Assembly: GCF_034314105.1 (NCBI RefSeq)
Contig: NZ_JAVIWJ010000001.1
Location: 841,501 to 905,500, forward strand
Direction: 5' to 3'
Origin: Pseudomonas sp. AB6
GTDB lineage: Bacteria; Pseudomonadota; Gammaproteobacteria; Pseudomonadales; Pseudomonadaceae
DNA length: 64,000 nucleotides
The stretch's first letter is position 1. Every line of letters starts with the position of its first letter. Below are positions 1 through 64,000 of this stretch, piece by piece. The notes below the pieces were generated by a model, which had not been told where the DNA came from, searched no databases, and saw nothing but the letters and a program-made list of their open reading frames with translations. The position numbers and the translations under genes were made by a program.

Positions 1-727
1 CTGGGTTTTTAGCAGGCAGAAAACCGATGCCATCATCTGCTATGTGCAGTAATAGTCCTTCTGGTGAGCGCTGCAAACGGACCAAAAGATTGTTTGCGGC
101 GGCATGTCTCAGCATATTAGTCACGGCTTCTTGAGTGATTCTAAACGCCGCAACCGCGACCTCTTCCGATATGCCAGACAAGCGCTGATGACATTCCAAA
201 CTCCAATGCACAGCCGTGTCACTCAGCGTGCGCGACAGATGCGCACGCAAGCTGGCTTCTAGCCCAAGACTGGCCAGTTGGCGAGGATTGAGAATAGCCG
301 ATACATCGCGCACCTTCGTGAGCGTCTCTTCCAGCGTTGTACATAGCGTTAAAAACTGTTTCTCCAGTTCCACCGGTATATGGCGTTGCAGCAAGTCGCT
401 TTGCAGTTTGGCGGCGGTAAGCATCTGCCCAATGTCGTCATGCAGTTCGCGGCTAAGCCGATGACGTTCTGTCTCTTGAACTTCAAGCATGCGTTCAGCC
501 AATTCTTGTGGCTGAAAATTAATCGAGTTACCTGACCTGCGTTGCACATACCAGACGCTGGCGACTGTCGCTAGGTTTAGCGCTAACAGTTCAGGCGGCA
601 ATGCCATTGCGGCGAGATAAACTGCGAGATTGCCTGCGATCAATCCCCCGCAGAGTGCGACTGTCAACCAGCGAGCGTTATTTTTGCTCAGAGACCGAAA
701 TTTGAGTGATTTAATGCTGGCATACAT
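1..727 (-). CDS. Sensor histidine kinase, NarL/UhpB type (3' end outside window)
   Basis: This is the N-terminal 242 residues of a two-component sensor kinase, read on the minus strand and cut by the window edge. After a short basic start there are two hydrophobic stretches (about residues 18-55), so it is membrane-anchored with almost no periplasmic loop. A HisKA_3 dimerisation/phosphoacceptor motif follows (ETERHRLSRELHDDIGQ, His in ELHDD). The N and G1 boxes of the HATPase domain appear at the end (FRITQEAVTNMLRHA, then ADDGIGF). This architecture usually pairs with a LuxR/NarL-type response regulator, which would lie outside the window. The ATG at 727 is chosen because the frame is open from there; the upstream Shine-Dalgarno is weak. 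The signal sensed is unknown. Confidence 0.85.
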   Translation of the reverse strand, partial: MYASIKSLKFRSLSKNNARWLTVALCGGLIAGNLAVYLAAMALPPELLALNLATVASVWYVQRRSGNSINFQPQELAERMLEVQETERHRLSRELHDDIGQMLTAAKLQSDLLQRHIPVELEKQFLTLCTTLEETLTKVRDVSAILNPRQLASLGLEASLRAHLSRTLSDTAVHWSLECHQRLSGISEEVAVAAFRITQEAVTNMLRHAAANNLLVRLQRSPEGLLLHIADDGIGFLPAKNP

Positions 728-934
728 AGCGAAAAAGCCATTTGATGTTCGCTGCGGATAACCCGATCGGATTGCTATCGGGTCAATATCAGTTCTAGAA
801 GAATGCAAATGAGTGCGTTAACGCCGCGCAAAGTTGCGATAGCGCAAGAACAGGTGGTTAGCGTAGCGCCTTGAAAGTCGATGCGCGACCCAAACGTGCA
901 TTGTCAGCCCGCAGGGTCGGCTGAGGTTGATCAA

Positions 935-1420
935 TTAATGTCTGTGGGCTGGGACGTTTAATCGCAGCGCCAAGGAGGGCGACCATGTTGCTGTCGGCAT
1001 GAGACTGGCTAATTCATGTTCGAGTCCGGCGATGGTCGCAAATGAGTACAGCAATTCCGCTTGTTCGCTGTCATCGAGGGGCAAAAGCCCGGTGGTTGCA
1101 TCGACCAGTTCAAGTTGCCAAGCGAGGAGGGTGAAGCAGTTTTCCAGCGCTCGTAACGCATCACCCTGCAACGTGGTATGGGGGTAAGCCAGGCTTAGCA
1201 AGCGACTGATTCGCAAGGAAAAATCAGTGATGCCGTCTAGGCCCAACTCGTCTGCCTTATGAGCAAGGGTCAACAAGGTTCCAAGCAAGCATTCGATAGC
1301 GTCTTTGTCATTAGCAAATAGCTCCAAGTGACTCAGGCATTCGTCTGACTTGGCAAGAAGCTTTTGGGCTTCCATCAGAAAATCGGGGAGCAAATGTTGC
1401 CACTCAATGTCCTTCAACAT
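935..1420 (-). CDS. Hpt-like helical protein lacking the phospho-histidine (hypothetical)
   Basis: A 161-residue protein of unknown function. The first 75 residues resemble the Hpt/CheA-P1 helical bundle: an acidic FLMEAQKLLAKSDECLSHLE helix, then a segment LLTLAHKADELGL. That segment aligns by eye with the usual phosphoacceptor helix (HTLKGxAxxLGL), with leucine where the phosphorylated histidine should be. A conserved-looking helical C-terminal part follows. GGAG sits 7 bases before the ATG at 1420. It lies head-to-head with cheV, so a role around chemotaxis or two-component signalling is possible but is inference only. The existence of the gene is well supported; the Hpt relationship is tentative. 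Confidence 0.6.
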   Translation of the reverse strand: MLKDIEWQHLLPDFLMEAQKLLAKSDECLSHLELFANDKDAIECLLGTLLTLAHKADELGLDGITDFSLRISRLLSLAYPHTTLQGDALRALENCFTLLAWQLELVDATTGLLPLDDSEQAELLYSFATIAGLEHELASLMPTATWSPSLALRLNVPAHRH

Positions 1421-1906
1421 GCTTTATCTCCACAGCTCTTGGTCAGCGAACGTAAATCTCGCTTGGCGAGTGGCCTCAAGTTAATGTTGAAACCAAACGG
1501 AAGTCTGTAGGCCGTTTCCGAATCTTGTTTTTTAACTGTATAGATCAACTCGATCCACTGTCTGCAAGACCGTCTCACAAGGCTTGGGTCATTCCTTTCA
1601 CCGCCCATGACGGCATGCCTCGCTGGTCTAGAAACATAGGCGATAGCGCTTTTCGTATTGTTTGATCTGGGTCGTGCTATCGCCGACACAAGCCTGGCTC
1701 CGATGTTGCGATGAGAATAGCGTCACATTAATGTCTATTGCACAGGGCGAATATCAGGTTGGGCCTGACGGCTACTCAGGGATTCCCTTAATATTAATAT
1801 GACATCAATAGCTCCGTGCCATACTTCCTACCCATTAAGGTCTTGCGCGTTTCAGCCGATAACCAATGAAGCGCTCTAATACTCGAACCATTCCCCAGGA
1901 GTCATA
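1421..1906. promoter_or_regulatory. Divergent intergenic region upstream of cheV
   Basis: A 486-base gap between the Hpt-like gene (minus) and cheV (plus). Short open frames here look unlike real genes. An AT-rich stretch with the self-complementary ATATTAATAT (1791-1800) lies about 110 bases before cheV and could hold its promoter. I cannot assign a sigma factor or operator. Confidence 0.3.
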
Positions 1907-2836
1907 ATGGCCGGCATTCTCGACACGGTAGATCAACGCACGCAGCTGGTGGGTGAGAACCGCCTGGAAATCTTGATGTTCCGCCTAGTGGGTCGGCAGT
2001 TATTTGCCATCAACGTATTCAAGGTTCAAGAGGTGCTGCAGCTACCCAAGCTGACATTAATGCCGCAGCGTCATCCCTTTGTTTGTGGCGTGGTCAACCT
2101 GCGTGGACAGACATTGCCGGTCATCGATTTGTCCCAGGCCATTGGCATGCGTCCTCTGATTCCAGGGCCAAACAGCACCATCATCGTCACTGAGTACAAT
2201 CGCTCAGTTCAGGCATTTCTCGTGGGTGGCGTAGACCGTATCGTTAACATGAACTGGGAAGCTATTCTGCCGCCGCCTGCTAGTGCGGGTCGTCAGCATT
2301 ACCTGACCGCGATCAGCAAGGTCGATGATCAGTTGGTAGAAATCATTGACGTAGAAAAAGTCCTCGCCGAAATCGTGCCTTACAACGCTAAGGTGTCACG
2401 CGAAAAGCTCTTGGACCCAGTGTTAGAGCTTGCCCGAGGCCGCGAGGTGCTGTTGGTTGATGATTCGAACGTAGCGCTGTCGCAGCTTCGCGAGACCTTG
2501 TCTCAGCTCGGGGTGAAAATGCATGTGGCCCGTGATGGCCTCAAGGCGCTGAACATGCTCAAGGCTTGGGCGGACTCCGGCGAAGTCATGACCGACAAGC
2601 TGTTGATGATTTTCACTGATGCCGAGATGCCAGAAATGGATGGTTATCGGTTGACCACCGAAATTCGCAGCGATCCACGTTTGCGTAAGTTGTATGTAGT
2701 GCTGCATACCTCGCTATCGGGCAGTTTCAACGATTCGATGGTAAAAAAGGTCGGCTGCGACAATTTTCTCTCCAAATTCCAGCCGGATAAATTGGTGGAT
2801 GTGGTGCGAGAGCGTTTGATGCTCGATCAGGCCTGA
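1907..2836 (+). CDS. cheV: Chemotaxis coupling protein CheV
   Basis: A 309-residue cytoplasmic adaptor linking chemoreceptors to the CheA kinase, with a regulatory receiver. Residues about 15-165 form a CheW-like domain (ILMFRLVGRQLFAINVFKVQ, then GVVNLRGQTLPVIDL). Residues about 178-305 form a receiver with acidic pair DD185-186, phosphoacceptor Asp238 in FTDAEMPEMDGY, and a Thr in LHTSLSG. This CheW-plus-receiver order defines CheV. AGGAG lies directly before the ATG. No other che genes are beside it, so it is a stand-alone coupling protein; two chemoreceptors are encoded further along the window (56.1 and 60.7 kb). Confidence 0.93.
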   Translation: MAGILDTVDQRTQLVGENRLEILMFRLVGRQLFAINVFKVQEVLQLPKLTLMPQRHPFVCGVVNLRGQTLPVIDLSQAIGMRPLIPGPNSTIIVTEYNRSVQAFLVGGVDRIVNMNWEAILPPPASAGRQHYLTAISKVDDQLVEIIDVEKVLAEIVPYNAKVSREKLLDPVLELARGREVLLVDDSNVALSQLRETLSQLGVKMHVARDGLKALNMLKAWADSGEVMTDKLLMIFTDAEMPEMDGYRLTTEIRSDPRLRKLYVVLHTSLSGSFNDSMVKKVGCDNFLSKFQPDKLVDVVRERLMLDQA

Positions 2837-2934
2837 TCACGGTTGCAGATTTGATTTAAGGCGCAGCAGGGGGGGTTGTCTAGGGCGGCGGCAGCTCGTA
2901 TAAGTTGGGTTTTTCGTATTTAGGAAAACTGACC

Positions 2935-3744
2935 ATGTTGCGCCTAAGCGCTCTTTATCGATTTCCACTCAAATCTGGTATGGCCGAGCCGCTTCACCAG
3001 GCGATGTTCGACGGGCTGGGATTGGCCGGAGATCGTCGCTGGATGTTAGTGGAAGAGGGCACCGGACGTTTTTTCACCCAGCGTGCCATGCCGCAAATGT
3101 CGCAGTTATCGGCTTTATGGAATACTTCTGGCGGCTTGACCTTAAGCGCACCGGGTCTTGCGGCCTTGGATGTTCCCGTGCCGGAAAGTACCGAGGCTTC
3201 GTTGCGTGGCGTGACTCTTTGGCGCGACACCCTGCGCGTGCCGGACGCGGGCAATGCTGCCGCGCACTGGCTCAGTGAATTCATGGGGCGGCCTACGCGC
3301 ATGGTGCATGTCCCGGCCGATCGGGCACGCTGGTTGCCTAGCGGCTACGGCAAGGTTGAAGACAAAGTCGGTTTCGCCGACGGCTTTCCATTGCTCTTGA
3401 TAGGCCAGGCATCCCTTGATGATTTGTCGGCAAAAGTTGGGCGGCCATTGGAAATGCTGCGCTTTCGACCAAATCTGGTAGTTGAGGGCAGCGAAGCATT
3501 TGCTGAAGATGGCTGGAAACGTATCCGCATTGGCGACATTGAGTTTCGACTGCTCAAGGGATGCACACGCTGCATTCTTACCACCATTGATCCGAAGACC
3601 GGCGAACGCTCGCCGGATCGCGAGCCTATGGTGACCCTGAAAACTTATCGTGAGCGCGAAGGGGACGTTTGGTTTGGACAAAACATGGTCAATGATGGGC
3701 CGGGCACGCTTGAGGTTGGCATGCCAGTGTCAGTGTTGGAGTAG
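2935..3744 (+). CDS. MOSC domain protein with N-terminal beta-barrel
   Basis: A 269-residue protein of the YcbX/MOSC class. An N-terminal MOSC_N barrel (start MLRLSALYRFPLKS) is followed by a MOSC domain that includes GFADGFPLLLI, RFRPNLVVEG and the conserved cysteine in LLKGCTRCILTTIDPKTGE. The family uses molybdenum cofactor or related sulfur carriers, and YcbX takes part in reducing N-hydroxylated compounds. Unlike E. coli YcbX there is no C-terminal 2Fe-2S ferredoxin domain, so an electron donor would have to be separate. The start at 2935 is preferred over an upstream in-frame start because AGGAAA precedes it and the conserved domain begins there. Confidence 0.85.
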   Translation: MLRLSALYRFPLKSGMAEPLHQAMFDGLGLAGDRRWMLVEEGTGRFFTQRAMPQMSQLSALWNTSGGLTLSAPGLAALDVPVPESTEASLRGVTLWRDTLRVPDAGNAAAHWLSEFMGRPTRMVHVPADRARWLPSGYGKVEDKVGFADGFPLLLIGQASLDDLSAKVGRPLEMLRFRPNLVVEGSEAFAEDGWKRIRIGDIEFRLLKGCTRCILTTIDPKTGERSPDREPMVTLKTYREREGDVWFGQNMVNDGPGTLEVGMPVSVLE

Positions 3745-3905
3745 GCACGCAGCGGTGATTCGATACACCGCCTTTGGGGCCAAGCCAGAGTATGCATATG
3801 ACATGGCTATTGGGCTGACACAGAAAAACCTCAAGGCGCCAGGCTCGCCTGAATGCCGCAGGTCGCGCACGCGCTTTGGGCAACGCTGCGTTAGCTATTC
3901 AATAT

Positions 3906-5834
3906 CTACAAATCGTCAAAAAACCGCTCATGCCAATCCACCAGCGGTTGCGGCGAGTTGAGTTTTTGTCCGTAGATGACCGAATAAGACAACACATTCT
4001 CTACGTACTGACGGGTCTCATCAAACGGAATGCTTTCAACCCAGACATCGAACGCCAGGTGGTTTGCACCTTTGAGCCACTGGCGCACTCGCGCTGGGCC
4101 GGCATTGTAGGCTGCCGAGGCTAGCACGCGATTACCGTTGAACTGACTATGCACTTGGCTAAGATACGCTGCGCCCAACTGGATGTTTTTATCGGGATCA
4201 AGCACTTGCTGTGGCGATGCCAGCGGGATGCTGAACTTGCGTGCGGTCTCCCGGGCGGTTGCTGGCATCAACTGCATCAGGCCGCTGGCGCCGACGCCGG
4301 AGCGGGCATCGTCCATGAACGCGCTCTCTTGGCGAGTAATGGCAAACACCCAGCTGGAATGCAACCCGCGCACATTAGCTTCGCGCACGAGGGTGTCGCG
4401 GTGAGCCATTGGGAAGCGGATGTCCAGGTCGTCCCAATACTTCGCTTGACTCATGGTGCGGATGGCTGGGAAGTACCAATGCATGTCATAGGCAAGCTTC
4501 GCCTGGGCAACCATCTCGTCACGGTTGAACAGGCGGCTGACGTAGTACCACTCGCGTCGGCCGTCGACGATTTCACCGCGATCATGGAACTCCAGCGCCC
4601 GACGCACACCCGGGGTGTTGCGAACCTTATTGATAATCTGCTGGCTGAGCATCAGTGGACGGTTATTCAGTTGATACGCAGTTTGCGAGCGGTCCGCAGC
4701 GAGGAAGCCATAGAAGTCACGTTCTTTGGAGACGGCTTTGTACAGCGAAGGCACCAGCGGATTGTTGGGCTGCGACAGCTCCAGTGAGCGCGCTTTCCAG
4801 TAGCGCCAGCGGTTGGTGGTAGCCAAGTCCTGAGGCAGTCGTCGGGTCAGCTGGTACGCATCGTCCCAGCGGCCCAGTCGCAACAGTAAGCGCAAACGCC
4901 ATTCGGTGACCGTGTCGTCGCGAAGGTCAGGATCGTATTTAGTCATCACCTCCAAGGCACGGCCGTCGAAGCTACGCGCCAGCGTGAGGCCGATCTCCTT
5001 GGCAATCGCCACTTGCTCGTCACGGGAGAAATGCATTGTCGCGGAGTAGTTGTCGAGCATCTCCAGGGCTTTCTGCGGGTCTTTCCTGGCCAAGCGACGC
5101 AGGCCCAGGCCCACTACGTCCGACATGGCCTCATCGACGGGCTTGAAGCGCGAAGGGTCGTTAAGTAGCTCGGGCTTCTGTGCAACCGCGATCAACAGGC
5201 GTCCTTGCGGCGCGAGGGTCACTAGGCTGTCGACCAAGGTCGTGGCTAGGCTGTAGTTGCGCGCAGAGGCCGCGAGCTTGGCGCGTTTCCAGCGTTTTTC
5301 TTCGGTCAATTGACCTTCCGCTGCCCAGCGCGCGAAGAAACCGTCACATGAAGCTGGCAATGTCTTGCTGGTCATCCACAGTTTTTCGGCGTTGGCGTAC
5401 CCTTCCGAGCGCAAATTGTGGCTCAGTTGGTATTGACCATACAGGCAGTCCAGCTCTACGAAGTTGAGCTTAGGGTCGTAGTACTTTACGAAGGGTTGCC
5501 AGTCGCCACGTTCGGCCAACCAACGCAGCCAACGCAGCTTCATCCAGTTGGCCTGGGGCAGATCACCGTGCTCCGCGAGGAATTCTTCAATTTCTGCGTT
5601 GCTGGCGGTTTTAAGGCGAGCAGTCAGTTCGTCATATTCTAGATACGGTTCCAGCGGATAGTCGGCAAGCGCTTGGCTGTAACGCATATAAGGCCCGGTA
5701 TCGCCTTTGGCCAATGCCCGTTTTGCTTCATCGTAGTACTGACGTTGTTGGGCAATGTCTCCAGCCAGTGCAGATTGGGCGGCGGTGACAGAGACAAGCA
5801 AGCAGGATAAAAGGCCGAGCAGACGACTGCGCAT
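3906..5834 (-). CDS. slt: Soluble lytic murein transglycosylase Slt
   Basis: A periplasmic enzyme of 642 residues that cleaves the MurNAc-GlcNAc bond of peptidoglycan with formation of 1,6-anhydro-muropeptides. It starts with a signal peptide (MRSRLLGLLSCLLVS, cleavage near AQSALAGD), followed by a long alpha-superhelical ring typical of Slt70. A C-terminal SLT domain holds the catalytic Glu in FAITRQESAF and the motifs GLMQLMPATA and AAYNAGPARV. The frame stays open 177 bases upstream, but the signal peptide and GGAAG place the start at 5834. It is divergent from uup. NagZ, encoded at 19.1 kb, acts on the anhydro-muropeptides that Slt releases. Confidence 0.95.
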   Translation of the reverse strand: MRSRLLGLLSCLLVSVTAAQSALAGDIAQQRQYYDEAKRALAKGDTGPYMRYSQALADYPLEPYLEYDELTARLKTASNAEIEEFLAEHGDLPQANWMKLRWLRWLAERGDWQPFVKYYDPKLNFVELDCLYGQYQLSHNLRSEGYANAEKLWMTSKTLPASCDGFFARWAAEGQLTEEKRWKRAKLAASARNYSLATTLVDSLVTLAPQGRLLIAVAQKPELLNDPSRFKPVDEAMSDVVGLGLRRLARKDPQKALEMLDNYSATMHFSRDEQVAIAKEIGLTLARSFDGRALEVMTKYDPDLRDDTVTEWRLRLLLRLGRWDDAYQLTRRLPQDLATTNRWRYWKARSLELSQPNNPLVPSLYKAVSKERDFYGFLAADRSQTAYQLNNRPLMLSQQIINKVRNTPGVRRALEFHDRGEIVDGRREWYYVSRLFNRDEMVAQAKLAYDMHWYFPAIRTMSQAKYWDDLDIRFPMAHRDTLVREANVRGLHSSWVFAITRQESAFMDDARSGVGASGLMQLMPATARETARKFSIPLASPQQVLDPDKNIQLGAAYLSQVHSQFNGNRVLASAAYNAGPARVRQWLKGANHLAFDVWVESIPFDETRQYVENVLSYSVIYGQKLNSPQPLVDWHERFFDDL

Positions 5835-6059
5835 GAGACTTCCGTGCAGAGGAATCGATAAAAGTGTCGCTAGCTTAGCCCTTTGCCGGCTCCGGGTGAA
5901 AGCATTGACGATGGATGCGAGCGAACGGAGGTGAAGTTGTTGTATTTCAACAAGCGCCTTCGTGTAACGAAGGTCAATGACCCCTGTTTGATTGTTATTG
6001 AATGTCAACATATGGCGGGTATCTCAGGTAGAATGCGCCCCCAGTTTTTGGAGAAGATC

Positions 6060-7970
6060 ATGACCCTGCTCAAATTCAGCGATGTGTCCCTTGCTTTCGG
6101 CGCTATGCCGTTGTTGGACAAGGTGTCCTGGCAGATCGCCCGTGGTGAGCGGGTGTGCATCATCGGCCGTAACGGCACGGGCAAGTCCAGTATGTTGAAG
6201 CTGGTAAAAGGCGTGCAGAAACCGGATGACGGATCGGTTTGGCGCGCGCCAGGCCTGAAAATCGGGGAGCTGCCGCAGGAGTTGCCGGAAGCCGACGGGC
6301 GGACCGTGTTCGATGTGGTTGCCGAAGGCCTGGATGGCGTTGGCGCACTGCTTGCCGAATATCACCACCTGAGCCAGAACATCGTCACGGCCGAGGACTT
6401 GGACAAGCTGATGCATGTTCAGCAAGACCTTGAAGCCCGAGACGGCTGGCGCTTGCAGCAATTGGTCGACAGCACGTTGAGTCGCCTGCAGTTACCGGCT
6501 GATAAAACTCTGGCCGAGCTTTCCGGCGGCTGGCGTCGTCGGGTGTTATTGGCCCAGGCCTTGGTTTCTGAGCCAGACTTGCTGCTGCTCGACGAGCCGA
6601 CCAACCACTTGGATATCGGCGCAATCGCTTGGCTCGAAGAGGCTTTGCTGGGCTTTCAGGGTGCGGTTCTGTTTATTACCCACGACCGGGCATTCCTGCA
6701 GAACCTGGCAACCCGGATTCTTGAGCTGGACCGCGGTGGCTTGATCGACTGGAACGGTGATTACGCCAGCTTCCTCGTCCACAAAGAAGCCCAGTTGGCG
6801 GCCGAAGATACTGCTAACGCCTTGTTCGACAAGCGTCTGGCCCAGGAAGAAGTCTGGATTCGCCAGGGCATCAAAGCCCGCCGCACGCGTAACGAAGGCC
6901 GCGTCCGCGCCCTGAAAGAGTTGCGCGTAGAGCGCGGCGAGCGTCGCGAACGTACCGGCAAGGCCAATATCCAACTTGATACCGCCGATAAATCCGGTAA
7001 GCAGGTCATGGTGCTGGATAACGTCAGCTTCGCTCATCCTGGCGGCCCCTTCCTGATCAAAGACTTCTCCATGGTCTTGCAGCGCGAAGACCGTATCGGT
7101 CTGCTCGGTGCCAACGGGACCGGCAAGACCACCTTGCTCAAGTTGATGCTCGACAGTCTGCAACCGAGCAGCGGTTCGGTTGAAGTGGGTACACGTTTGG
7201 ACGTCGCCTATTTCGATCAGTTGCGTCACCAACTCGATTTAGAAAAAACCGTTATCGACAACGTAGCCGAAGGGCGCGACTTCATCGATATCGATGGTCA
7301 GAGCCGTCATGTGCTGAGCTATCTGGGCGATTTCCTATTCAGTCCGCAGCGTGCGCGTACGCCGGTGAAAGCGTTGTCCGGCGGTGAACGTGCTCGTCTG
7401 TTGTTGGCAAAGCTGTTCAGTAAACCGGCCAACCTATTGGTCCTTGACGAACCAACCAACGATCTGGATGTAGAGACTCTTGAGTTGCTTGAAGAAGTGC
7501 TGCTAACGTTTAAAGGCACCGTGCTGATGGTCAGTCACGATCGGGCATTCCTCGACAACGTCGTGACCAGTACGCTGGTGTTTGAAGGCGAAGGCAAGGT
7601 TCGTGAATACGTCGGTGGGTACCAGGACTGGTTGCGCCAGGGTGGTTCGCCACGTCTGTTGGGCGTTACCGAGAACAAGTCTGGTAAAGCCGAGCTGGCC
7701 ACCGCCGCCGTTGCTGCTGCCCCGGTCGCCGCTCAGGACATGCCGGTTGCCAAGAAAAAACTCAGCTACAAGCTACAGCGCGAGCTGGAAGCGCTGCCTA
7801 AGCAAATAGACGACGTTGAAGCGCAAATGACTTCGTTGAATGCTGAAATGGCAGATGCCAGTTTCTATCAGCGCCCGGCCGAGCAATCGGCGGCAGTACT
7901 GGCGCAACTGGAAAACCTGCAAGCCCAACTCGATACCCTTCTGGAACGTTGGGCTGAACTGGACGCTTGA
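6060..7970 (+). CDS. uup: ABC-F family ATPase Uup
   Basis: A 636-residue soluble tandem ATPase acting on ribosomes or DNA rather than a transporter. Domain 1 has Walker A GRNGTGKSSM, signature LSGGWRRRVLLAQ and Walker B LLLLDEPTNHLD. Domain 2 has GANGTGKTTLL, LSGGERARLLLAK and LLVLDEPTNDLD. A charged linker joins them, and a C-terminal helical DNA-binding coiled coil (about residues 565-636) is typical of Uup. There are no membrane segments. The frame is open further upstream, but GGAG at 6050 and the conserved MTLLKFSDVSLAFG start fix the ATG at 6060. Loss of Uup in E. coli raises precise transposon excision. Confidence 0.94.
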   Translation: MTLLKFSDVSLAFGAMPLLDKVSWQIARGERVCIIGRNGTGKSSMLKLVKGVQKPDDGSVWRAPGLKIGELPQELPEADGRTVFDVVAEGLDGVGALLAEYHHLSQNIVTAEDLDKLMHVQQDLEARDGWRLQQLVDSTLSRLQLPADKTLAELSGGWRRRVLLAQALVSEPDLLLLDEPTNHLDIGAIAWLEEALLGFQGAVLFITHDRAFLQNLATRILELDRGGLIDWNGDYASFLVHKEAQLAAEDTANALFDKRLAQEEVWIRQGIKARRTRNEGRVRALKELRVERGERRERTGKANIQLDTADKSGKQVMVLDNVSFAHPGGPFLIKDFSMVLQREDRIGLLGANGTGKTTLLKLMLDSLQPSSGSVEVGTRLDVAYFDQLRHQLDLEKTVIDNVAEGRDFIDIDGQSRHVLSYLGDFLFSPQRARTPVKALSGGERARLLLAKLFSKPANLLVLDEPTNDLDVETLELLEEVLLTFKGTVLMVSHDRAFLDNVVTSTLVFEGEGKVREYVGGYQDWLRQGGSPRLLGVTENKSGKAELATAAVAAAPVAAQDMPVAKKKLSYKLQRELEALPKQIDDVEAQMTSLNAEMADASFYQRPAEQSAAVLAQLENLQAQLDTLLERWAELDA

Positions 7971-7979
7971 TAGTTGATC

Positions 7980-8007
7980 TGTAGGGGCCAACGGATTGGC
8001 CCTTACA
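7980..8007. terminator. Hairpin between convergent uup and usp
   Basis: Two 12-base arms, TGTAGGGGCCAA and TTGGCCCTTACA, pair around a CGGA loop with one G-T mismatch. The hairpin sits just after the uup stop and before the converging stress gene. No long T-run follows on either strand, so termination strength is uncertain. Confidence 0.6.
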
Positions 8008-8015
8008 GGAACTTG

Positions 8016-8456
8016 TCAGCTCTGTGTTTTCAGGCGCACGGCCAATACATCGCACGGCGCGCCGTGAAGAACGTCGTTGGCGGTAGAACCCAGCAGCAAA
8101 GCCAGGCCGTGACGGCCATGGCTGCCGACAACGATCAGGTCGCAGGCCTGCGCTTTGGCCAGTTGATGGATTTCCTGGCGCGGCTGGCCGTAGGTAAGGT
8201 GGCTGTCGCCGATGCTGACTTCCGGATATTTCAATTTCAGGGCATCGAGCTTTTCTTTGGCCTGATCAAATTGCTGTTGCTGCAGTTGCGATAAATCCAT
8301 GGGCACGTCGCCCCCAAACGCCATTGCCATAGGCTCGACGATGTGTACCAGTGAGAGTTTGGCGTTGTTGCTGACTGCCAATTCACGCGCTCGGCGTATA
8401 ACAGGATCGCACTCTTCAGTAAGGTCGATAGCGACCAGGATATGTTCGTACGGCAT
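8016..8456 (-). CDS. Universal stress protein A family
   Basis: A 146-residue single-domain Usp. It begins MPYEHILVAIDLTEE and carries the ATP-binding signature G-2X-G-9X-G-S in VVGSHGRHGLALLLGSTAN near the C-terminus, so the ATP-binding subgroup is likely. Usp proteins accumulate on growth arrest and stress. AAGAGG precedes the ATG. It converges with uup and is divergent from the small membrane protein at 8554. Confidence 0.9.
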   Translation of the reverse strand: MPYEHILVAIDLTEECDPVIRRARELAVSNNAKLSLVHIVEPMAMAFGGDVPMDLSQLQQQQFDQAKEKLDALKLKYPEVSIGDSHLTYGQPRQEIHQLAKAQACDLIVVGSHGRHGLALLLGSTANDVLHGAPCDVLAVRLKTQS

Positions 8457-8553
8457 GAGGAGTACCTCTTGAGGATTGCGATAGCCTTGAGTATGGCTCT
8501 TTCGCGCACAATCGTGTGCGCCTTTAAATGATGGTTATTTCCGGGAAAGAACT

Positions 8554-8991
8554 ATGACGGTCTGGATAGTGCTGTCAATCCTTGCGATGATTTTGAGCCC
8601 TTTGGCCTGGTTACGGCCATCACGACGGCAGAGTGGAAGAATGGCGTTGCGCTTGGAGGCGCGTCGTATCGGCTTGGGTATGCAGCTCGCGCCGCAAGAA
8701 TGGCCGCACTGGCTACCCACTGAACCTCCAAGCCCCTGTGCGCAGTATCACTTGCCGCGTAGTCGCAAAGAGCCTGCGTGCTGGGTTTATTGGCAAGCCG
8801 CTCCGGGTATTTGGCTGAATCAGTGGCGCGAACCTTGCGAGGACGCATTGCTGATGGCGCAGTTTTGTACATTGCCCTGCGACGTGTTCAAGGTCGAAGC
8901 CAGCAAGCAGCTTATCTCACTGTATTGGGCTGAGCGCGGCGAACCCGAAATATTGCAGCGGATTTCTGCCATCCTCAGATCGTTGGCTTGA
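8554..8991 (+). CDS. Conserved hypothetical membrane-anchored protein
   Basis: A 145-residue protein with one N-terminal hydrophobic helix (MTVWIVLSILAMILSPLAWL) followed by basic residues, indicating an inner-membrane anchor with a cytoplasmic body. The body is rich in Trp, Pro and Cys and has no recognisable catalytic motif. It lies between the stress protein and fadB, as in other pseudomonads. GGGAAAG is the likely ribosome site. Function unknown. Confidence 0.7.
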   Translation: MTVWIVLSILAMILSPLAWLRPSRRQSGRMALRLEARRIGLGMQLAPQEWPHWLPTEPPSPCAQYHLPRSRKEPACWVYWQAAPGIWLNQWREPCEDALLMAQFCTLPCDVFKVEASKQLISLYWAERGEPEILQRISAILRSLA

Positions 8992-9401
8992 AGCGACCAA
9001 ACTGACCCTTTCATTGGTCCTTCGACGGTTAAATTACGCCGATTAGGTGCGGCATTACGCGTGTGCCTGCGAATTATTAATCCAGTGAATATTCCTACAT
9101 CCGACAGGTATCAAACCCGCAGCCAGCGCGGCGTGGATTACTGACGTGTCGATATATTGCAGTCTCCACGGGAATTTTGCGGAATTGACAATTGGCAGGA
9201 TTTCCGTGATGGTGTCCGTACCCAAATCAAACGGGCGTATGAAATGAGCGTTTGCATGTCGGAAAGCGCTTACAGAATCCCGAGTATCGCGTCGGTGGGT
9301 GTGTCTAGGCAGATGGTAGTAATAACGGGTTAAACCGTATTCACGTCGGCCTCTAGCGTCCAGCGCGTATTGTTCAGCTTCCATATCGTGGAGATCAGTT
9401 G
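8992..9401. promoter_or_regulatory. Upstream region of the fadBA operon
   Basis: A 410-base non-coding leader before fadB. A minus-strand open frame here (9055-9384) does not look like a protein. PsrA is known to repress fadBA in pseudomonads, but I find no clean CAAAC-N4-GTTTG palindrome. There are only half-sites CAAAC (9228-9232) and GTTTG (9250-9254), spaced too widely to be a convincing operator. Confidence 0.35.
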
Positions 9402-11549
<2,148 letters not shown>

Positions 11550-11564
11550 GCGCCCAACGACTGA

Positions 11565-12749
<1,185 letters not shown>

Positions 12750-12765
12750 AGGTTCGTCTGATGGG

Positions 12766-12798
12766 AAGCCGGGGCCAAGTGCCCCGGCTTTTGTTTTT
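12766..12798 (+). terminator. Rho-independent terminator of fadBA
   Basis: Perfect 10-base arms AAGCCGGGGC and GCCCCGGCTT around a CAAGT loop, followed by TTGTTTTT, 16 bases after the fadA stop. Confidence 0.93.
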
Positions 12799-12875
12799 AT
12801 GAAAAGCTGGTTTTTTTGCAAAAAGTTGCATTTCAAAATAATTTATTTTCAGGTTTCATTTTCGAGGTCAGCAGC

Positions 12876-13112
12876 ATGCAGTTACAGCCTGGACTCTATC
12901 GCCATTACAAGGGCCCTGAGTACCGTGTATTCAGCATTGCCCGTCATTCTGAAACCGAAGAAGAAGTAGTGTTCTATCAAGCCCTCTATGGCGATTACGG
13001 TCTTTGGGTGCGTCCCTTGAGCATGTTCCTGGAGTCCGTCGAAGTTGACGGCGAACAGGTGCCACGCTTTGCTTTGGTTCAAGCCGAACCGAGCCTGTTT
13101 TCAAGGCCCTGA
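12876..13112 (+). CDS. DUF1653 family small protein
   Basis: A 78-residue protein almost entirely made of a DUF1653 domain: the start MQLQPGLYRHYKGPEYRV, then EEEVVFYQALYGDYGLWVRP and a C-terminal FALV. The family is common in proteobacteria and has no established function. GAGG precedes the ATG at 12876; an earlier in-frame start gives a low-complexity extension and is rejected. The gene sits alone between fadA and topA. Confidence 0.85.
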   Translation: MQLQPGLYRHYKGPEYRVFSIARHSETEEEVVFYQALYGDYGLWVRPLSMFLESVEVDGEQVPRFALVQAEPSLFSRP

Positions 13113-13225
13113 GTTGAGATCGCGCAGTAGCCTGTGCTTGACCTCGTCTTATTGCCACTATATATAGCGGTGCCTCGACAGGCACCAAGCGCCTTTCATT
13201 TCTAAATTCAGGAATTTTCTGATCC

Positions 13226-15838
13226 ATGGGCAAATCGCTGGTCATCGTGGAATCCCCGGCTAAGGCCAAGACCATCAACAAGTACTTGGGTAACCAGTAC
13301 GTGGTGAAGTCGAGTATCGGCCATATCCGAGACTTGCCCACCAGCGGTTCGGCTAGCGCCAGCAAAGAGCCTGCTGCCAAGCGCGGCAAGGCTGTTGCGG
13401 GCGAGGGACCGGTTCTGACGCCGAAAGAAAAGGCAAAGCGCCAGCTTGTGTCGCGGATGGGTGTCGATCCTGATCACGGCTGGAAAGCCAAGTACGAGAT
13501 CCTTCCCGGTAAAGAGAAGGTGATCGAAGAGCTGCGCCGGCTCGCCAAAGATGCTGACATCATCTATCTCGCAACCGACTTGGACCGCGAGGGGGAAGCC
13601 ATTGCATGGCACCTGCGCGAAGCCATTGGTGGTGATGACAGCCGCTACAAGCGCGTGGTGTTCAACGAGATCACTAAGAAAGCGATTCAGGAAGCTTTTT
13701 CCAAGCCGGGTGAGTTGGACATTGATCGGGTCAACGCTCAACAGGCTCGTCGATTCCTCGACCGCGTGGTGGGGTACATGGTTTCGCCGCTGCTCTGGCA
13801 GAAAGTTGCCCGTGGTCTATCAGCAGGTCGCGTCCAGTCGGTTGCGGTTAAGTTAGTGGTTGAGCGCGAACGGGAGATCCGAGCGTTTAACCCTGAAGAA
13901 TATTGGGAAATCCACGCAGACCTCGGCACTGCCAAGGGCGCAAACGTACGTTTCGAAGTCGCCCGTGAAAGCGGCGAGGCGTTCAAGCCGCTAAACGAAA
14001 CCACGGCTATGGCCGCGCTTGAGAAGCTCAAAGCGTCCAGCTACAGCATCGTCAAGCGCGAAGACAAGCCCACCAGCAGCAAGCCATCGGCGCCGTTTAT
14101 CACCTCCACGTTGCAACAGGCTGCCAGTAACCGCTTGGGCTACGGCGTGAAAAAAACCATGATGATGGCTCAGCGTTTGTACGAAGCTGGCTACATCACC
14201 TACATGCGTACTGACTCGACCAATCTATCGGTTGATGCGGTGACCATGGCACGTGCCTATATCGAAACCGAGTTCGGCAAGAAGTACCTGCCTGAAGCGC
14301 CTAACGTCTACAGCAGCAAAGAAGGCGCACAGGAGGCTCACGAAGCGATTCGTCCTTCAGACGTCAATACCCATCCGAGCAAGCTTACGGGGATGGAGCG
14401 CGACGCTGAGCGGCTCTATGAACTTATCTGGCGCCAATTCGTAGCCTGTCAAATGCCACCGGCGCAATACCTGTCGACCACCGTCAGTGTCGCTGCCGGG
14501 ACCTTCGAACTGCGCGCCAAAGGTCGTATCCTAAAGTTTGATGGTTACACTCGCGTTCTGCCGCAGATGGCCAAGCCGGGCGACGACGACGTGTTGCCGG
14601 ATATGGGGCAGGGCGATACGCTCAAGTTGAACCAGCTTGACCCGACTCAACACTTCACAAAACCGCCTGCGCGTTACTCCGAAGCGAGCTTGGTCAAAGA
14701 GATGGAAAAGCGCGGGATCGGCCGACCATCGACCTATGCTGCGATCATTTCCACTATCCAGGATCGCGGCTACGTAGCGCTTCATAACCGCCGTTTCTAC
14801 TCCGAAAAAATGGGCGACATCGTTACTGGGCGCTTGTCTGAGAGCTTCTCCGATCTTATGGATTATGGTTTCACTGCCGGCATGGAGGGGAACCTTGATG
14901 ACGTCGCTAAAGGTCAGCGTGATTGGAAAAATGTCCTCGACGAATTCTACGGCGACTTCAAGAAAAAACTCGAAGTAGCCGAGGCTGCGGATAGCGGCAT
15001 GCGCGCCAACCAACCGGTGATGACAGATATCGCTTGTAAAGTGTGTGGTCGTCCGATGCAGATTCGTACCGCCTCCACCGGTGTGTTCCTGGGTTGCTCT
15101 GGTTACAGCCTGCCGCCGAAAGAGCGCTGCAAGGCAACGGTTAACCTGACGCCAGGTGACGAAATTGCCGAGGACGATGAAGGCGAGTCTGAGTCTCGGG
15201 TATTACGTGGTAAGCACCGTTGCCACATTTGCAACACGGCAATGGACGCCTATCTGCTGGATGAAAAGCGAAAGCTGCACATCTGCGGCAATAACCCTGA
15301 CTGCGTGGGTTATGAGGTTGAAGAAGGCACTTACCGGATCAAGGGCTATGAAGGCCCAAGCCTGGAATGTGACAAGTGCGGCAGTGAGATGCAGCTAAAG
15401 ACCGGACGTTTCGGCAAGTTCTTCGGTTGCACCAATGCAGAGTGCAAAAACACGCGCAAACTGCTGAAAAGCGGGGAAGCGGCGGGGCCCAAGATGGACC
15501 CGGTGAAGATGCCCGAGTTGAAGTGCGAGAAAGTTACCGACACCTATATCTTGCGTGATGGTGCTTCAGGTTTGTTTCTGGCTGCCAGTCAATTCCCGAA
15601 AAATCGCGAGACCCGTGCGCCACTGGTGATCGAGATTGTTCCTCACCGGGACGAAATCGACCCCAAGTATCACTTCCTCTGCGACGCACCGAAGAAGGAT
15701 CCGGACGGGCACCCTGCGGTGATACGTTACAGCCGCAAAACCAAAGAGCAATATGTGCAGACTGAAGTGGAAGGCAAGCCGACAGGCTGGCGTGCGTTCT
15801 ACGACGGCAACGCCTGGAAGGTCGAAGACAAACGTTGA
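13226..15838 (+). CDS. topA: DNA topoisomerase I
   Basis: An 870-residue type IA topoisomerase that relaxes negative supercoils. The TOPRIM domain ([19 protein letters not shown], then [13 protein letters not shown] with the acidic metal-binding triad) is followed by the gated core with catalytic Tyr326 in [10 protein letters not shown]. The C-terminal third carries three CxxC-type zinc ribbons (beginning [16 protein letters not shown] and CDKCGSEM) and a final basic domain. Length fits the Pseudomonas enzyme. It is preceded by an AT-rich leader and followed by a terminator hairpin. Confidence 0.97.
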
Positions 15839-15885
15839 TGATGTGCGCCTGACCTTCGGGTTGGGTGCTTTTCGGTTGTCGGATG

Positions 15886-15933
15886 CTGGCTCGCCCGACG
15901 CGCAAAATGCGTGTTGCGCGAGCCAGATTTGCT
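15886..15933 (+). terminator. Terminator hairpin after topA
   Basis: Perfect outer arms CTGGCTCGC (15886-15894) and GCGAGCCAG (15918-15926) enclose a second short stem; ATTTGCTTT follows. The location 48 bases after topA fits its terminator. Confidence 0.7.
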
Positions 15934-15997
15934 TTAAGTCCAGCTGTTCTAAAATTGTTTTTGATGGCTAAAACTGTTTGTTATGGAGAGTCGCGCC

Positions 15998-16519
15998 ATG
16001 GCCCATGAGCTTTATACCCGCACCAACCAGAAAATCTATTTCGCCGGGCTTGCCCTGGAAGCGCTTGGCAAAGCTGAAGACAGCCGGGCCATGAACGCAC
16101 AGGCGCTAATCCAGTCCGAGCGCGAATGTGCGTTGTTTCATTTGTACGGTGCATTGCTGGGCCTGTGTCATGAGATCGCAGGTTTCTATCGCTTACCCCA
16201 AGCCGGTGCGCCCCGGGCAGAAATGTTGCTGACGCAGGACGTATTAAGCGCTGTTGCGATTCCCGAAATGGCCGAACTGATCGAATTGGCTGAGCATTCG
16301 CAAACCTGGCTGGCACAGCTGTTGGCCGCCTATAACGCACTGTTCCAGCCGCCGCGCGCACCGAAGAAACCTAAGGGTGATGTTACTCAACCGTCAATCA
16401 TTGCTATCAGCCTAGGGGACGAGCCTGCCCCGGCTTTGACTCGCACGGAAATGGAAGACTGGCGTCAGCAGCTAAAGGGACTGACGGTTCGATTTCGAGA
16501 AGGGCTCAGTGAGTGCTGA
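15998..16519 (+). CDS. DUF6586 family conserved hypothetical protein
   Basis: A 173-residue helical cytoplasmic protein (MAHELYTRTNQKIYFAG...), in a position conserved in Pseudomonas between topA and sulA. The C-terminal part contains a basic Pro-rich stretch PPRAPKKPKGD. I see no catalytic motif. GGAGAG lies 8 bases upstream of the ATG at 15998, which is preferred over the in-frame ATG at 15983. Likely co-transcribed with the next small gene. Function unknown. Confidence 0.78.
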   Translation: MAHELYTRTNQKIYFAGLALEALGKAEDSRAMNAQALIQSERECALFHLYGALLGLCHEIAGFYRLPQAGAPRAEMLLTQDVLSAVAIPEMAELIELAEHSQTWLAQLLAAYNALFQPPRAPKKPKGDVTQPSIIAISLGDEPAPALTRTEMEDWRQQLKGLTVRFREGLSEC

Positions 16520-16591
16520 ATGATCGATGGGCTAGGGGTTGAGTCGGATGGGCTGGTACAATATCGACTTTTTGCGGGGAAGCAGATCGCT

Positions 16592-16825
16592 ATGCCAACG
16601 TCTTTTTTAGAAATTGTCGAGTTGCCTGACGGACGTATTGAATTGCGCCGCGCCGAAGACGAAGGGTCTTTGGTTACGTTGGATTTCTCTGCAGACGCCA
16701 AAGTATTCCTGCAGGGCCAGCACGTAGAAATTGCTAAAGCGATGCTGAGTGTTGGCGTGCAAATGGCTGGACGTCTCGCGGAAGGTGATATTGATAAGCA
16801 CAATGGCCCGCGAATTCTCCACTGA
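16592..16825 (+). CDS. Small conserved hypothetical protein
   Basis: A 77-residue protein starting MPTSFLEIVELPDGRIELRRAED, with beta-rich N-terminal and helical C-terminal halves. GGGGAAG precedes the ATG at 16592; an upstream in-frame ATG lacks a ribosome site. It converges with sulA and lies just downstream of the DUF6586 gene, probably in one transcript. No function can be assigned. Confidence 0.7.
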   Translation: MPTSFLEIVELPDGRIELRRAEDEGSLVTLDFSADAKVFLQGQHVEIAKAMLSVGVQMAGRLAEGDIDKHNGPRILH

Positions 16826-16840
16826 ATTGTCGGGTGGTCG

Positions 16841-16860
16841 TGGGCTGATAAATCAGCCCA
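16841..16860. terminator. Palindromic hairpin between convergent genes
   Basis: TGGGCTGAT-AA-ATCAGCCCA is a perfect inverted repeat that overlaps the sulA stop codon and lies 16 bases after the opposing small gene. It may end both transcripts; no T-run is present. Confidence 0.55.
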
Positions 16861-17326
16861 GGCGAATATTCAAGCTTTGGGCGTCACCGGTCCTTGCCGC
16901 GCTGATCAATTGTTCACGCCCTATGCCATTGATCGGATTGATCCAGCTCACCACTGTATGACTGCGGCCCAATCGCAGGGCTTCGCAGGTTAACTCCAGT
17001 GCGCTTTGAACGCCGCGCGGTTGAAGCAATAGAATTCGCTCCCGGTTTAATCCCGCGTCACGCAGCCAGGCTTGAGTCAGGCTCGACGGCGGTGCGATCA
17101 ACGTTAGCCATCGCGCATCTTGATCCTGACTCAGCTCGCGCAGAATCGGCGCCAAAAGATTTAGACAATTTCCGGCCGCGCCGCGCAACGACAATTCACT
17201 AAAAACTTCTGGCGCTGAATTCCAGGGCGTTTCGACCACGTCTGTAAGTAGCGGGGCGATGGGCTGTGCCATAAATGCCTCGAACAGTGGTAATTGAGCA
17301 TGCTGTGGGGTTTGGTGGAACTGCAT
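16853..17326 (-). CDS. sulA: SOS cell-division inhibitor SulA
   Basis: A 157-residue member of the SulA family, which blocks FtsZ polymerisation during the SOS response. The conserved core GNCLNLLAPILRELSQ, RWLTLIAPPSSLTQAWL and SWINPINGIGREQL is present. Its start lies 10 bases after the lexA stop with AAGGAG between them, so lexA-sulA is one LexA-repressed operon, as is typical of pseudomonads. E. coli, by contrast, has a separate sulA. Confidence 0.93.
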   Translation of the reverse strand: MQFHQTPQHAQLPLFEAFMAQPIAPLLTDVVETPWNSAPEVFSELSLRGAAGNCLNLLAPILRELSQDQDARWLTLIAPPSSLTQAWLRDAGLNRERILLLQPRGVQSALELTCEALRLGRSHTVVSWINPINGIGREQLISAARTGDAQSLNIRLG

Positions 17327-17336
17327 AAAATCTCCT

Positions 17337-17945
17337 TTAGCGGCGAATGACGCCGACGCTCAAGCCTTCGATAACCAGATCCTGATCTTTAAGGTTCACT
17401 TCTATAGGGGCGAAGTCAGGGTTTTCCGCGATCAGCCAGACTTTGCTGCCTTCACGCTTGAAACGTTTTACCGTTACTTCGTCACCGATCCGAGCGACCA
17501 CGATCTGCCCGTTGCGAGCTTCGCGACAGGTGTGTACGGCAATCAGGTCACCGTCGAGAATGCCGACGTCTTTCATGCTCATGCCGTGGACACGTAACAG
17601 ATAGTCGGCAGCGGGATGGAAGAAAGCCGGGTTGATATTGCAGGACTCTTCAATATGTTGCTGCGCAAGTATCGGGGCGCCCGCAGCGACTCGACCAATG
17701 ATTGGCAGGCTGCTTTCTTCGGATTTGGCTTCAAATCCCGGAATTCGAATACCCCGGGAGGCGCCAGGGGTCATCTCGATAGCGCCCTTGCGCGCTAACG
17801 CCTTAAGGTGCTCTTCAGCGGCGTTGGGAGATTTAAAACCGAGCTCTTGAGCGATTTCTGCTCGGGTCGGTGGATAGCCGTTGTCTTCAAGGCAGCGTTT
17901 GATGAAACCCAGAATTTCGGCTTGGCGTGGCGTCAGTTTCAGCAT
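17337..17945 (-). CDS. lexA: SOS repressor LexA
   Basis: A 202-residue repressor-protease. It has an N-terminal winged helix-turn-helix ([33 protein letters not shown]... region) and the autocleavage site Ala88-Gly89 in GRVAAGAP. The catalytic Ser123 is in HGMSMKD and Lys160 in DEVTVKRF. RecA-stimulated self-cleavage derepresses lexA-sulA and other SOS genes. Two LexA boxes precede the gene, so it is autoregulated. Divergent from psrA. Confidence 0.97.
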
Positions 17946-17955
17946 GTTGATCGCT

Positions 17956-17971
17956 CTGGCTTTTTATACAG
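17956..17971. promoter_or_regulatory. LexA box 1 (proximal to lexA)
   Basis: CTGGCTTTTTATACAG fits the CTG-N10-CAG SOS box exactly. It lies 10 bases upstream of the lexA ATG. Confidence 0.93.
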
Positions 17972-17974
17972 TGA

Positions 17975-17990
17975 CTGGGATTATATACAG
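17975..17990. promoter_or_regulatory. LexA box 2 (distal)
   Basis: CTGGGATTATATACAG is a second exact CTG-N10-CAG box. It is separated by three bases from the first, so the two lie on nearly the same DNA face and could bind LexA cooperatively. Confidence 0.93.
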
Positions 17991-18191
17991 TGATTACGTC
18001 TTGGCAATCGTCCTTTGTATCCGGACCGCTGGACGGTCTCTACCGACCTGACAAAGACTCGACGCGATCGCTTGTCCCGGCAGGTTCTCAGGCCCTGGTT
18101 TGTAAGATCTTTACGCATTGTTGTAGGGTTAAATGCCAGCGTGACTGCCCAGCCAGAAAATGAATGCACAGGGTTGACAAACAACCCGCTT

Positions 18192-18218
18192 GAAACGTAT
18201 GTTTCAAACAAGTGTTTG
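18192..18218. promoter_or_regulatory. Two overlapping PsrA operators upstream of psrA
   Basis: GAAACGTATGTTTC (18192-18205) and CAAACAAGTGTTTG (18205-18218) both match the published PsrA palindrome (G/C)AAAC-N2-4-GTTT(G/C). They share one base. They end 13 bases before the psrA ATG, consistent with autorepression. Confidence 0.88.
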
Positions 18219-18231
18219 TCAGGCGAAGATC

Positions 18232-18936
18232 ATGGCCCAGTCGGAAACAGTAGAACGCATCCTGGATGCTGCTGAGCAGTTGTTTGCGGAGAAAGGTTTC
18301 GCGGAAACGTCGCTGCGGTTGATTACCAGTAAAGCATCGGTCAATTTGGCGGCGGTGAATTACCACTTCGGGTCAAAAAAGGCCTTGATTCAAGCAGTAT
18401 TCTCTCGCTTTCTCGGACCTTTCTGCATCAGCCTGGATCGTGAGCTTGAGCGCCGTTACACCAAGCCCGATCACAAACCCACACTGGAAGAGCTGCTGGA
18501 AATTCTTGTAGAGCAAGCTTTGGCAGTCCAGCCTCGTAGCAACAACGATCTTTCGATATTTATGCGTCTGCTGGGCCTCGCTTTTAGCCAGAGCCAAGGC
18601 CATCTGCGGCGCTACCTCGAAGACATGTACGGCAAAGTCTTTCGGCGCTACATGCTGTTGGTCAATGACGCCGCGCCGCGTATTCCCCCGATAGAATTAT
18701 TCTGGCGTGTACATTTTATGCTCGGAGCAGCCGCGTTTAGCATGTCCGGGATCAAGGCGTTGCGCGCTATCGCGGAGACTGATTTCGGCGTGAATACGTC
18801 GATTGAGCAGGTGATGCGCTTAATGGTGCCTTTCCTTGCGGCCGGCATGCGCGCCGAGACCGGCGTTACCGACGATGCCATGGTTTCAGCACAGCTCAAG
18901 CCTCGCAGCAAAAGTCCGGCTGCCGCCAAGGTTTAG
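18232..18936 (+). CDS. psrA: TetR-family fatty-acid-responsive regulator PsrA
   Basis: A 234-residue TetR regulator. The N-terminal helix-turn-helix is seen in AEKGFAETSLRLITSKASVNLAAVNYHFGSKKALIQA. The ligand-binding domain is all helical. In Pseudomonas PsrA activates rpoS and represses fadBA and itself until it binds long-chain fatty acids. The ATG at 18232 gives the normal family length; an upstream in-frame start would translate through the operator. Placement next to lexA and upstream of nagZ is conserved. Confidence 0.95.
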   Translation: MAQSETVERILDAAEQLFAEKGFAETSLRLITSKASVNLAAVNYHFGSKKALIQAVFSRFLGPFCISLDRELERRYTKPDHKPTLEELLEILVEQALAVQPRSNNDLSIFMRLLGLAFSQSQGHLRRYLEDMYGKVFRRYMLLVNDAAPRIPPIELFWRVHFMLGAAAFSMSGIKALRAIAETDFGVNTSIEQVMRLMVPFLAAGMRAETGVTDDAMVSAQLKPRSKSPAAAKV

Positions 18937-19118
18937 CCGCAGTCGGGTGGGCGCGACAGCGTTCATCCGCTAAGCTAGCCGCCTATGCGTACCCTTCGGT
19001 TTATTCGTGTCTCCCTCGCCAACCCGTTTGTCCTCATGGGTTGCGCGTCTGGCCGTGTGCACTGTGCCTGATGCCACGCCTTTGTAGGGTTTGGCTGTAT
19101 GAGTTAAGGAATTTCATG

Positions 19119-20881
<1,763 letters not shown>

Positions 20882-21007
20882 GCGCGGCGGCTTTCTGGAT
20901 GAACCAATGTGATTGCGATTCACTGATGCACCGAGCGACGCCCTTCCCGATGTATTCGGCCTGCGGATTTTTCTGAACCCCAACACGTCGGCTCCAGATT
21001 ATTTAGC

Positions 21008-23710
21008 TCACGGCCTGACCTTTTTCGGCTTCGGCGACGGTATAGGCAGCGGGGCAAACAAAGCATTGATGTCTTCGCTCTCAAGTCGCCAGTCTCCAGC
21101 TGTTCGGCCATCAAGTACACCGGATGCCAGCGCTGATTTTTCTTGCTGCAAGCGCTGGATTTTCTCTTCGACGGTGCCTCGCGCAATCATCTTATAGACG
21201 AATACGGGTTTGTCCTGACCGATGCGATACGCACGGTCGGTGGCTTGGTTTTCCGCTGCCGGGTTCCACCACGGGTCATAATGAATCACGGTGTCGGCGG
21301 CGGTCAGGTTCAGGCCGGTACCGCCTGCTTTCAGGCTGATCAGAAACACCGGTACCTTACCGCTCTGAAAGTCCTGCACCGGCGCACGGCGGTCGCGGGT
21401 TTGGCCGGTAAGCAGCACGTATTCGATGCCCCGTTGGTTCAGCTCCGCTTCAATCAACGCTAGCATTGAAGTGAATTGGGAAAACAGCAGGATCTTTCGC
21501 CCCTCGGCCAACAATTCTTCGAACATCTCCATCAGGCTGTGAAGTTTGGCCGAGCTGCCATGGCGCCCGATGGCAGGGGCGCTGTTGACTAAGCGCAGAT
21601 CGCAACACACTTGGCGCAATTTCAGCAAGGCTTCAAGAATAATGATCTGGCTGCCCGCCATGCCTTTGCGACCTATCTCCTCGCGAACCTTTTTATCCAT
21701 GGCCAGCCGCACGGTTTCGTACACATCACGTTGAGTGTCATTGAGCTCAACCCAATGCACTATTTCGGTTTTCGGGGGCAGTTCGGTGGCCACTTGCTCT
21801 TTAGTCCGGCGCAGCAAGAACGGCTTGATTCGGGCATTCAGATGCTGCAAACGTAACTCGCTGCCGTCTTTTTCAATGGCTTTGCGGTAGTTGCTATTGA
21901 AGTGTTTGTTGTCACCCAGCCAGCCCGGCATCAAAAAGTGAAACAGCGACCACAGCTCGCCCAAGTGGTTTTCCAGTGGCGTACCACTCAGGCACAGCCG
22001 TTGCCGGGCATTCAAACTGCACGCAGCATGAGCGGCCTTGCTGCGGGGGTTTTTGATGTACTGCGCTTCGTCCAGTATCAGCACGTGCAGCGGTTGTAGC
22101 GCCAGCAACTCAACGTCCCGTGGCAGCAGCGCATAGGTAGTCAAAATCAGGTCGTATTCGTGCAGGTTTGTAAAATTGCGTTTTCTACCTGCACCATGCA
22201 GCGCCAAGACTTTCAGTTCCGGGGTAAAGCGTTCGGCTTCGTCCATCCAATTTGGAATCAAGCTAGTGGGCATTACCGCCAGCGAAGGGCGGTCCATGCG
22301 ACCCGCCTGTTTCTCTATAAGCAGGTGAGCCAAGGTTTGCAGGGTTTTTCCCAGGCCCATGTCGTCAGCTAGAATGCCGCCGACTTCCAGCTCGCGCAGC
22401 GATTGCATCCAGCTCAAGCCCTCGTGCTGATAGGGTCGCAACGTCGCATTCAAGCGCTCGGGTATACCGACCGAGAAATTTTTAATGTTGGCCAAGCGCT
22501 CGGCGAAGCGACGCAAGCGTTCGCCGCCTTCCCAAATCAGCGGCAAGTTGTCCAGTGCCGTCAGACGGGTAGCGTCGGCAGTGTTCAGGCGAAGCGCATT
22601 ATTGCCATCGTCGTGCCAATAGAAGTCGCCCAAGGCTGCTAACACCGGTTTCAGTCGGCCATAGGGCAGCGCCACTTGAATCGGTTCGCCACCTTTTTGC
22701 GTGAAGTGATTGAGCTGCACCAGAAGCTGTTCGTCGTCGCGGCGTTTGGTAATCCCGCTGGCGCTCATCAATTCAGGGTGAGTGCGCAGCAAGTTGATCA
22801 GAATCGGCAGTAAACTCAGGCGTTCGCCGTTGACGACAATCCCCAGTTCCAGGTCGAACCAGTCGTGTTCCGGTTTCTCCTGAATGACCGCATACCAGTC
22901 TTCGACGGGTGTGACGTCGAAACTGAAATCATCATAAATATCAATTTCCCAGCCCTGTTCGCGCAATAGCGGCAATTGGTGGGTCATGAAGTGCAGCCAG
23001 GCTTTATCGTTCGGCAGTTCGAACATGTCCCCGGCGCTGTCGGGTAGCGCCTTGCTTTGCCGAGTCGCCAGCTTAAAGCCACAGTCGTGCATCGCCTCGT
23101 AGCAGCGTTTTTCCTCATCGGCGTGGCGATGGAGGCGCAGGGTCTCGGTTTGCTCGTGCAAAACCATATCGACGGGTTTGCCCGCCGCATAGTAAGGACC
23201 ATAGCCAAAAGCCAAGGCCGCGCGGTGCTGGAGGTGCCGTTGCATACGGCCGTTACGTGGTTCGTAGGCACTGTACTCGACACTGGCAACTGTCAGCCGT
23301 GGACGTGGAAAGTAGTCGATTGTGCGTTCGGGCAGCGCCGGTTTTTGTTTTACGGGGGGAGCGAGATCAGGCGTGGGGTTGGCTATGTCGAGCGCAGCAA
23401 GGATCGATGGCTGATTTTCCGGGGCTTGCAGGAAAAACAAAGCGGCGGCGCAGTGCTTACAGTTGTTACGTACTGGGCAGGTGCATTTGGCGACCACGAA
23501 CTGGCTGTATTTCTCCGGGTCTTTGAGCTTGAGAGTTTGGGTGTAGATTTCCAGGCTTGAGCCTCGGCATAGCGTCTGGACTAACTCCCCGCTCAGGTGG
23601 TGCAACATGATGCGTTGTTGCCGGGCATAGTCGCGCCCTCGCTCAAGGCTTTGAGCTTTGAAACCATCTGCCCACGAAGAGGCTAAAACTCTTTCAAGAA
23701 TTGACGACAC
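21008..23710 (-). CDS. SWIM zinc-finger SNF2-family helicase
   Basis: A 900-residue Swi2/Snf2 ATPase. A SWIM-type zinc motif sits near residues 95-115 (CTCPVRNNCKHCAAALFF). A large middle domain follows, then the SNF2 motor with Walker A ILADDMGLGKTLQT, motif II LILDEAQYIKN, motif III LCLSGTPLENHL and the C-terminal RecA lobe (LKAGGTGLNLTAADTV, then TDRAYRIGQ). These proteins translocate on duplex DNA or remodel protein-DNA complexes; bacterial roles such as recycling RNA polymerase (compare RapA) are not settled. Co-directional with mfd upstream, but separated by a terminator hairpin. Confidence 0.92.
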   Translation of the reverse strand: MSSILERVLASSWADGFKAQSLERGRDYARQQRIMLHHLSGELVQTLCRGSSLEIYTQTLKLKDPEKYSQFVVAKCTCPVRNNCKHCAAALFFLQAPENQPSILAALDIANPTPDLAPPVKQKPALPERTIDYFPRPRLTVASVEYSAYEPRNGRMQRHLQHRAALAFGYGPYYAAGKPVDMVLHEQTETLRLHRHADEEKRCYEAMHDCGFKLATRQSKALPDSAGDMFELPNDKAWLHFMTHQLPLLREQGWEIDIYDDFSFDVTPVEDWYAVIQEKPEHDWFDLELGIVVNGERLSLLPILINLLRTHPELMSASGITKRRDDEQLLVQLNHFTQKGGEPIQVALPYGRLKPVLAALGDFYWHDDGNNALRLNTADATRLTALDNLPLIWEGGERLRRFAERLANIKNFSVGIPERLNATLRPYQHEGLSWMQSLRELEVGGILADDMGLGKTLQTLAHLLIEKQAGRMDRPSLAVMPTSLIPNWMDEAERFTPELKVLALHGAGRKRNFTNLHEYDLILTTYALLPRDVELLALQPLHVLILDEAQYIKNPRSKAAHAACSLNARQRLCLSGTPLENHLGELWSLFHFLMPGWLGDNKHFNSNYRKAIEKDGSELRLQHLNARIKPFLLRRTKEQVATELPPKTEIVHWVELNDTQRDVYETVRLAMDKKVREEIGRKGMAGSQIIILEALLKLRQVCCDLRLVNSAPAIGRHGSSAKLHSLMEMFEELLAEGRKILLFSQFTSMLALIEAELNQRGIEYVLLTGQTRDRRAPVQDFQSGKVPVFLISLKAGGTGLNLTAADTVIHYDPWWNPAAENQATDRAYRIGQDKPVFVYKMIARGTVEEKIQRLQQEKSALASGVLDGRTAGDWRLESEDINALFAPLPIPSPKPKKVRP

Positions 23711-23749
23711 AGTTCAATACAGCCCTACGCCGCAGCGGTGCTCAAAAGG

Positions 23750-23772
23750 CAAGGGGCGCAGTGCGCCCCTTG
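23750..23772 (-). terminator. Terminator hairpin between mfd and the SNF2 helicase
   Basis: Perfect 11-base arms CAAGGGGCGCA and TGCGCCCCTTG around one base. Read on the minus strand the stem is followed by CCTTTTG, so it can end the mfd transcript. Confidence 0.75.
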
Positions 23773-23839
23773 AGTGCTTTGTGATAAACGTCGACCAGTA
23801 TGGCCGTGCGTGCGGTGCAAGTGGAGCGCTTTTAACGAT

Positions 23840-26800
23840 TCAGGCTTTTTTCGGCGCAAGACGTTCGAACAGAGCTTCCAGCGTGTTAAAACGCTCCTCC
23901 GGACGTTCCATGGGCACCATGAATTTGAACAGCGTGGCGCCTTCGAACTTGTAGCGATTGGGCTGGCCCTGAATCAGCTTGATCAGTACCAGGGGATCAA
24001 CCTGGGTACTGGCGCTGAACTCAATACGCCCACCTTGAGGACCGGCGTCGACTTTCTTGATACCCAATTGCTCGGCTTGCAGCTTTAGCAGCGTTAGGCG
24101 TACCAGATTTTTGGTCGGCTCGGGCAGCAGGCCGAAGCGATCAATCATCTCGACCTGCAAATCCTTGAGACCTTCTTCGTCGGCGGCGTTGGCAATGCGC
24201 TTGTAGAGGATCAGGCGTGTATGTACGTCGGGCAGGTACGCCTCGGGGATTAATGCCGGCAATCGCAGGTTGATTTCCGGGCCGCCGCCCAAAGGCTGGT
24301 CTAGGTTCGGTTGTTCGCCCTTACGAATGGCCTTGACCGCGCGCTCGAGCATTTCCATGTACAGGGTGAAGCCCACAGCCTGAATTTGCCCGCTCTGACC
24401 ATCGCCCAATAGTTCGCCGGCGCCACGGATTTCCAGGTCATTGGTGGCGAGCACGAAGCCCGCTCCAAGGTCTTGGGTGTTGGCAATCGCTTCCAGACGC
24501 TTCTCGGCGTCTGGGGTGATTTGTGCGCGAGGCGGCGTCAACAGATAGGCATACGCTTGGTGGTGACTGCGCCCCACCCGGCCGCGCAATTGGTGTAATT
24601 GTGCCAAGCCAAACTTGTCAGCTCGTTCGATGATGATGGTGTTGGCGCTTGGTACGTCGATCCCGGTCTCGATGATGGTCGAGGCGATCAGCACGTTGAA
24701 ACGCTTATGGTAGAAATCGCTCATCACCTGTTCGAGATCGCGTTCACGCATCTGCCCGTGACCGATGCCGATGCGCGCTTCCGGCACCAGCTCAGCCAAG
24801 TCCGCAGCGCATTTCTCGATGGTTTTGACGTCATTGTGCAGGTAGTAAACCTGTCCGCCACGCAGCAGTTCACGGAGCAGGGCTTCTTTGACTGTACTTT
24901 TGTTGTTCTCCATGACGAAGGTACGGACCGACAAACGACGCGCCGGCGGAGTGGCGATGATCGACAAGTCGCGCATCCCCGACACGGCCATGTTCAGCGT
25001 TCGCGGAATCGGTGTTGCGGTCAGGGTCAGGATATCGACTTCACTGCGCAGGGCCTTGAGCTGTTCCTTCTGGCGTACCCCGAAACGGTGTTCTTCGTCG
25101 ATGATTACCAGCCCAAGGTTCTTTATCTTCACGTCGTCTTGCAGCAGCTTGTGCGTGCCAATCACAATGTCGATTTTGCCTTCAGCCAAGTCCGCCACGG
25201 CGGCATTGATCTCTTTGGTGGACTTGAAGCGGCTCATGACTTCGACGCTCACCGGCCAATCGGCAAAGCGATCCCGAAAGCTGTTGTAGTGTTGCTGAGC
25301 GAGGAGGGTGGTCGGGACCAGAATGGCAACTTGGCGACCACCGTGCACGGCGATGAACGCCGCGCGCATGGCCACTTCGGTTTTGCCGAAACCCACGTCG
25401 CCGCATACAAGGCGGTCCATCGGCTTGGGCGCGAGCATGTCAGCGCGCACGGCGTCGATGGTGGTTTGCTGATCCGGGGTTTCTTCAAACGGAAAACCTG
25501 CGCTGAAGGTCGCGTAGTCGGCTTTGGGGTCAGCGAAAGCATAACCCTCACGGGCGGCGCGACGGGCATAAATGTCGAGCAGCTCCGCCGCGACATCGCG
25601 AACCTGTTCGGCGGCCTTACGCTTGGCTTTCTGCCAGGTTTCGGAGCCCAACCGATGCAGCGGCGCCAAGGCGTCATCGCTGCCGGTGTATCGTGCGATT
25701 AAGTGCAAGTTGGCTACTGGCACATATAATTTCGCCTCTTCGGCGTATGCCAGCATCAGGAACTCGGCCACCTGGTTTTCGACTTCCAGCGTCGCTAACC
25801 CCAGATAGCGGCCCACACCGTGGTCGATATGCACCACAGGGGCACCTTCACGCAGTTCGGTGAGGTTCTTGATCACCGCGTCATTGTTGCCGCCGTCGGT
25901 GCGCTTCTCCCGACGCCGACGTTGCATGACGCGTTGGCCGAACAGCGGGCTTTCTGCGATCAGCGCAAGGGCTGGCTGCTCCAGGATAAGGCCTTCGTCC
26001 AACGGCCCAATGGTGATCGACAGGCGATCTTTGCCTTCTGTGAAGTCCGTCCAGCCGTCGACGGTTTTTGGCCGCAGCTTCAGGCGCTCCAGTAGCTCCA
26101 GCAACACTTCGCGGCGCCCGGCAGACTCGGCGGTAAACAATACGCGCCCCGGAAACTCGTCGAGAAACTTTGATAGCGCGGCCAGTGGTTGGGTGGCCTT
26201 GGATTCGATGGCCAGATCCGGCAGCGGCAGAACCGGGAACCGTTCACGGCCGATGCCGGTTTCGACGTCTTGTTGGCTGGCGACTATCCGTGGCCAGCTT
26301 TTCAGGCGGGCGAAACAGTCTTCCACGGGGAGAAATAATTCGCTGGGCGGCAGCAACGGCCGTTCAGGATCGACTTTGCGCTCTTCATAGCGGTTGCGCA
26401 CATCACCCCAGAAGTTCTCGGCCGCTTGTTCAATGCCGGGCAGCGAGAACACCTGGGTGTCTTGGGGCAGGTAATCGAACAGGGTCGAGGTTTCATCGAA
26501 GAACAGCGGCAGGTAGTACTCGATCCCGGCCGGCGTGATTCCGCTGCTCAGGTCTTGGAAGATCGGGCACTTGCGAAAATCCACATCGAAGCGCTCGCGA
26601 AACCGAGCCTTGAAACGAGTAACGGCATCTTTTTGCAGCGGAAACTCGCGCGCAGGCAGCAGCCGAACTGACTGCACCTTGTCGATGGAACGCTGGGTTT
26701 CCGGGTCGAACGTGCGCAAGGTTTCGATTTCGTCGTCGAACAGATCGATCCGGTACGGCAGTTTGCTGCCCATGGGAAACAGATCGATCAACGCGCCACG

Positions 26801-27292
26801 GACGGCAAACTCACCGTGCTCGTACACCGTATCCACGCAACGATAGCCACTGGCTTCAAGGCGGATGCGCATTTGCTCGACGTCGAGCTTTTGGCCGATG
26901 TCCAGCACCAGGCTGCTGCCGAGCAAAAACTTGGTCGGGGCCAGTCGGTGCAGAGCGGTAGTGATGGGAACCACCAGCACGCCGTGCGCCAGTTCTGGCA
27001 GCCGGTAAAGGCTGGCGATGCGCTGGGAGATAATGTCCTGGTGCGGCGAAAACAGGTCGTAGGGCAGGGTTTCCCAGTCTGGAAAGTGCAGTACGGGCAA
27101 GTCTGGCGCAAAAAAGCCGAGTTCTTGCTCAAGACGCTCGGCGCTTTGGCTGTCAGCGGTTAGCAGCAGCGTAAAACGCTTGGCAGCGCTGGCAGCTTCG
27201 GCAATGGCCAGACTGAGGGCAGCACCGGGCAAATTTCCCCAGTGTTGTTTGCCTGCCGCAGCAGGGAGTTTCGGGATACGCAGAACGGGCAC
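23840..27292 (-). CDS. mfd: Transcription-repair coupling factor Mfd
   Basis: A 1150-residue translocase that removes stalled RNA polymerase at DNA lesions and recruits UvrA. It has an N-terminal UvrB-like region (LAIAEAASAAKRF..., HFPDWETLPYD), a CarD-type RNA-polymerase-interaction domain (GAPVVHIDHGVGRYLGL), and a RecG-like motor (RLVCGDVGFGKTEVAMRAAF, IIDEEHRFGVRQKE, LTLTATPIPRTL). The C-terminal TRCF domain ends in RLAPKKA. The start codon is GTG (MPVLRIPKL). Divergent from the GAPDH gene. Confidence 0.97.
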   Translation of the reverse strand: MPVLRIPKLPAAAGKQHWGNLPGAALSLAIAEAASAAKRFTLLLTADSQSAERLEQELGFFAPDLPVLHFPDWETLPYDLFSPHQDIISQRIASLYRLPELAHGVLVVPITTALHRLAPTKFLLGSSLVLDIGQKLDVEQMRIRLEASGYRCVDTVYEHGEFAVRGALIDLFPMGSKLPYRIDLFDDEIETLRTFDPETQRSIDKVQSVRLLPAREFPLQKDAVTRFKARFRERFDVDFRKCPIFQDLSSGITPAGIEYYLPLFFDETSTLFDYLPQDTQVFSLPGIEQAAENFWGDVRNRYEERKVDPERPLLPPSELFLPVEDCFARLKSWPRIVASQQDVETGIGRERFPVLPLPDLAIESKATQPLAALSKFLDEFPGRVLFTAESAGRREVLLELLERLKLRPKTVDGWTDFTEGKDRLSITIGPLDEGLILEQPALALIAESPLFGQRVMQRRRREKRTDGGNNDAVIKNLTELREGAPVVHIDHGVGRYLGLATLEVENQVAEFLMLAYAEEAKLYVPVANLHLIARYTGSDDALAPLHRLGSETWQKAKRKAAEQVRDVAAELLDIYARRAAREGYAFADPKADYATFSAGFPFEETPDQQTTIDAVRADMLAPKPMDRLVCGDVGFGKTEVAMRAAFIAVHGGRQVAILVPTTLLAQQHYNSFRDRFADWPVSVEVMSRFKSTKEINAAVADLAEGKIDIVIGTHKLLQDDVKIKNLGLVIIDEEHRFGVRQKEQLKALRSEVDILTLTATPIPRTLNMAVSGMRDLSIIATPPARRLSVRTFVMENNKSTVKEALLRELLRGGQVYYLHNDVKTIEKCAADLAELVPEARIGIGHGQMRERDLEQVMSDFYHKRFNVLIASTIIETGIDVPSANTIIIERADKFGLAQLHQLRGRVGRSHHQAYAYLLTPPRAQITPDAEKRLEAIANTQDLGAGFVLATNDLEIRGAGELLGDGQSGQIQAVGFTLYMEMLERAVKAIRKGEQPNLDQPLGGGPEINLRLPALIPEAYLPDVHTRLILYKRIANAADEEGLKDLQVEMIDRFGLLPEPTKNLVRLTLLKLQAEQLGIKKVDAGPQGGRIEFSASTQVDPLVLIKLIQGQPNRYKFEGATLFKFMVPMERPEERFNTLEALFERLAPKKA

Positions 27293-27470
27293 GGACGGTT
27301 GAGCTCCAGCGTTGCGAAAGGGCGGTTGATTGTAGCGAACGAAGGTGCGTGCTGTCAGTTTTCAGCGTTTTACGTGCATGGAATTTATGTAGTGCCGTGT
27401 GATCTCAACGTCACGCATTGCTCATAAACAAAGGCGGCGGCATAATGTAGTCCCTTTTTTCAGCCCCTAC

Positions 27471-28934
27471 ATGTGGAAGGTTCCCGTGACTCAGAAGCCC
27501 GACCAGTGTCTTGGTGAATGGATCGATCGTGAAGCCCTCGCCGAGGCAATGATCCCTCTCATCGGTCAGCTCTACCGCAATAATAATGTGGTGAGCTCGA
27601 TTTATGGCCGCAGCCTGATCAACCGTTCAGTCATCGCAATTCTTAAAGCACATCGTTTTGCTCGTCACCGGCAAGCCGATGGCGTCGAGTTGTCCGTGCA
27701 TGAGACGTTCCCGCTGCTCAAAGCCATGAGCGAGCTAAAACTGGGTGCTGCTTCGGTAGACTTGGGCAAGCTGGCTGTGAAGTTCAAGGCTGAGGGCAAA
27801 GGCCGCAGCGCTGAACAGTTTGTGCGTGACGAATTGGCTGATGTAGTGGGTCAACAAAGCGCTACCTCGGGCAAAGGCACCGATGTTGTGTTGTACGGTT
27901 TCGGCCGAATTGGTCGCCTCTTGGCACGGATACTGATCGAAAAAACCGGCGGCGGCGATGGTTTGCGCTTGCGGGCGATTGTTGTGCGTAAAGGCGCCGA
28001 CAATGATTTGATCAAGCGTGCCAGCTTGCTGCGTCGCGACTCGGTACATGGTCCGTTCGATGGCACCATTACCATTGATGAAGCCAACAATACCATCACT
28101 GCAAACGGCAACCTGATACAGGTAATCTACGCCAAGAATCCGACTGACGTGGATTACACCCAGTACGGCATCAAAAACGCTTTGCTAGTAGATAACACCG
28201 GTGTGTGGCGCGATGCCGAAGGTCTGGGCCAGCACTTGACCTGCCCCGGCATTGCCCGCGTTGTGTTGACTGCGCCTGGCAAAGGCAAGCTGAAGAACAT
28301 CGTGCATGGCATTAACCATGACCAGATCACCGCAGATGACTTGATCATTTCGGCGGCTTCTTGCACCACCAATGCCATAGTGCCGGTGCTCAAAGCGGTT
28401 AATGACAAGTTCGGCATCGTGAACGGTCACGTTGAAACGGTTCATTCTTATACCAACGACCAGAACCTGATCGATAACTTCCACAAGGGCGATCGCCGCG
28501 GCCGTAGTGCTGCGTTGAACATGGTCATCACGGAAACCGGTGCTGCCACCGCTGCTGCCAAGGCGTTGCCTGAACTGGCTGGTAAGCTGACCGGCAATGC
28601 GATCCGGGTACCGACGCCTAACGTGTCCATGGCGATTCTCAACTTGACCCTTGAGAAACCCACCACCCGTGAAGAAATCAACGAGTACTTGCGCTACATG
28701 GCAATGCACTCCGATTTGCATAAGCAGATCGATTTCGTTCATTCGCAGGAAGTAGTGTCCACCGACTTCGTCGGCTCACGTCACGCCGGTGTTGTCGATG
28801 CCGAGGCAACAATCTGCAACGACAACCGCGTTGTTCTGTATGTCTGGTACGACAACGAATTCGGTTACAGCTGCCAGGTTGTTCGTGTGATGGAAGACAT
28901 TGCCGGGGTTAACCCGCCAGCGTTTCCGAAGTAA
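27471..28934 (+). CDS. Glyceraldehyde-3-phosphate dehydrogenase, long Pseudomonas form
   Basis: A 487-residue GAPDH, about 140 residues longer than the classical enzyme because of an N-terminal helical extension (QKPDQCLGEWIDREAL...). The dehydrogenase part begins at YGFGRIGRLLAR; the catalytic Cys is in SAASCTTNAIVPVL and the C-terminal signature is WYDNEFGYSCQVVRVM. Pseudomonads carry this form besides a standard GapA, and it is thought to serve mainly gluconeogenesis. The ATG at 27471 lacks a clear ribosome site; an in-frame GTG at 27486 preceded by GGAAGG is an attractive alternative start. Confidence 0.92.
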   Translation: MWKVPVTQKPDQCLGEWIDREALAEAMIPLIGQLYRNNNVVSSIYGRSLINRSVIAILKAHRFARHRQADGVELSVHETFPLLKAMSELKLGAASVDLGKLAVKFKAEGKGRSAEQFVRDELADVVGQQSATSGKGTDVVLYGFGRIGRLLARILIEKTGGGDGLRLRAIVVRKGADNDLIKRASLLRRDSVHGPFDGTITIDEANNTITANGNLIQVIYAKNPTDVDYTQYGIKNALLVDNTGVWRDAEGLGQHLTCPGIARVVLTAPGKGKLKNIVHGINHDQITADDLIISAASCTTNAIVPVLKAVNDKFGIVNGHVETVHSYTNDQNLIDNFHKGDRRGRSAALNMVITETGAATAAAKALPELAGKLTGNAIRVPTPNVSMAILNLTLEKPTTREEINEYLRYMAMHSDLHKQIDFVHSQEVVSTDFVGSRHAGVVDAEATICNDNRVVLYVWYDNEFGYSCQVVRVMEDIAGVNPPAFPK

Positions 28935-28948
28935 GTAGCTTTTGTAAT

Positions 28949-28979
28949 AAATGCCCTGACTGAGTCGGGGCATTTTTTA
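28949..28979 (+). terminator. Terminator after the GAPDH gene
   Basis: Arms ATGCCCTGAC and GTCGGGGCAT (one mismatch) around TGA, followed by TTTTTT, 15 bases after the stop codon. Confidence 0.88.
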
Positions 28980-29001
28980 TTACAGCTTTTTAAAATTACT
29001 A

Positions 29002-30297
29002 TCAGGCGCTAGCAGGAATGGCCTGAGGCGCTTCCAGTCGGTTTTTGCCTTTGCGAAACAGTACCAGCGTTGCGATCAACCCGAGAAGCGCTGCACCGCT
29101 GAGCCAGATGCCAGGCGCTGCCTTGTTGTCCAGTGCGTGGATCAAGTAGGTACAGGCCAAGGGTGTAAAGCCGCCGAAAGTGGCTGTTGCCAAGCTGTAG
29201 GCCAGAGAGAAACCGGTTGTCCGTACATCTGCTGGCATGATTTCGGTGAGGGCTACAACCATGGCGCCGTTGTACGAGCCGTATAGGAACGACAACCACA
29301 ACTCAACAATCAAAAGGTTTTCAAAGCTAGGGTGAGCCACTAGCCAGGAAAGCGCAGGGTAAGCCGTGAGCAATGCCAAGATAGTTGCGGCCAACAGCAG
29401 CGGTTTGCGGCCGATGCGGTCAGACAGCGAGCCCATGACTGGCAGCCAGATGAAGTTCGAGATACCCACACATACTGCGACCAGCAAGCTTTCCAAGTCG
29501 GTCAGGTGCAGCTCGGTTTTACCGAAGGTCGGTGTGTAAGCGGTGATCAAGTAGAACGACACAGTGGTCATCACCACCAGCGCGGTGCCACCCAATACCA
29601 AGCCAAAGTTCTGGCCGATCGAACGAATAATTTCGCCTAAGGTTGGGTGATGTTTGCGGGCCTGGAACTCAGGCGTTTCTTCCAGCGAACGACGAATAAT
29701 GAAGATCGCCGGAACGATCATGCAGCCGATCAGGAACGGTACGCGCCAGCCCCAATCACCCATTTGCTCCGGGCTCAACCAATGGTTGAGACCAACACCG
29801 AGCAGGGCGGCGAATACAACCGCAGCTTGTTGGCTGGCCGACTGCCAGCTAACGAAGAAACCTTTACGGCCTGGCGTGGAGATTTCTGCGAGGTAAACCG
29901 AAACGCCTCCCAGTTCTACACCGGCGGAGAAGCCTTGTAACAGACGCCCGAACAGCACCAACAGCGGCGCTGCGACACCGAGCGTGGCGTAACCCGGTAC
30001 GCAGGCGATAAGCACCGTGCCCATGGCCATCATCGCTAACGTAATGATCAGACCTTTGCGGCGACCGTGACGGTCAATGTAGGCGCCTAGGAAAATCGCG
30101 CCCAATGGCCGCATTAGAAAGCCAGCACCAAAGGTCGCTAGGGACAGCATCAGCGAAGCAAAAGCGCTATCGGTAGGAAAGAAGGTCTTTGCAATGGCTG
30201 TGGCATAAAAGCCGTAAACCATAAAGTCGAACATTTCCAGAAAATTGCCGCTGACAACGCGAAAAATCGCTTTGCCTTTGCCCGTATTCGAGGACAT
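29002..30297 (-). CDS. MFS citrate/tricarballylate:proton symporter
   Basis: A 431-residue, 12-helix transporter of the metabolite:H+ symporter family. The start of the first helix ([27 protein letters not shown]), the motif [12 protein letters not shown] after helix 2, and [22 protein letters not shown] match the CitA/TcuC citrate-tricarballylate transporters closely. It probably imports a tricarboxylate with a proton across the inner membrane. No regulator lies beside it. It is read towards the GAPDH terminator. Confidence 0.85.
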
Positions 30298-30432
30298 TTC
30301 AAATTACTCACTTAGGCTATGTAGCTGGAATCCCTTATTTTTTTCTTTATGGCACGTTGGCTTCCTGCCTGCATGCAGCACCGGATGTAACAATATGTGT
30401 ATTAGGTCGTCAAGACAACTGAAAACCTCGGG

Positions 30433-30993
30433 CTAAGTCCGATTTAACAGGGCTTTACGCAGACTCTTAGACAATCCATCCGGGGCCAGCCACAGGCCGA
30501 GATAGACGTGTGCCAACTCGGGGTTTGCGCTTCTGAAAATCACTTGGCCATTACGCTCTAGGCTAAGGCCGCGTTGGGGTTGAAAGCTCAATAGGTACCG
30601 GTCACCGCGCTGAATGTCCTGAAAGCTCGCGTGCAACTGATCTAATTCCGGTTTCAGTCGGGTGAGGGTGGCTTCACTTTGTTGACGAGCCAAGGTTGCA
30701 TCTGCGGCCTTAATCATGTCTGAGCGGTCAATGGCTCGAAAGTAATACAGCTCAAGACATTGTGCGCGTTGTCCGCTGAACGCTTGGGCAGCACTGATCG
30801 ACGGTTCATTGAACAGGGCAGCGGCATAAACGTCTGCCCAAAGATAAGTCAATACGCCTTGACCTTTTAGCATGAGCGCTGGCGTTCGATCGCTCAACTG
30901 ATTAGGAAAAGCAGCCTCCTTGAGTCGGTCTGCAGAACTGGCTGAGACTATTGGGCTTAATAACAGCAATAAGCAGACAAGCAAATATCGCAT
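30433..30993 (-). CDS. Periplasmic chalcone-isomerase-like protein
   Basis: A 186-residue exported protein with signal peptide MRYLLVCLLLLLSPIVSASS. The body fits the bacterial chalcone isomerase-like family: LMLKGQGVLTYLWADVYAAALF, CLELYYFRAIDRSDMIKAAD and a C-terminal AHVYLGLWLAPDGLSKSLRKALL. No enzyme activity is established for bacterial members. The start at 30993 is chosen over a longer frame because it begins the signal peptide. Divergent from apbE, and the two may share a promoter region. Confidence 0.8.
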   Translation of the reverse strand: MRYLLVCLLLLLSPIVSASSADRLKEAAFPNQLSDRTPALMLKGQGVLTYLWADVYAAALFNEPSISAAQAFSGQRAQCLELYYFRAIDRSDMIKAADATLARQQSEATLTRLKPELDQLHASFQDIQRGDRYLLSFQPQRGLSLERNGQVIFRSANPELAHVYLGLWLAPDGLSKSLRKALLNRT

Positions 30994-31063
30994 AATGGCC
31001 GCGCCTCTTTTTGATTTCAGACTAAGACAATTGTTGCCCAATTCCGGGCTTTGCGAGTGATGA

Positions 31064-32125
31064 ATGCGTTTCAATTGGACTATTCGACTGACTTCGCTTC
31101 AGATCTCCCGCTGGTGGGTAAGGGTTTCGATGTCTTTGCTGCTGATAAGTGCCGTGACCTCATGTGGTTCGGGTGATAGTCAGGAAAGCTTCACCGGCCC
31201 AACCATGGGCAGCAGCTATTCAGTGCAGTACGTGAGGCCTTCTGGTGGGCCGCGAGCAGAGGATGTTCAGCCTCAGGTCGATGCGATTCTGGCTGAAGTT
31301 GATCGACAATTGTCGACTTACCGTGCCGACTCTGACATTGAACGGTTCAATAAGCTGCCCGGCAACAGTTGCCAACCGATGCCCGAAAGCGTCTTGCAGT
31401 TGGTTCGATTCGGTGAGCAGCTGTCCACTGACAGCCGCGGCTCTTACGACCTGACGGTCGAACCGTTGCTCGATTTGTGGGGCTTTGGGCCGCAAGCCCG
31501 GGTCGAGCGTGTGCCAACACCGGAACAATTGGCACAGGTGCTGCGGCGTGTAGGCCATGCTCACCTAACCATTGACGGTGATCGGTTGTGTAAGGACGCG
31601 CCAGTTGAGGTCGATTTCAATAGTATTGCCGCCGGGTATGCGGTGGACCTTATCAGTGCCCGCTTACAGTCACTGGGTATACAGAGTTATTTGGCCGAGG
31701 CCACTGGGGAGTTAAAGGCAGTCGGCAAAAAAACCGACGGGTCATCGTGGCGTGTGGCGCTTGAGGTGCCGCGGGATGATCAGCAGGTTCCCGAACAAAT
31801 TATCGAGCTGGACGGTTATGGTGTTTCCACCTCCGGGGACTATCGAAACTATTTCGAACAGGACGCAAAGCGTTACTCCCATACCTTCGACGCGTTGACC
31901 GGGGCGCCGATTGTGCACGCACTGGCATCGGTCACAGTCATTGATCCCTCCACGTTAATGGCCGACGGATTGTCGACATTGCTGGAGATCCTTGGCCCTG
32001 AGCGTGGATGGGTCTATGCCGACACGCATAAAATCGCCGCCTTTTTTGTGATTCGAGCCGATAACCGCTTTATCATCCGCAGTAGCCCGGAATTTGACAG
32101 GCTGTTTCCCGGTAAATTGCAGTAG
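31064..32125 (+). CDS. apbE: FAD:protein FMN transferase, ApbE lipoprotein
   Basis: Up to 353 residues. Exported lipoprotein: a hydrophobic segment MSLLLISAVTSC ends in a plausible lipobox Cys. The ApbE body has GPTMGSSYSVQY, DFNSIAAGYAVDLI, GVSTSGDYRNYFE and the Mg/FAD motif YSHTFDALTGAP. ApbE attaches FMN to threonine in NqrB/NqrC, RnfG/D and related proteins. No nqr genes lie next to it here, unlike in P. aeruginosa, so its target must be elsewhere. The start is uncertain: the ATG at 31130 gives a shorter signal peptide. Confidence 0.9.
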   Translation: MRFNWTIRLTSLQISRWWVRVSMSLLLISAVTSCGSGDSQESFTGPTMGSSYSVQYVRPSGGPRAEDVQPQVDAILAEVDRQLSTYRADSDIERFNKLPGNSCQPMPESVLQLVRFGEQLSTDSRGSYDLTVEPLLDLWGFGPQARVERVPTPEQLAQVLRRVGHAHLTIDGDRLCKDAPVEVDFNSIAAGYAVDLISARLQSLGIQSYLAEATGELKAVGKKTDGSSWRVALEVPRDDQQVPEQIIELDGYGVSTSGDYRNYFEQDAKRYSHTFDALTGAPIVHALASVTVIDPSTLMADGLSTLLEILGPERGWVYADTHKIAAFFVIRADNRFIIRSSPEFDRLFPGKLQ

Positions 32126-32321
32126 CTGACCGCAGCTTTATCGACTCGATGCGCATGTAGTGCACACAACGTTGGCCTACGACGCGACCAAGGGTTAATG
32201 TTCGCGGCGTCGGCGCTTGTTTAAACTGCGCCCCAGGTTTTGATCTTTCATGTCGCTGGCCGCGACTTGATTTAGCCAAAGACGCCAGAGTGGCGTTTCG
32301 GCCCGTTCTATAGGAGTACGC

Positions 32322-33716
32322 ATGGCTGTTTACAACTACGACGTAGTGGTACTGGGTTCCGGTCCTGCGGGAGAAGGAGCGGCAATGAACGCTGCGAAAG
32401 CAGGGCGCAAAGTCGCGATGGTCGATAGCCGTCAGCAGGTTGGCGGCAACTGCACTCACCTTGGCACTATCCCATCCAAGGCACTGCGTCACTCGGTCAA
32501 GCAGATTATCCAATTCAATACCAATCCGATGTTTCGGGCTATTGGTGAGCCGCGCTGGTTTTCATTTCCGGACGTATTGAAAAACGCCGAAAAGGTGATC
32601 AATAAACAGGTGGCCTCGCGTACCGGTTACTACGCCCGTAACCGAGTTGATGTTTTTTTCGGCACCGGAAGTTTTGCTGATGAGCGCACGGTCGACGTGG
32701 TGTGCGCCAATGGCGCAGTGGAAAAGCTGGTCGCCAGCCAAGTCATTATCGCCACGGGCTCTCGCCCTTATCGTCCGGCGGATATCGACTTCTCTCATAA
32801 GCGAATTTACGACAGCGACACCATCCTTAGTCTCGGACATACCCCGCGTAAATTGATTATCTATGGCGCTGGCGTTATCGGCTGCGAATACGCCTCGATA
32901 TTCAGCGGGCTAGGCGTGATGGTTGAGTTGGTGGACAACCGTGAGCAGTTACTGAGCTTTCTGGATTCGGAAATAGCCCAGGCACTGAGCTACCACTTCA
33001 GCAACAACAACGTGATGGTTCGTCATAACGAAGATTACGAAAAGGTTGAAGGCTTGGAAAACGGAGTGATCCTGCACCTCAAGTCGGGTAAGAAAATCAA
33101 GGCTGACGCTTTGCTTTGGTGTAATGGTCGGACCGGTAACACTGACAAGCTAGGTCTGGAGAACGTCGGTATTAAAGCCAACGGTCGTGGTCAGATTGAA
33201 GTCGATGAAAGCTACCGTACCAGTGTGCCAACCATCTATGGCGCCGGCGACGTGATCGGCTGGCCAAGTTTGGCCAGTGCCGCTTATGACCAAGGGCGAT
33301 CGGCGGCGGGCAGTGTGGTCGATAACGGCAGCTGGCGCTTTGTCAACGACGTGCCGACCGGCATTTATACGATACCTGAGATCAGCTCGATCGGTAAAAA
33401 CGAGCACGAGCTGACTCAAGCGAAGGTCCCTTACGAAGTTGGCAAGGCATTCTTTAAAGGCATGGCGCGGGCGCAGATCTCCGGCGAACCGGTAGGCATG
33501 TTAAAAATTCTGTTCCATCGAGACACGCTGCAAGTGTTGGGCGTGCATTGTTTCGGTGACCAGGCATCAGAGATTGTGCACATCGGTCAGGCGATCATGA
33601 ACCAGCCGGGCGAGGCCAATACGTTGAAGTACTTCGTCAACACCACGTTTAACTACCCGACCATGGCCGAAGCCTATCGGGTAGCTGCTTACGATGGTCT
33701 TAACCGGCTTTTTTAA
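32322..33716 (+). CDS. sthA: Soluble pyridine nucleotide transhydrogenase SthA
   Basis: A 464-residue cytoplasmic FAD flavoprotein that passes hydride between NADPH and NAD+. It has FAD-binding [17 protein letters not shown], the second nucleotide-binding [15 protein letters not shown] and the FAD-binding [12 protein letters not shown]. The disulfide motif of the family is degenerate: [13 protein letters not shown] keeps one Cys and has Thr in place of the second, as known for SthA. AGGAG lies 6 bases upstream. Confidence 0.96.
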
Positions 33717-33758
33717 GCGGCTCCGGCCGGTGGCCTGAGCCGGTCGGGGGGACCGATT

Positions 33759-34481
33759 TCAGTGATTCCCGAGCGTGGCGGTGGCCAAACCGGGAAAGTC
33801 TGTAATCAGGCTGTCTACGCCGAAGTCTGCGAGCCTGCGCATTAGCGCGGGTTCGTTGACTGTCCACACTGATACATGCAAGCCCTGACGTTGTGCCTTT
33901 TGCAACCTCTCCGGTGTACATAGCGTCCAGTTCAACGCCAACAATGTGCAGCCATAACTGTGCGCGACTTTCAACGGGTCGAGCCAAGCGTATTCAGCAA
34001 CTAACCCCCTAGACAGATCGGGAGTCAGGTTCAGCGCCGCGCGCAGCACCTCCCGGGAACTGGACGTCACCGTCACTTTTTCCAGCAGGCCGTGACGTTG
34101 CGCCATCTCGCGAATCGCTAGTACGGTAGTCGCGGCGCGGGTACGCGAGGCGCTTTTGACCTCTAACTGCCAATGGTCGAAATCACAGGTTTCGAATAAC
34201 TCTTCCAAGCGCGGAACGGGGCAAGGCTGTACCCAGCCTGGACCTCCCTTGCGTGCGTCATAGGTTACCAAGTCGGCAGATAAGTGTTCTACGACCTTGC
34301 CGCGCCGATCCGTGGTGCGCTTGAGTGTCGAATCGTGAATGACCATTAACTCGCCGTCCAGCGACAGGTGCAGGTCCAGTTCACAACGACGGACGCCATG
34401 CTTGAGGCATTCCTTGAAACTGGTCAAAGTGTTTTCCGGTGCTTCGCCTTTGGCGCCGCGGTGGCCATAAATGAGCGTCAC
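33759..34481 (-). CDS. Glycerophosphodiester phosphodiesterase
   Basis: A 240-residue GDPD-family hydrolase releasing glycerol-3-phosphate from deacylated phospholipids. Catalytic motifs are HRGAKGEAPENTLTSF (His, Arg and Glu of the active site) and CELDLHLSLDGELMVIHDSTLKRTT. The end ALMRRLADFGVDSLITDFPGL is typical. No signal peptide, so cytoplasmic (UgpQ-like). Confidence 0.92.
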   Translation of the reverse strand: MTLIYGHRGAKGEAPENTLTSFKECLKHGVRRCELDLHLSLDGELMVIHDSTLKRTTDRRGKVVEHLSADLVTYDARKGGPGWVQPCPVPRLEELFETCDFDHWQLEVKSASRTRAATTVLAIREMAQRHGLLEKVTVTSSSREVLRAALNLTPDLSRGLVAEYAWLDPLKVAHSYGCTLLALNWTLCTPERLQKAQRQGLHVSVWTVNEPALMRRLADFGVDSLITDFPGLATATLGNH

Positions 34482-34613
34482 GTTTAGTCCTTATGGGCGT
34501 CGGTAGATTAATCAAGATTGAAAAGGGTCGGGCTTCGACAGCCGGTCTGAATATCCATGGGAATAAATCATTAGTGAGGGCAGCGGCGGCGCTATTCGCT
34601 AGCCTCGGCACTC

Positions 34614-35201
34614 TTATGACTCCTGGATCTCACTTTGATCTTTCGCCAAGCGCCGTTGCTGGGATTGTCGTTGCAGAATGTGTCTGGCAAGCAGCTGTCG
34701 TTGAGCATCCGAGAGGTCTTCGAACTCGGTACCGATTTCGAAACTGCCAATTTCATGGGCGTCACAGTGCGTGACTTTCGCGTTCACCATAAGGCCTCTT
34801 GCCTCGGGTAATAACACCATCTTAATCGACAGTTGAGTGCCCGCCGGAATAGGTAGCGGATGATGGAACTGCACACCGCCTTCGGACAGCTTTACCCGTT
34901 GGGGCTCGCCTACGCTGCCTAGAGCGGTATGTGCAACCACTTGCCCAAGTAAATCGATACGCCTGCTCAGGGCTTTCAGAAAGCTATTCAGCACGCGGTC
35001 TTTTTCGCCAAGCTGGCGCAGCAAATGCTGAGACTCGAACTCGCTGACATGCAGCTCGCTGAGCAGACCGAACAAAATGGATGTGTCCTGCGCGGGCGCC
35101 TTATGGCCTGGGTCAGAGCCGGTTGTATGGTTTATTTCCAGTGCGATCGTGTCCTCGATACGGTAGTATTCGCGGCGATCTTCTTCATCTAATGTCGACA
35201 T
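34614..35201 (-). CDS. PilZ domain protein (195 aa)
   Basis: It starts with REYYRIEDTIALEI, a variant of the c-di-GMP RxxxR motif, and ends in a PilZ barrel (VKLSEGGVQFHHPLPIPAGTQL, then IGTEFEDLSDAQRQLLARHILQ). A helical insert of about 70 residues lies between them. The DxSxxG motif is only partly kept (KLSEGG), so c-di-GMP binding should be tested rather than assumed. Upstream of, and divergent from, lolC. Confidence 0.78.
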   Translation of the reverse strand: MSTLDEEDRREYYRIEDTIALEINHTTGSDPGHKAPAQDTSILFGLLSELHVSEFESQHLLRQLGEKDRVLNSFLKALSRRIDLLGQVVAHTALGSVGEPQRVKLSEGGVQFHHPLPIPAGTQLSIKMVLLPEARGLMVNAKVTHCDAHEIGSFEIGTEFEDLSDAQRQLLARHILQRQSQQRRLAKDQSEIQES

Positions 35202-35294
35202 GGCGAACCCATGGTAGCGGCGGTGGTCTGAGTGTAAGGCTGCTCGTTGAGCCTCGCCACAAGGACGTTCCTATTCCTGCGAACAAGCCCCTAA

Positions 35295-36545
35295 ATGTTC
35301 AGACCTCTTTTTGTATTTATTGGCACGCGTTATACCCGTGCGAAACGTCGTAATCATTTTGTCTCTTTCATTTCCCTGACGTCGATGATCGGCCTTGCCC
35401 TTGGCGTGGTTGTGATGATTGTCGTGTTGTCGGTGATGAATGGGTTCGATCATGAGATGCGAACCCGCGTCCTCGGCATGGTGCCCCACGCCACGATTGA
35501 GGGTGATCAACCTATCAACGACTGGCATGCACTGGCTGAAAAGGTCAAGGCGCACCCTGAGGTGCAGGCGGTTGCGCCTTTTACTCAAATGCAGGGATTG
35601 CTGACCAGCAACGGCAAAGTGCAGAAGGTATTACTGGACGCGATCGATCCCGTCGAGGAGCGAAAAGTCTCCATTATCGATAACTTCATGCAGCAGGGTC
35701 GCCTCGACGAGCTGACGCCGGGCAGCTTCGGGATTGTGATCGGTGACAAGGCCGCCACCAACCTCGGTGTGGGCATGGGCGACAAGGTCACGTTCGTTAC
35801 CCCGGAAGTCACCGTAACGCCCGGTGGCATCTTTCCGAGAATGAAGCGTTTTACTGTGGTCGGTATTTTTCACGTCGGCGCTGGCGAGCTGGATGGTTAC
35901 CTCGGCCTGACCAACCTGACTGATTTGGCGCGTCTGCATCGCTGGAAGCCAAATCAGGTGCAAGGGTTGCGTCTCAAGTTTGATGACTTGTTTCAGGCGC
36001 CACGCGTTGCATGGGAAATTGCTCAGAAGCTGGGCGATCACGAGTTTTATGCCCGTGACTGGACCCGCACCCATGGCAATCTGTATCAAGCGATCCGTAT
36101 GGAAAAAGCCATGATCGGTCTGTTATTGCTGCTGATCGTCGCGGTTGCGGCGTTCAACATCATTTCTACGCTGGTGATGGTGGTCAACGATAAAAAGGGC
36201 GATATCGCGATCTTGCGTACTCTTGGCGCCACACCTGGGCAAATCATGGGTATTTTCATGGTCCAAGGCACGGTCATTGGTGTTGTCGGGACGTTGATTG
36301 GCGCGCTGGTCGGCATCTTTGCCGCACTTAATGTCAGCGCAGCCATTTCCGCCCTAGAAGGCCTGATCGGTCACAAGTTTCTCAGTTCAGATGTCTACTT
36401 CATCGACTATCTGCCGTCCCAGCTGATGGCTGAAGATGTGGTTCTGGTCTGCGGTGCCGCGTTGGTTTTGAGTTTTCTCGCCACCTTATATCCAGCCTGG
36501 CGTGCCGCGCGCACCCAGCCGGCGGAGGCGTTACGTTATGAGTGA
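35295..36545 (+). CDS. lolC: Lipoprotein-releasing system permease LolC
   Basis: A 416-residue inner-membrane protein with four transmembrane helices: one at residues 22-48, a large periplasmic domain, and three in the C-terminal FtsX-type permease domain. With LolD and LolE it extracts outer-membrane lipoproteins and passes them to LolA. Its stop codon overlaps the start of lolD. It is strikingly similar to LolE, including the start MFRPL, so the C/E assignment rests on gene order. Confidence 0.93.
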
Positions 36546-37236
36546 GTCGGGCATGAGTGATAAAGCAGTGCTGAGTTGCCGCAATCTAGGCAAATCCTAC
36601 GAGGAGGGCCCGGAGTCTGTGGTGGTCCTATCGGACTTGCAGTTGGAATTGCACCCTGGCGAGCGCGTGGCGATTGTCGGCAGCTCGGGCTCCGGTAAAA
36701 GTACGCTGCTCAATTTGTTGGGCGGTTTGGATACTCCTTCGCAAGGCAGTGTGTGGCTGGCGGGCGAAGAGCTGTCGGCGTTGGGTGAAAAAGCTCGCGG
36801 GCTGCTGCGCAACCGGTCGCTGGGTTTTGTGTACCAGTTCCACCACTTGCTGCCTGAATTTACCGCATTGGAAAACGTCTGTATGCCGCTTTTGATCGGC
36901 CGTACGGCGATCCCGGAAGCACGCCAACGCGCTACCGTCTTGCTGCAACGCGTGGGGCTTGGGCATCGGCTGGCGCATAAACCGTCAGAGTTGTCCGGTG
37001 GCGAGCGGCAACGCGTGGCGATTGCCCGGGCGTTAGTCAATCAGCCGGGTCTGGTAATGCTCGACGAACCCACGGGTAACCTCGATCAACACACGGCTCA
37101 GGGGATTCAAGATTTGATGCTGGAGCTCAGCACCTCGTCGCGCACGGCGTTTTTGGTGGTGACTCATGACATGAATCTGGCCAGCCAGATGGACCGTGTA
37201 TTGCGCCTTGAAGAAGGTCGACTGGTCGAAGGCTGA
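36538..37236 (+). CDS. lolD: Lipoprotein-releasing ATPase LolD
   Basis: A 232-residue ABC ATPase energising LolCE. Walker [13 protein letters not shown]-loop [12 protein letters not shown], signature [15 protein letters not shown], Walker [13 protein letters not shown], and H-loop VVTHDMNLA are all present. The ATG at 36538 overlaps the end of lolC by eight bases; an in-frame ATG at 36553 gives the 227-residue form common in relatives and may be the true start. Confidence 0.95.
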
Positions 37237-37243
37237 CCCATCA

Positions 37244-37269
37244 ACCCGACGCCCCTGACGGCGTCGGGT
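37244..37269 (+). terminator. Perfect hairpin between lolD and lolE
   Basis: Arms ACCCGACGCC and GGCGTCGGGT around CCTGAC form a 10-bp stem 8 bases after lolD and 27 bases before lolE. Without a T-run it more likely adjusts lolE expression or message stability than ends the transcript. Confidence 0.6.
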
Positions 37270-37296
37270 CTCCACACTTTTTACGGTGCTCCGCGA

Positions 37297-38544
37297 ATGT
37301 TCAGACCGTTATCGATCTTTATTGGCATGCGCTATACCCGCGCCAAGCGCCGCAATCATTTTATTTCGTTTATTTCCATGACCTCGATGATCGGCCTTGC
37401 GTTGGGGGTTCTGGCTATGATCGTTGTGTTGTCGGTCATGAACGGCTTTCAGCGTGAGATGAGTTCGAGGATTCTCGGCATGGTGCCGCACGCCGTCATT
37501 GATGGCGTGACGCCGCTAAATGACTGGAAGCCCGTGGCGACAGCGGCACTGAAGAATCCTGAAGTGACCGCTGCCGTTCCGTTTACCGAAATGGACGGCA
37601 TGTTCTCGTATAAGGGATCGATGCAGCCGATTCAGGTTAGCGGCGTCGATCCAGCGCTGGAACACCAAGTATCGATTGTTGCCCAACACATCACTCAAGG
37701 CCGTCTGGAAGACCTTAAGGCGGGAGCGTTTGGTGTTGTGGTAGGTGAAATAACCGCCAGACGGTTTCGTTTGAATGTAGGCGACAAAGTTACCCTGATC
37801 GTCCCGGAAGCCAGCGCCTCGGCGGCTGGCGGCATTACACCGCGCCTGCAGCGTCTGACAGTGGTTGGCGTGTTCAAGGTCGGCGCCGAACTCGACGGCA
37901 CGATGGCTTTGATCAACGTGGCTGACGCTGCGCAAATACAGCATTGGCAGCCGAATCAAGTGCAAGGCGTGCGGTTGGCGCTAAAAGATTTATACACCGC
38001 TCCCCAAGTGTCGGCGTCAGTCGTTGCCGGTTTGGGCGCTGATTATCGGGCCGATGACTGGACCCATACTCAAGGCAGTCTGTTCAGCGCCATGAAGATG
38101 GAAAAGACCATGATCGGTCTATTGCTGCTGATGATTGTGGCCGTCGCGGCCTTCAACATTATCGCGACGTTGATCATGGTGGTTAATGATAAGGGCGCCG
38201 ACATCGCGATTCTGCGTACGATCGGCGCCACGCCTGGACAGATCATGACCATTTTCATGGTTCAGGGCACCGTTATCGGGATCGTAGGCACGTTGATCGG
38301 CGGTGTTCTGGGGGTCATTGCTGCGATCAATGTCAGTGCGATGGTTGGCTGGTTGGAGCGAGTCAGCGGTCAGCATATCTTCAGTTCGGACGTATACTTC
38401 GTTAATAACTTGCCTTCCCAATTGCAGGGCGGCGATGTCGTTTTGATTTGCAGCGCCGGGTTTATCTTGAGCTTTCTGGCTACCCTGTACCCAGCCTGGC
38501 GGGCGGCCCAGATCCAGCCAGCATATGCTCTGCGGTACGAGTGA
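37297..38544 (+). CDS. lolE: Lipoprotein-releasing system permease LolE
   Basis: A 415-residue partner of LolC with the same layout: helix 1 at residues 22-48 ([14 protein letters not shown] region), periplasmic domain, and three C-terminal helices including [20 protein letters not shown]. It shares long identical stretches with LolC, such as the region after [11 protein letters not shown], consistent with an old duplication. The C-terminus AWRAAQIQPAYALRYE is also alike. Confidence 0.93.
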   Translation: MFRPLSIFIGMRYTRAKRRNHFISFISMTSMIGLALGVLAMIVVLSVMNGFQREMSSRILGMVPHAVIDGVTPLNDWKPVATAALKNPEVTAAVPFTEMDGMFSYKGSMQPIQVSGVDPALEHQVSIVAQHITQGRLEDLKAGAFGVVVGEITARRFRLNVGDKVTLIVPEASASAAGGITPRLQRLTVVGVFKVGAELDGTMALINVADAAQIQHWQPNQVQGVRLALKDLYTAPQVSASVVAGLGADYRADDWTHTQGSLFSAMKMEKTMIGLLLLMIVAVAAFNIIATLIMVVNDKGADIAILRTIGATPGQIMTIFMVQGTVIGIVGTLIGGVLGVIAAINVSAMVGWLERVSGQHIFSSDVYFVNNLPSQLQGGDVVLICSAGFILSFLATLYPAWRAAQIQPAYALRYE

Positions 38545-38817
38545 TATTTGGGTATTAGAGATTCTATATGGAGAGTTTATGTCTGCGCTTTCCGTTTGTT
38601 TGTCGCTATAGGGACGTCTGCGTTAAGTCTGCCCTGGCTGGCCTAGGTAGATGAAGTGTCTAGTTTTGGTCAGCAAGGCTGGCGGCCTTGAATGCTTGCA
38701 ATATCCCGGACATTATCAGGCGGTAATCGTGAGTAAGGATCGAGATCCTCGACGAGACGCTGAAAATCAAGGGCAAACCCTATAAACTCGTCGGGATAAA
38801 TTAGTCAGGTCTATGTT
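38545..38817. other. Structured leader upstream of queF
   Basis: 273 non-coding bases. AGGATCGAGATCCT (38737-38750) is followed by CGACGAG (38750-38756) pairing with CTCGTCG (38787-38793), with AGGG-CAAA-CCCT (38770-38781) nested inside. One frame across the stem reads RIEILDETLKIKGKPYK and ends at a stop codon, without a start, so the region could be a gene tail left after deletion. It does not match a preQ1 riboswitch that I can recognise. Confidence 0.4.
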
Positions 38818-39648
38818 ATGTATCCCGCAGCCGAACATTCGCCGCTGGGCAAGTCCAGTGAATACATTGCTACTTATAAGCCGTCATTGTTGTTCCAGAT
38901 TCCGCGTGCCGCGAAATGGGCGGAATTAGGTCTGACGGCCCAGACGTTGCCCTACCAAGGTGTTGACTTCTGGAACTGCTATGAGCTGTCCTGGTTGTTG
39001 CCGTCCGGCAAGCCGGTAGTTGCCGTCGGCGAGTTCAGTATTCCGGCGGACTCTGCGAACATCATAGAATCCAAGTCATTCAAGCTCTACCTCAATTCGC
39101 TGAATCAAACCGTGTTCACTGACGCTGGGACGCTGGTCGCAGTGCTTGAAAAAGACTTGTCGGCAGCCGCAGGTAAGGCAGTGGGCGTGCGTATTCGCAG
39201 TCTGGCGGAGATTGAAAGCGAAGGGTTGGCATCGCTGCCAGGCGCTTGCATCGATGACTTGGATATCAGTGTCAGCAGTTATGAGGCCCCACGCCCCGAA
39301 TTACTGCGTTTCGATGAATCGCGGGTGGTGGAAGAAAGCCTGCACAGTCATTTGCTTAAATCCAACTGTCCAGTCACCAGTCAACCCGACTGGGGCAGCG
39401 TTGTTGTTGAGTACCGCGGGTTGGCGCTCGATCCTGCAAGCCTGTTGGCTTATATCGTTAGCTTTCGTCAGCATTCCGATTTTCACGAGCAATGCGTCGA
39501 GCGAATTTTTCTTGATCTGCACCATCTTTTAAAACCGGAAAAGTTGACGGTTTACGCGCGTTACGTGCGGCGGGGCGGGTTAGATATCAATCCCTACCGC
39601 AGCACTGAATCGATTCGTTATGAGAATCGCCGGCTGGCGCGGCAGTAA
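38818..39648 (+). CDS. queF: NADPH-dependent 7-cyano-7-deazaguanine reductase QueF
   Basis: A 276-residue type II QueF that reduces preQ0 to preQ1 in queuosine synthesis. The catalytic Cys184 is in [15 protein letters not shown]. The QueF motif [14 protein letters not shown] lies in the other half of the tandem T-fold, and [14 protein letters not shown] carries substrate-binding residues. Length fits the bimodular form. A strong bidirectional terminator follows. Confidence 0.95.
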
Positions 39649-39650
39649 AT

Positions 39651-39679
39651 AAAAAACCCGTCGCTGAACGGGTTTTTTT
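39651..39679. terminator. Bidirectional terminator between queF and DUF4404 gene
   Basis: AAAAAACCCGT and ACGGGTTTTTT pair perfectly around CGCTGA. The A- and T-runs serve both converging genes. Confidence 0.92.
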
Positions 39680-39703
39680 ACAGAAAATCAAACCTCAAAA
39701 AAT

Positions 39704-39967
39704 TTAAATTCCAATATTGCCGAGGGTTTGCACAATATTGCGCAGTGTCACGGCAATAGCAGGGTGCTTTAGTTCGAAGCGCTCAACAGCAAGGTTGACG
39801 CCGTCGGACAGACTTGCGTCCTGAGTCATCGATTCCAGTTGGATTTTATCCTCGATTTGCATTATCAGATCGTGCAGATTCTGACGTTCAGATTCTGAAA
39901 GCGGTGGATTTTTCTCCAATTGCTCGCGCAAAGTATTGAGTTGGTCTTGCAGTTCGCGGGCAGGCAT
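39704..39967 (-). CDS. DUF4404 family protein
   Basis: An 87-residue helical protein (MPARELQDQLNTLREQLEKN...), probably a short coiled coil followed by a C-terminal amphipathic helix ending LGNIGI. No function is known for the family. GGGAG precedes the ATG at 39967; a longer frame is rejected. The position beside queF is conserved in pseudomonads. Confidence 0.82.
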   Translation of the reverse strand: MPARELQDQLNTLREQLEKNPPLSESERQNLHDLIMQIEDKIQLESMTQDASLSDGVNLAVERFELKHPAIAVTLRNIVQTLGNIGI

Positions 39968-40090
39968 AGCGTGCTCCCTTTTATGGATAGGCTCTGGCAT
40001 GGACCCTTGCACAGGGCTAAAAGGTCCTTGATGTGCGTAAGACTAATCCACTCCGCTTCTAAGTGCATGATCTTGATCAAACAGATCTGA

Positions 40091-40753
40091 TTAGGGCTTC
40101 TCACCCTTCGTCCGACGCAAGGTGATGTCTGCAAGGCACGACGCTAGTTCGCCCACGTGATCTATCACAGAATGGACGCCAAGGCTGTATAGCTGCAGGG
40201 TGGCCTGGCCTCGCCGGTATTCGCGCTCGGCATCATTAAGTGCGTGCCAATCTTTGGGTGACAAACCGCAAAGTGGGCCGCAGGTTGCCAAGCCGACAGT
40301 CCAAAGCCCTGCATTTAGCGCTGACTGCAGCAGCCGTGGGTCGCCGCTGACTAAGACGCATCCGTCCAGCTGCTGCACGTTAAGGCTCATTAACGCTTGC
40401 CAGCAGGCATCAGGTGCCGGCCAGTCTGCGCATGTGCTAGAGCGGACTGCCGGTTTGATCCAGCTTCCTAGTGGCCTGGCGAGAAGATGGCTTAAGTTTT
40501 CGGGTAATTCATCCATCCAGGCGCAGGGCACCCCTTGGCGATTAAGTGTTTGCAAAATCGCTAGGGACCCAAGCGTGATGCTGGCGTACTCATCGAGCTT
40601 ATCGACTTGGCTTTCGAGTTGAGCGTTGAGGGCACTACTGGTCGACGACGATGCGCAAGCGCCAAAGTCCACTAAGCAGCCGCTGAGGCCGAAAAGCAGC
40701 GCGGTGAAGGTGGGAGCGGGTGCAGTCAAATGTAGGGCGTGTGGCGCAGGCAT
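40091..40753 (-). CDS. HAD-like (phosphonatase-type) protein without catalytic Asp
   Basis: A 220-residue protein with the overall HAD layout. Motif I region is LLFGLSGCLVDFG, where active enzymes have FDLDGTLVD. A cap-like segment follows, then VLVSGDPRLLQSALNAGLWTVGL corresponding to the motif III/IV region. The nucleophilic Asp is replaced by Gly and the acid/base Asp by Ser, so phosphatase activity is unlikely. It may be a binding or regulatory protein. The gene is intact and lies in a conserved neighbourhood. Confidence 0.7.
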   Translation of the reverse strand: MPAPHALHLTAPAPTFTALLFGLSGCLVDFGACASSSTSSALNAQLESQVDKLDEYASITLGSLAILQTLNRQGVPCAWMDELPENLSHLLARPLGSWIKPAVRSSTCADWPAPDACWQALMSLNVQQLDGCVLVSGDPRLLQSALNAGLWTVGLATCGPLCGLSPKDWHALNDAEREYRRGQATLQLYSLGVHSVIDHVGELASCLADITLRRTKGEKP

Positions 40754-40953
40754 AGTGGCGTCCCTGAAATATTCTCCTACGCTACGGAGCCTTTGTGACA
40801 GTTAGATGAATGCTATATGAGCACGGAGCTATCGATTTTGTGCATTAGCACTATCAGTGCCAGAGAGGCTGCCAAAAATGTTGCCGAAGGCTTTATACTG
40901 CTGACCTTGACGTGCAGGGCAAGAGCCCGACCCATTAACTAGGAGTGTTAGCT

Positions 40954-41655
40954 ATGCCCGTGACTGGTGCAGGCTTTATCAATCGTCTGGCTCTACTGTG
41001 CTTTATCGGCGGTGTAGCACTGGTCCCTTCGGCAGCCCAAGCGGCGGATGAAGATCCGTGGGAAGGCGTCAACCGCGTAATATTTCGCTTCAATGACACG
41101 CTTGATATGTATGCGCTAAAACCTCTGGCCCAGGGGTATGAGTTCATCACTCCGCGATTCGTTGAAGATGGTATCCATAACTTCTTCAACAATATCGGCG
41201 ACGTCCGCAACTTTGCTAACGATGTCCTGCAAGCCAAACCACACGCCGCTGGGGTCGACACAGCGCGCTTGCTGTTGAACACCACGTTGGGTGTTGCTGG
41301 TTTCATTGACGTCGGTACTCGAATGGGTTTGCAGCGTAATGACGAAGACTTCGGTCAGACCCTGGGTTACTGGGGTGTTTCCAGCGGTCCCTACGTGATG
41401 CTGCCGTTGCTAGGCCCAAGCACCGTGCGTGATGGCCTTGCCAGGTTCCCTGATACCTACGACTCGCCTTACCACTACATGAATGATATCTCCTGGCGTA
41501 ACTCGCTTGAGGCGCTGGATATTGTCGATACCCGCGCCAGCCTGCTGTCGGCTGAGAAGTTGATCAATGGTGACAAGTATACGTTCATCCGTAATGCTTA
41601 CTTGCAAAGCCGCGAGTTCAAGGTAAAAGACGGAAAGGTCAAAGACGATTTCTAA
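40954..41655 (+). CDS. mlaA: Outer-membrane lipid-asymmetry protein MlaA (VacJ)
   Basis: A 233-residue protein. A signal peptide (GFINRLALLCFIGGVALVPSAAQAAD) precedes the MlaA domain: DPWEGVNRVIFRFND, LLNTTLGVAGFIDVGTRMG and FGQTLGYWGVSSGPYVMLPLLGPS. MlaA removes phospholipids from the outer leaflet and hands them to MlaC. A lipobox Cys is not evident at the cleavage site, although E. coli MlaA is a lipoprotein. ATG 40954 has AGGAG at the right distance; an upstream GTG is rejected. Confidence 0.93.
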   Translation: MPVTGAGFINRLALLCFIGGVALVPSAAQAADEDPWEGVNRVIFRFNDTLDMYALKPLAQGYEFITPRFVEDGIHNFFNNIGDVRNFANDVLQAKPHAAGVDTARLLLNTTLGVAGFIDVGTRMGLQRNDEDFGQTLGYWGVSSGPYVMLPLLGPSTVRDGLARFPDTYDSPYHYMNDISWRNSLEALDIVDTRASLLSAEKLINGDKYTFIRNAYLQSREFKVKDGKVKDDF

Positions 41656-41668
41656 TCGTTCTAAATTT

Positions 41669-41698
41669 AAAAAAGGCGACCCTGAGGTCGCCTTTTTT
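41669..41698. terminator. Bidirectional terminator after mlaA
   Basis: AAAAGGCGACC-CTGA-GGTCGCCTTTTTT, a perfect stem with A and T tails, between converging mlaA and the PilZ gene. Confidence 0.92.
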
Positions 41699-41729
41699 AT
41701 TCAATAAGCGCGCAAGGAAAAAAATTGTA

Positions 41730-42029
41730 TCAATTCATCGAAATAATGGTGAGCCCCAGTTTCTGGCCACCGTCTTCCTGAGCCACCAGCCAGACCACTT
41801 CAGTTTTCGCTTCTAATCCTTTGAGGGAAGAATGGTCTGAATCAATGCGTACATTTAGCTTGTCTCCTACATTGAAAGCCCGCGGCACCTGCACCTGCAT
41901 GCCCGAGCTTGACAGGTCTACACAGATTGCAGGAACGACCTGGCCTGCGTACAACAAGGTGATATCGGCATCCACACGCATTCGAATGTAATCTCTCTTT
42001 TCCGTGTAGTCCCGATCATTTTGGCTCAT
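41730..42029 (-). CDS. Single-domain PilZ protein
   Basis: 99 residues forming just a PilZ domain. The N-terminal RDYIRMRVD is a variant of RxxxR and VDLSSSGMQV matches DxSxxG, so c-di-GMP binding is plausible. It is divergent from a response-regulator phosphatase gene. The synteny (mlaA, PilZ, rssB-like, STAS, tal) is the same in other pseudomonads. Confidence 0.88.
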   Translation of the reverse strand: MSQNDRDYTEKRDYIRMRVDADITLLYAGQVVPAICVDLSSSGMQVQVPRAFNVGDKLNVRIDSDHSSLKGLEAKTEVVWLVAQEDGGQKLGLTIISMN

Positions 42030-42298
42030 GGTTAGTCCTTCGATTTAGTTGCTGATTTGTCTGTTCTTATAACTCTCTGTGATTTGTGATGTAAAGACTC
42101 CAAGGCGCCACGGGCATGAGCTTGAAACGCCCGTCGGATGGGAGTACCGTCTGCGCCTTAAAGGGCACCTCTGAATGGCAATATCAGCGATGGTAAAGTC
42201 TGTTGCTGGCGTTTTAGAGAGGCTAGAAGCGAATCCAGTATGCGATCCGGGTGATCCGAATCGCCTACGCCAACCTACCCCTGGCGCCGTTTGCCCAC

Positions 42299-43480
42299 AT
42301 GCAGAAAACCAGTGCCACGCTGCTGATAATCGATGACGACGAAGTAGTGCGAGCGAGCATCGCCGCCTATTTGGAAGACAGTGGCTTCAGTGTCCTGCAA
42401 GCGAGCAATGGCTTGCAGGGCCTTCAGATCTTCGAGCAAAAAAAGCCCGATCTAGTGATCTGCGACCTGCGTATGCCTCAGGTGGGCGGCCTCGAACTTA
42501 TCCGTCAGGTAACAGACCTCGCCCCTGAGATGCCAGTCATCGTCGTTTCCGGCGCTGGTGTTATGAACGATGCTGTCGAGGCTTTGCGTCTGGGCGCGGC
42601 AGATTACTTGGTCAAGCCGCTGGAAGATCTGGCAGTGCTCGAGCATTCAGTGCGTAGAGCCTTGGATCGAGCTCGTTTGCTGCTGGAAAACCAACGCTAT
42701 CGACAAAAGCTCGAAACCGCTAACCGTGAACTCGAAGCTAGTTTGCACTTGCTCCAGGAAGACCAGAACGCTGGTCGCCAGGTGCAGATGAATATGCTGC
42801 CGGTCAATCCGTGGGAGGTAGGCGAGTTCCAGTTCGCGCACGAGATCATTCCGTCGCTGTACCTCTCTGGCGATTTCGTGGACTATTTCCGGGTTGATGA
42901 GCGCCGGGTAGCCTTCTATTTGGCTGACGTATCTGGGCACGGGGCTTCATCAGCATTCGTCACAGTATTGTTGAAATTCATGACGACGCGCTTGATGTTT
43001 GAATTCAAGCGCAACGGCACCATGCCTGACTTCAAGCCTTCAGAAGTGCTAGGTCACATAAATCGTGGATTGATCAACTGCAACCTAGGTAAGCATGTCA
43101 CCATGGTTGGCGGCGTCATAGACGAAGAAACCGGAAAATTGACCTACAGCATCGGAGGCCATTTACCCCTACCGATTATGTACACGCCAACTGAAGTGCA
43201 CTATCTGGAAGGTCGAGGCCTTCCGGTAGGGCTGTTCAATGAGGCAACCTATCAGGATCACGTGTTGGATTTGCCTGAAGCATTCAGTCTGACCTTGCTG
43301 TCCGATGGGATATTGGACCTTTTACCGGGTGATACACTCAAAGAGAAAGAAGCCGTTTTACCTCAGTTGGTGAAAGCGGCAGGCGGCAGCCTGGATGGTC
43401 TGCGTCAAGTGTTTGGATTGGCCACGCTAGGGGAGATGCCGGATGATATCGCCTTGTTGGTGTTGAGCAGGAACCTTTAA
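42299..43480 (+). CDS. rssB: Response regulator with PP2C phosphatase domain (RssB-like)
   Basis: A 393-residue protein: receiver at about 8-125 (IIDDDE, phosphoacceptor in VICDLRMPQVGG, KPLEDL), a coiled-coil linker (RYRQKLETANRELEASLHLLQ), and a SpoIIE/PP2C domain (GDFVDYFRV, ADVSGHGASSAF, LLSDGILDL, PDDIALLVL). It probably dephosphorylates the STAS antagonist encoded next, whose start overlaps its stop by one base. In pseudomonads this pair is linked to sigma-S control; that role here is inferred from synteny. Start at 42299, where the receiver begins. Confidence 0.88.
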   Translation: MQKTSATLLIIDDDEVVRASIAAYLEDSGFSVLQASNGLQGLQIFEQKKPDLVICDLRMPQVGGLELIRQVTDLAPEMPVIVVSGAGVMNDAVEALRLGAADYLVKPLEDLAVLEHSVRRALDRARLLLENQRYRQKLETANRELEASLHLLQEDQNAGRQVQMNMLPVNPWEVGEFQFAHEIIPSLYLSGDFVDYFRVDERRVAFYLADVSGHGASSAFVTVLLKFMTTRLMFEFKRNGTMPDFKPSEVLGHINRGLINCNLGKHVTMVGGVIDEETGKLTYSIGGHLPLPIMYTPTEVHYLEGRGLPVGLFNEATYQDHVLDLPEAFSLTLLSDGILDLLPGDTLKEKEAVLPQLVKAAGGSLDGLRQVFGLATLGEMPDDIALLVLSRNL

Positions 43481-43962
43481 TGAGTACCGGTAGAATCCAG
43501 TTCGCCGAGCAAGCAGGCACGTTTATTCTCAAATTCGTCGGGGAAGTACGACTTACGCTTTGTTCGGCTTTGGATACAACTATTGAAAGAATTTTCACGT
43601 CGCGGAATTTTTCAGCAATCATTATCGATTTGACTGAAACCCGTAGCATAGACAGCACAACGCTCGGCTTGCTGGCCAAGCTGTCGATTATGTCCCGGCA
43701 AAAAGTTGGACTTCTGCCGACTGTCGTCACCACCCACGAAGACATTACTCGGCTATTGCAGTCGATGGGTTTTGATCAGGTATTCAACATCGTCGATCGG
43801 CCGATTCGCTGCCCTGAATCGTTGACGGATTTGCCATCGCAAGATCAATCCGAGGAAGTGGTAAAAGCGAAGGTGTTGGAAGCGCACAAGATTTTAATGG
43901 GCCTCAACGACTCAAATCGTGAAGCGTTTCATGATCTGGTCAATGCCCTTGAGCGGCACTGA
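43480..43962 (+). CDS. rssC: STAS-domain anti-sigma factor antagonist (RssC-like)
   Basis: 160 residues. A STAS domain (about 1-100) contains the phosphorylatable Ser in TRSIDSTTLGLLAKL. A C-terminal tail of about 60 residues (DLPSQDQSEEVV...) is predicted helical. Translationally coupled to the upstream PP2C regulator (TAATG overlap), so the two form a partner-switching pair. Confidence 0.87.
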   Translation: MSTGRIQFAEQAGTFILKFVGEVRLTLCSALDTTIERIFTSRNFSAIIIDLTETRSIDSTTLGLLAKLSIMSRQKVGLLPTVVTTHEDITRLLQSMGFDQVFNIVDRPIRCPESLTDLPSQDQSEEVVKAKVLEAHKILMGLNDSNREAFHDLVNALERH

Positions 43963-44004
43963 GACCCCTAACGCCGCGCGTCAGTAATCACAAATCGCAG
44001 GCGT

Positions 44005-44041
44005 AAAAAAAGGGCGGACCCTCTAGAGGTACCGCCCTTTT
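44005..44041. terminator. Bidirectional terminator between STAS gene and tal
   Basis: A-rich lead, GGGCGG paired with CCGCCC, a second small GACC/GGTA stem around CTCTAGA, and a T-run. The two genes converge here. Confidence 0.85.
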
Positions 44042-44047
44042 GCGCAT

Positions 44048-44974
44048 TCAAGCCTTGGCGGCGAGCAATGCCTCAAGCTTTTCTTGGTCGCGAGCGAACT
44101 GACGAATACCTTCAGCCAATTTCTCAGTCGCCATGGCGTCTTCGTTCGATGCCCAGCGGAACTGATTTTCAGTCAAGCTTTGACGCGGTTCGCCGGAGTT
44201 GCCCGGAGCAAGTTTGCGCTCTAGCGTGCCCATGTCTTTAGATAGTTGCTCCAGCAGGTCTGGGCTGATGGTCAGGCGATCACAGCCGGCTAGTTGCTCG
44301 ATCTGGCTCAGGTTGCGGAAGCTGGCGCCCATCACCACGGTCTTGTAGTCGTTGGACTTGTAGTAGTTGTAGATCTTGCTCACCGACTGCACGCCAGGAT
44401 CATCGGCGCCTACGAAGTCGTGGCCGGCTGATTTTTTGTACCAGTCGTAAATTCTGCCCACAAACGGGGAGATCAAAAACACACCCGCTTCAGCACAGGC
44501 TACTGCCTGAGCAAATGAGAACAACAGGGTGAGGTTGGTCTGGATGCCGCTTTTTTCCAGCTTCTCGGCGGCACGTATGCCTTCCCAGGTCGATGCAAGT
44601 TTGATCAGTATCCGCTCGCGACCGATGCCGGCTTCGTCATACAAACCGATAAGGCGTTCGCCACGTTCGATCATGGCGTTAGTATCGAACGAGAGGCGGG
44701 AATCTACTTCAGTAGACACACGACCCGGTACGACTTTAAGAATTTTCTGACCGATTGCGACGGCGAAACGGTCGCAGGCCAAGCCAATATCGTTCTTGCT
44801 GCCTTTGAACGCTTCCTGGAGCAACTCATCGTTGCTCGAACTTGAAGCGGCCTTGAGTAATAAAGATGGGTTGGTCGTGGCATCCACCGGCTTAAGGCGG
44901 GCGATGGCATCAAAGTCGCCGGTGTCGGCGACTACAGTGGTGATTTTCTTGAGTTGTTCCAGCTTGGAAGTCAT
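44048..44974 (-). CDS. tal: Transaldolase
   Basis: A 308-residue pentose-phosphate enzyme moving a dihydroxyacetone unit between sugar phosphates. Signature [10 protein letters not shown] and the Schiff-base Lys125 in [12 protein letters not shown] are present; [11 protein letters not shown] and [13 protein letters not shown] are further class motifs. The ATG at 44974 begins the conserved [10 protein letters not shown]; the longer frame upstream is rejected. Confidence 0.96.
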
Positions 44975-45126
44975 GAGTGTGCTCTGTCCTGTGCGGTTAG
45001 ATGACATTACCCGAGCGCTGCCGACCACTCAAGAAAACATCTTTCTAAATGCGTCTTGAGGCGGATGGGCAATCGAAGAACATTTGAGCCCCATCCGCAC
45101 AGCTTGTTCCGTGAACTTACAGATAA

Positions 45127-46137
45127 CTAGCGACCTTCCAGCAGCTCTGCCGCTTGATCCAGCAGCGCCAGTGGGTTCTGCGCTTTATGTATGTCAACTG
45201 ACAGCAGTTGCCGAAAGCGCCGTGCCCCGGGAAACCCCGTGCCAAGCCCCAGTACATGGCGAGTGATGTGATGCATCGACCCGCCGTTCTCAATATGCGC
45301 GGCAATATAAGGTCTCAACGCCGACAGCGCTTGCGCCCGGGAGATCACTGGCGCGGTGCTGCCAAAAAGCCGTTGATCGACGGCAGCCAGAATGTATGGA
45401 TTATGGTAAGCCTCGCGGCCCAGCATCACCCCATCAAAGACTTGCAAATGCTCGGCGCACTGGTCGAGGGTCTTGATGCCACCGTTCAGAATAATTTCCA
45501 AATCGGGAAAATCTGCCTTCAGCTTTGCCGCTACGTCATACCGCAGCGGCGGAATATCGCGATTCTCTTTCGGCGACAAACCCTCAAGAATCGCGATCCT
45601 CGCATGCACGGTAAAGCTGGTACAACCCGCTTCATGCACCTGCCCGACAAAATCACACAGCTCGGCGTAGCTGTCTCGGCCATTGATTCCGATGCGATGT
45701 TTCACGGTCACCGGAATAGCCACTGCATCCCGCATTGCCTTCACACAATCCGCTACCAGCCCCGGATGCGCCATCAACACAGCACCGATCAAATTGTTTT
45801 GCACCCGATCACTCGGGCAGCCCACATTCAGATTGACCTCGTCATAACCGGCAGTCTCCGCCATGCGCGCGCACGTTGCCAAGTCTCCAGGGACGCTGCC
45901 ACCCAATTGCAAAGCCAATGGATGCTCGGCCTGGTCATGGCGCAGGAAGCGCTCGTGATCGCCATTGAGTAAGGCGCCGGTAGTGACCATCTCAGTGTAG
46001 AGAAGCGCATGCTTTGACAGTAGCCGCAGGAAGTACCGGCAATGATGATCGGTCCAATCCATCATGGGGGCAACAGAGAAACGCCTAGACACCGTAGAGC
46101 TTGTGTTTACAGGGTATATAGCTGATTTCGGTAACAT
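45127..46137 (-). CDS. dusA: tRNA-dihydrouridine synthase A, with element-supplied 5' end
   Basis: A 336-residue FMN flavoenzyme that reduces uridines in the D-loop of tRNA. SVAPMMDWTDHHCRY (FMN site), the catalytic Cys in NVGCPSDRVQNN, TVKHRIGI and NGGIKTLDQC are intact. The first 17 residues (MLPKSAIYPVNTSSTVS) are unlike a normal DusA start. They lie on the element side of a 7-bp core (46078-46084), so they appear to have been provided by the inserted prophage, as is known for dusA-targeting elements. The start codon, ribosome site (GTAGAGAAA) and promoter therefore also come from foreign DNA. Confidence 0.94.
   Translation of the reverse strand: MLPKSAIYPVNTSSTVSRRFSVAPMMDWTDHHCRYFLRLLSKHALLYTEMVTTGALLNGDHERFLRHDQAEHPLALQLGGSVPGDLATCARMAETAGYDEVNLNVGCPSDRVQNNLIGAVLMAHPGLVADCVKAMRDAVAIPVTVKHRIGINGRDSYAELCDFVGQVHEAGCTSFTVHARIAILEGLSPKENRDIPPLRYDVAAKLKADFPDLEIILNGGIKTLDQCAEHLQVFDGVMLGREAYHNPYILAAVDQRLFGSTAPVISRAQALSALRPYIAAHIENGGSMHHITRHVLGLGTGFPGARRFRQLLSVDIHKAQNPLALLDQAAELLEGR
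46078..46084. other. Probable attL core in dusA
   Basis: GAAACGC on the plus strand (GCGTTTC in dusA sense, codons Arg-Phe of RRFSVAP). The same 7 bases in the same codon phase recur at 50464-50470. Dus-directed integrases use this end of the gene. Confidence 0.6.
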
Positions 46138-46195
46138 TTTTCTCTACGTGTTCACAGCGGGTTTCAGGGCGATTTAGGGCTTTTTTTCAGCTCGA

Positions 46196-46232
46196 TGGTA
46201 CAACGTACCAACTCAAAACCGGCGTGTACCAA
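46196..46232. repeat. GTACCA repeats at the left end (possible integrase arm sites)
   Basis: TGGTAC (46196-46201), CGTACCA (46204-46210) and TGTACCA (46225-46231) lie between dusA and the integrase. The complementary TGGTACGAA pair at 50436-50455 marks the opposite end. Arm-type binding sites are a reasonable reading, but unproven. Confidence 0.45.
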
Positions 46233-46238
46233 ATCGAT

Positions 46239-46605
46239 ATGGCAACTATCAGGATCAGAAAACGGGCCGACGGAACGGCCAGCTATACCGCTCAAATCCG
46301 AATCATGCGTCAAGGAGTGCAAGTCTACCAAGAGAGTAAGACCTTCGCCCGGAAACAGGCAGCGCAGGCTTGGACTCGTTCGTGTGAAACAGAGTTGGAT
46401 CAACCCGGCGCCATCGAGAGAGCGAACCGCAAGGGCGTCACCATCAAGGACATGATCAATCGGTACCTACTGGAGATGGAGAAGGTCAGACCCTTGGGAA
46501 AGACCAAGCGGGCCACCCTTGTGGCGATCAGTGTCGCCGACTTCGGCAACCTGAAAGACACGGACATCAATAGCCGGCGATTGGTCGAATTCGCCCGGTG
46601 GCGTA
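46239..46605 (+). pseudogene. Tyrosine-type integrase, 3'-truncated
   Basis: About 120 residues of a phage integrase. An N-terminal arm-binding region (MATIRIRKRADGTASYTAQI, KTFARKQAAQAW) and the start of the core-binding helical domain (TIKDMINRYLLEMEK, GNLKDTDINSRRLVEFARWRM) are present. The homology then stops where minus-strand tail-gene sequence begins. The catalytic domain with the R-H-R-Y residues is absent, so no recombinase can be made. The location beside the 5' end of dusA fits the family that targets this gene. ATG 46239 is preferred; a GTG at 46224 is in frame. Confidence 0.85.
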
Positions 46606-46619
46606 TGAGCGCTGAATTC

Positions 46620-46845
46620 TGCGCCACTTCGAAGGTATCCTTGCCCGACGCCCCAGTTCAATCAACATGCCCTGTTGGTCCTCTGGCCAAAGGCTAATGG
46701 CGTAGGCTTTGCGTTCTTCCAGAATCTGCTCGTAGTCGATCTGCTCGACCACTTGCGGTGCGGGCAATTGGCTCAGGTCGATAGCCGTAAAGGTGTTCAT
46801 ACGCCGGCCCCTAGTTGCAGGGGAATGCGCAGGTTTTGGGGTACG
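46620..46845 (-). pseudogene. Baseplate genes W (tail end) and J (start), P2 type
   Basis: J begins at 46800 with MNTFTAIDLSQLPAPQVVEQ and continues DYEQILEERKAYAISLWPEDQQ, then loses similarity to J near 46665. In another frame the preceding bases read VPQNLRIPLQLGAGV and end at a TGA that overlaps the J ATG. This is the C-terminus of the neighbouring W wedge protein with the usual overlap. Only about 15 residues of W and 45 of J remain. Confidence 0.75.
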
Positions 46846-47196
46846 TTTCAAGTGGTGCGCGTTGCTGTCATATTCGATAACCGTACCGTCGCGATAGGTA
46901 CGGCGATGCAAACCGCCACGGTCGCCGTTGGCGGGTATCGCATTACAGTAAACCCCGGTGACGACGACCCCGTTGGCCAACTGGCCGGATGGACTCAACA
47001 AAAGCACTTGCTCATTGACCGTCGGCGGGTCCCAATCGACATCCGCCCCGGCCCGCAGGGCCAGCCATGGCAGCCAGCCGGTGAGTAAATCACCGGTTTT
47101 AACGCGGACACGGGGCGGCACCATCTGAACTTCGGCGATGGTACCGAAGCGGATTAAATTTTCGAGCATGCGGGCGATAGCGGCGAAATCGTTCAT
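46846..47196 (-). pseudogene. Baseplate spike protein V, N-terminal half
   Basis: Starts MNDFAAIARMLENLIRFGTI and follows the P2 gpV pattern: VQMVPPRVRVKTGDLLTGWLPWLALRAG (written here only to mark the OB-fold region in parts), VNEQVLLLSPSGQL, and GTVIEYDSNAHHL at about residue 115. There it runs straight into the W remnant without a stop, so a deletion fused V to W and J. The C-terminal spike part is missing. Confidence 0.78.
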
Positions 47197-47293
47197 GCCG
47201 CCATAGTGGCGTTCACGCGTGCGGGGCGCAGCTAGAGGGGGTTGTGTGGGGCTCTGCTACAGAGTACACCGCCCAACTTTCAATGCGCGGAGA

Positions 47294-47584
47294 TCACCAG
47301 TCGCGATTACGTTCATTGCGTTCATGAAGAATGCGAACAATTGAGATGATCTCGTGGGCCACATGATAAGCAACGATAAAGGGGTAGCGGGTTAAAACTA
47401 ACTCACGAACATCGGGCGCTTGGGAGGGACGGCCCATGCCTCTAAAGGTTTTCAACTGCTCGATGGAGTCAAAAATGTCCGCGATAACAGCGTCAGCTCT
47501 TCCGTTGCCTAGGTGCGATACATAGTGTTCATGGATCGCATCCAGGTCGCTTTGCGCTTTTTCAGTCAGTTCGATTAGCAGCAC
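47294..47584 (-). CDS. ParE/RelE-family toxin
   Basis: A 96-residue toxin-like protein: MLLIELTEKAQSDLDAIHEHY, then GRPSQAPDVRELVLTRYPFIVAYHV and a final ISIVRILHERNERNRDW. This is the ParE subgroup pattern (gyrase-directed in studied members), although RelE-type mRNA cleavage cannot be excluded. It overlaps the antitoxin gene by 23 bases, which supports translational coupling. It appears intact, unlike the surrounding phage genes. Confidence 0.87.
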   Translation of the reverse strand: MLLIELTEKAQSDLDAIHEHYVSHLGNGRADAVIADIFDSIEQLKTFRGMGRPSQAPDVRELVLTRYPFIVAYHVAHEIISIVRILHERNERNRDW

Positions 47585-47813
47585 GCTTTACCCACTTGGC
47601 TTTAACGGTTTCTAGATCAGTTACCCTGCCAGCCTCGACATCCGCCATACCTTCGGCGATGGCTTTGACGTGCCAGGATTCAGATTCAACATAACGAGCC
47701 AACGCGCGTTTGAGATGATATTGACGATCACGATCAGTAGCCTGGGCCAGTTGATCAAGCTTTTCTACCAACACATCTTCCACGCGAAATGACAAAACAG
47801 GCGAAGCCATCAT
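47562..47813 (-). CDS. Ribbon-helix-helix antitoxin (ParD/CopG type)
   Basis: 83 residues. The N-terminal ribbon-helix-helix segment VLSFRVEDVLVEKLDQLAQATDRDRQYHLKRAL (positions 5-37) binds DNA, and a C-terminal helical tail (ADVEAGRVTDLETVKAKW) should wrap the toxin. Two adjacent ATGs (47813, 47810) follow GAGGAAG. A longer in-frame start would read through the palindromic operator at 47832-47848 and is rejected. Confidence 0.87.
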   Translation of the reverse strand: MMASPVLSFRVEDVLVEKLDQLAQATDRDRQYHLKRALARYVESESWHVKAIAEGMADVEAGRVTDLETVKAKWVKRAANRTD

Positions 47814-47831
47814 TTCTTCCTCATGAAGTTC

Positions 47832-47848
47832 TGTATACGTCGTATACA
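47832..47848. promoter_or_regulatory. Palindromic operator of the ParD/ParE-like pair
   Basis: TGTATACGTCGTATACA is a perfect 8+1+8 palindrome 18 bases upstream of the antitoxin start. This is where toxin-antitoxin operons are normally autoregulated. Confidence 0.8.
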
Positions 47849-48080
47849 ATATTGATTAATGTAATCAACTGCTAAACATAATGCAACTAGGCGCTAATGT
47901 TTGCACAAGGAAGAAGGGCGCATTTGTCTTGATAGCTCGGGACATTCAACCCTGTTTCGCGCCTGAAACTGGGACACCAATTATTTTTGCGGTGTTGCTA
48001 TGAAACAAAAAAATTTGCTTGCCGTTTGTCGGTTTATTCCTGAAGTACATTCTGAGAAGTAGCTTGCTAGCTTGTATCGG
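47849..48080. other. AT-rich non-coding stretch upstream of the toxin-antitoxin pair
   Basis: No gene is supported. The AT-rich part near the operator probably carries the antitoxin promoter. A 20-codon open frame at 48000-48062 (MKQKNLLAVCRF...) lacks a ribosome site and resembles nothing I know. Confidence 0.4.
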
Positions 48081-48536
48081 TCAGTCGGCGAGGTGCCTCA
48101 GCAAACTGTCGCGGACCATCTCCAGATCCGCAGCAGTAAACCCCAACTGCTCCCGTTTCGCATAACGAACATCCGCCGCTCCTTTTCCGGGACGGTTTTT
48201 CAATCCGTACTGGTGAACCCTGGCAATACGGGCGATACGCCCGGTAAAGCCCACCGTAATCGCGTTCGCATCGCCCTTTGCCTTCAGGTAACGGGCGGTG
48301 CGCAGCTTTTTGAACATCTTGGCTTTGAGCTGAATACGGCCTTGTTTACTCCGCAAATTGCGTTGCTTTCGCGGCGTGAACGCGCTGCCTGAGGGCGTGC
48401 GCTGGGAGGTGATGCGTTGCTGTTGGCTTCGGCGTAGCTGCTTTGCAATGCCTTGTGCCAGGCTGATGCAGGCGGCGGGTTCAAGCTTGTTGAGCAGGAC
48501 GCCGACCCAGTCTTCCAAGCCATCGAGATCACTCAT
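48081..48536 (-). CDS. Phage tail completion protein S (virion morphogenesis)
   Basis: 151 residues, the normal length of P2 gpS. It starts MSDLDGLEDWVGVLLNKL; the basic central part (TPSGSAFTPRKQRNLRSK, MFKKLRTARYLKAK) and GFTGRIARIARVHQYGLKNRP are family hallmarks. The start overlaps the end of R by eight bases, as in P2-like phages. It looks intact but has no partners left to work with. Confidence 0.9.
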   Translation of the reverse strand: MSDLDGLEDWVGVLLNKLEPAACISLAQGIAKQLRRSQQQRITSQRTPSGSAFTPRKQRNLRSKQGRIQLKAKMFKKLRTARYLKAKGDANAITVGFTGRIARIARVHQYGLKNRPGKGAADVRYAKREQLGFTAADLEMVRDSLLRHLAD

Positions 48537-48834
48537 GGCGATCCGGCCGTGGGTGCGGGGTGGTTAATGCCATGGCATCGCCCGCTTGCGGGGGTTGCCA
48601 CTCGGCGAGGAGTTCGCCGTTGGCGTAGACCTGAACTGGCTCGGCGTCTTGATAGGCGGTGTATTGCGGTTCTGAAGCGTGGCGCAGGTCGTAGCTGTAT
48701 TCGAATGACAGGCTAGTGGCTGCCGTGCAGCGGACGCTGCCGTTGTCGATGAATATCAGCAGGCGATCAGGGTCGTGTTTGAGTTCTGAGATGGATGTCA
48801 GCAGGTGGGCGCGAAGGTTGTCGGACTTGTTCAT
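48529..48834 (-). pseudogene. Phage tail completion protein R with internal deletion
   Basis: 101 residues against about 150 in P2-like relatives. The N-terminus (MNKSDNLRAHLLTSISELKHDPDRL, here spanning residues 1-25) and the C-terminus (EPVQVYANGELLAEWQPPQAG) both match R. Around residue 47 the frame jumps from LSFEYSY to DLRHASEPQYTA, indicating an in-frame loss of roughly 50 codons. The product would lack the middle of the protein. Confidence 0.75.
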
Positions 48835-49025
48835 GGGGCGACCTGCTGTTGCTGATAGAGCATCTCGACTTGGGCTGCGCATTCGGCCCAAGCGGACTCG
48901 ACCCGCTCTTGATCGGTCAGTAACTCGCCGTTATGGGTTGGCTGTGTCGCCGGTAGGCTGCAGGGCACTACGGCCGGACAACCAGTGACGGTAACCCTGC
49001 AGCACGGAGCTAAATTTGGACGCAA
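48831..49025 (-). pseudogene. Rz1-like outer-membrane spanin, 5'-truncated
   Basis: The C-terminal part of an Rz1/LysC-type spanin: CPAVVPCSLPATQPTHNGEL, then DQERVESAWAECAAQVEMLY. Its stop overlaps the R start (ATGA), as in P2-like lysis cassettes. The lipoprotein signal that should precede the Pro/Cys segment is missing, replaced by unrelated bases near 49020. Holin, endolysin and Rz are absent. Confidence 0.7.
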
Positions 49026-49069
49026 ACCTCCTACAGACGCATCACAGCAACCCGTGCGATTTAAGGATC

Positions 49070-49331
49070 GCCATCGGAAAAAGGTAATTTAGGTGAAACG
49101 AGGGTGCAATCGGGCTAGAGGCCACGTTTTTTCTGCCTCAAGGACATTACTTAGAAAGGTAATTTGAAAAAGGAAATGTGATCGTAAGCTATTGATTTTA
49201 AAGGGCGGTGCATAAAGCTCAGATTACAACCGACCAATATTACCTTTTCTATATTAGTAAAACCTAAATTAAATCAATAGCTTGAGGCGTTAATCGAGAC
49301 CAAATTACTTTTATTACCTTTTTCCGGTGGC
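49070..49331. repeat. 262-bp AT-rich element bounded by 19-bp inverted repeats
   Basis: GCCATCGGAAAAAGGTAAT (49070-49088) and its complement ATTACCTTTTTCCGGTGGC (49313-49331) differ at one base. Inside are AGAAAGGTAATTTG (49153-49166) versus the inverted form ending at 49250, and an exact 13-bp pair AAGCTATTGATTT (49186-49198) / AAATCAATAGCTT (49271-49283). The motif AAGGTAAT thus occurs twice in each orientation, pointing inward from both ends. No open frame of note lies inside. It looks like paired transposon ends or a MITE; no target duplication is visible. Confidence 0.65.
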
Positions 49332-49628
49332 TCTCCCCAAAAACGCCGACTAGCACACACGTAGACGTCGATGCACATGCTCGCGAAACCTAGCGCTAGC
49401 GCTGTCGCGGACTCATTGAACTAGGAGGTTGAAAGCTTAAATGCTAAAAAATTGCTACACGACGAGCTGGTACCCGCCGCAACACGAACATAGCTGAACC
49501 GGGTGCCATTTTGGCGGGAGAGCCTCCCAGGGCAGTCCGCGAGGCCGCAAACCGCTGACTAGGGAGTGGACTTCCTGTTTGAGAACCATGGGCGAATGAG
49601 CCAGGAAGCTTGCCACGCAGCTATGATG
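49332..49628. other. Unassigned non-coding stretch between the repeat element and mqsA
   Basis: About 300 bases with normal GC content and no convincing gene on either strand. It contains small inverted repeats (AGCGCTAGCGCT at 49393-49404; GGGAG-AG-CCTCCC near 49516-49529). Either phage remnant or regulatory DNA; not recognised. Confidence 0.3.
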
Positions 49629-50036
49629 TTACGCGGCCCTGACCTCACTTAATAACTCGGGGTGATGGTCTAGCAGCCTCAACAACAAGACAAGAGACAG
49701 CGGTGGCTTGGTCTTGCCAGTTTCGTATCGGGAAAAAGCATTAGCACCGCCCCCGAAAATTTCAGCCGCTTGGCGCTGATCGAGCGATAATTTCTTGCGC
49801 ACAGTACTGATAAAAGCGGGGTCAACAATGGCTGCGTTTACTTGTTTCGAAAACTGGCGCATTTCACGCATTACCCGATCCGATTCAGTCGCGTCCAGTA
49901 TGGATTCCGCACAGGCCGGGCAGAAGTCCCCAGTCACCGCAGTAATAACGGTGCTTTCACCCTTGTAGGTATAGGGCAGGTCGCGGGTGTCGTGGATCAG
50001 TTCCGCCGCACCACAAACAGGGCATTTCATATTCAT
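49629..50036 (-). CDS. mqsA: Antitoxin MqsA
   Basis: 135 residues (133 from the second ATG). The N-terminal zinc-binding domain has CPVCGAAEL and FCPACAESI; the C-terminal helix-turn-helix has RKKLSLDQRQAAEIFGGGANAFSRYETGKT, the DNA-recognition hallmark of MqsA. In E. coli MqsA neutralises MqsR and represses its own operon. AAGGAG lies directly before the ATG at 50036, within the 3' end of mqsR, keeping the native overlap. All key residues appear intact although its toxin gene is broken. Confidence 0.93.
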   Translation of the reverse strand: MNMKCPVCGAAELIHDTRDLPYTYKGESTVITAVTGDFCPACAESILDATESDRVMREMRQFSKQVNAAIVDPAFISTVRKKLSLDQRQAAEIFGGGANAFSRYETGKTKPPLSLVLLLRLLDHHPELLSEVRAA

Positions 50037-50327
50037 AACTCCTTGAAGGAACGATCAGCACGTCAGCAATGACTGTCAGCTTTAAATACACGTCGCCAAC
50101 GGTTGTGCTGGGGCGGTATACGTCTTGCCAGACGGCGTGATCGGCGTGGGTGGTCATGCTTTTGTAGAAATCTGGTGGCGTGAGAGCCGCCACGATGGCC
50201 AGCATATCCGTAAGCCCAGATCCAAGTCCGTTGCGCCGACTCGCGCAGCATTTGTGGTACGTACCTTGCCCGCTTCGATCAGGGCTTTGACGGTGGTCAG
50301 TTTGCTGTGGGGGGTTCGTTTTTCCAT
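50033..50327 (-). pseudogene. mqsR: Toxin MqsR, inactivated by two frameshifts
   Basis: The frame starts MEKRTPHSKLTTVKALIEAG, a close match to the MqsR N-terminus, and runs to LDLGL. Near 50207-50212 one base is missing, after which another frame continues DMLAIVAALTPPDFYKSM, THADHAVWQDVYRP and VYLKLTVIADVLIV. Near 50055 a second base is missing, so the expected ending (SFKEL then TGA overlapping the mqsA start) is in yet another frame. No full MqsR ribonuclease can be produced. Order toxin-antitoxin is as in E. coli. Confidence 0.88.
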
Positions 50328-50339
50328 GAAAAAGATATT

Positions 50340-50352
50340 AACCTAATAGGTT
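50340..50352. promoter_or_regulatory. MqsA operator
   Basis: AACCTAATAGGTT is an exact AACCT-N3-AGGTT palindrome, the known MqsA recognition pattern, 12 bases upstream of the mqsR start. A further AGGTT half-site lies at 50367-50371. Confidence 0.88.
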
Positions 50353-50435
50353 TAAATTTGGCAAATAGGTTATTTTTGTCAGAAGCTGCTTCAGATGAGC
50401 GAGAGTAAATCTCCGGCGACCGTTTGGGTGGGGAG

Positions 50436-50455
50436 TGGTACGAAACTGGTACGAA
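50436..50455. repeat. Direct repeat TGGTACGAA at the right end
   Basis: TGGTACGAA occurs at 50436-50444 and 50447-50455, 9 bases inside the proposed right core. It matches the GTACCA motifs beside the integrase at the opposite end, in inverted orientation. Confidence 0.5.
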
Positions 50456-50463
50456 GGGAGATT

Positions 50464-50499
50464 GAAACGCTCACAGGCCTTTGTTCCCGGAGTGCGCAT
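50464..50499 (-). pseudogene. dusA: Original 5' end of dusA (attR side)
   Basis: Read on the minus strand, ATG at 50499 gives MRTPGTKACERF, ending in the GCGTTTC core. Joining it at the core to the resident gene continues in phase as SVAPMMDW, which would restore a dusA of ordinary length. The duplicated core is GAAACGC at 50464-50470. Inferred from phase and position. Confidence 0.6.
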
Positions 50500-50691
50500 T
50501 CTTAGCGGGTCCAATCCTTCAGCGCGCTTGGCCTCATAGAACTTTTCCAGTCCCTCGTATTGAGGCATGAGGCCACATTTCGATGCGACGTTGACCACAA
50601 GCAGCACTTTGCCCTCAAGCGGCGCCAACGTAGTTGAATCCCCCGTAATGGAAAGTGAAGCCCAAGCCAAGCAAAATTTCCATACTGCCAC
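50500..50691 (-). pseudogene. Glutathione peroxidase, truncated
   Basis: A GPx N-terminal fragment: GDSTTLAPLEGKVLLVVNVA, with the peroxidatic Cys in NVASKCGL, and PQYEGLEKFYEAKRAEGL. The family motif with the Gln (FPANxFxxQEPG) and all downstream parts are missing. The frame instead runs without a stop into the dusA start fragment. The upstream start is also unclear. A deletion next to the element probably removed the rest. Confidence 0.72.
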
Positions 50692-50964
50692 CTGCCATCA
50701 AACTGACCGTTTTTTTCTGTCCTCGCTCGCAACATTTTCATCGGTTGCTCATCGTGGCTATCAACTCCTTTGCTGATAACGCTTTGCGCCGAATCTGAAT
50801 GGATTGAAACGGACCAGTGCGCAGCTTGGCTGCGGTCTTATCGGAAATTGGGACAACGCGTTTAGGGTCGGACACCGTCAATATCTAACGAACTGAACGA
50901 AACTGAACTAAGTTGTACTTAATTTATTGTTGCTCGCAGTCAGAGCTCCAGCCGAGTGAGGCTC

Positions 50965-51156
50965 ATGAACGCAAAACGACTGCTCGCTCTTTTTCTGGTT
51001 ATTGGTGTTTTATGGCTTACCGCCATGTGGTGGGCTACCGGTTTTATTGTTTCCATCGAACCCGCGCTGACTCCTGCCTCCATCAAAGCCGATAGCAATT
51101 TGGCGCTTAACAGTCTCCTGAAAACGGAACGTCCTGAATTACCCCTTTGCATATAG
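50965..51156 (+). CDS. Small single-pass membrane protein (hypothetical)
   Basis: 63 residues with one clear transmembrane helix (RLLALFLVIGVLWLTAMWW) after a basic MNAKR, then a polar C-terminal part. GTGAGG is a weak ribosome site. No homologue comes to mind; a genuine small inner-membrane protein is plausible but not proven. Confidence 0.4.
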   Translation: MNAKRLLALFLVIGVLWLTAMWWATGFIVSIEPALTPASIKADSNLALNSLLKTERPELPLCI

Positions 51157-51360
51157 GGAGCATAAGGACGCATCTGGTTGTTATCTGACGTTTTTTTTGG
51201 GAGGGGACTTACCACTCATCGGGAGATTCTGAACCGTCATGCTTTTTGGCTCGTCATTTTCTCTGAGTTGTGGGGTGGCGGTTAATACGTTAGGTCGCGG
51301 TGGCTTGCTGCTACTTCTTGCAAGAGGTGATTAGGCGATGGGGTTCGAAAGGAGTTGTCA

Positions 51361-51687
51361 ATGGGCATCGAATTAAACGACGTTGCGAAACTTCACTATA
51401 AGCCAGTGCAGGTTGAGCCGACCTTATGGGTAGAAACACACTTGAGCCAGGGCCTAAAGCTAAGCCGCGACATGATGATCTGGCGTCAAAGATGGACTGT
51501 GCTTTTCGATCATTTGCAATGCACCGATTGTCAGCGAATGCAAAATATCTGGCTGGCAGATGAGGCTTTTAAGCACGACTTTAGCTGCAGTTTTCGCTAC
51601 GAAACGTGCCAGCATCCTTGGCACGATCTCGCAGACATACTCAGCGAACTCCCTTCACCCAAACCGCCTGTTGAAGACGAGTTGTAA
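51361..51687 (+). CDS. Hypothetical Cys-containing protein
   Basis: 108 residues (MGIELNDVAKLHYKPVQVEPTL...). A CTDCQRMQ pair and two later cysteines in FSCSFRYETCQHPW suggest a small metal site or disulfides. AAGGAG lies 7 bases before the ATG at 51361, so translation is likely. No family recognised; gene stands alone between a small membrane protein and the SDR. Confidence 0.6.
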   Translation: MGIELNDVAKLHYKPVQVEPTLWVETHLSQGLKLSRDMMIWRQRWTVLFDHLQCTDCQRMQNIWLADEAFKHDFSCSFRYETCQHPWHDLADILSELPSPKPPVEDEL

Positions 51688-51744
51688 AAGGAAGCCTTTA
51701 TCACGCTCTTTTTACTGTGATACCCCAAAGGGTGCTGACCGTGC

Positions 51745-52533
51745 TTAAAAAGCCGATTTGACCACGCCGCCGTCTACTCGCAATGCAGCTCCATTGGTAG
51801 CTGAAGACGCTTGGGAGCACACGTAAATCACCATGTTGGCGACTTCTTCGGGAGTGGTAAAACGCTTCAGAAGCGAGGTAGGGCGAGCTTTTTCGAAAAA
51901 TTCTTTTTCAAACGCTGCGAACGGTTGTCCACCCGACAATTTGTTCACAAATTCACTTACGCCTTCTGAACTGGTAGGGCCTGGTAGCACGGCATTAACA
52001 GTGACACCGGTGCCTGCGCAACTTTCGGCCAAGCCGCGAGATAAGCCCAATTGTGCGGTTTTAGTGACGCCGTAATGAATCATCTCAACCGGAATTTGCA
52101 CGCCGCTTTCGCTGCTGATAAAGACCACGCGACCCCAGTTTTTGGCTTTCATCGTCGGTAGATAGGCTCGTGACAGGCGTACGCCGGACATTACATTGGT
52201 GTTAAAGAACCGATCCCATTCTTCGTCGGAAATATCTTCGAATGGCTTGGGATCGAAAATTCCGAGGTTGTTTACCAAAATGTCGACTTCCGGGAACTGC
52301 GCGAGCAATCGCTTGATCTGTTCTGGGTCAGACAAGTCGCCCGCAAACCCTTGGGCGTCCGTTTTGGGGTATAGCCCAGAAAGTTTGCTTAGCGCCTCGT
52401 CCACCGATGCCTGGGAACGACCGTTAAGAATCACACGGGCGCCTTCACGAGCCAGCCCGGAGACGATGGCGAAGCCAATGCCTTTGGTTGAACCGGACAC
52501 CAGTGCAAGTTTATTTCTTAAATGTAAATCCAT
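51745..52533 (-). CDS. Short-chain dehydrogenase/reductase
   Basis: 262 residues. Classical SDR: cofactor motif SGSTKGIGFA, NNLG (NNAG variant) after VDILV, catalytic Ser in FISSESG and Tyr/Lys in YGVTKTA, and a C-terminal NGAALRVDGGVVKSAF. Substrate cannot be told. An Arg after the first strand region (NGRS) favours NADPH. It lies 45 bases downstream of a lipoprotein gene in the same direction. Confidence 0.9.
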   Translation of the reverse strand: MDLHLRNKLALVSGSTKGIGFAIVSGLAREGARVILNGRSQASVDEALSKLSGLYPKTDAQGFAGDLSDPEQIKRLLAQFPEVDILVNNLGIFDPKPFEDISDEEWDRFFNTNVMSGVRLSRAYLPTMKAKNWGRVVFISSESGVQIPVEMIHYGVTKTAQLGLSRGLAESCAGTGVTVNAVLPGPTSSEGVSEFVNKLSGGQPFAAFEKEFFEKARPTSLLKRFTTPEEVANMVIYVCSQASSATNGAALRVDGGVVKSAF

Positions 52534-52578
52534 GAAATTAAACCTCGTTCAGATGGGCGGCGAAGCCGACAGAAAATA

Positions 52579-52929
52579 TTACAGACAGGTCGCCAATGAG
52601 GCCAATCGCCGCTCGGCCAGAGCATCATCTTTGGCGACATAATAGTTGATCGTCGTCCCAGTGGCTGCGCTCTGGACGTCGGCGAAATACTCAGCGCTAC
52701 GGGTATAAACCGTGAAACCGCCTTTAGTGCCCGGCTTCAGGTACGCATCGGCTTCGACGCCGAACATCACGTCGTCCTGCCAGGCAAATTGAATGCATTG
52801 AGCAACCAGTTCGTCTTTTTTCTCGGAGGTAAAGATTTTGCGCGGCGCTGCGGTGCGGGCCATATCCATGCTCGGCGATGCGCAGCCTGCCAGGAATCCA
52901 AGGGTAAGGGCGCCTATAAATATCCGCAT
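52579..52929 (-). CDS. Small secreted lipoprotein (hypothetical)
   Basis: 116 residues beginning with a lipoprotein signal MRIFIGALTLGFLAGCASPS; Cys16 in LAGC is the lipidation site and Ala/Ser at +2 favours the outer membrane. The body (YLKPGTKGGFTVYTRSAEYF, TTINYYVAKDDALAERRL) is typical of a small uncharacterised Pseudomonas family. The start at 52929 opens the signal peptide. Confidence 0.82.
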   Translation of the reverse strand: MRIFIGALTLGFLAGCASPSMDMARTAAPRKIFTSEKKDELVAQCIQFAWQDDVMFGVEADAYLKPGTKGGFTVYTRSAEYFADVQSAATGTTINYYVAKDDALAERRLASLATCL

Positions 52930-53005
52930 GGTGTGTCCTTGGTTTGGAAAACACTGACTGTAACACTTGCCGGTGAGGGGCGGGTTTGCGCAGGCAATTT
53001 GGTCA

Positions 53006-53350
53006 TCAGTAAGGCAATACACCGTCGTCAATCCCGTGTTCCGCGCAGTAGTCCCCCCAGGTCATGCCAGCCATTTCAGCAACTTCCTTGTGCACTTCGA
53101 GGCGTTGTGCCTGGAATTCCTCGTCGGATGTGGCGGTTAACTTCAACGTCAGCTCCCAAGCAAAGAAGCCTAACTGTTCGGCCTCCGCTTCGAAGGCTTC
53201 ATGGAGCCGCTCGTCGCGGTAATGTGCCATGGTTTCGCCTTTGGCCTGCGCGGCTAAAGGGTTAAGGTGGTCGAGTTCCTCGCAAAGGGCAGGGTGTTGG
53301 TTGAGGAAAGTCTCTAGCGCGGTTTGGTGACGCTGTTCGGCTGGGATCAT
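53006..53350 (-). CDS. DUF6388 family protein
   Basis: 114 residues, acidic and helical: MIPAEQRHQTALETFLNQHP, MAHYRDERLHEAFEAEAEQL and the end MTWGDYCAEHGIDDGVLPY. Seen in many pseudomonads, no known function. No signal peptide. Confidence 0.78.
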   Translation of the reverse strand: MIPAEQRHQTALETFLNQHPALCEELDHLNPLAAQAKGETMAHYRDERLHEAFEAEAEQLGFFAWELTLKLTATSDEEFQAQRLEVHKEVAEMAGMTWGDYCAEHGIDDGVLPY

Positions 53351-53407
53351 GGGGTCTGCTTTTTAATAGCGTTTTTCGAGCACGTGCAGCTTGCTTTGCC
53401 AATGCTG

Positions 53408-54112
53408 TTATTTAGGCATATACGCCAGCTGCCAGCGACGGGGAATCTTTAACGACGCAACTGCAAGAATGGCAGAAAGCGCGCCGCTGGCAAACAAAGC
53501 CTTAAGACCCAGATGTTGTTCAAGCAGAGCGCCAACTACTGCGCCGACGAACATACCTGTCCAAGGAATCAACTGAACCCTCCAGCCATTTCTCTGTTCG
53601 CCCAGCATCCACCGTCCCAAGCCGCGACCAAAACGGGAGAGGGCGCCGGTCACATAAGTCAGTCCGACCGGGAATCCGTTCACCTCTTCGACGGCAGCGT
53701 TGAGCATGCCCATGGCGGTAATGGCGCCCAGTAATGCCGGAAGTTGATTATCAAATGGCCATGTCGCTGATGCACATAGCAGGGCGGCAATGCATAACAG
53801 CAGCGGCAGCGTGCGCCGACTGGTCATTCGGCTGACGACGATGCCCAGTGCGTTACTGATGATAAAGGTCGCGACTAGCAACGCAAGGCGCAGCACTAGG
53901 TTTAAATCGCCATTGCTGATGGCGACTGCTAGACGGGTGGTGTTACCGCTCATAAACGATACAAAGTCTCCCGAGGCCATGAAACCGATGGCGTCGGTCA
54001 TGCCCGCTAAGACAGAGAGACAGGCAACGAGCGTAAGACCAACGCGTCCGCGCCATTTTTGCGCGTGAAGGAGTGCAGGATGGACGTGAGATTTGACTGG
54101 GGAGGGCAACAT
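53408..54112 (-). CDS. YoaK/DUF1275 family membrane protein
   Basis: 234 residues with about six transmembrane helices. The family signature near the start, GMTDAIGFMASGDFVSFMSGNTTRLAVAI (from residue 38), is present, as is GFPVGLTYVTGALSRFG. Function of the family is not established. The ATG at 54112 lacks a strong ribosome site; the frame extends upstream without a better start. Confidence 0.85.
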   Translation of the reverse strand: MLPSPVKSHVHPALLHAQKWRGRVGLTLVACLSVLAGMTDAIGFMASGDFVSFMSGNTTRLAVAISNGDLNLVLRLALLVATFIISNALGIVVSRMTSRRTLPLLLCIAALLCASATWPFDNQLPALLGAITAMGMLNAAVEEVNGFPVGLTYVTGALSRFGRGLGRWMLGEQRNGWRVQLIPWTGMFVGAVVGALLEQHLGLKALFASGALSAILAVASLKIPRRWQLAYMPK

Positions 54113-54248
54113 CAGCAGATTTTCATGTGGGCGGGGTCCGTGGTTTTCCTTACGGCGAACAATCGAGTCTTTTCGCGCCCCTGAGTATGGGGCAATCACC
54201 ACCGGATTTGAATTCGACGAATTTCTACAGAGGCATTTATTGCATTCC

Positions 54249-54283
54249 AAAAAAAACCAGACCCACGTCATGTGTGGGTCCGG
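54249..54283 (-). terminator. Terminator after the OprD-type porin gene
   Basis: On the minus strand GACCCAC and GTGGGTC form a stem with outer GG/CC pairs, followed by eight T residues, 41 bases past the porin stop. Confidence 0.9.
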
Positions 54284-54323
54284 CTTTGAATGTTGCGGTG
54301 CTTCGCTTATGCCAGGCTATTGC

Positions 54324-55679
54324 CTACCACAAAGGTACGACGTAGCTGACGTAGAAGCGGTTTTCGTCCTGATGGGTCTGGCCGATCATGCTCGGGTTAG
54401 CCATCGCATTTTTCCAGGTTACGCCAAAACCTTTCAGCTTCCCTTCTGGCACCAAGTAACTGAACGCAAAGTCGCGTTCCCACTCGCTGTTGCCGCCCTT
54501 GGCAACCTTTATATGATCGCCATACCCGTAAGTTGCAGCGAAGCCCAAGCCGTTGATTCCTAGCTGACTGAAATCATACTTGTACTGCGCAAGCCAAGTT
54601 TGCTCCCCCGCGTGCTGGAATTTATTGAGTTGGAGGTTGGTTAGTGCTGGTGTGTCCGCGCCGGCTCCAGGCCCTTGGCGTGCATCGCCGCTGTTCAAGC
54701 CAGAGTCCAGAAACGGAAAGTCGCTATCGCCGGTGTTCTTCTGCGCACCAAGACCAATGGTATGACCCATCAGGCTGTAGCTTTCCATCAAACTAAAGGT
54801 CGATTGGTTGATCCGACCTTTGTTCAAGCCGCCGCTGTAGGAACCTGCGGTGGCGTAGTCGGTATTGCCATCTGCGTTGCCGCCGACGCCCAAGCTGCGG
54901 TAGGCCCGAAAATCGCTGAGCAGGCTGCCAACCGGCAGTCGATCAGTGTGTTTGGCACCGATGAATGCCTGTTGGTAGTAATCCTGCAAGTTGGAATACC
55001 ACAGGCTGACTGTCGTATTAGCCAAGCCCGCATAATCCGCACCGCCGTAAAGGAAGCGGTTGCTGAGCTTTGCACCCCCGCCGGTGGTCATGTCGCTGTC
55101 GTTAGTTTCGTTACGGATCTTCGTTAGGATGATGTCGCCGCCGGTGAAGGTGAAGTCCGACAGGTCCTTGGAAACCAGTTGCGTACCGGTATTGGTCTGG
55201 TGATACAACCGGCCATCGGTGTTGGCCAACATCGGGTTGTTTTGATTGAGCATGCCGACGCGCAATTCATCTTTAAGGAAGCGCATTTTAAAGGTCGGGC
55301 TCAAGACACTGAAATCATTAGCCGACTTACCGTCGTGTAACGGAAACATGCTGCCCGGGTAATTACTTTGATGATCTTTGTTATTCAAGTCTCCGCCCGA
55401 GTCGAGCTTAACGCCGTAAAACGCTTCGACATCGAGGCCAACACCCACCGCGCCTTCGGTATAGCCAGATTTGAAGTTGAGCTGGAAACCTTGCCCCCAA
55501 TCCCGATAACTCTTGGCTTTGGCCGTGCTTCCCACTACATCGCGGCCCTGTTGGTTCAGGTAACGGTTGAGCAGGGTCAAGTCGGCGTGGCTGTCATCGA
55601 TGAAATCCGCATGTGCAGATAGCATTACGCCGCCCAGTAGAACGCCAACTACTGGCCTGGTTAGTTTCTTGATCATCAT
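54324..55679 (-). CDS. OprD-family outer-membrane porin
   Basis: 451 residues. Signal peptide KKLTRPVVGVLLGGVMLSAHADF, then the OprD start with FIDDSHADLTLLNRYL and SYRDWGQGFQLNFKSGYT. Beta-strands are seen throughout, and the last strand ends RFYVSYVVPLW with a C-terminal aromatic residue required for insertion. OprD/Opd channels import amino acids, peptides or aromatic and carboxylic acids; the substrate is not predictable here. Two adjacent ATGs start the frame. Confidence 0.93.
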   Translation of the reverse strand: MMIKKLTRPVVGVLLGGVMLSAHADFIDDSHADLTLLNRYLNQQGRDVVGSTAKAKSYRDWGQGFQLNFKSGYTEGAVGVGLDVEAFYGVKLDSGGDLNNKDHQSNYPGSMFPLHDGKSANDFSVLSPTFKMRFLKDELRVGMLNQNNPMLANTDGRLYHQTNTGTQLVSKDLSDFTFTGGDIILTKIRNETNDSDMTTGGGAKLSNRFLYGGADYAGLANTTVSLWYSNLQDYYQQAFIGAKHTDRLPVGSLLSDFRAYRSLGVGGNADGNTDYATAGSYSGGLNKGRINQSTFSLMESYSLMGHTIGLGAQKNTGDSDFPFLDSGLNSGDARQGPGAGADTPALTNLQLNKFQHAGEQTWLAQYKYDFSQLGINGLGFAATYGYGDHIKVAKGGNSEWERDFAFSYLVPEGKLKGFGVTWKNAMANPSMIGQTHQDENRFYVSYVVPLW

Positions 55680-56100
55680 GAGTCTCGTTTACAGGGATAT
55701 TCAATCGGTCGCAGAGCGTAATAGTCGGGTATTCAGACTCGCACTGCATTAGCCGAACTACAGCGAACCTACGCTGTCAGTAATTAGGCTCAGTAAAAGT
55801 TATCCGTATGACAGTTGAATGACGTAAGGCCATGGCGAGTATGAAACTTTAGTTAGGCTTTATTCATTTGACTTGTGTGAATTGGAAGTGTAACTACGCG
55901 CACTCTTAGCGGTGAGCGACGACGGAGTCTACTAGACTTTAGTTAAAGTGCTGCCTACACGAGCCTGGTGCGGTCTAACCTTAATTGCAGTTTTCATTGC
56001 ATACAGTGCAGAACAAATATTTTCCTAATGTCACAAAGACATCACACAATAGCCTTATACATGCCTCTCCGAAGTACTCGTTGAAGAGGCGTAATCAGCA
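55680..56100. other. Intergenic region between porin and chemoreceptor genes
   Basis: A 421-base divergent gap holding the promoters of the porin (minus) and the receptor (plus). I see no distinct operator or RNA element. Confidence 0.35.
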
Positions 56101-57774
56101 GTGAATAGATTTTGGCCTCGGGTTTTAAGCTCATTTTCCGAAACGACCGTACTGCGACGTTTTAAGATCACCCAGCGCCTGGTCGGTTGTTTTGGCATTA
56201 CTGCCGCACTGCTAGTGGCCGTTGGGGCATTTTGTCTGTGGCAAATGCAGGACATCCGCAAGCAGGGCGAAGCCGTTGAAAGCGGGGCGATGCCCAGTAT
56301 CGCCATGGCCGACCTTCTGGCCATCGACTTAGTCAAAATGCGCGCAGAGACCTCTAATCTGGTAGCAAACGCGGATGATCCGAGTGCGGTTATTACCAGC
56401 AAAATCAACGTCGAGCAGTTGAAAAACGAGGTCGAGAAAGGTTTCCACGACTACCTTGCCCGCGTTACCGACAGCACCGAACGCGATTCGATCCTGGCGT
56501 TGCAAGAAGCTTATAAAACTTTTATTCCCAGCTTGCATGATGAAATGTCTCTTATTGAGCAACGAAAAATCAACGACGCACGAATGCTGGTCAACACCAC
56601 ATTGTCCATGCAGGGCGACTTGATGGACATGCAGGTGCAACTGCTGCGAGAGCTCAATAAGCAGAGCGCTGCGACGACGGTCGAGGCAGCGGGAAAAAGC
56701 TACCGCCAAGCTCGGTCAATCGCGTTAAGCGCAATTATTCTTGCGTTGGTGCTGACGTTGCTGCTGGCATGGCGCTTGAGCGTCAGCATCATCCGCCCAG
56801 TGCGTCACGCACTGCACATCGCTAGCACCATTGCTGAGGGCGACCTTAGTCCGCAAGCTATTCCTGTGGGGAAAGACGAAACCGCTCAACTGCTTAGTAT
56901 GTTGGGACGTATGCGTGGCAACCTTCACGGCACTATCGCGCAGATTGGCTCAGCCGCGACGCAGCTGGCGCAATCGGTTCAGGAAATGAGCTCTATCGCT
57001 CAATCCAGCGCACACAATTTGCAATTGCAAAACGACGAAATTGAGCAGGCTGCGGTCGCGGTTAATCAAATGAGCCAAGCAGCCGTAGAGGTAGCGGGCA
57101 ATGCCAGCAGCACATCCGGGGAATCTCAGGCCTCCAGCAATGCAGCAGTTCAGGGGCAACAGCGGCTACACGATACCATTGCGTCCATTAAGCAACTGAC
57201 TGGCAATGTGCTCGACTCCTCGCACCAGGCTGAAAGCCTCGCTGAGCGTACCCTGAGCATTGGAAAAATTCTTGATGTGATCCGTGCCGTTGCCAATCAG
57301 ACTAACTTGCTCGCGCTTAACGCGGCCATCGAGGCCGCTAGGGCGGGGGACGCTGGTCGAGGTTTCGCGGTGGTTGCTGACGAAGTGCGCTCTCTGGCAA
57401 AACGCACCAGCGCCTCCACCACGGAGATTGAAAGCTTGATCAACGACGTACAGAAAAGCACCCAAGCCACCGCAGAAGCGCTGCGGCTTACCGCCACTCA
57501 AGCCAACGTTACCTTGGATCAGGCTGCGGCGGCGGGTAACGCATTGGCGGTGATCATTACGGCAACCTCTACCATTAGCGACCGAAATTTACTCATCGCC
57601 CATGCTGCCGACCAGCAAGCTAGCGTTGCCAGTGAAGTTGATCGAAACCTCAGCAGCATTCGCGACTTGTCCGCACAAACTGCCTCGGGCGCACAGCAAA
57701 CCACCGTTGCCAGTGACGCGTTGTCGAGGCTGGCGACGGATTTGAATGCGATGGTGCAGCGGTTTGTATTGTAA
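56101..57774 (+). CDS. Methyl-accepting chemotaxis protein (4HB sensor)
   Basis: 557 residues. TM1 at about 30-50, a periplasmic four-helix bundle of about 150 residues ([18 protein letters not shown]), TM2 near 205-225, then HAMP ([14 protein letters not shown]...LSPQA) and a signalling domain with hairpin tip [18 protein letters not shown]. The start is GTG with GAAGAGG 14 bases upstream, which is long; an alternative start is not obvious. No CheR-tethering pentapeptide at the end (MVQRFVL). Confidence 0.92.
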
Positions 57775-58173
57775 GGGCTAGCGGGCTGGCCCGAATTATA
57801 GGCGACTGCTGTGCGCTAGCAGCCAGCTTCCTTGGGTGTGTACCCGTCGCCAGCCAACTCGCCGATGATCTGTTCAGCGAATACCCCAAAGTGTCCGTCT
57901 GCAAGACATGTGCTGTTAACTCAAAGTAACAGTGTATAAAAGAGACTATTTTTAGCGTTTATAGAAAAGTATCGCTATTTGATAGCGAAGATACCTGGGT
58001 CGTATAAAAATGTACAACAGCGTACAAGATAAATTTAAATAAATTATGGTCCTTTGGAATTGCGCCTTTTATAAGTACTGCTACTCTCTTTTTGCCTTCG
58101 TAGTTGATTCGTATAGCTATGCATTGTTGGCCAACCTCAAAAAAACGGACGATACACAAAGAGGTGCAGGCGT
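57775..58173. other. AT-rich leader upstream of the 2OG-oxygenase-like gene
   Basis: 399 bases with no gene. TCGCTAT-TTG-ATAGCGA (57972-57988) is a perfect short hairpin inside a longer imperfect GTATC/GATAC stem, about 185 bases before the next gene; it could be an operator or end a transcript. Confidence 0.4.
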
Positions 58174-58965
58174 ATGCAATACACGTCGTTTTCGGAAGTT
58201 GGAATTAAAACCCTTGTGGAATCCATCAACAAGGATGGTTATGCGGTGCTACCCGGATGGGCTACAGACCATGAGTTAACGGAGTTAAGGAACCTTGTGA
58301 TGGCCGCCGTCGATGCTGCGGGCAACGGCTATGTTGCATTGACTGGGCAAGAGGCCGTTTCCGGTTCTCTGCTTCACGAATGGGGTAGTTCAGCCGTATT
58401 CATTGATTTGTGCCAGCGGATTGTAGAGATTGCCACGGGACGACAGCCAGTCGAGCGGCAGCTGCATCAAGTGTTGCGCTGTTTGATAGGCGATGGTGGC
58501 CAGCGGGAGTCAATGATCTTTCATTACGACTCTTTTGTGCTAACTACAATTATGCCCGTCTGCATGCCAGAGGAAACCGATCCAGGCGATCTGTTGATGT
58601 TACGTAATCATCGTCCGTTACGGCGCAATTACTTTTTCAACCTGATCGATAAAATGCTCGTTGATAATCGCTGGGCTCAACGCTGGTTGAAGAAACGTTA
58701 CGCCAACGGTGACGAGAAGTTCACTCGAATTCACATGTTGCCAGGCGATATGTATTTGTTCTGGGGTTACCGTTCGCTGCACACTAATTTACCCGCAGAC
58801 CCCGACGTCGTGCGAGCAACTGCGGTATTTCACTATGACAATTTGCACGCGAACAGCACCTTGGCGAGCCGTATACGCCGGTCGCGAGACTTTTTAAAGC
58901 CACGTCGCCCAACGCCCGTTGTTTCACCACTTTCTAAATCAAATTCATCGCCGCCAAGTCTGTGA
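58174..58965 (+). CDS. 2-oxoglutarate/Fe(II) dioxygenase-like protein
   Basis: 263 residues. An N-terminal INKDGYAVLPGW resembles PhyH-type enzymes. The likely iron ligands are His and Asp in MIFHYDSFVLT, and His in YRSLHTNLP; the Arg in VVRATAVFHY could bind 2-oxoglutarate. LLMLRNHRPLRR and MLPGDMYLFWGYRS give the double-stranded beta-helix pattern. AGAGG precedes the ATG. The substrate is unknown, and no biosynthetic or regulatory partner lies beside it. C-terminus is a Ser/Pro-rich tail. Confidence 0.65.
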   Translation: MQYTSFSEVGIKTLVESINKDGYAVLPGWATDHELTELRNLVMAAVDAAGNGYVALTGQEAVSGSLLHEWGSSAVFIDLCQRIVEIATGRQPVERQLHQVLRCLIGDGGQRESMIFHYDSFVLTTIMPVCMPEETDPGDLLMLRNHRPLRRNYFFNLIDKMLVDNRWAQRWLKKRYANGDEKFTRIHMLPGDMYLFWGYRSLHTNLPADPDVVRATAVFHYDNLHANSTLASRIRRSRDFLKPRRPTPVVSPLSKSNSSPPSL

Positions 58966-58981
58966 TCAAGCCCCTAAAAAC

Positions 58982-59011
58982 GGCTGTAGAAAATGCCGCA
59001 TTTTCTACGCC
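58982..59011. terminator. Hairpin between the oxygenase-like gene and the converging MFS gene
   Basis: GTAGAAAATGC-C-GCATTTTCTAC is an exact inverted repeat flanked by GGC/GCC, 17 bases past the oxygenase stop. Confidence 0.75.
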
Positions 59012-59108
59012 GCCTTGTCGTGCTGCGTTCAGGGTAAGGGGGTGCCTGTAATCCTGGGAGGGGCGAGTCACAAAATAGCCCTGGATTATTAACCTGTTAA
59101 CTCTTTCG

Positions 59109-60509
59109 TCACTTCCCAATTCGCTTACTAACTGTGTTTGGCGTCATCAAGCGCAAACCGCTAGCAACGCTGCCGACTGCGGCGAAGCAGGCACCGATGG
59201 TCAGGGCCAGCACCGGGCCCTTGTCACCGGAAATCCCGTAACTCAGGGCCACTAATGCCGCGCCGGTGGCTTGGCCGATCAGGCGTGCGGTGGCGATGGT
59301 GCCACTGGCGCCGCTGCTGCGTTCAGGTGGGGCGCTGGTGAGCAGGGCCTTTTGGTTGGGTGCCTGGAAGAAGCCAAAGCCCAGACCACAGATCACCATG
59401 CGAATACCGATGTCCCATGCGTCTGGATTACTCGGCAACTGGGTCAGCGAAATCATTCCGCCACATAACACGGCTAATCCAATTCCGCCCAGGAGTCCCG
59501 GTGGATAGCGATCTGACAGACGCCCGGCGAAGGGCGCAATTACTGCCACCACCACCGACCACGGCGTCATTAAAAAGCCAGTCTGCACCGGGTCGCGCCC
59601 TAAGACGTTTTCGAAAAAGAACGGTAGTGACACAAACGCCAAGCCTTGGGTTGCGAACGAGCAGACTGCTGTGAGGGCAGAAAGGGCAAACAGCGGGCGC
59701 TTTAGCAAGTCCAATGGAAACATTGGTGCCGGATGCGCAGCCTCCCGGCGCAGCATCAATGCGCCGCCCACTATAAAGATGCCCAGGGCAATCATCACGC
59801 TGGTCATAGAGCCCAGTTGTGCGGCCTGACTCAAGGCGAAGATCAGTGCGCCAAAGGCAATCACGTTCAACGTCGCCGTGATGCGATCAAACGGCAGACC
59901 GCTGAGTTTTGTTACGGGCAAAGTGGACCAGGCAAAATACAAAGCGAACAGGCCAATTGGCAGGTTGATGGCAAACAACCACGGCCAATGTGCAACCGAT
60001 AACACTAGAGACGCCACGGTGGGTCCGGCAGCAAATGATGAGCCCACCACCAGTGCGTTCATACCCAGCCCTCGACCCAAACGTTGAGGGGAGAAAATAG
60101 AACTGATCAGGGCTGCATTGACGCTCATGATAGCGGCGGCGCCTAGTCCCTGAAACACCCGGGCAATGGTCAAAGTCGGCAATGACCACGACAAAGTACA
60201 CAGTCCGGACGCCACGATGAATAGCACCAGACCACCGAGGAACACCCGGCGATGGCCGATTATTCCACCCAGCGCAGCCAGCGGCAGCAACGTGGCGACA
60301 GCAGCAAGTTGATACGCATTGATCACCCATACCGAGGCAGCAGGCGACGCGTTCAGGTCGGCGGCGATGGCTGGTAACGCGGTATTAGCAATAGCGGTGT
60401 CGAGGGTCGCCAAGGCAATCGATAGCAGAATCGCGACCATTCCACGGAATTCAAGGGACGACAGTTTGGTGCTGACAGCGCGGGTTTCCAGCGGGCTGGG
60501 TTGGGTCAT
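59109..60509 (-). CDS. MFS multidrug transporter, DHA2 type
   Basis: 466 residues, about 14 transmembrane helices. The DHA2 motif in helix 1 (LATLDTAIANTALPAIAADL), VINAYQLAAVATLLPLAALGG and the motif RVFQGLGAAAIM are present. Probably a drug/proton antiporter for lipophilic cations or biocides (SmvA-like). The start at 60509 is chosen; the frame extends upstream, but that part lacks membrane or MFS features. Confidence 0.88.
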   Translation of the reverse strand: MTQPSPLETRAVSTKLSSLEFRGMVAILLSIALATLDTAIANTALPAIAADLNASPAASVWVINAYQLAAVATLLPLAALGGIIGHRRVFLGGLVLFIVASGLCTLSWSLPTLTIARVFQGLGAAAIMSVNAALISSIFSPQRLGRGLGMNALVVGSSFAAGPTVASLVLSVAHWPWLFAINLPIGLFALYFAWSTLPVTKLSGLPFDRITATLNVIAFGALIFALSQAAQLGSMTSVMIALGIFIVGGALMLRREAAHPAPMFPLDLLKRPLFALSALTAVCSFATQGLAFVSLPFFFENVLGRDPVQTGFLMTPWSVVVAVIAPFAGRLSDRYPPGLLGGIGLAVLCGGMISLTQLPSNPDAWDIGIRMVICGLGFGFFQAPNQKALLTSAPPERSSGASGTIATARLIGQATGAALVALSYGISGDKGPVLALTIGACFAAVGSVASGLRLMTPNTVSKRIGK

Positions 60510-60653
60510 TACCGACGAGGCTCCGAAGACATCTGATTGAATCAGGCAGTCAGGTTGCCAGGCAGGCAAACAGCTGGAAAGTGAGCATGCCGGTTTAAGG
60601 TTCGTCTGTGCAATGGTAGGTCGCTAATGTTTACTGGGGCCTGACCGATGCTT

Positions 60654-60683
60654 CAGTGCTGCGCGCAAATCTGCGCAGCACTG
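60654..60683 (-). terminator. Hairpin after the McpS-like gene
   Basis: CAGTGCTGCGC and GCGCAGCACTG, an exact 11-bp stem around GCAAATCT, 15 bases past the chemoreceptor stop; no T-run. Confidence 0.65.
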
Positions 60684-60697
60684 CTCTGGTCCGTCTC

Positions 60698-62620
60698 TCA
60701 CATGCGAAAACGGCTGACCAACGTTTGCAGCTGTGTGCCCAGGCGCGCCAACTCAACGCTTGACGCTGCGGTTTCACCACTGGCCGCGGCGGTCTGTTCT
60801 GAAGCATCGCGCACATTGATGATGCTGCGGCTAATTTCATCGGCCACTGCGCTTTGTTGCTCTGCGGCGGCGGCGATTTGCTGGTTCATCGCCTGAATGC
60901 TCGACACCGTTTGGGTAATACTCTCCAGCGAGGCGCCGGCTTGTCGGGTCAGGGCTACGCTGCTGTCAGTCAGGTTACGGCTGCTGAGCATGATGCTCGA
61001 AACCTGTTGCGTACCGTGTTGCAGGCCGGCGACCAAGGCTTCGATTTCCTCGGTGGACTTTTGCGTTCGTTGCGCCAAGCCCCGTACTTCGTCCGCGACC
61101 ACCGCAAACCCACGACCGGCCTCACCGGCCCGTGCAGCTTCAATCGCGGCGTTGAGTGCCAGTAAATTGGTTTGCTCAGCCACAGCCTTAATGACGTCCA
61201 TGACTTTGCCGATCTTGTTGCTTTCCAATTGCAGGCCATTCATCGCCTCGCTGGAGCGAACCACCTCAGCCGCCAGGCGCTCAATCTGCACAATCGCCTC
61301 GCCCACCACCTTGTCGCCTTCGCGGGCTTGCTTGTCAGCGGCAGAAGCAGCGTTTGAAGCTTGTTCGGCGCTGCGTGCCACTTCCTGAACCGTGGCCGAC
61401 ATTTCATGCATGGCCGTTGCGACCTGATCGGTTTCGATTTTTTGGCTGTTGACGCCAGCGCTGGTTTGTTGGGTCGCCGCGGACAATGCGTCAGCGGCAC
61501 TGGCAATTTGTGTCACGCCTTCATGAATCCCACGAATCAACGCGCGCAAGGTACTGCCCATGCGCTGGGTGCCTTGTTGCAACATGCCGAGCTCATCACG
61601 GCGGGTGACGGCCGGGCTGTGAGACAGATCGCCTGAAGCGATGCGTTCGATCACCGTCAACGTCTGTTGCAATGGCAGTGTGATCTGACGCGTGATGATC
61701 ACCGCCGCCAAGGTCCCGATGATCAAAGCCAACAGCGTGGCGCCGATTTGCAGGGTGCGTGACCGAGCACTGTCCTGATCACGCAAGCGGGTCTGAAGTT
61801 TATACAATTCGTCGTTTAGGCTGAGGATGGCAGCACCCAGCTCACCCAGTGATTTACGCGAGGAAACGATATCACCGTTGGCGACCTTGAACGCTTGGAC
61901 CGAGGTCCGGTAATTAAGCAGCGCAGTTTCCAGTTGTTTGAGTTTTTCCGGTTGTGAGCTGCCGAATACCTCACCGAGTGGTTTAAGGCCGCCAATGGTG
62001 GATTGCAGTTGATTCATGGCTTTTTGTTCGGTATTGGCCGTGACGTTAGCTGTGTATCCGCGTACTTCGTATCGCACCAGTGCCAAGTCTTCCTTGGCTT
62101 TCATGATCGCTTGGTACTGTACGAATCGGCCTTCATCAGTGGGTGCCATCTGCAGCACGGCGGTGATGATCGCGCCGATGATGTCAGCGCCCTTCACCGC
62201 GTCGATACCCATCTGCGCCCGGACGTGGCTGCTGACGGTGTAGGCATTGCGCATTTTTACCAAGGCGCTTTCGTAGTTGTTGCTGACATCGCTCAACTGG
62301 GTAAGCAACTTTGCGTCCTCGGCGCTGCTTAGCATTGTTCGCAGTTTCTGCTGCTGACTTTTGTAGCCATCAATGGCCACTTGTACGGTTTGTCCAACGG
62401 TCTCGTCACCATTGGCAATCATGTACTGCAAACGTGATACCCGCAGGTTAGCCAGTTGGTTACTCAGCGCCGAAATACTGCTCATCCGGTCGCTGCGATC
62501 TATGAGGCCATCAAGGCTGGTCCAACTGATCAGCGCCAAAATGGCGGTCAGTACCAGCACCAGGCCGAAGCCCAAAGCCAGCTTGATATTGACGCTGATA
62601 TTGGCAAGCCAGCTATTCAT
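60698..62620 (-). CDS. McpS-like chemoreceptor with HBM sensor domain
   Basis: 640 residues. The start [20 protein letters not shown] and the periplasmic helical bimodular region ([15 protein letters not shown]..., [12 protein letters not shown]) closely resemble P. putida McpS, which binds TCA-cycle intermediates such as malate and succinate. HAMP follows TM2 ([20 protein letters not shown]). The signalling tip [21 protein letters not shown] and the end TLVSRFRM are conserved. Ligand identity here is inferred. Confidence 0.9.
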
Positions 62621-62810
62621 CGAGTTACTCCGCAATGGGGTCTATTCTTTCATCTTCGCGCGGCGGGGAATCCTTCCGATCAGGCCAATAAACCCATGCG
62701 CAAAGACGCTATCGGCCAAAAAACCGATAGCTGTATGTCAATGTTCAGGGAATCGATCAAGAGACTGAAACTAACGGATTTGTTGGCCGTAATCGCCGGT
62801 GGCTGAAGCT

Positions 62811-63851
62811 TCAATGCCGGTGGCGGTGATGAATGTCCGGGAAGTGAAAATGGCTGTGTTGCAATGGCGCATGCGCATGCTCATGGCTGTGGGGCTCAGC
62901 GCTTTCCCACTTAAATGCGTGCTTATGTTGATGGTGCTCGTCGTGAACGTGGCGATGGTTATGTTTGAGAGGGGCGTGCTCATGAGCATGTGCATGATTC
63001 TCGGTGAGATGAAGCCAGACCCCAATCCCCATTAATGTCGATGCGACCCAGAACAGTGGGGGGGCGGGTTCATTCAGCAACAAAAGCGAGATCGCTGCAC
63101 CGAGAAAAGGTGCGGTCGAAAAATAGGCGCCGGTACGTGCGCTGCCGAGGCCCCGCAGGGCGAGCACAAACAGCACCAAGCTGACGCCGTAGCCGAGAAA
63201 ACCCAGCAGAAGTGTCGGGGCCAGAACAGAAATGCCCGGCAACCGAGAACCCATGAACAACGCCAGTGAGCAGTTGACCGTTGCGGCGACCAAGCCTTTG
63301 CTACCTGCCACGAATAGCGCATCGGACCCCGATACTTTGCGGGTCAGATTGTTATCAATTGCCCAGCATAGGCAGGCTAGCGTGATTGCCATTGGCCCGA
63401 GCCAGTCAAAAGCCAGCTGACGTTGCTGTGACCACGACAGCACCAGACCGCCAAGAACAATAGCGATCATTCCGGCAACGATGCGTCGGTCAGCGTTCTC
63501 TTTGAAGACTATCCAGGCCACTAGTGCGGTCAGGACAGCCTCTAGATTCAGCATCAACGAAGCGGCGGCGCCAGAAGTTCGCATTAATCCAAACATCAGC
63601 AATGCTGGCCCAAGCACGCCGCCGAAGGCGATTGCTCCGATTAACCATGGCCATTCCAGTGGGGTAAGGCCGCTGGCGCGCCAGCCTCGATCCCGGATCA
63701 CTCGGGTCACGGCCAGCCCCAGGCCACTACCAAGGTACAAAAGACCGGCCAGCAATAGTGGGTTGATTCCAATGCCGAATAATTTAGCCAGTGGCGTACT
63801 TACACCGAATAACGCCGCTGCGGCGAGCGCATATAAAACACTTACGTTCAT
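62811..63851 (-). CDS. EamA/DMT-family transporter with His-rich C-terminus
   Basis: 346 residues. Ten transmembrane helices in two EamA repeats (YALAAAALFGVSTPLAKLFGI; LGFLGYGVSLVLFVLALRGL). After the last helix, residues about 281-346 hold about 24 histidines (NHAHAHEHAPLKH, HDEHHQHKH, HSHEHAHAP, HHRHRH). Such a tail points to binding of Zn, Ni or Co and may mark a metal-linked exporter, but DMT substrates vary widely. The tail faces the cytoplasm if the usual ten-helix topology holds. Confidence 0.87.
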   Translation of the reverse strand: MNVSVLYALAAAALFGVSTPLAKLFGIGINPLLLAGLLYLGSGLGLAVTRVIRDRGWRASGLTPLEWPWLIGAIAFGGVLGPALLMFGLMRTSGAAASLMLNLEAVLTALVAWIVFKENADRRIVAGMIAIVLGGLVLSWSQQRQLAFDWLGPMAITLACLCWAIDNNLTRKVSGSDALFVAGSKGLVAATVNCSLALFMGSRLPGISVLAPTLLLGFLGYGVSLVLFVLALRGLGSARTGAYFSTAPFLGAAISLLLLNEPAPPLFWVASTLMGIGVWLHLTENHAHAHEHAPLKHNHRHVHDEHHQHKHAFKWESAEPHSHEHAHAPLQHSHFHFPDIHHRHRH

Positions 63852-64000
63852 CGGGGGGCTCCCAGATTTTAATAATGTGTGCCGGTGCCAACTGGCAAGG
63901 ACATGCTACGTCACCCGTCTCGATTTGAACTGCGGCCCAAACCATAGGTACGGCTGGGTGTGACCTCGGCGTCCGAGCCAGAGCGCCACCCCGACAGCAG

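Follow-up and report, generated by a model that had tools for sequence, protein, structure and literature searches.

The locus between dusA and a glutathione peroxidase (GPx) gene in Pseudomonas sp. AB6 raises the question of how a small prophage relic came to have its two ends in two different genes. The window, i.e. the whole stretch of 64,000 nucleotides that was analysed (contig NZ_JAVIWJ010000001.1, positions 841,501 to 905,500), is numbered here from its first letter. A preliminary description had read the locus as a P2-like relic of about 4.4 kb inserted in dusA, with an empty site that could be reconstructed from two copies of GAAACGC. Between these two sites there is indeed an element of the dusA type that carries P2-like tail genes; its borders and its outer flank are redrawn below.

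The element in dusA

The dusA gene (45127..46137, minus strand), recognised by its Pfam Dus domain, is a composite. Its coding part from about 46053 to 46137, up to the attachment core, is derived from the element (MLPKSAIYPVNTSSTVSRRFSVAPMMDW), and the remainder is the resident gene. An element-supplied 5' end of this kind is characteristic of dusA-associated integrase (DAI) elements, and it bears out the proposal that the relic explains the odd N-terminus of DusA: in 39 of the 80 named dusA loci in relatives the 1.6 kb upstream contain a match to the window integrase, and the window type of 5' end is shared by many of the 39. That type is common to integrase-bearing relatives, while many loci without integrase differ, the latter group not being empty throughout (L144 carries a different integrase-like ORF). 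How dusA began before it was interrupted probably cannot be read from the window. The gene is likely still expressed from element sequence, by analogy with a Vibrio dusA island for which the accessible part of the report demonstrates dusA expression from island sequence (PMC8409611).

Adjoining the 5' end of dusA is a broken dusA-associated integrase gene (46224..46670, plus strand), identified by comparison with integrases beside dusA. It comprises an N-terminal part reaching to about 46610, an internal gap and a short out-of-frame piece to about 46669; the C-terminal part is absent, and excision of the relic is therefore not expected. The remnant matches dusA-adjacent integrases, for example at 77% over 128 amino acids (L064) and 73% over 131 amino acids (L007), the matched proteins being assigned to the DAI family by their place.

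The other genes of the relic are all on the minus strand. A fragment of a baseplate wedge gene adjoins the integrase remnant (46678..46809; phrog_6 match), followed by a portion of the baseplate gene gpV (46780..47196; Phage_base_V in Pfam and alignment to phage records), genes for P2-like tail completion proteins gpS (48081..48536; Phage_tail_S, 9.3e-34) and gpR (48529..48891; only the N-terminal part of the profile, 1-51 of 133) and a LysC/Rz1-like spanin remnant (48831..49025; profile matches). The tail genes gpR, gpS and gpV, assigned by Pfam, stand in P2 order. The relic also holds an ORF for a ParE-like toxin with an open frame (47294..47584; Pfam search), an RHH (CopG-like) antitoxin ORF (47562..47849; profile match), a full-length MqsA antitoxin gene (49629..50036; MqsA_antitoxin, 3.1e-63, profile 1-131 of 131) and an MqsR toxin gene broken across two reading frames (49957..50327), whose pieces, searched separately against profiles, scored 0.0029, which fails the curated cut-off, and 3.6e-18. 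No capsid, portal or terminase gene was found among the relic ORFs searched. Six of the 12 matching phage records, all six of them Pseudomonas phages that we take to be P2-like, aligned at 70-72% with 43-48% of 46550-49100 in four joined pieces; the best record covers genes V, R, S, W and J. Judged from its sequence, the relic is P2-like and belongs to the known dusA-integrase family.

The attachment core and the borders

Both GAAACGC copies are present (46078-46084 and 50464-50470), both read Arg-Phe in the same codon phase on the minus strand, and an ATG opening MRTPGTKACERF lies upstream of the second copy, all as the preliminary description had it. As a recombination core the 7-mer fails, since it occurs at chance frequency (14 copies in the window against 14.93 expected, the mean of 100 shuffles) and the true core lies elsewhere. 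The true repeat is TGA[T/A]GGATTGGACC, with 13 of 14 bases alike in the two window copies: TGATGGATTGGACC within dusA (46051..46064, minus strand), where its position matches that in relatives, and TGAAGGATTGGACC at the outer end (50508..50521, minus strand), placed by comparison with the outer ends and GPx genes of relatives. Beyond these two copies TGANGGATTGGACC is absent from the rest of the window. The imperfect direct repeats that DAI elements require are thus present at both relic ends.

A score matrix built on the RRFSV codons, tried as a finder of outer ends, succeeded only in G021 among three elements; the outer end of G021 revealed a core position deeper into dusA. Where relatives carry dusA elements, the outer end has its recombination core at the MMDWTD codons (GATGATGGATTGGA), deeper into dusA than GAAACGC. 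Of the 29 relatives examined, 17 have, on one contig and strand with the first, a further dusA-like core, found with a pattern that itself fixed the MMDWTD codons. RRFSVAPMMD or HRFSVAPMMD, mostly outside (upstream of) that pattern, immediately precedes GGATTGGA on its 5' side in 14 of the 17 outer ends, and a clear dusA lies next to the outer repeat in 14. YGTACCA repeats, for which 'arm-type' is our own label, occur at +64 and +75 in 14 as well; the three outer ends that lack them (L228, L236, L237) stay within the counts on 17. The two arms of the window (CGTACCA-N4-CGTACCA; 50436..50453, minus strand), located by pattern comparison, are at identical distances from the outer core.

Combined as core-N56-arm-N4-arm, with one mismatch permitted, these motifs match in 75 of 398 genomes, Pseudomonas sp. 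AB6 among them, and the reversed control gave zero matches throughout. The window fits the pattern with 0 mismatches and holds the single outer-end site of the AB6 genome; several genomes carry more than one. Leaving out a site at a contig end (G220), 87 of the 88 other pattern sites and three from genomes outside the 398-genome draw make up 90 other outer ends. TGAT precedes the core in 89 of them and TTAT in one. A clear dusA 5' end is found in 54 (50 by a stricter rule), a 'VMD' flank in 20, and 16 are partial or unclassed.

Because of the 13/14 core pair and an outer copy accompanied by the family's arm repeats at +64 and +75, the relic extends from about 46060 to 50517, a size of about 4.4-4.5 kb. 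With the outer border in the core at 50508-50521, the GAAACGC at 50464 therefore sits some 40 bp within the element; the relic does lie between the two copies, but they do not mark its ends. That GAAACGC served as the core and MRTPGTKACERF-SVAPMMDW as the old start of dusA is hardly credible. The common codon phase of the copies speaks for this version; against it stand, besides the chance frequency of the 7-mer, the deeper core in the 17 outer ends read, the ATG of MRTPGTKACERF, which falls 10 bases past the core and within the element, and the relatives, in which an uninterrupted dusA with the reconstructed start had been predicted: among the 80 dusA loci, not one has RTPGT or ACERF in the 40 codons that precede APMMD.

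The junction at 50508-50521 has no match among the phage records. Misassembly at the repeat of 8-14 bp would be a very improbable source of it, given a contig of 4.99 Mb in a genome of two contigs; repeats of this length rarely cause a misjoin in an assembly of such contiguity.

The glutathione peroxidase flank

Outside the outer core lies the 5' part of a GPx gene, cut at the core (50510..50661, minus strand; GSHPx, 1.3e-9). The remnant has no clear start codon and its best relative is 72% identical. The old dusA 5' end that typically lies beside the outer repeat is missing, and GPx stands there instead. The window was compared with 43 GPx sequences, representing 37 distinct genes, in blocks relative to the core (-60..-40, -40..-20, -20..0, core, +8..28, +28..48 and +48..64). 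Identity across these blocks was 0.81, 0.71, 0.41, 0.58, 0.37, 0.22 and 0.21 for the 37 distinct genes and 0.78, 0.73, 0.65, 0.75, 0.33, 0.35 and 0.28 for the five nearest; for 14 element ends it was 0.28, 0.14, 0.35, 0.96, 0.34, 0.44 and 0.28, with 0.92 across the arms. Base by base, the GPx homology of the window fades at the outer core. A tblastx alignment that seemed to carry it past the core to 50470 is contradicted by the 0.37, 0.22 and 0.21 of that comparison. The +8..28 block by itself cannot separate GPx from element.

With a peroxidase gene that breaks off at the true core as the outer flank, it is very unlikely that both flanks belonged to a single gene before the insertion. A peroxidase had been expected upstream of dusA in relatives, and blastn (E 1e-6) found no match to the GPx remnant in the DNA preceding dusA at the 80 loci, covering up to 10 kb per locus (less than 9.9 kb in ten of them). 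What comparison with related sequences shows is a core at the dusA end and another at the outer end, arm repeats, a dusA start supplied by the element, and peroxidase homology that ends at the core.

Origin of the hybrid border

With one end in dusA and the other in a GPx gene that stops at the same core, it is likely that the integrase joined two separate chromosomal sites. The explanation towards which we incline, with some reserve, is that a P2-like prophage with a dusA integrase recombined its outer att site with a core look-alike in the peroxidase gene, which produced the outer junction. The prophage would first have lain wholly within dusA. The integrase would then have exchanged strands between the core-like peroxidase stretch and the outer att site, composed of the old 5' end of dusA, the core and element sequence. 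The intervening segment, which contained both that old 5' end and the 3' part of the peroxidase gene, would probably have been lost as a circle. Later deletions may have taken most phage genes and the C-terminal part of the integrase, a loss that would leave the relic now fixed. The junction is a single case, none of the 90 other outer ends having a GPx match at E 0.01 within up to 400 bp upstream, and this counts against fusion by the integrase. The broader proposition, that dusA integrases can fuse distant chromosomal loci and that the relic is what remains of a large deletion event that left one att half-site in each gene, is as easily doubted as believed.

At the core position the five nearest GPx relatives have GGCCTGGA, GGGCTGGA or GGGTTCGA, i.e. 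six of the eight core bases, and the look-alike may therefore have been weaker than the window's copy suggests. This makes the integrase route less sure and raises the standing of a short-homology deletion independent of integrase, in which the prophage entered dusA normally and its outer flank was later replaced when a deletion joined the core by the old 5' end of dusA to a stretch resembling it within the peroxidase gene. Likeness over so few bases would be enough for such an event, and the integrase is now broken; the breakpoint, however, falls on the family's own core, whereas an unrelated deletion could end anywhere in the flank or the element, and we consider this course unlikely, if still a serious contender. 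A second copy of the element, integrated at a secondary site in the peroxidase gene and then joined to the dusA copy by homologous recombination, would yield exactly the outer junction seen, and it draws some support from the genomes with more than one outer end and from the non-dus targets reported in the accessible part of PMC4482086. It needs two steps, and the AB6 genome has one outer-end site, which makes it rather improbable.

Integrase-mediated fusion could have left a reciprocal product. No second dusA 5' end was found in the AB6 genome (two sites with three mismatches do not read as dusA), nor a separate 3' half of GPx, the three other GPx matches sitting in long open frames; deletion is therefore favoured over inversion. 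Decay or too weak a search could also account for the absence of the reciprocal product.

As to the right flank, no intact GPx was found beside relatives of its genes. Only a distant SDR (26-28% identity) adjoins GPx, in three loci of two genomes (G103, G280). The 110-amino-acid ORF at 51355 has a match in 43 of 298 genomes, the window's own counted, the others being at most 39% identical among the matches listed. DUF1275 is present in nine of the 12 genomes examined; in G246 it is about 69 kb away from dusA and in the same orientation, but with its DUF6388 neighbour on the side opposite to that in the window. Other relatives have DUF1275 in a different place than G246, and in five of them the 12-20 kb surrounding it gave no dusA match.

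Comparison with known systems

For the Pseudomonas dusA elements studied here, the MMDWTD codons are now identified as the place of the attachment core, and the arm repeats follow at fixed distances of 64 and 75 bp. The core-N56-arm-N4-arm signature locates the outer ends of one class of dusA elements and can be used for finding further two-locus junctions, of which the relic would be one case. The locus also cautions that a short repeat due to chance can underlie an 'empty site' inferred from a single window. No paper relating dusA, glutathione peroxidase and an integrase was found, and 'glutathione peroxidase' is absent from the main text of PMC4482086.

The comparisons that follow draw on the accessible parts of the papers cited. 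Of the DAI islands of Farrugia et al. 2015, about half are prophages, remnants of phages occur among the others, and the smallest measures 4758 bp (PMC4482086). Like the relic, these islands have an integrase by the dusA 5' end, an island-supplied dusA start and imperfect repeats at both ends; their outer end lies by the old dusA 5' end (PMC4482086), whereas the relic ends in a peroxidase gene and has a broken integrase. Prophage 03 of Pseudomonas protegens Pf-5 is likewise a P2-like lysogen in dusA of a Pseudomonas, but has 41.5 kb and proven excision, against 4.46 kb for the relic (PMC4482086). Smhb1 of Salinivibrio kushneri shares the P2-like character, the dusA integrase and extra short direct repeats near both ends; its far end, unlike that of the relic, carries a 5' piece of dusA that terminates in the repeat, and its genome was also obtained from intact head particles (PMC8537503). 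The Vibrio dusA islands have imperfect repeats as well (21 bp), but are mobilizable islands and not phage (PMC8409611). Lambda, a member of another phage family, has an integrase that can act on att look-alikes at other places of the host genome, as proposed here, but the outcome is integration at a secondary site and not an element whose two ends lie in different genes (PMC6379469, PMC5605937). Among these systems the relic belongs to a known family and is unusual in the hybrid nature of its border.

Contents of the relic and the start of dusA

The P2-like prophage relic of about 4.4 kb in dusA was recognised correctly in the preliminary description. The interval 46078–50464 holds a broken integrase and the P2-type tail genes gpV, gpS and gpR, in addition to a spanin gene. 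Compared with the integrase of G021 (G numbers denote the Pseudomonas genomes compared, L numbers loci from them), that of the relic lacks about 200 bp internally (46610–46670), and a baseplate gene remnant follows on the opposite strand. A ParE/RHH toxin–antitoxin pair (47294–47849) is open and flanked by gpS and gpV remnants. At 49629–50327 the antitoxin gene mqsA is full length, while the accompanying mqsR is split over two frames.

The odd dusA start had been ascribed to the element, and this holds. Among 80 named Pseudomonas dusA loci (among the matches listed) a match to the window's integrase lies within 1.6 kb upstream of dusA in 39; many of these 39 have a 5′ end resembling the window's, and many loci without such a match have another type, whose ATG is nearer. 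This is how dusA-associated integrases behave in two publications, with the element supplying a new dusA start (PMC4482086, PMC8409611), so the window's start is element sequence. The orientation of dusA at the locus varies within the genus, since it is inverted relative to tal at L100, L102 and L103 (G022, G020, G018). At L113, L127, L135, L179 and L075 (P. fragi, P. weihenstephanensis, P. psychrophila, P. helleri and G127) the stretch from the anti-sigma antagonist gene to dusA contains no tal match; the window differs.

Recombination core and extent of the element

When 29 relatives were searched with a pattern for the core codons, 17 had a further copy on the contig and strand of dusA, at a distance of about 8 to 100 kb; the window's genome has none within three mismatches. 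The dusA reading RRFSVAPMMD or HRFSVAPMMD precedes the core in 14 of the 17 outer ends (the end away from the resident dusA); in G021, about 46 kb from dusA, the old start extends through RRFSVAPMMDWTDQR before other sequence follows. The core is therefore GATGATGGATTGGA, about 12 to 25 bases deeper into dusA than the GAAACGC repeat earlier taken as the border. Both 7-mers do occur, at 46078 and 50464, but with 14 copies in the window the motif is no more frequent than in shuffled sequence (14.93 expected). GGATTGGA has two copies (both strands counted), at 46060 and 50517, both on the minus strand, and TGANGGATTGGACC is found at these sites only. The outer core lies at 50517, the GAAACGC copy at 50464 falling about 40 bp inside the element.

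Two YGTACCA repeats, here termed arm-type, are present in 14 of the 17 relatives' outer ends at precise offsets of +64 and +75 relative to the core, and likewise in the window. Allowing one mismatch, the pattern core-N56-arm-N4-arm is present in 75 of the 398 genomes searched from the genus, the window's among them; because GGAYYGGA may deviate at one base at most, outer ends with other cores escape this count. The reversed control had no match in the 398. The window's outer site fits with no mismatch. Core copies, arm distances and this match together place the element at about 46060–50517, 4457 bp core to core.

A peroxidase gene at the outer border

The proposed empty site, MRTPGTKACERF joined to SVAPMMDW, is not upheld: MRTPGTKACERF belongs to a longer open frame that begins in a glutathione peroxidase (GPx) gene. 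The window's identity to 37 distinct GPx genes is 0.81, 0.71 and 0.41 over the three 20-base blocks leading up to the core, 0.58 in the core, and thereafter 0.37, 0.22 and 0.21; to the five nearest it is 0.78, 0.73 and 0.65, then 0.75, then 0.33, 0.35 and 0.28. For 14 element ends the blocks ahead of the core give 0.28, 0.14 and 0.35, the core itself 0.96 and the arms 0.92; the spacer values (0.34, 0.44, 0.28) tell little on the boundary, the spacer being poorly conserved across the family. These profiles locate the junction at the core, which the GPx gene reaches and where the element starts. The best match of the GPx remnant in another genome is 72% identical, and this genome's three other GPx-like genes all occupy long open frames. 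In the 80 named loci (among the matches listed), up to 10 kb of sequence preceding dusA gave no GPx match.

The comparison set comprised 90 other outer ends, 87 of the 88 others from the 398-genome search together with three from additional genomes. The bases before the core are TGAT in 89 and TTAT in one, and the upstream sequence, up to 400 bp, contains no GPx match in any of them; the window's TGAA with a peroxidase flank is therefore unique in this set. The 90 flanks comprise 54 clear dusA starts, 20 of a recurrent 'VMD' class and 16 partial or unclassed. At L104 (about 15848, G109) the sequence before the outer core is dusA-like only over MMDWT, which could reflect either decay of a dusA start or a further border that was rearranged. 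Paired outer-end signatures 1.4–2.4 kb apart occur in G218 (two pairs), G196, G230, G240 and G397 (L337, L223, L366, L367, L376, L230, L385, L386, L411, L412, L369, L362). Five of the six pairs combine a signature adjoining dusA-like sequence with one whose flank is of the 'VMD' class, frequently ending TTTTCGGTGATGGATTGGA; in G230 both flanks are VMD. Such pairs may represent a small satellite, arranged in tandem, at the outer end of these elements.

Origin of the hybrid border

Since the att halves lie in two genes, dusA and GPx, ordinary one-site integration does not account for the border. The shortest route would be a single exchange by the integrase, recombining the outer att site of the prophage with a core-like stretch of the GPx gene, with loss of the DNA between them if both sites shared orientation. 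The five nearest GPx genes match six of eight core bases, and the window's GPx stretch may, before the event, have resembled the core less closely than the present copy does. The main rival is a deletion at bases common to both sites, without integrase. Neither the dusA 5′ remnant nor the GPx 3′ half was found elsewhere in this genome, which favours loss of the intervening DNA; decay of the missing pieces is possible. In G246 the right-flank DUF1275 gene, in the same orientation, is separated from dusA by about 69 kb, and its neighbours are ordered differently, a placement weakly consistent with deletion. The cores, the arms and the junction are shown directly by sequence comparison; integrase action, the deletion and the order of events are inferred. 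The element family itself is a known one and had been rightly named, with its core, border and empty site now corrected; the hybrid border is the sole unusual feature of the relic.
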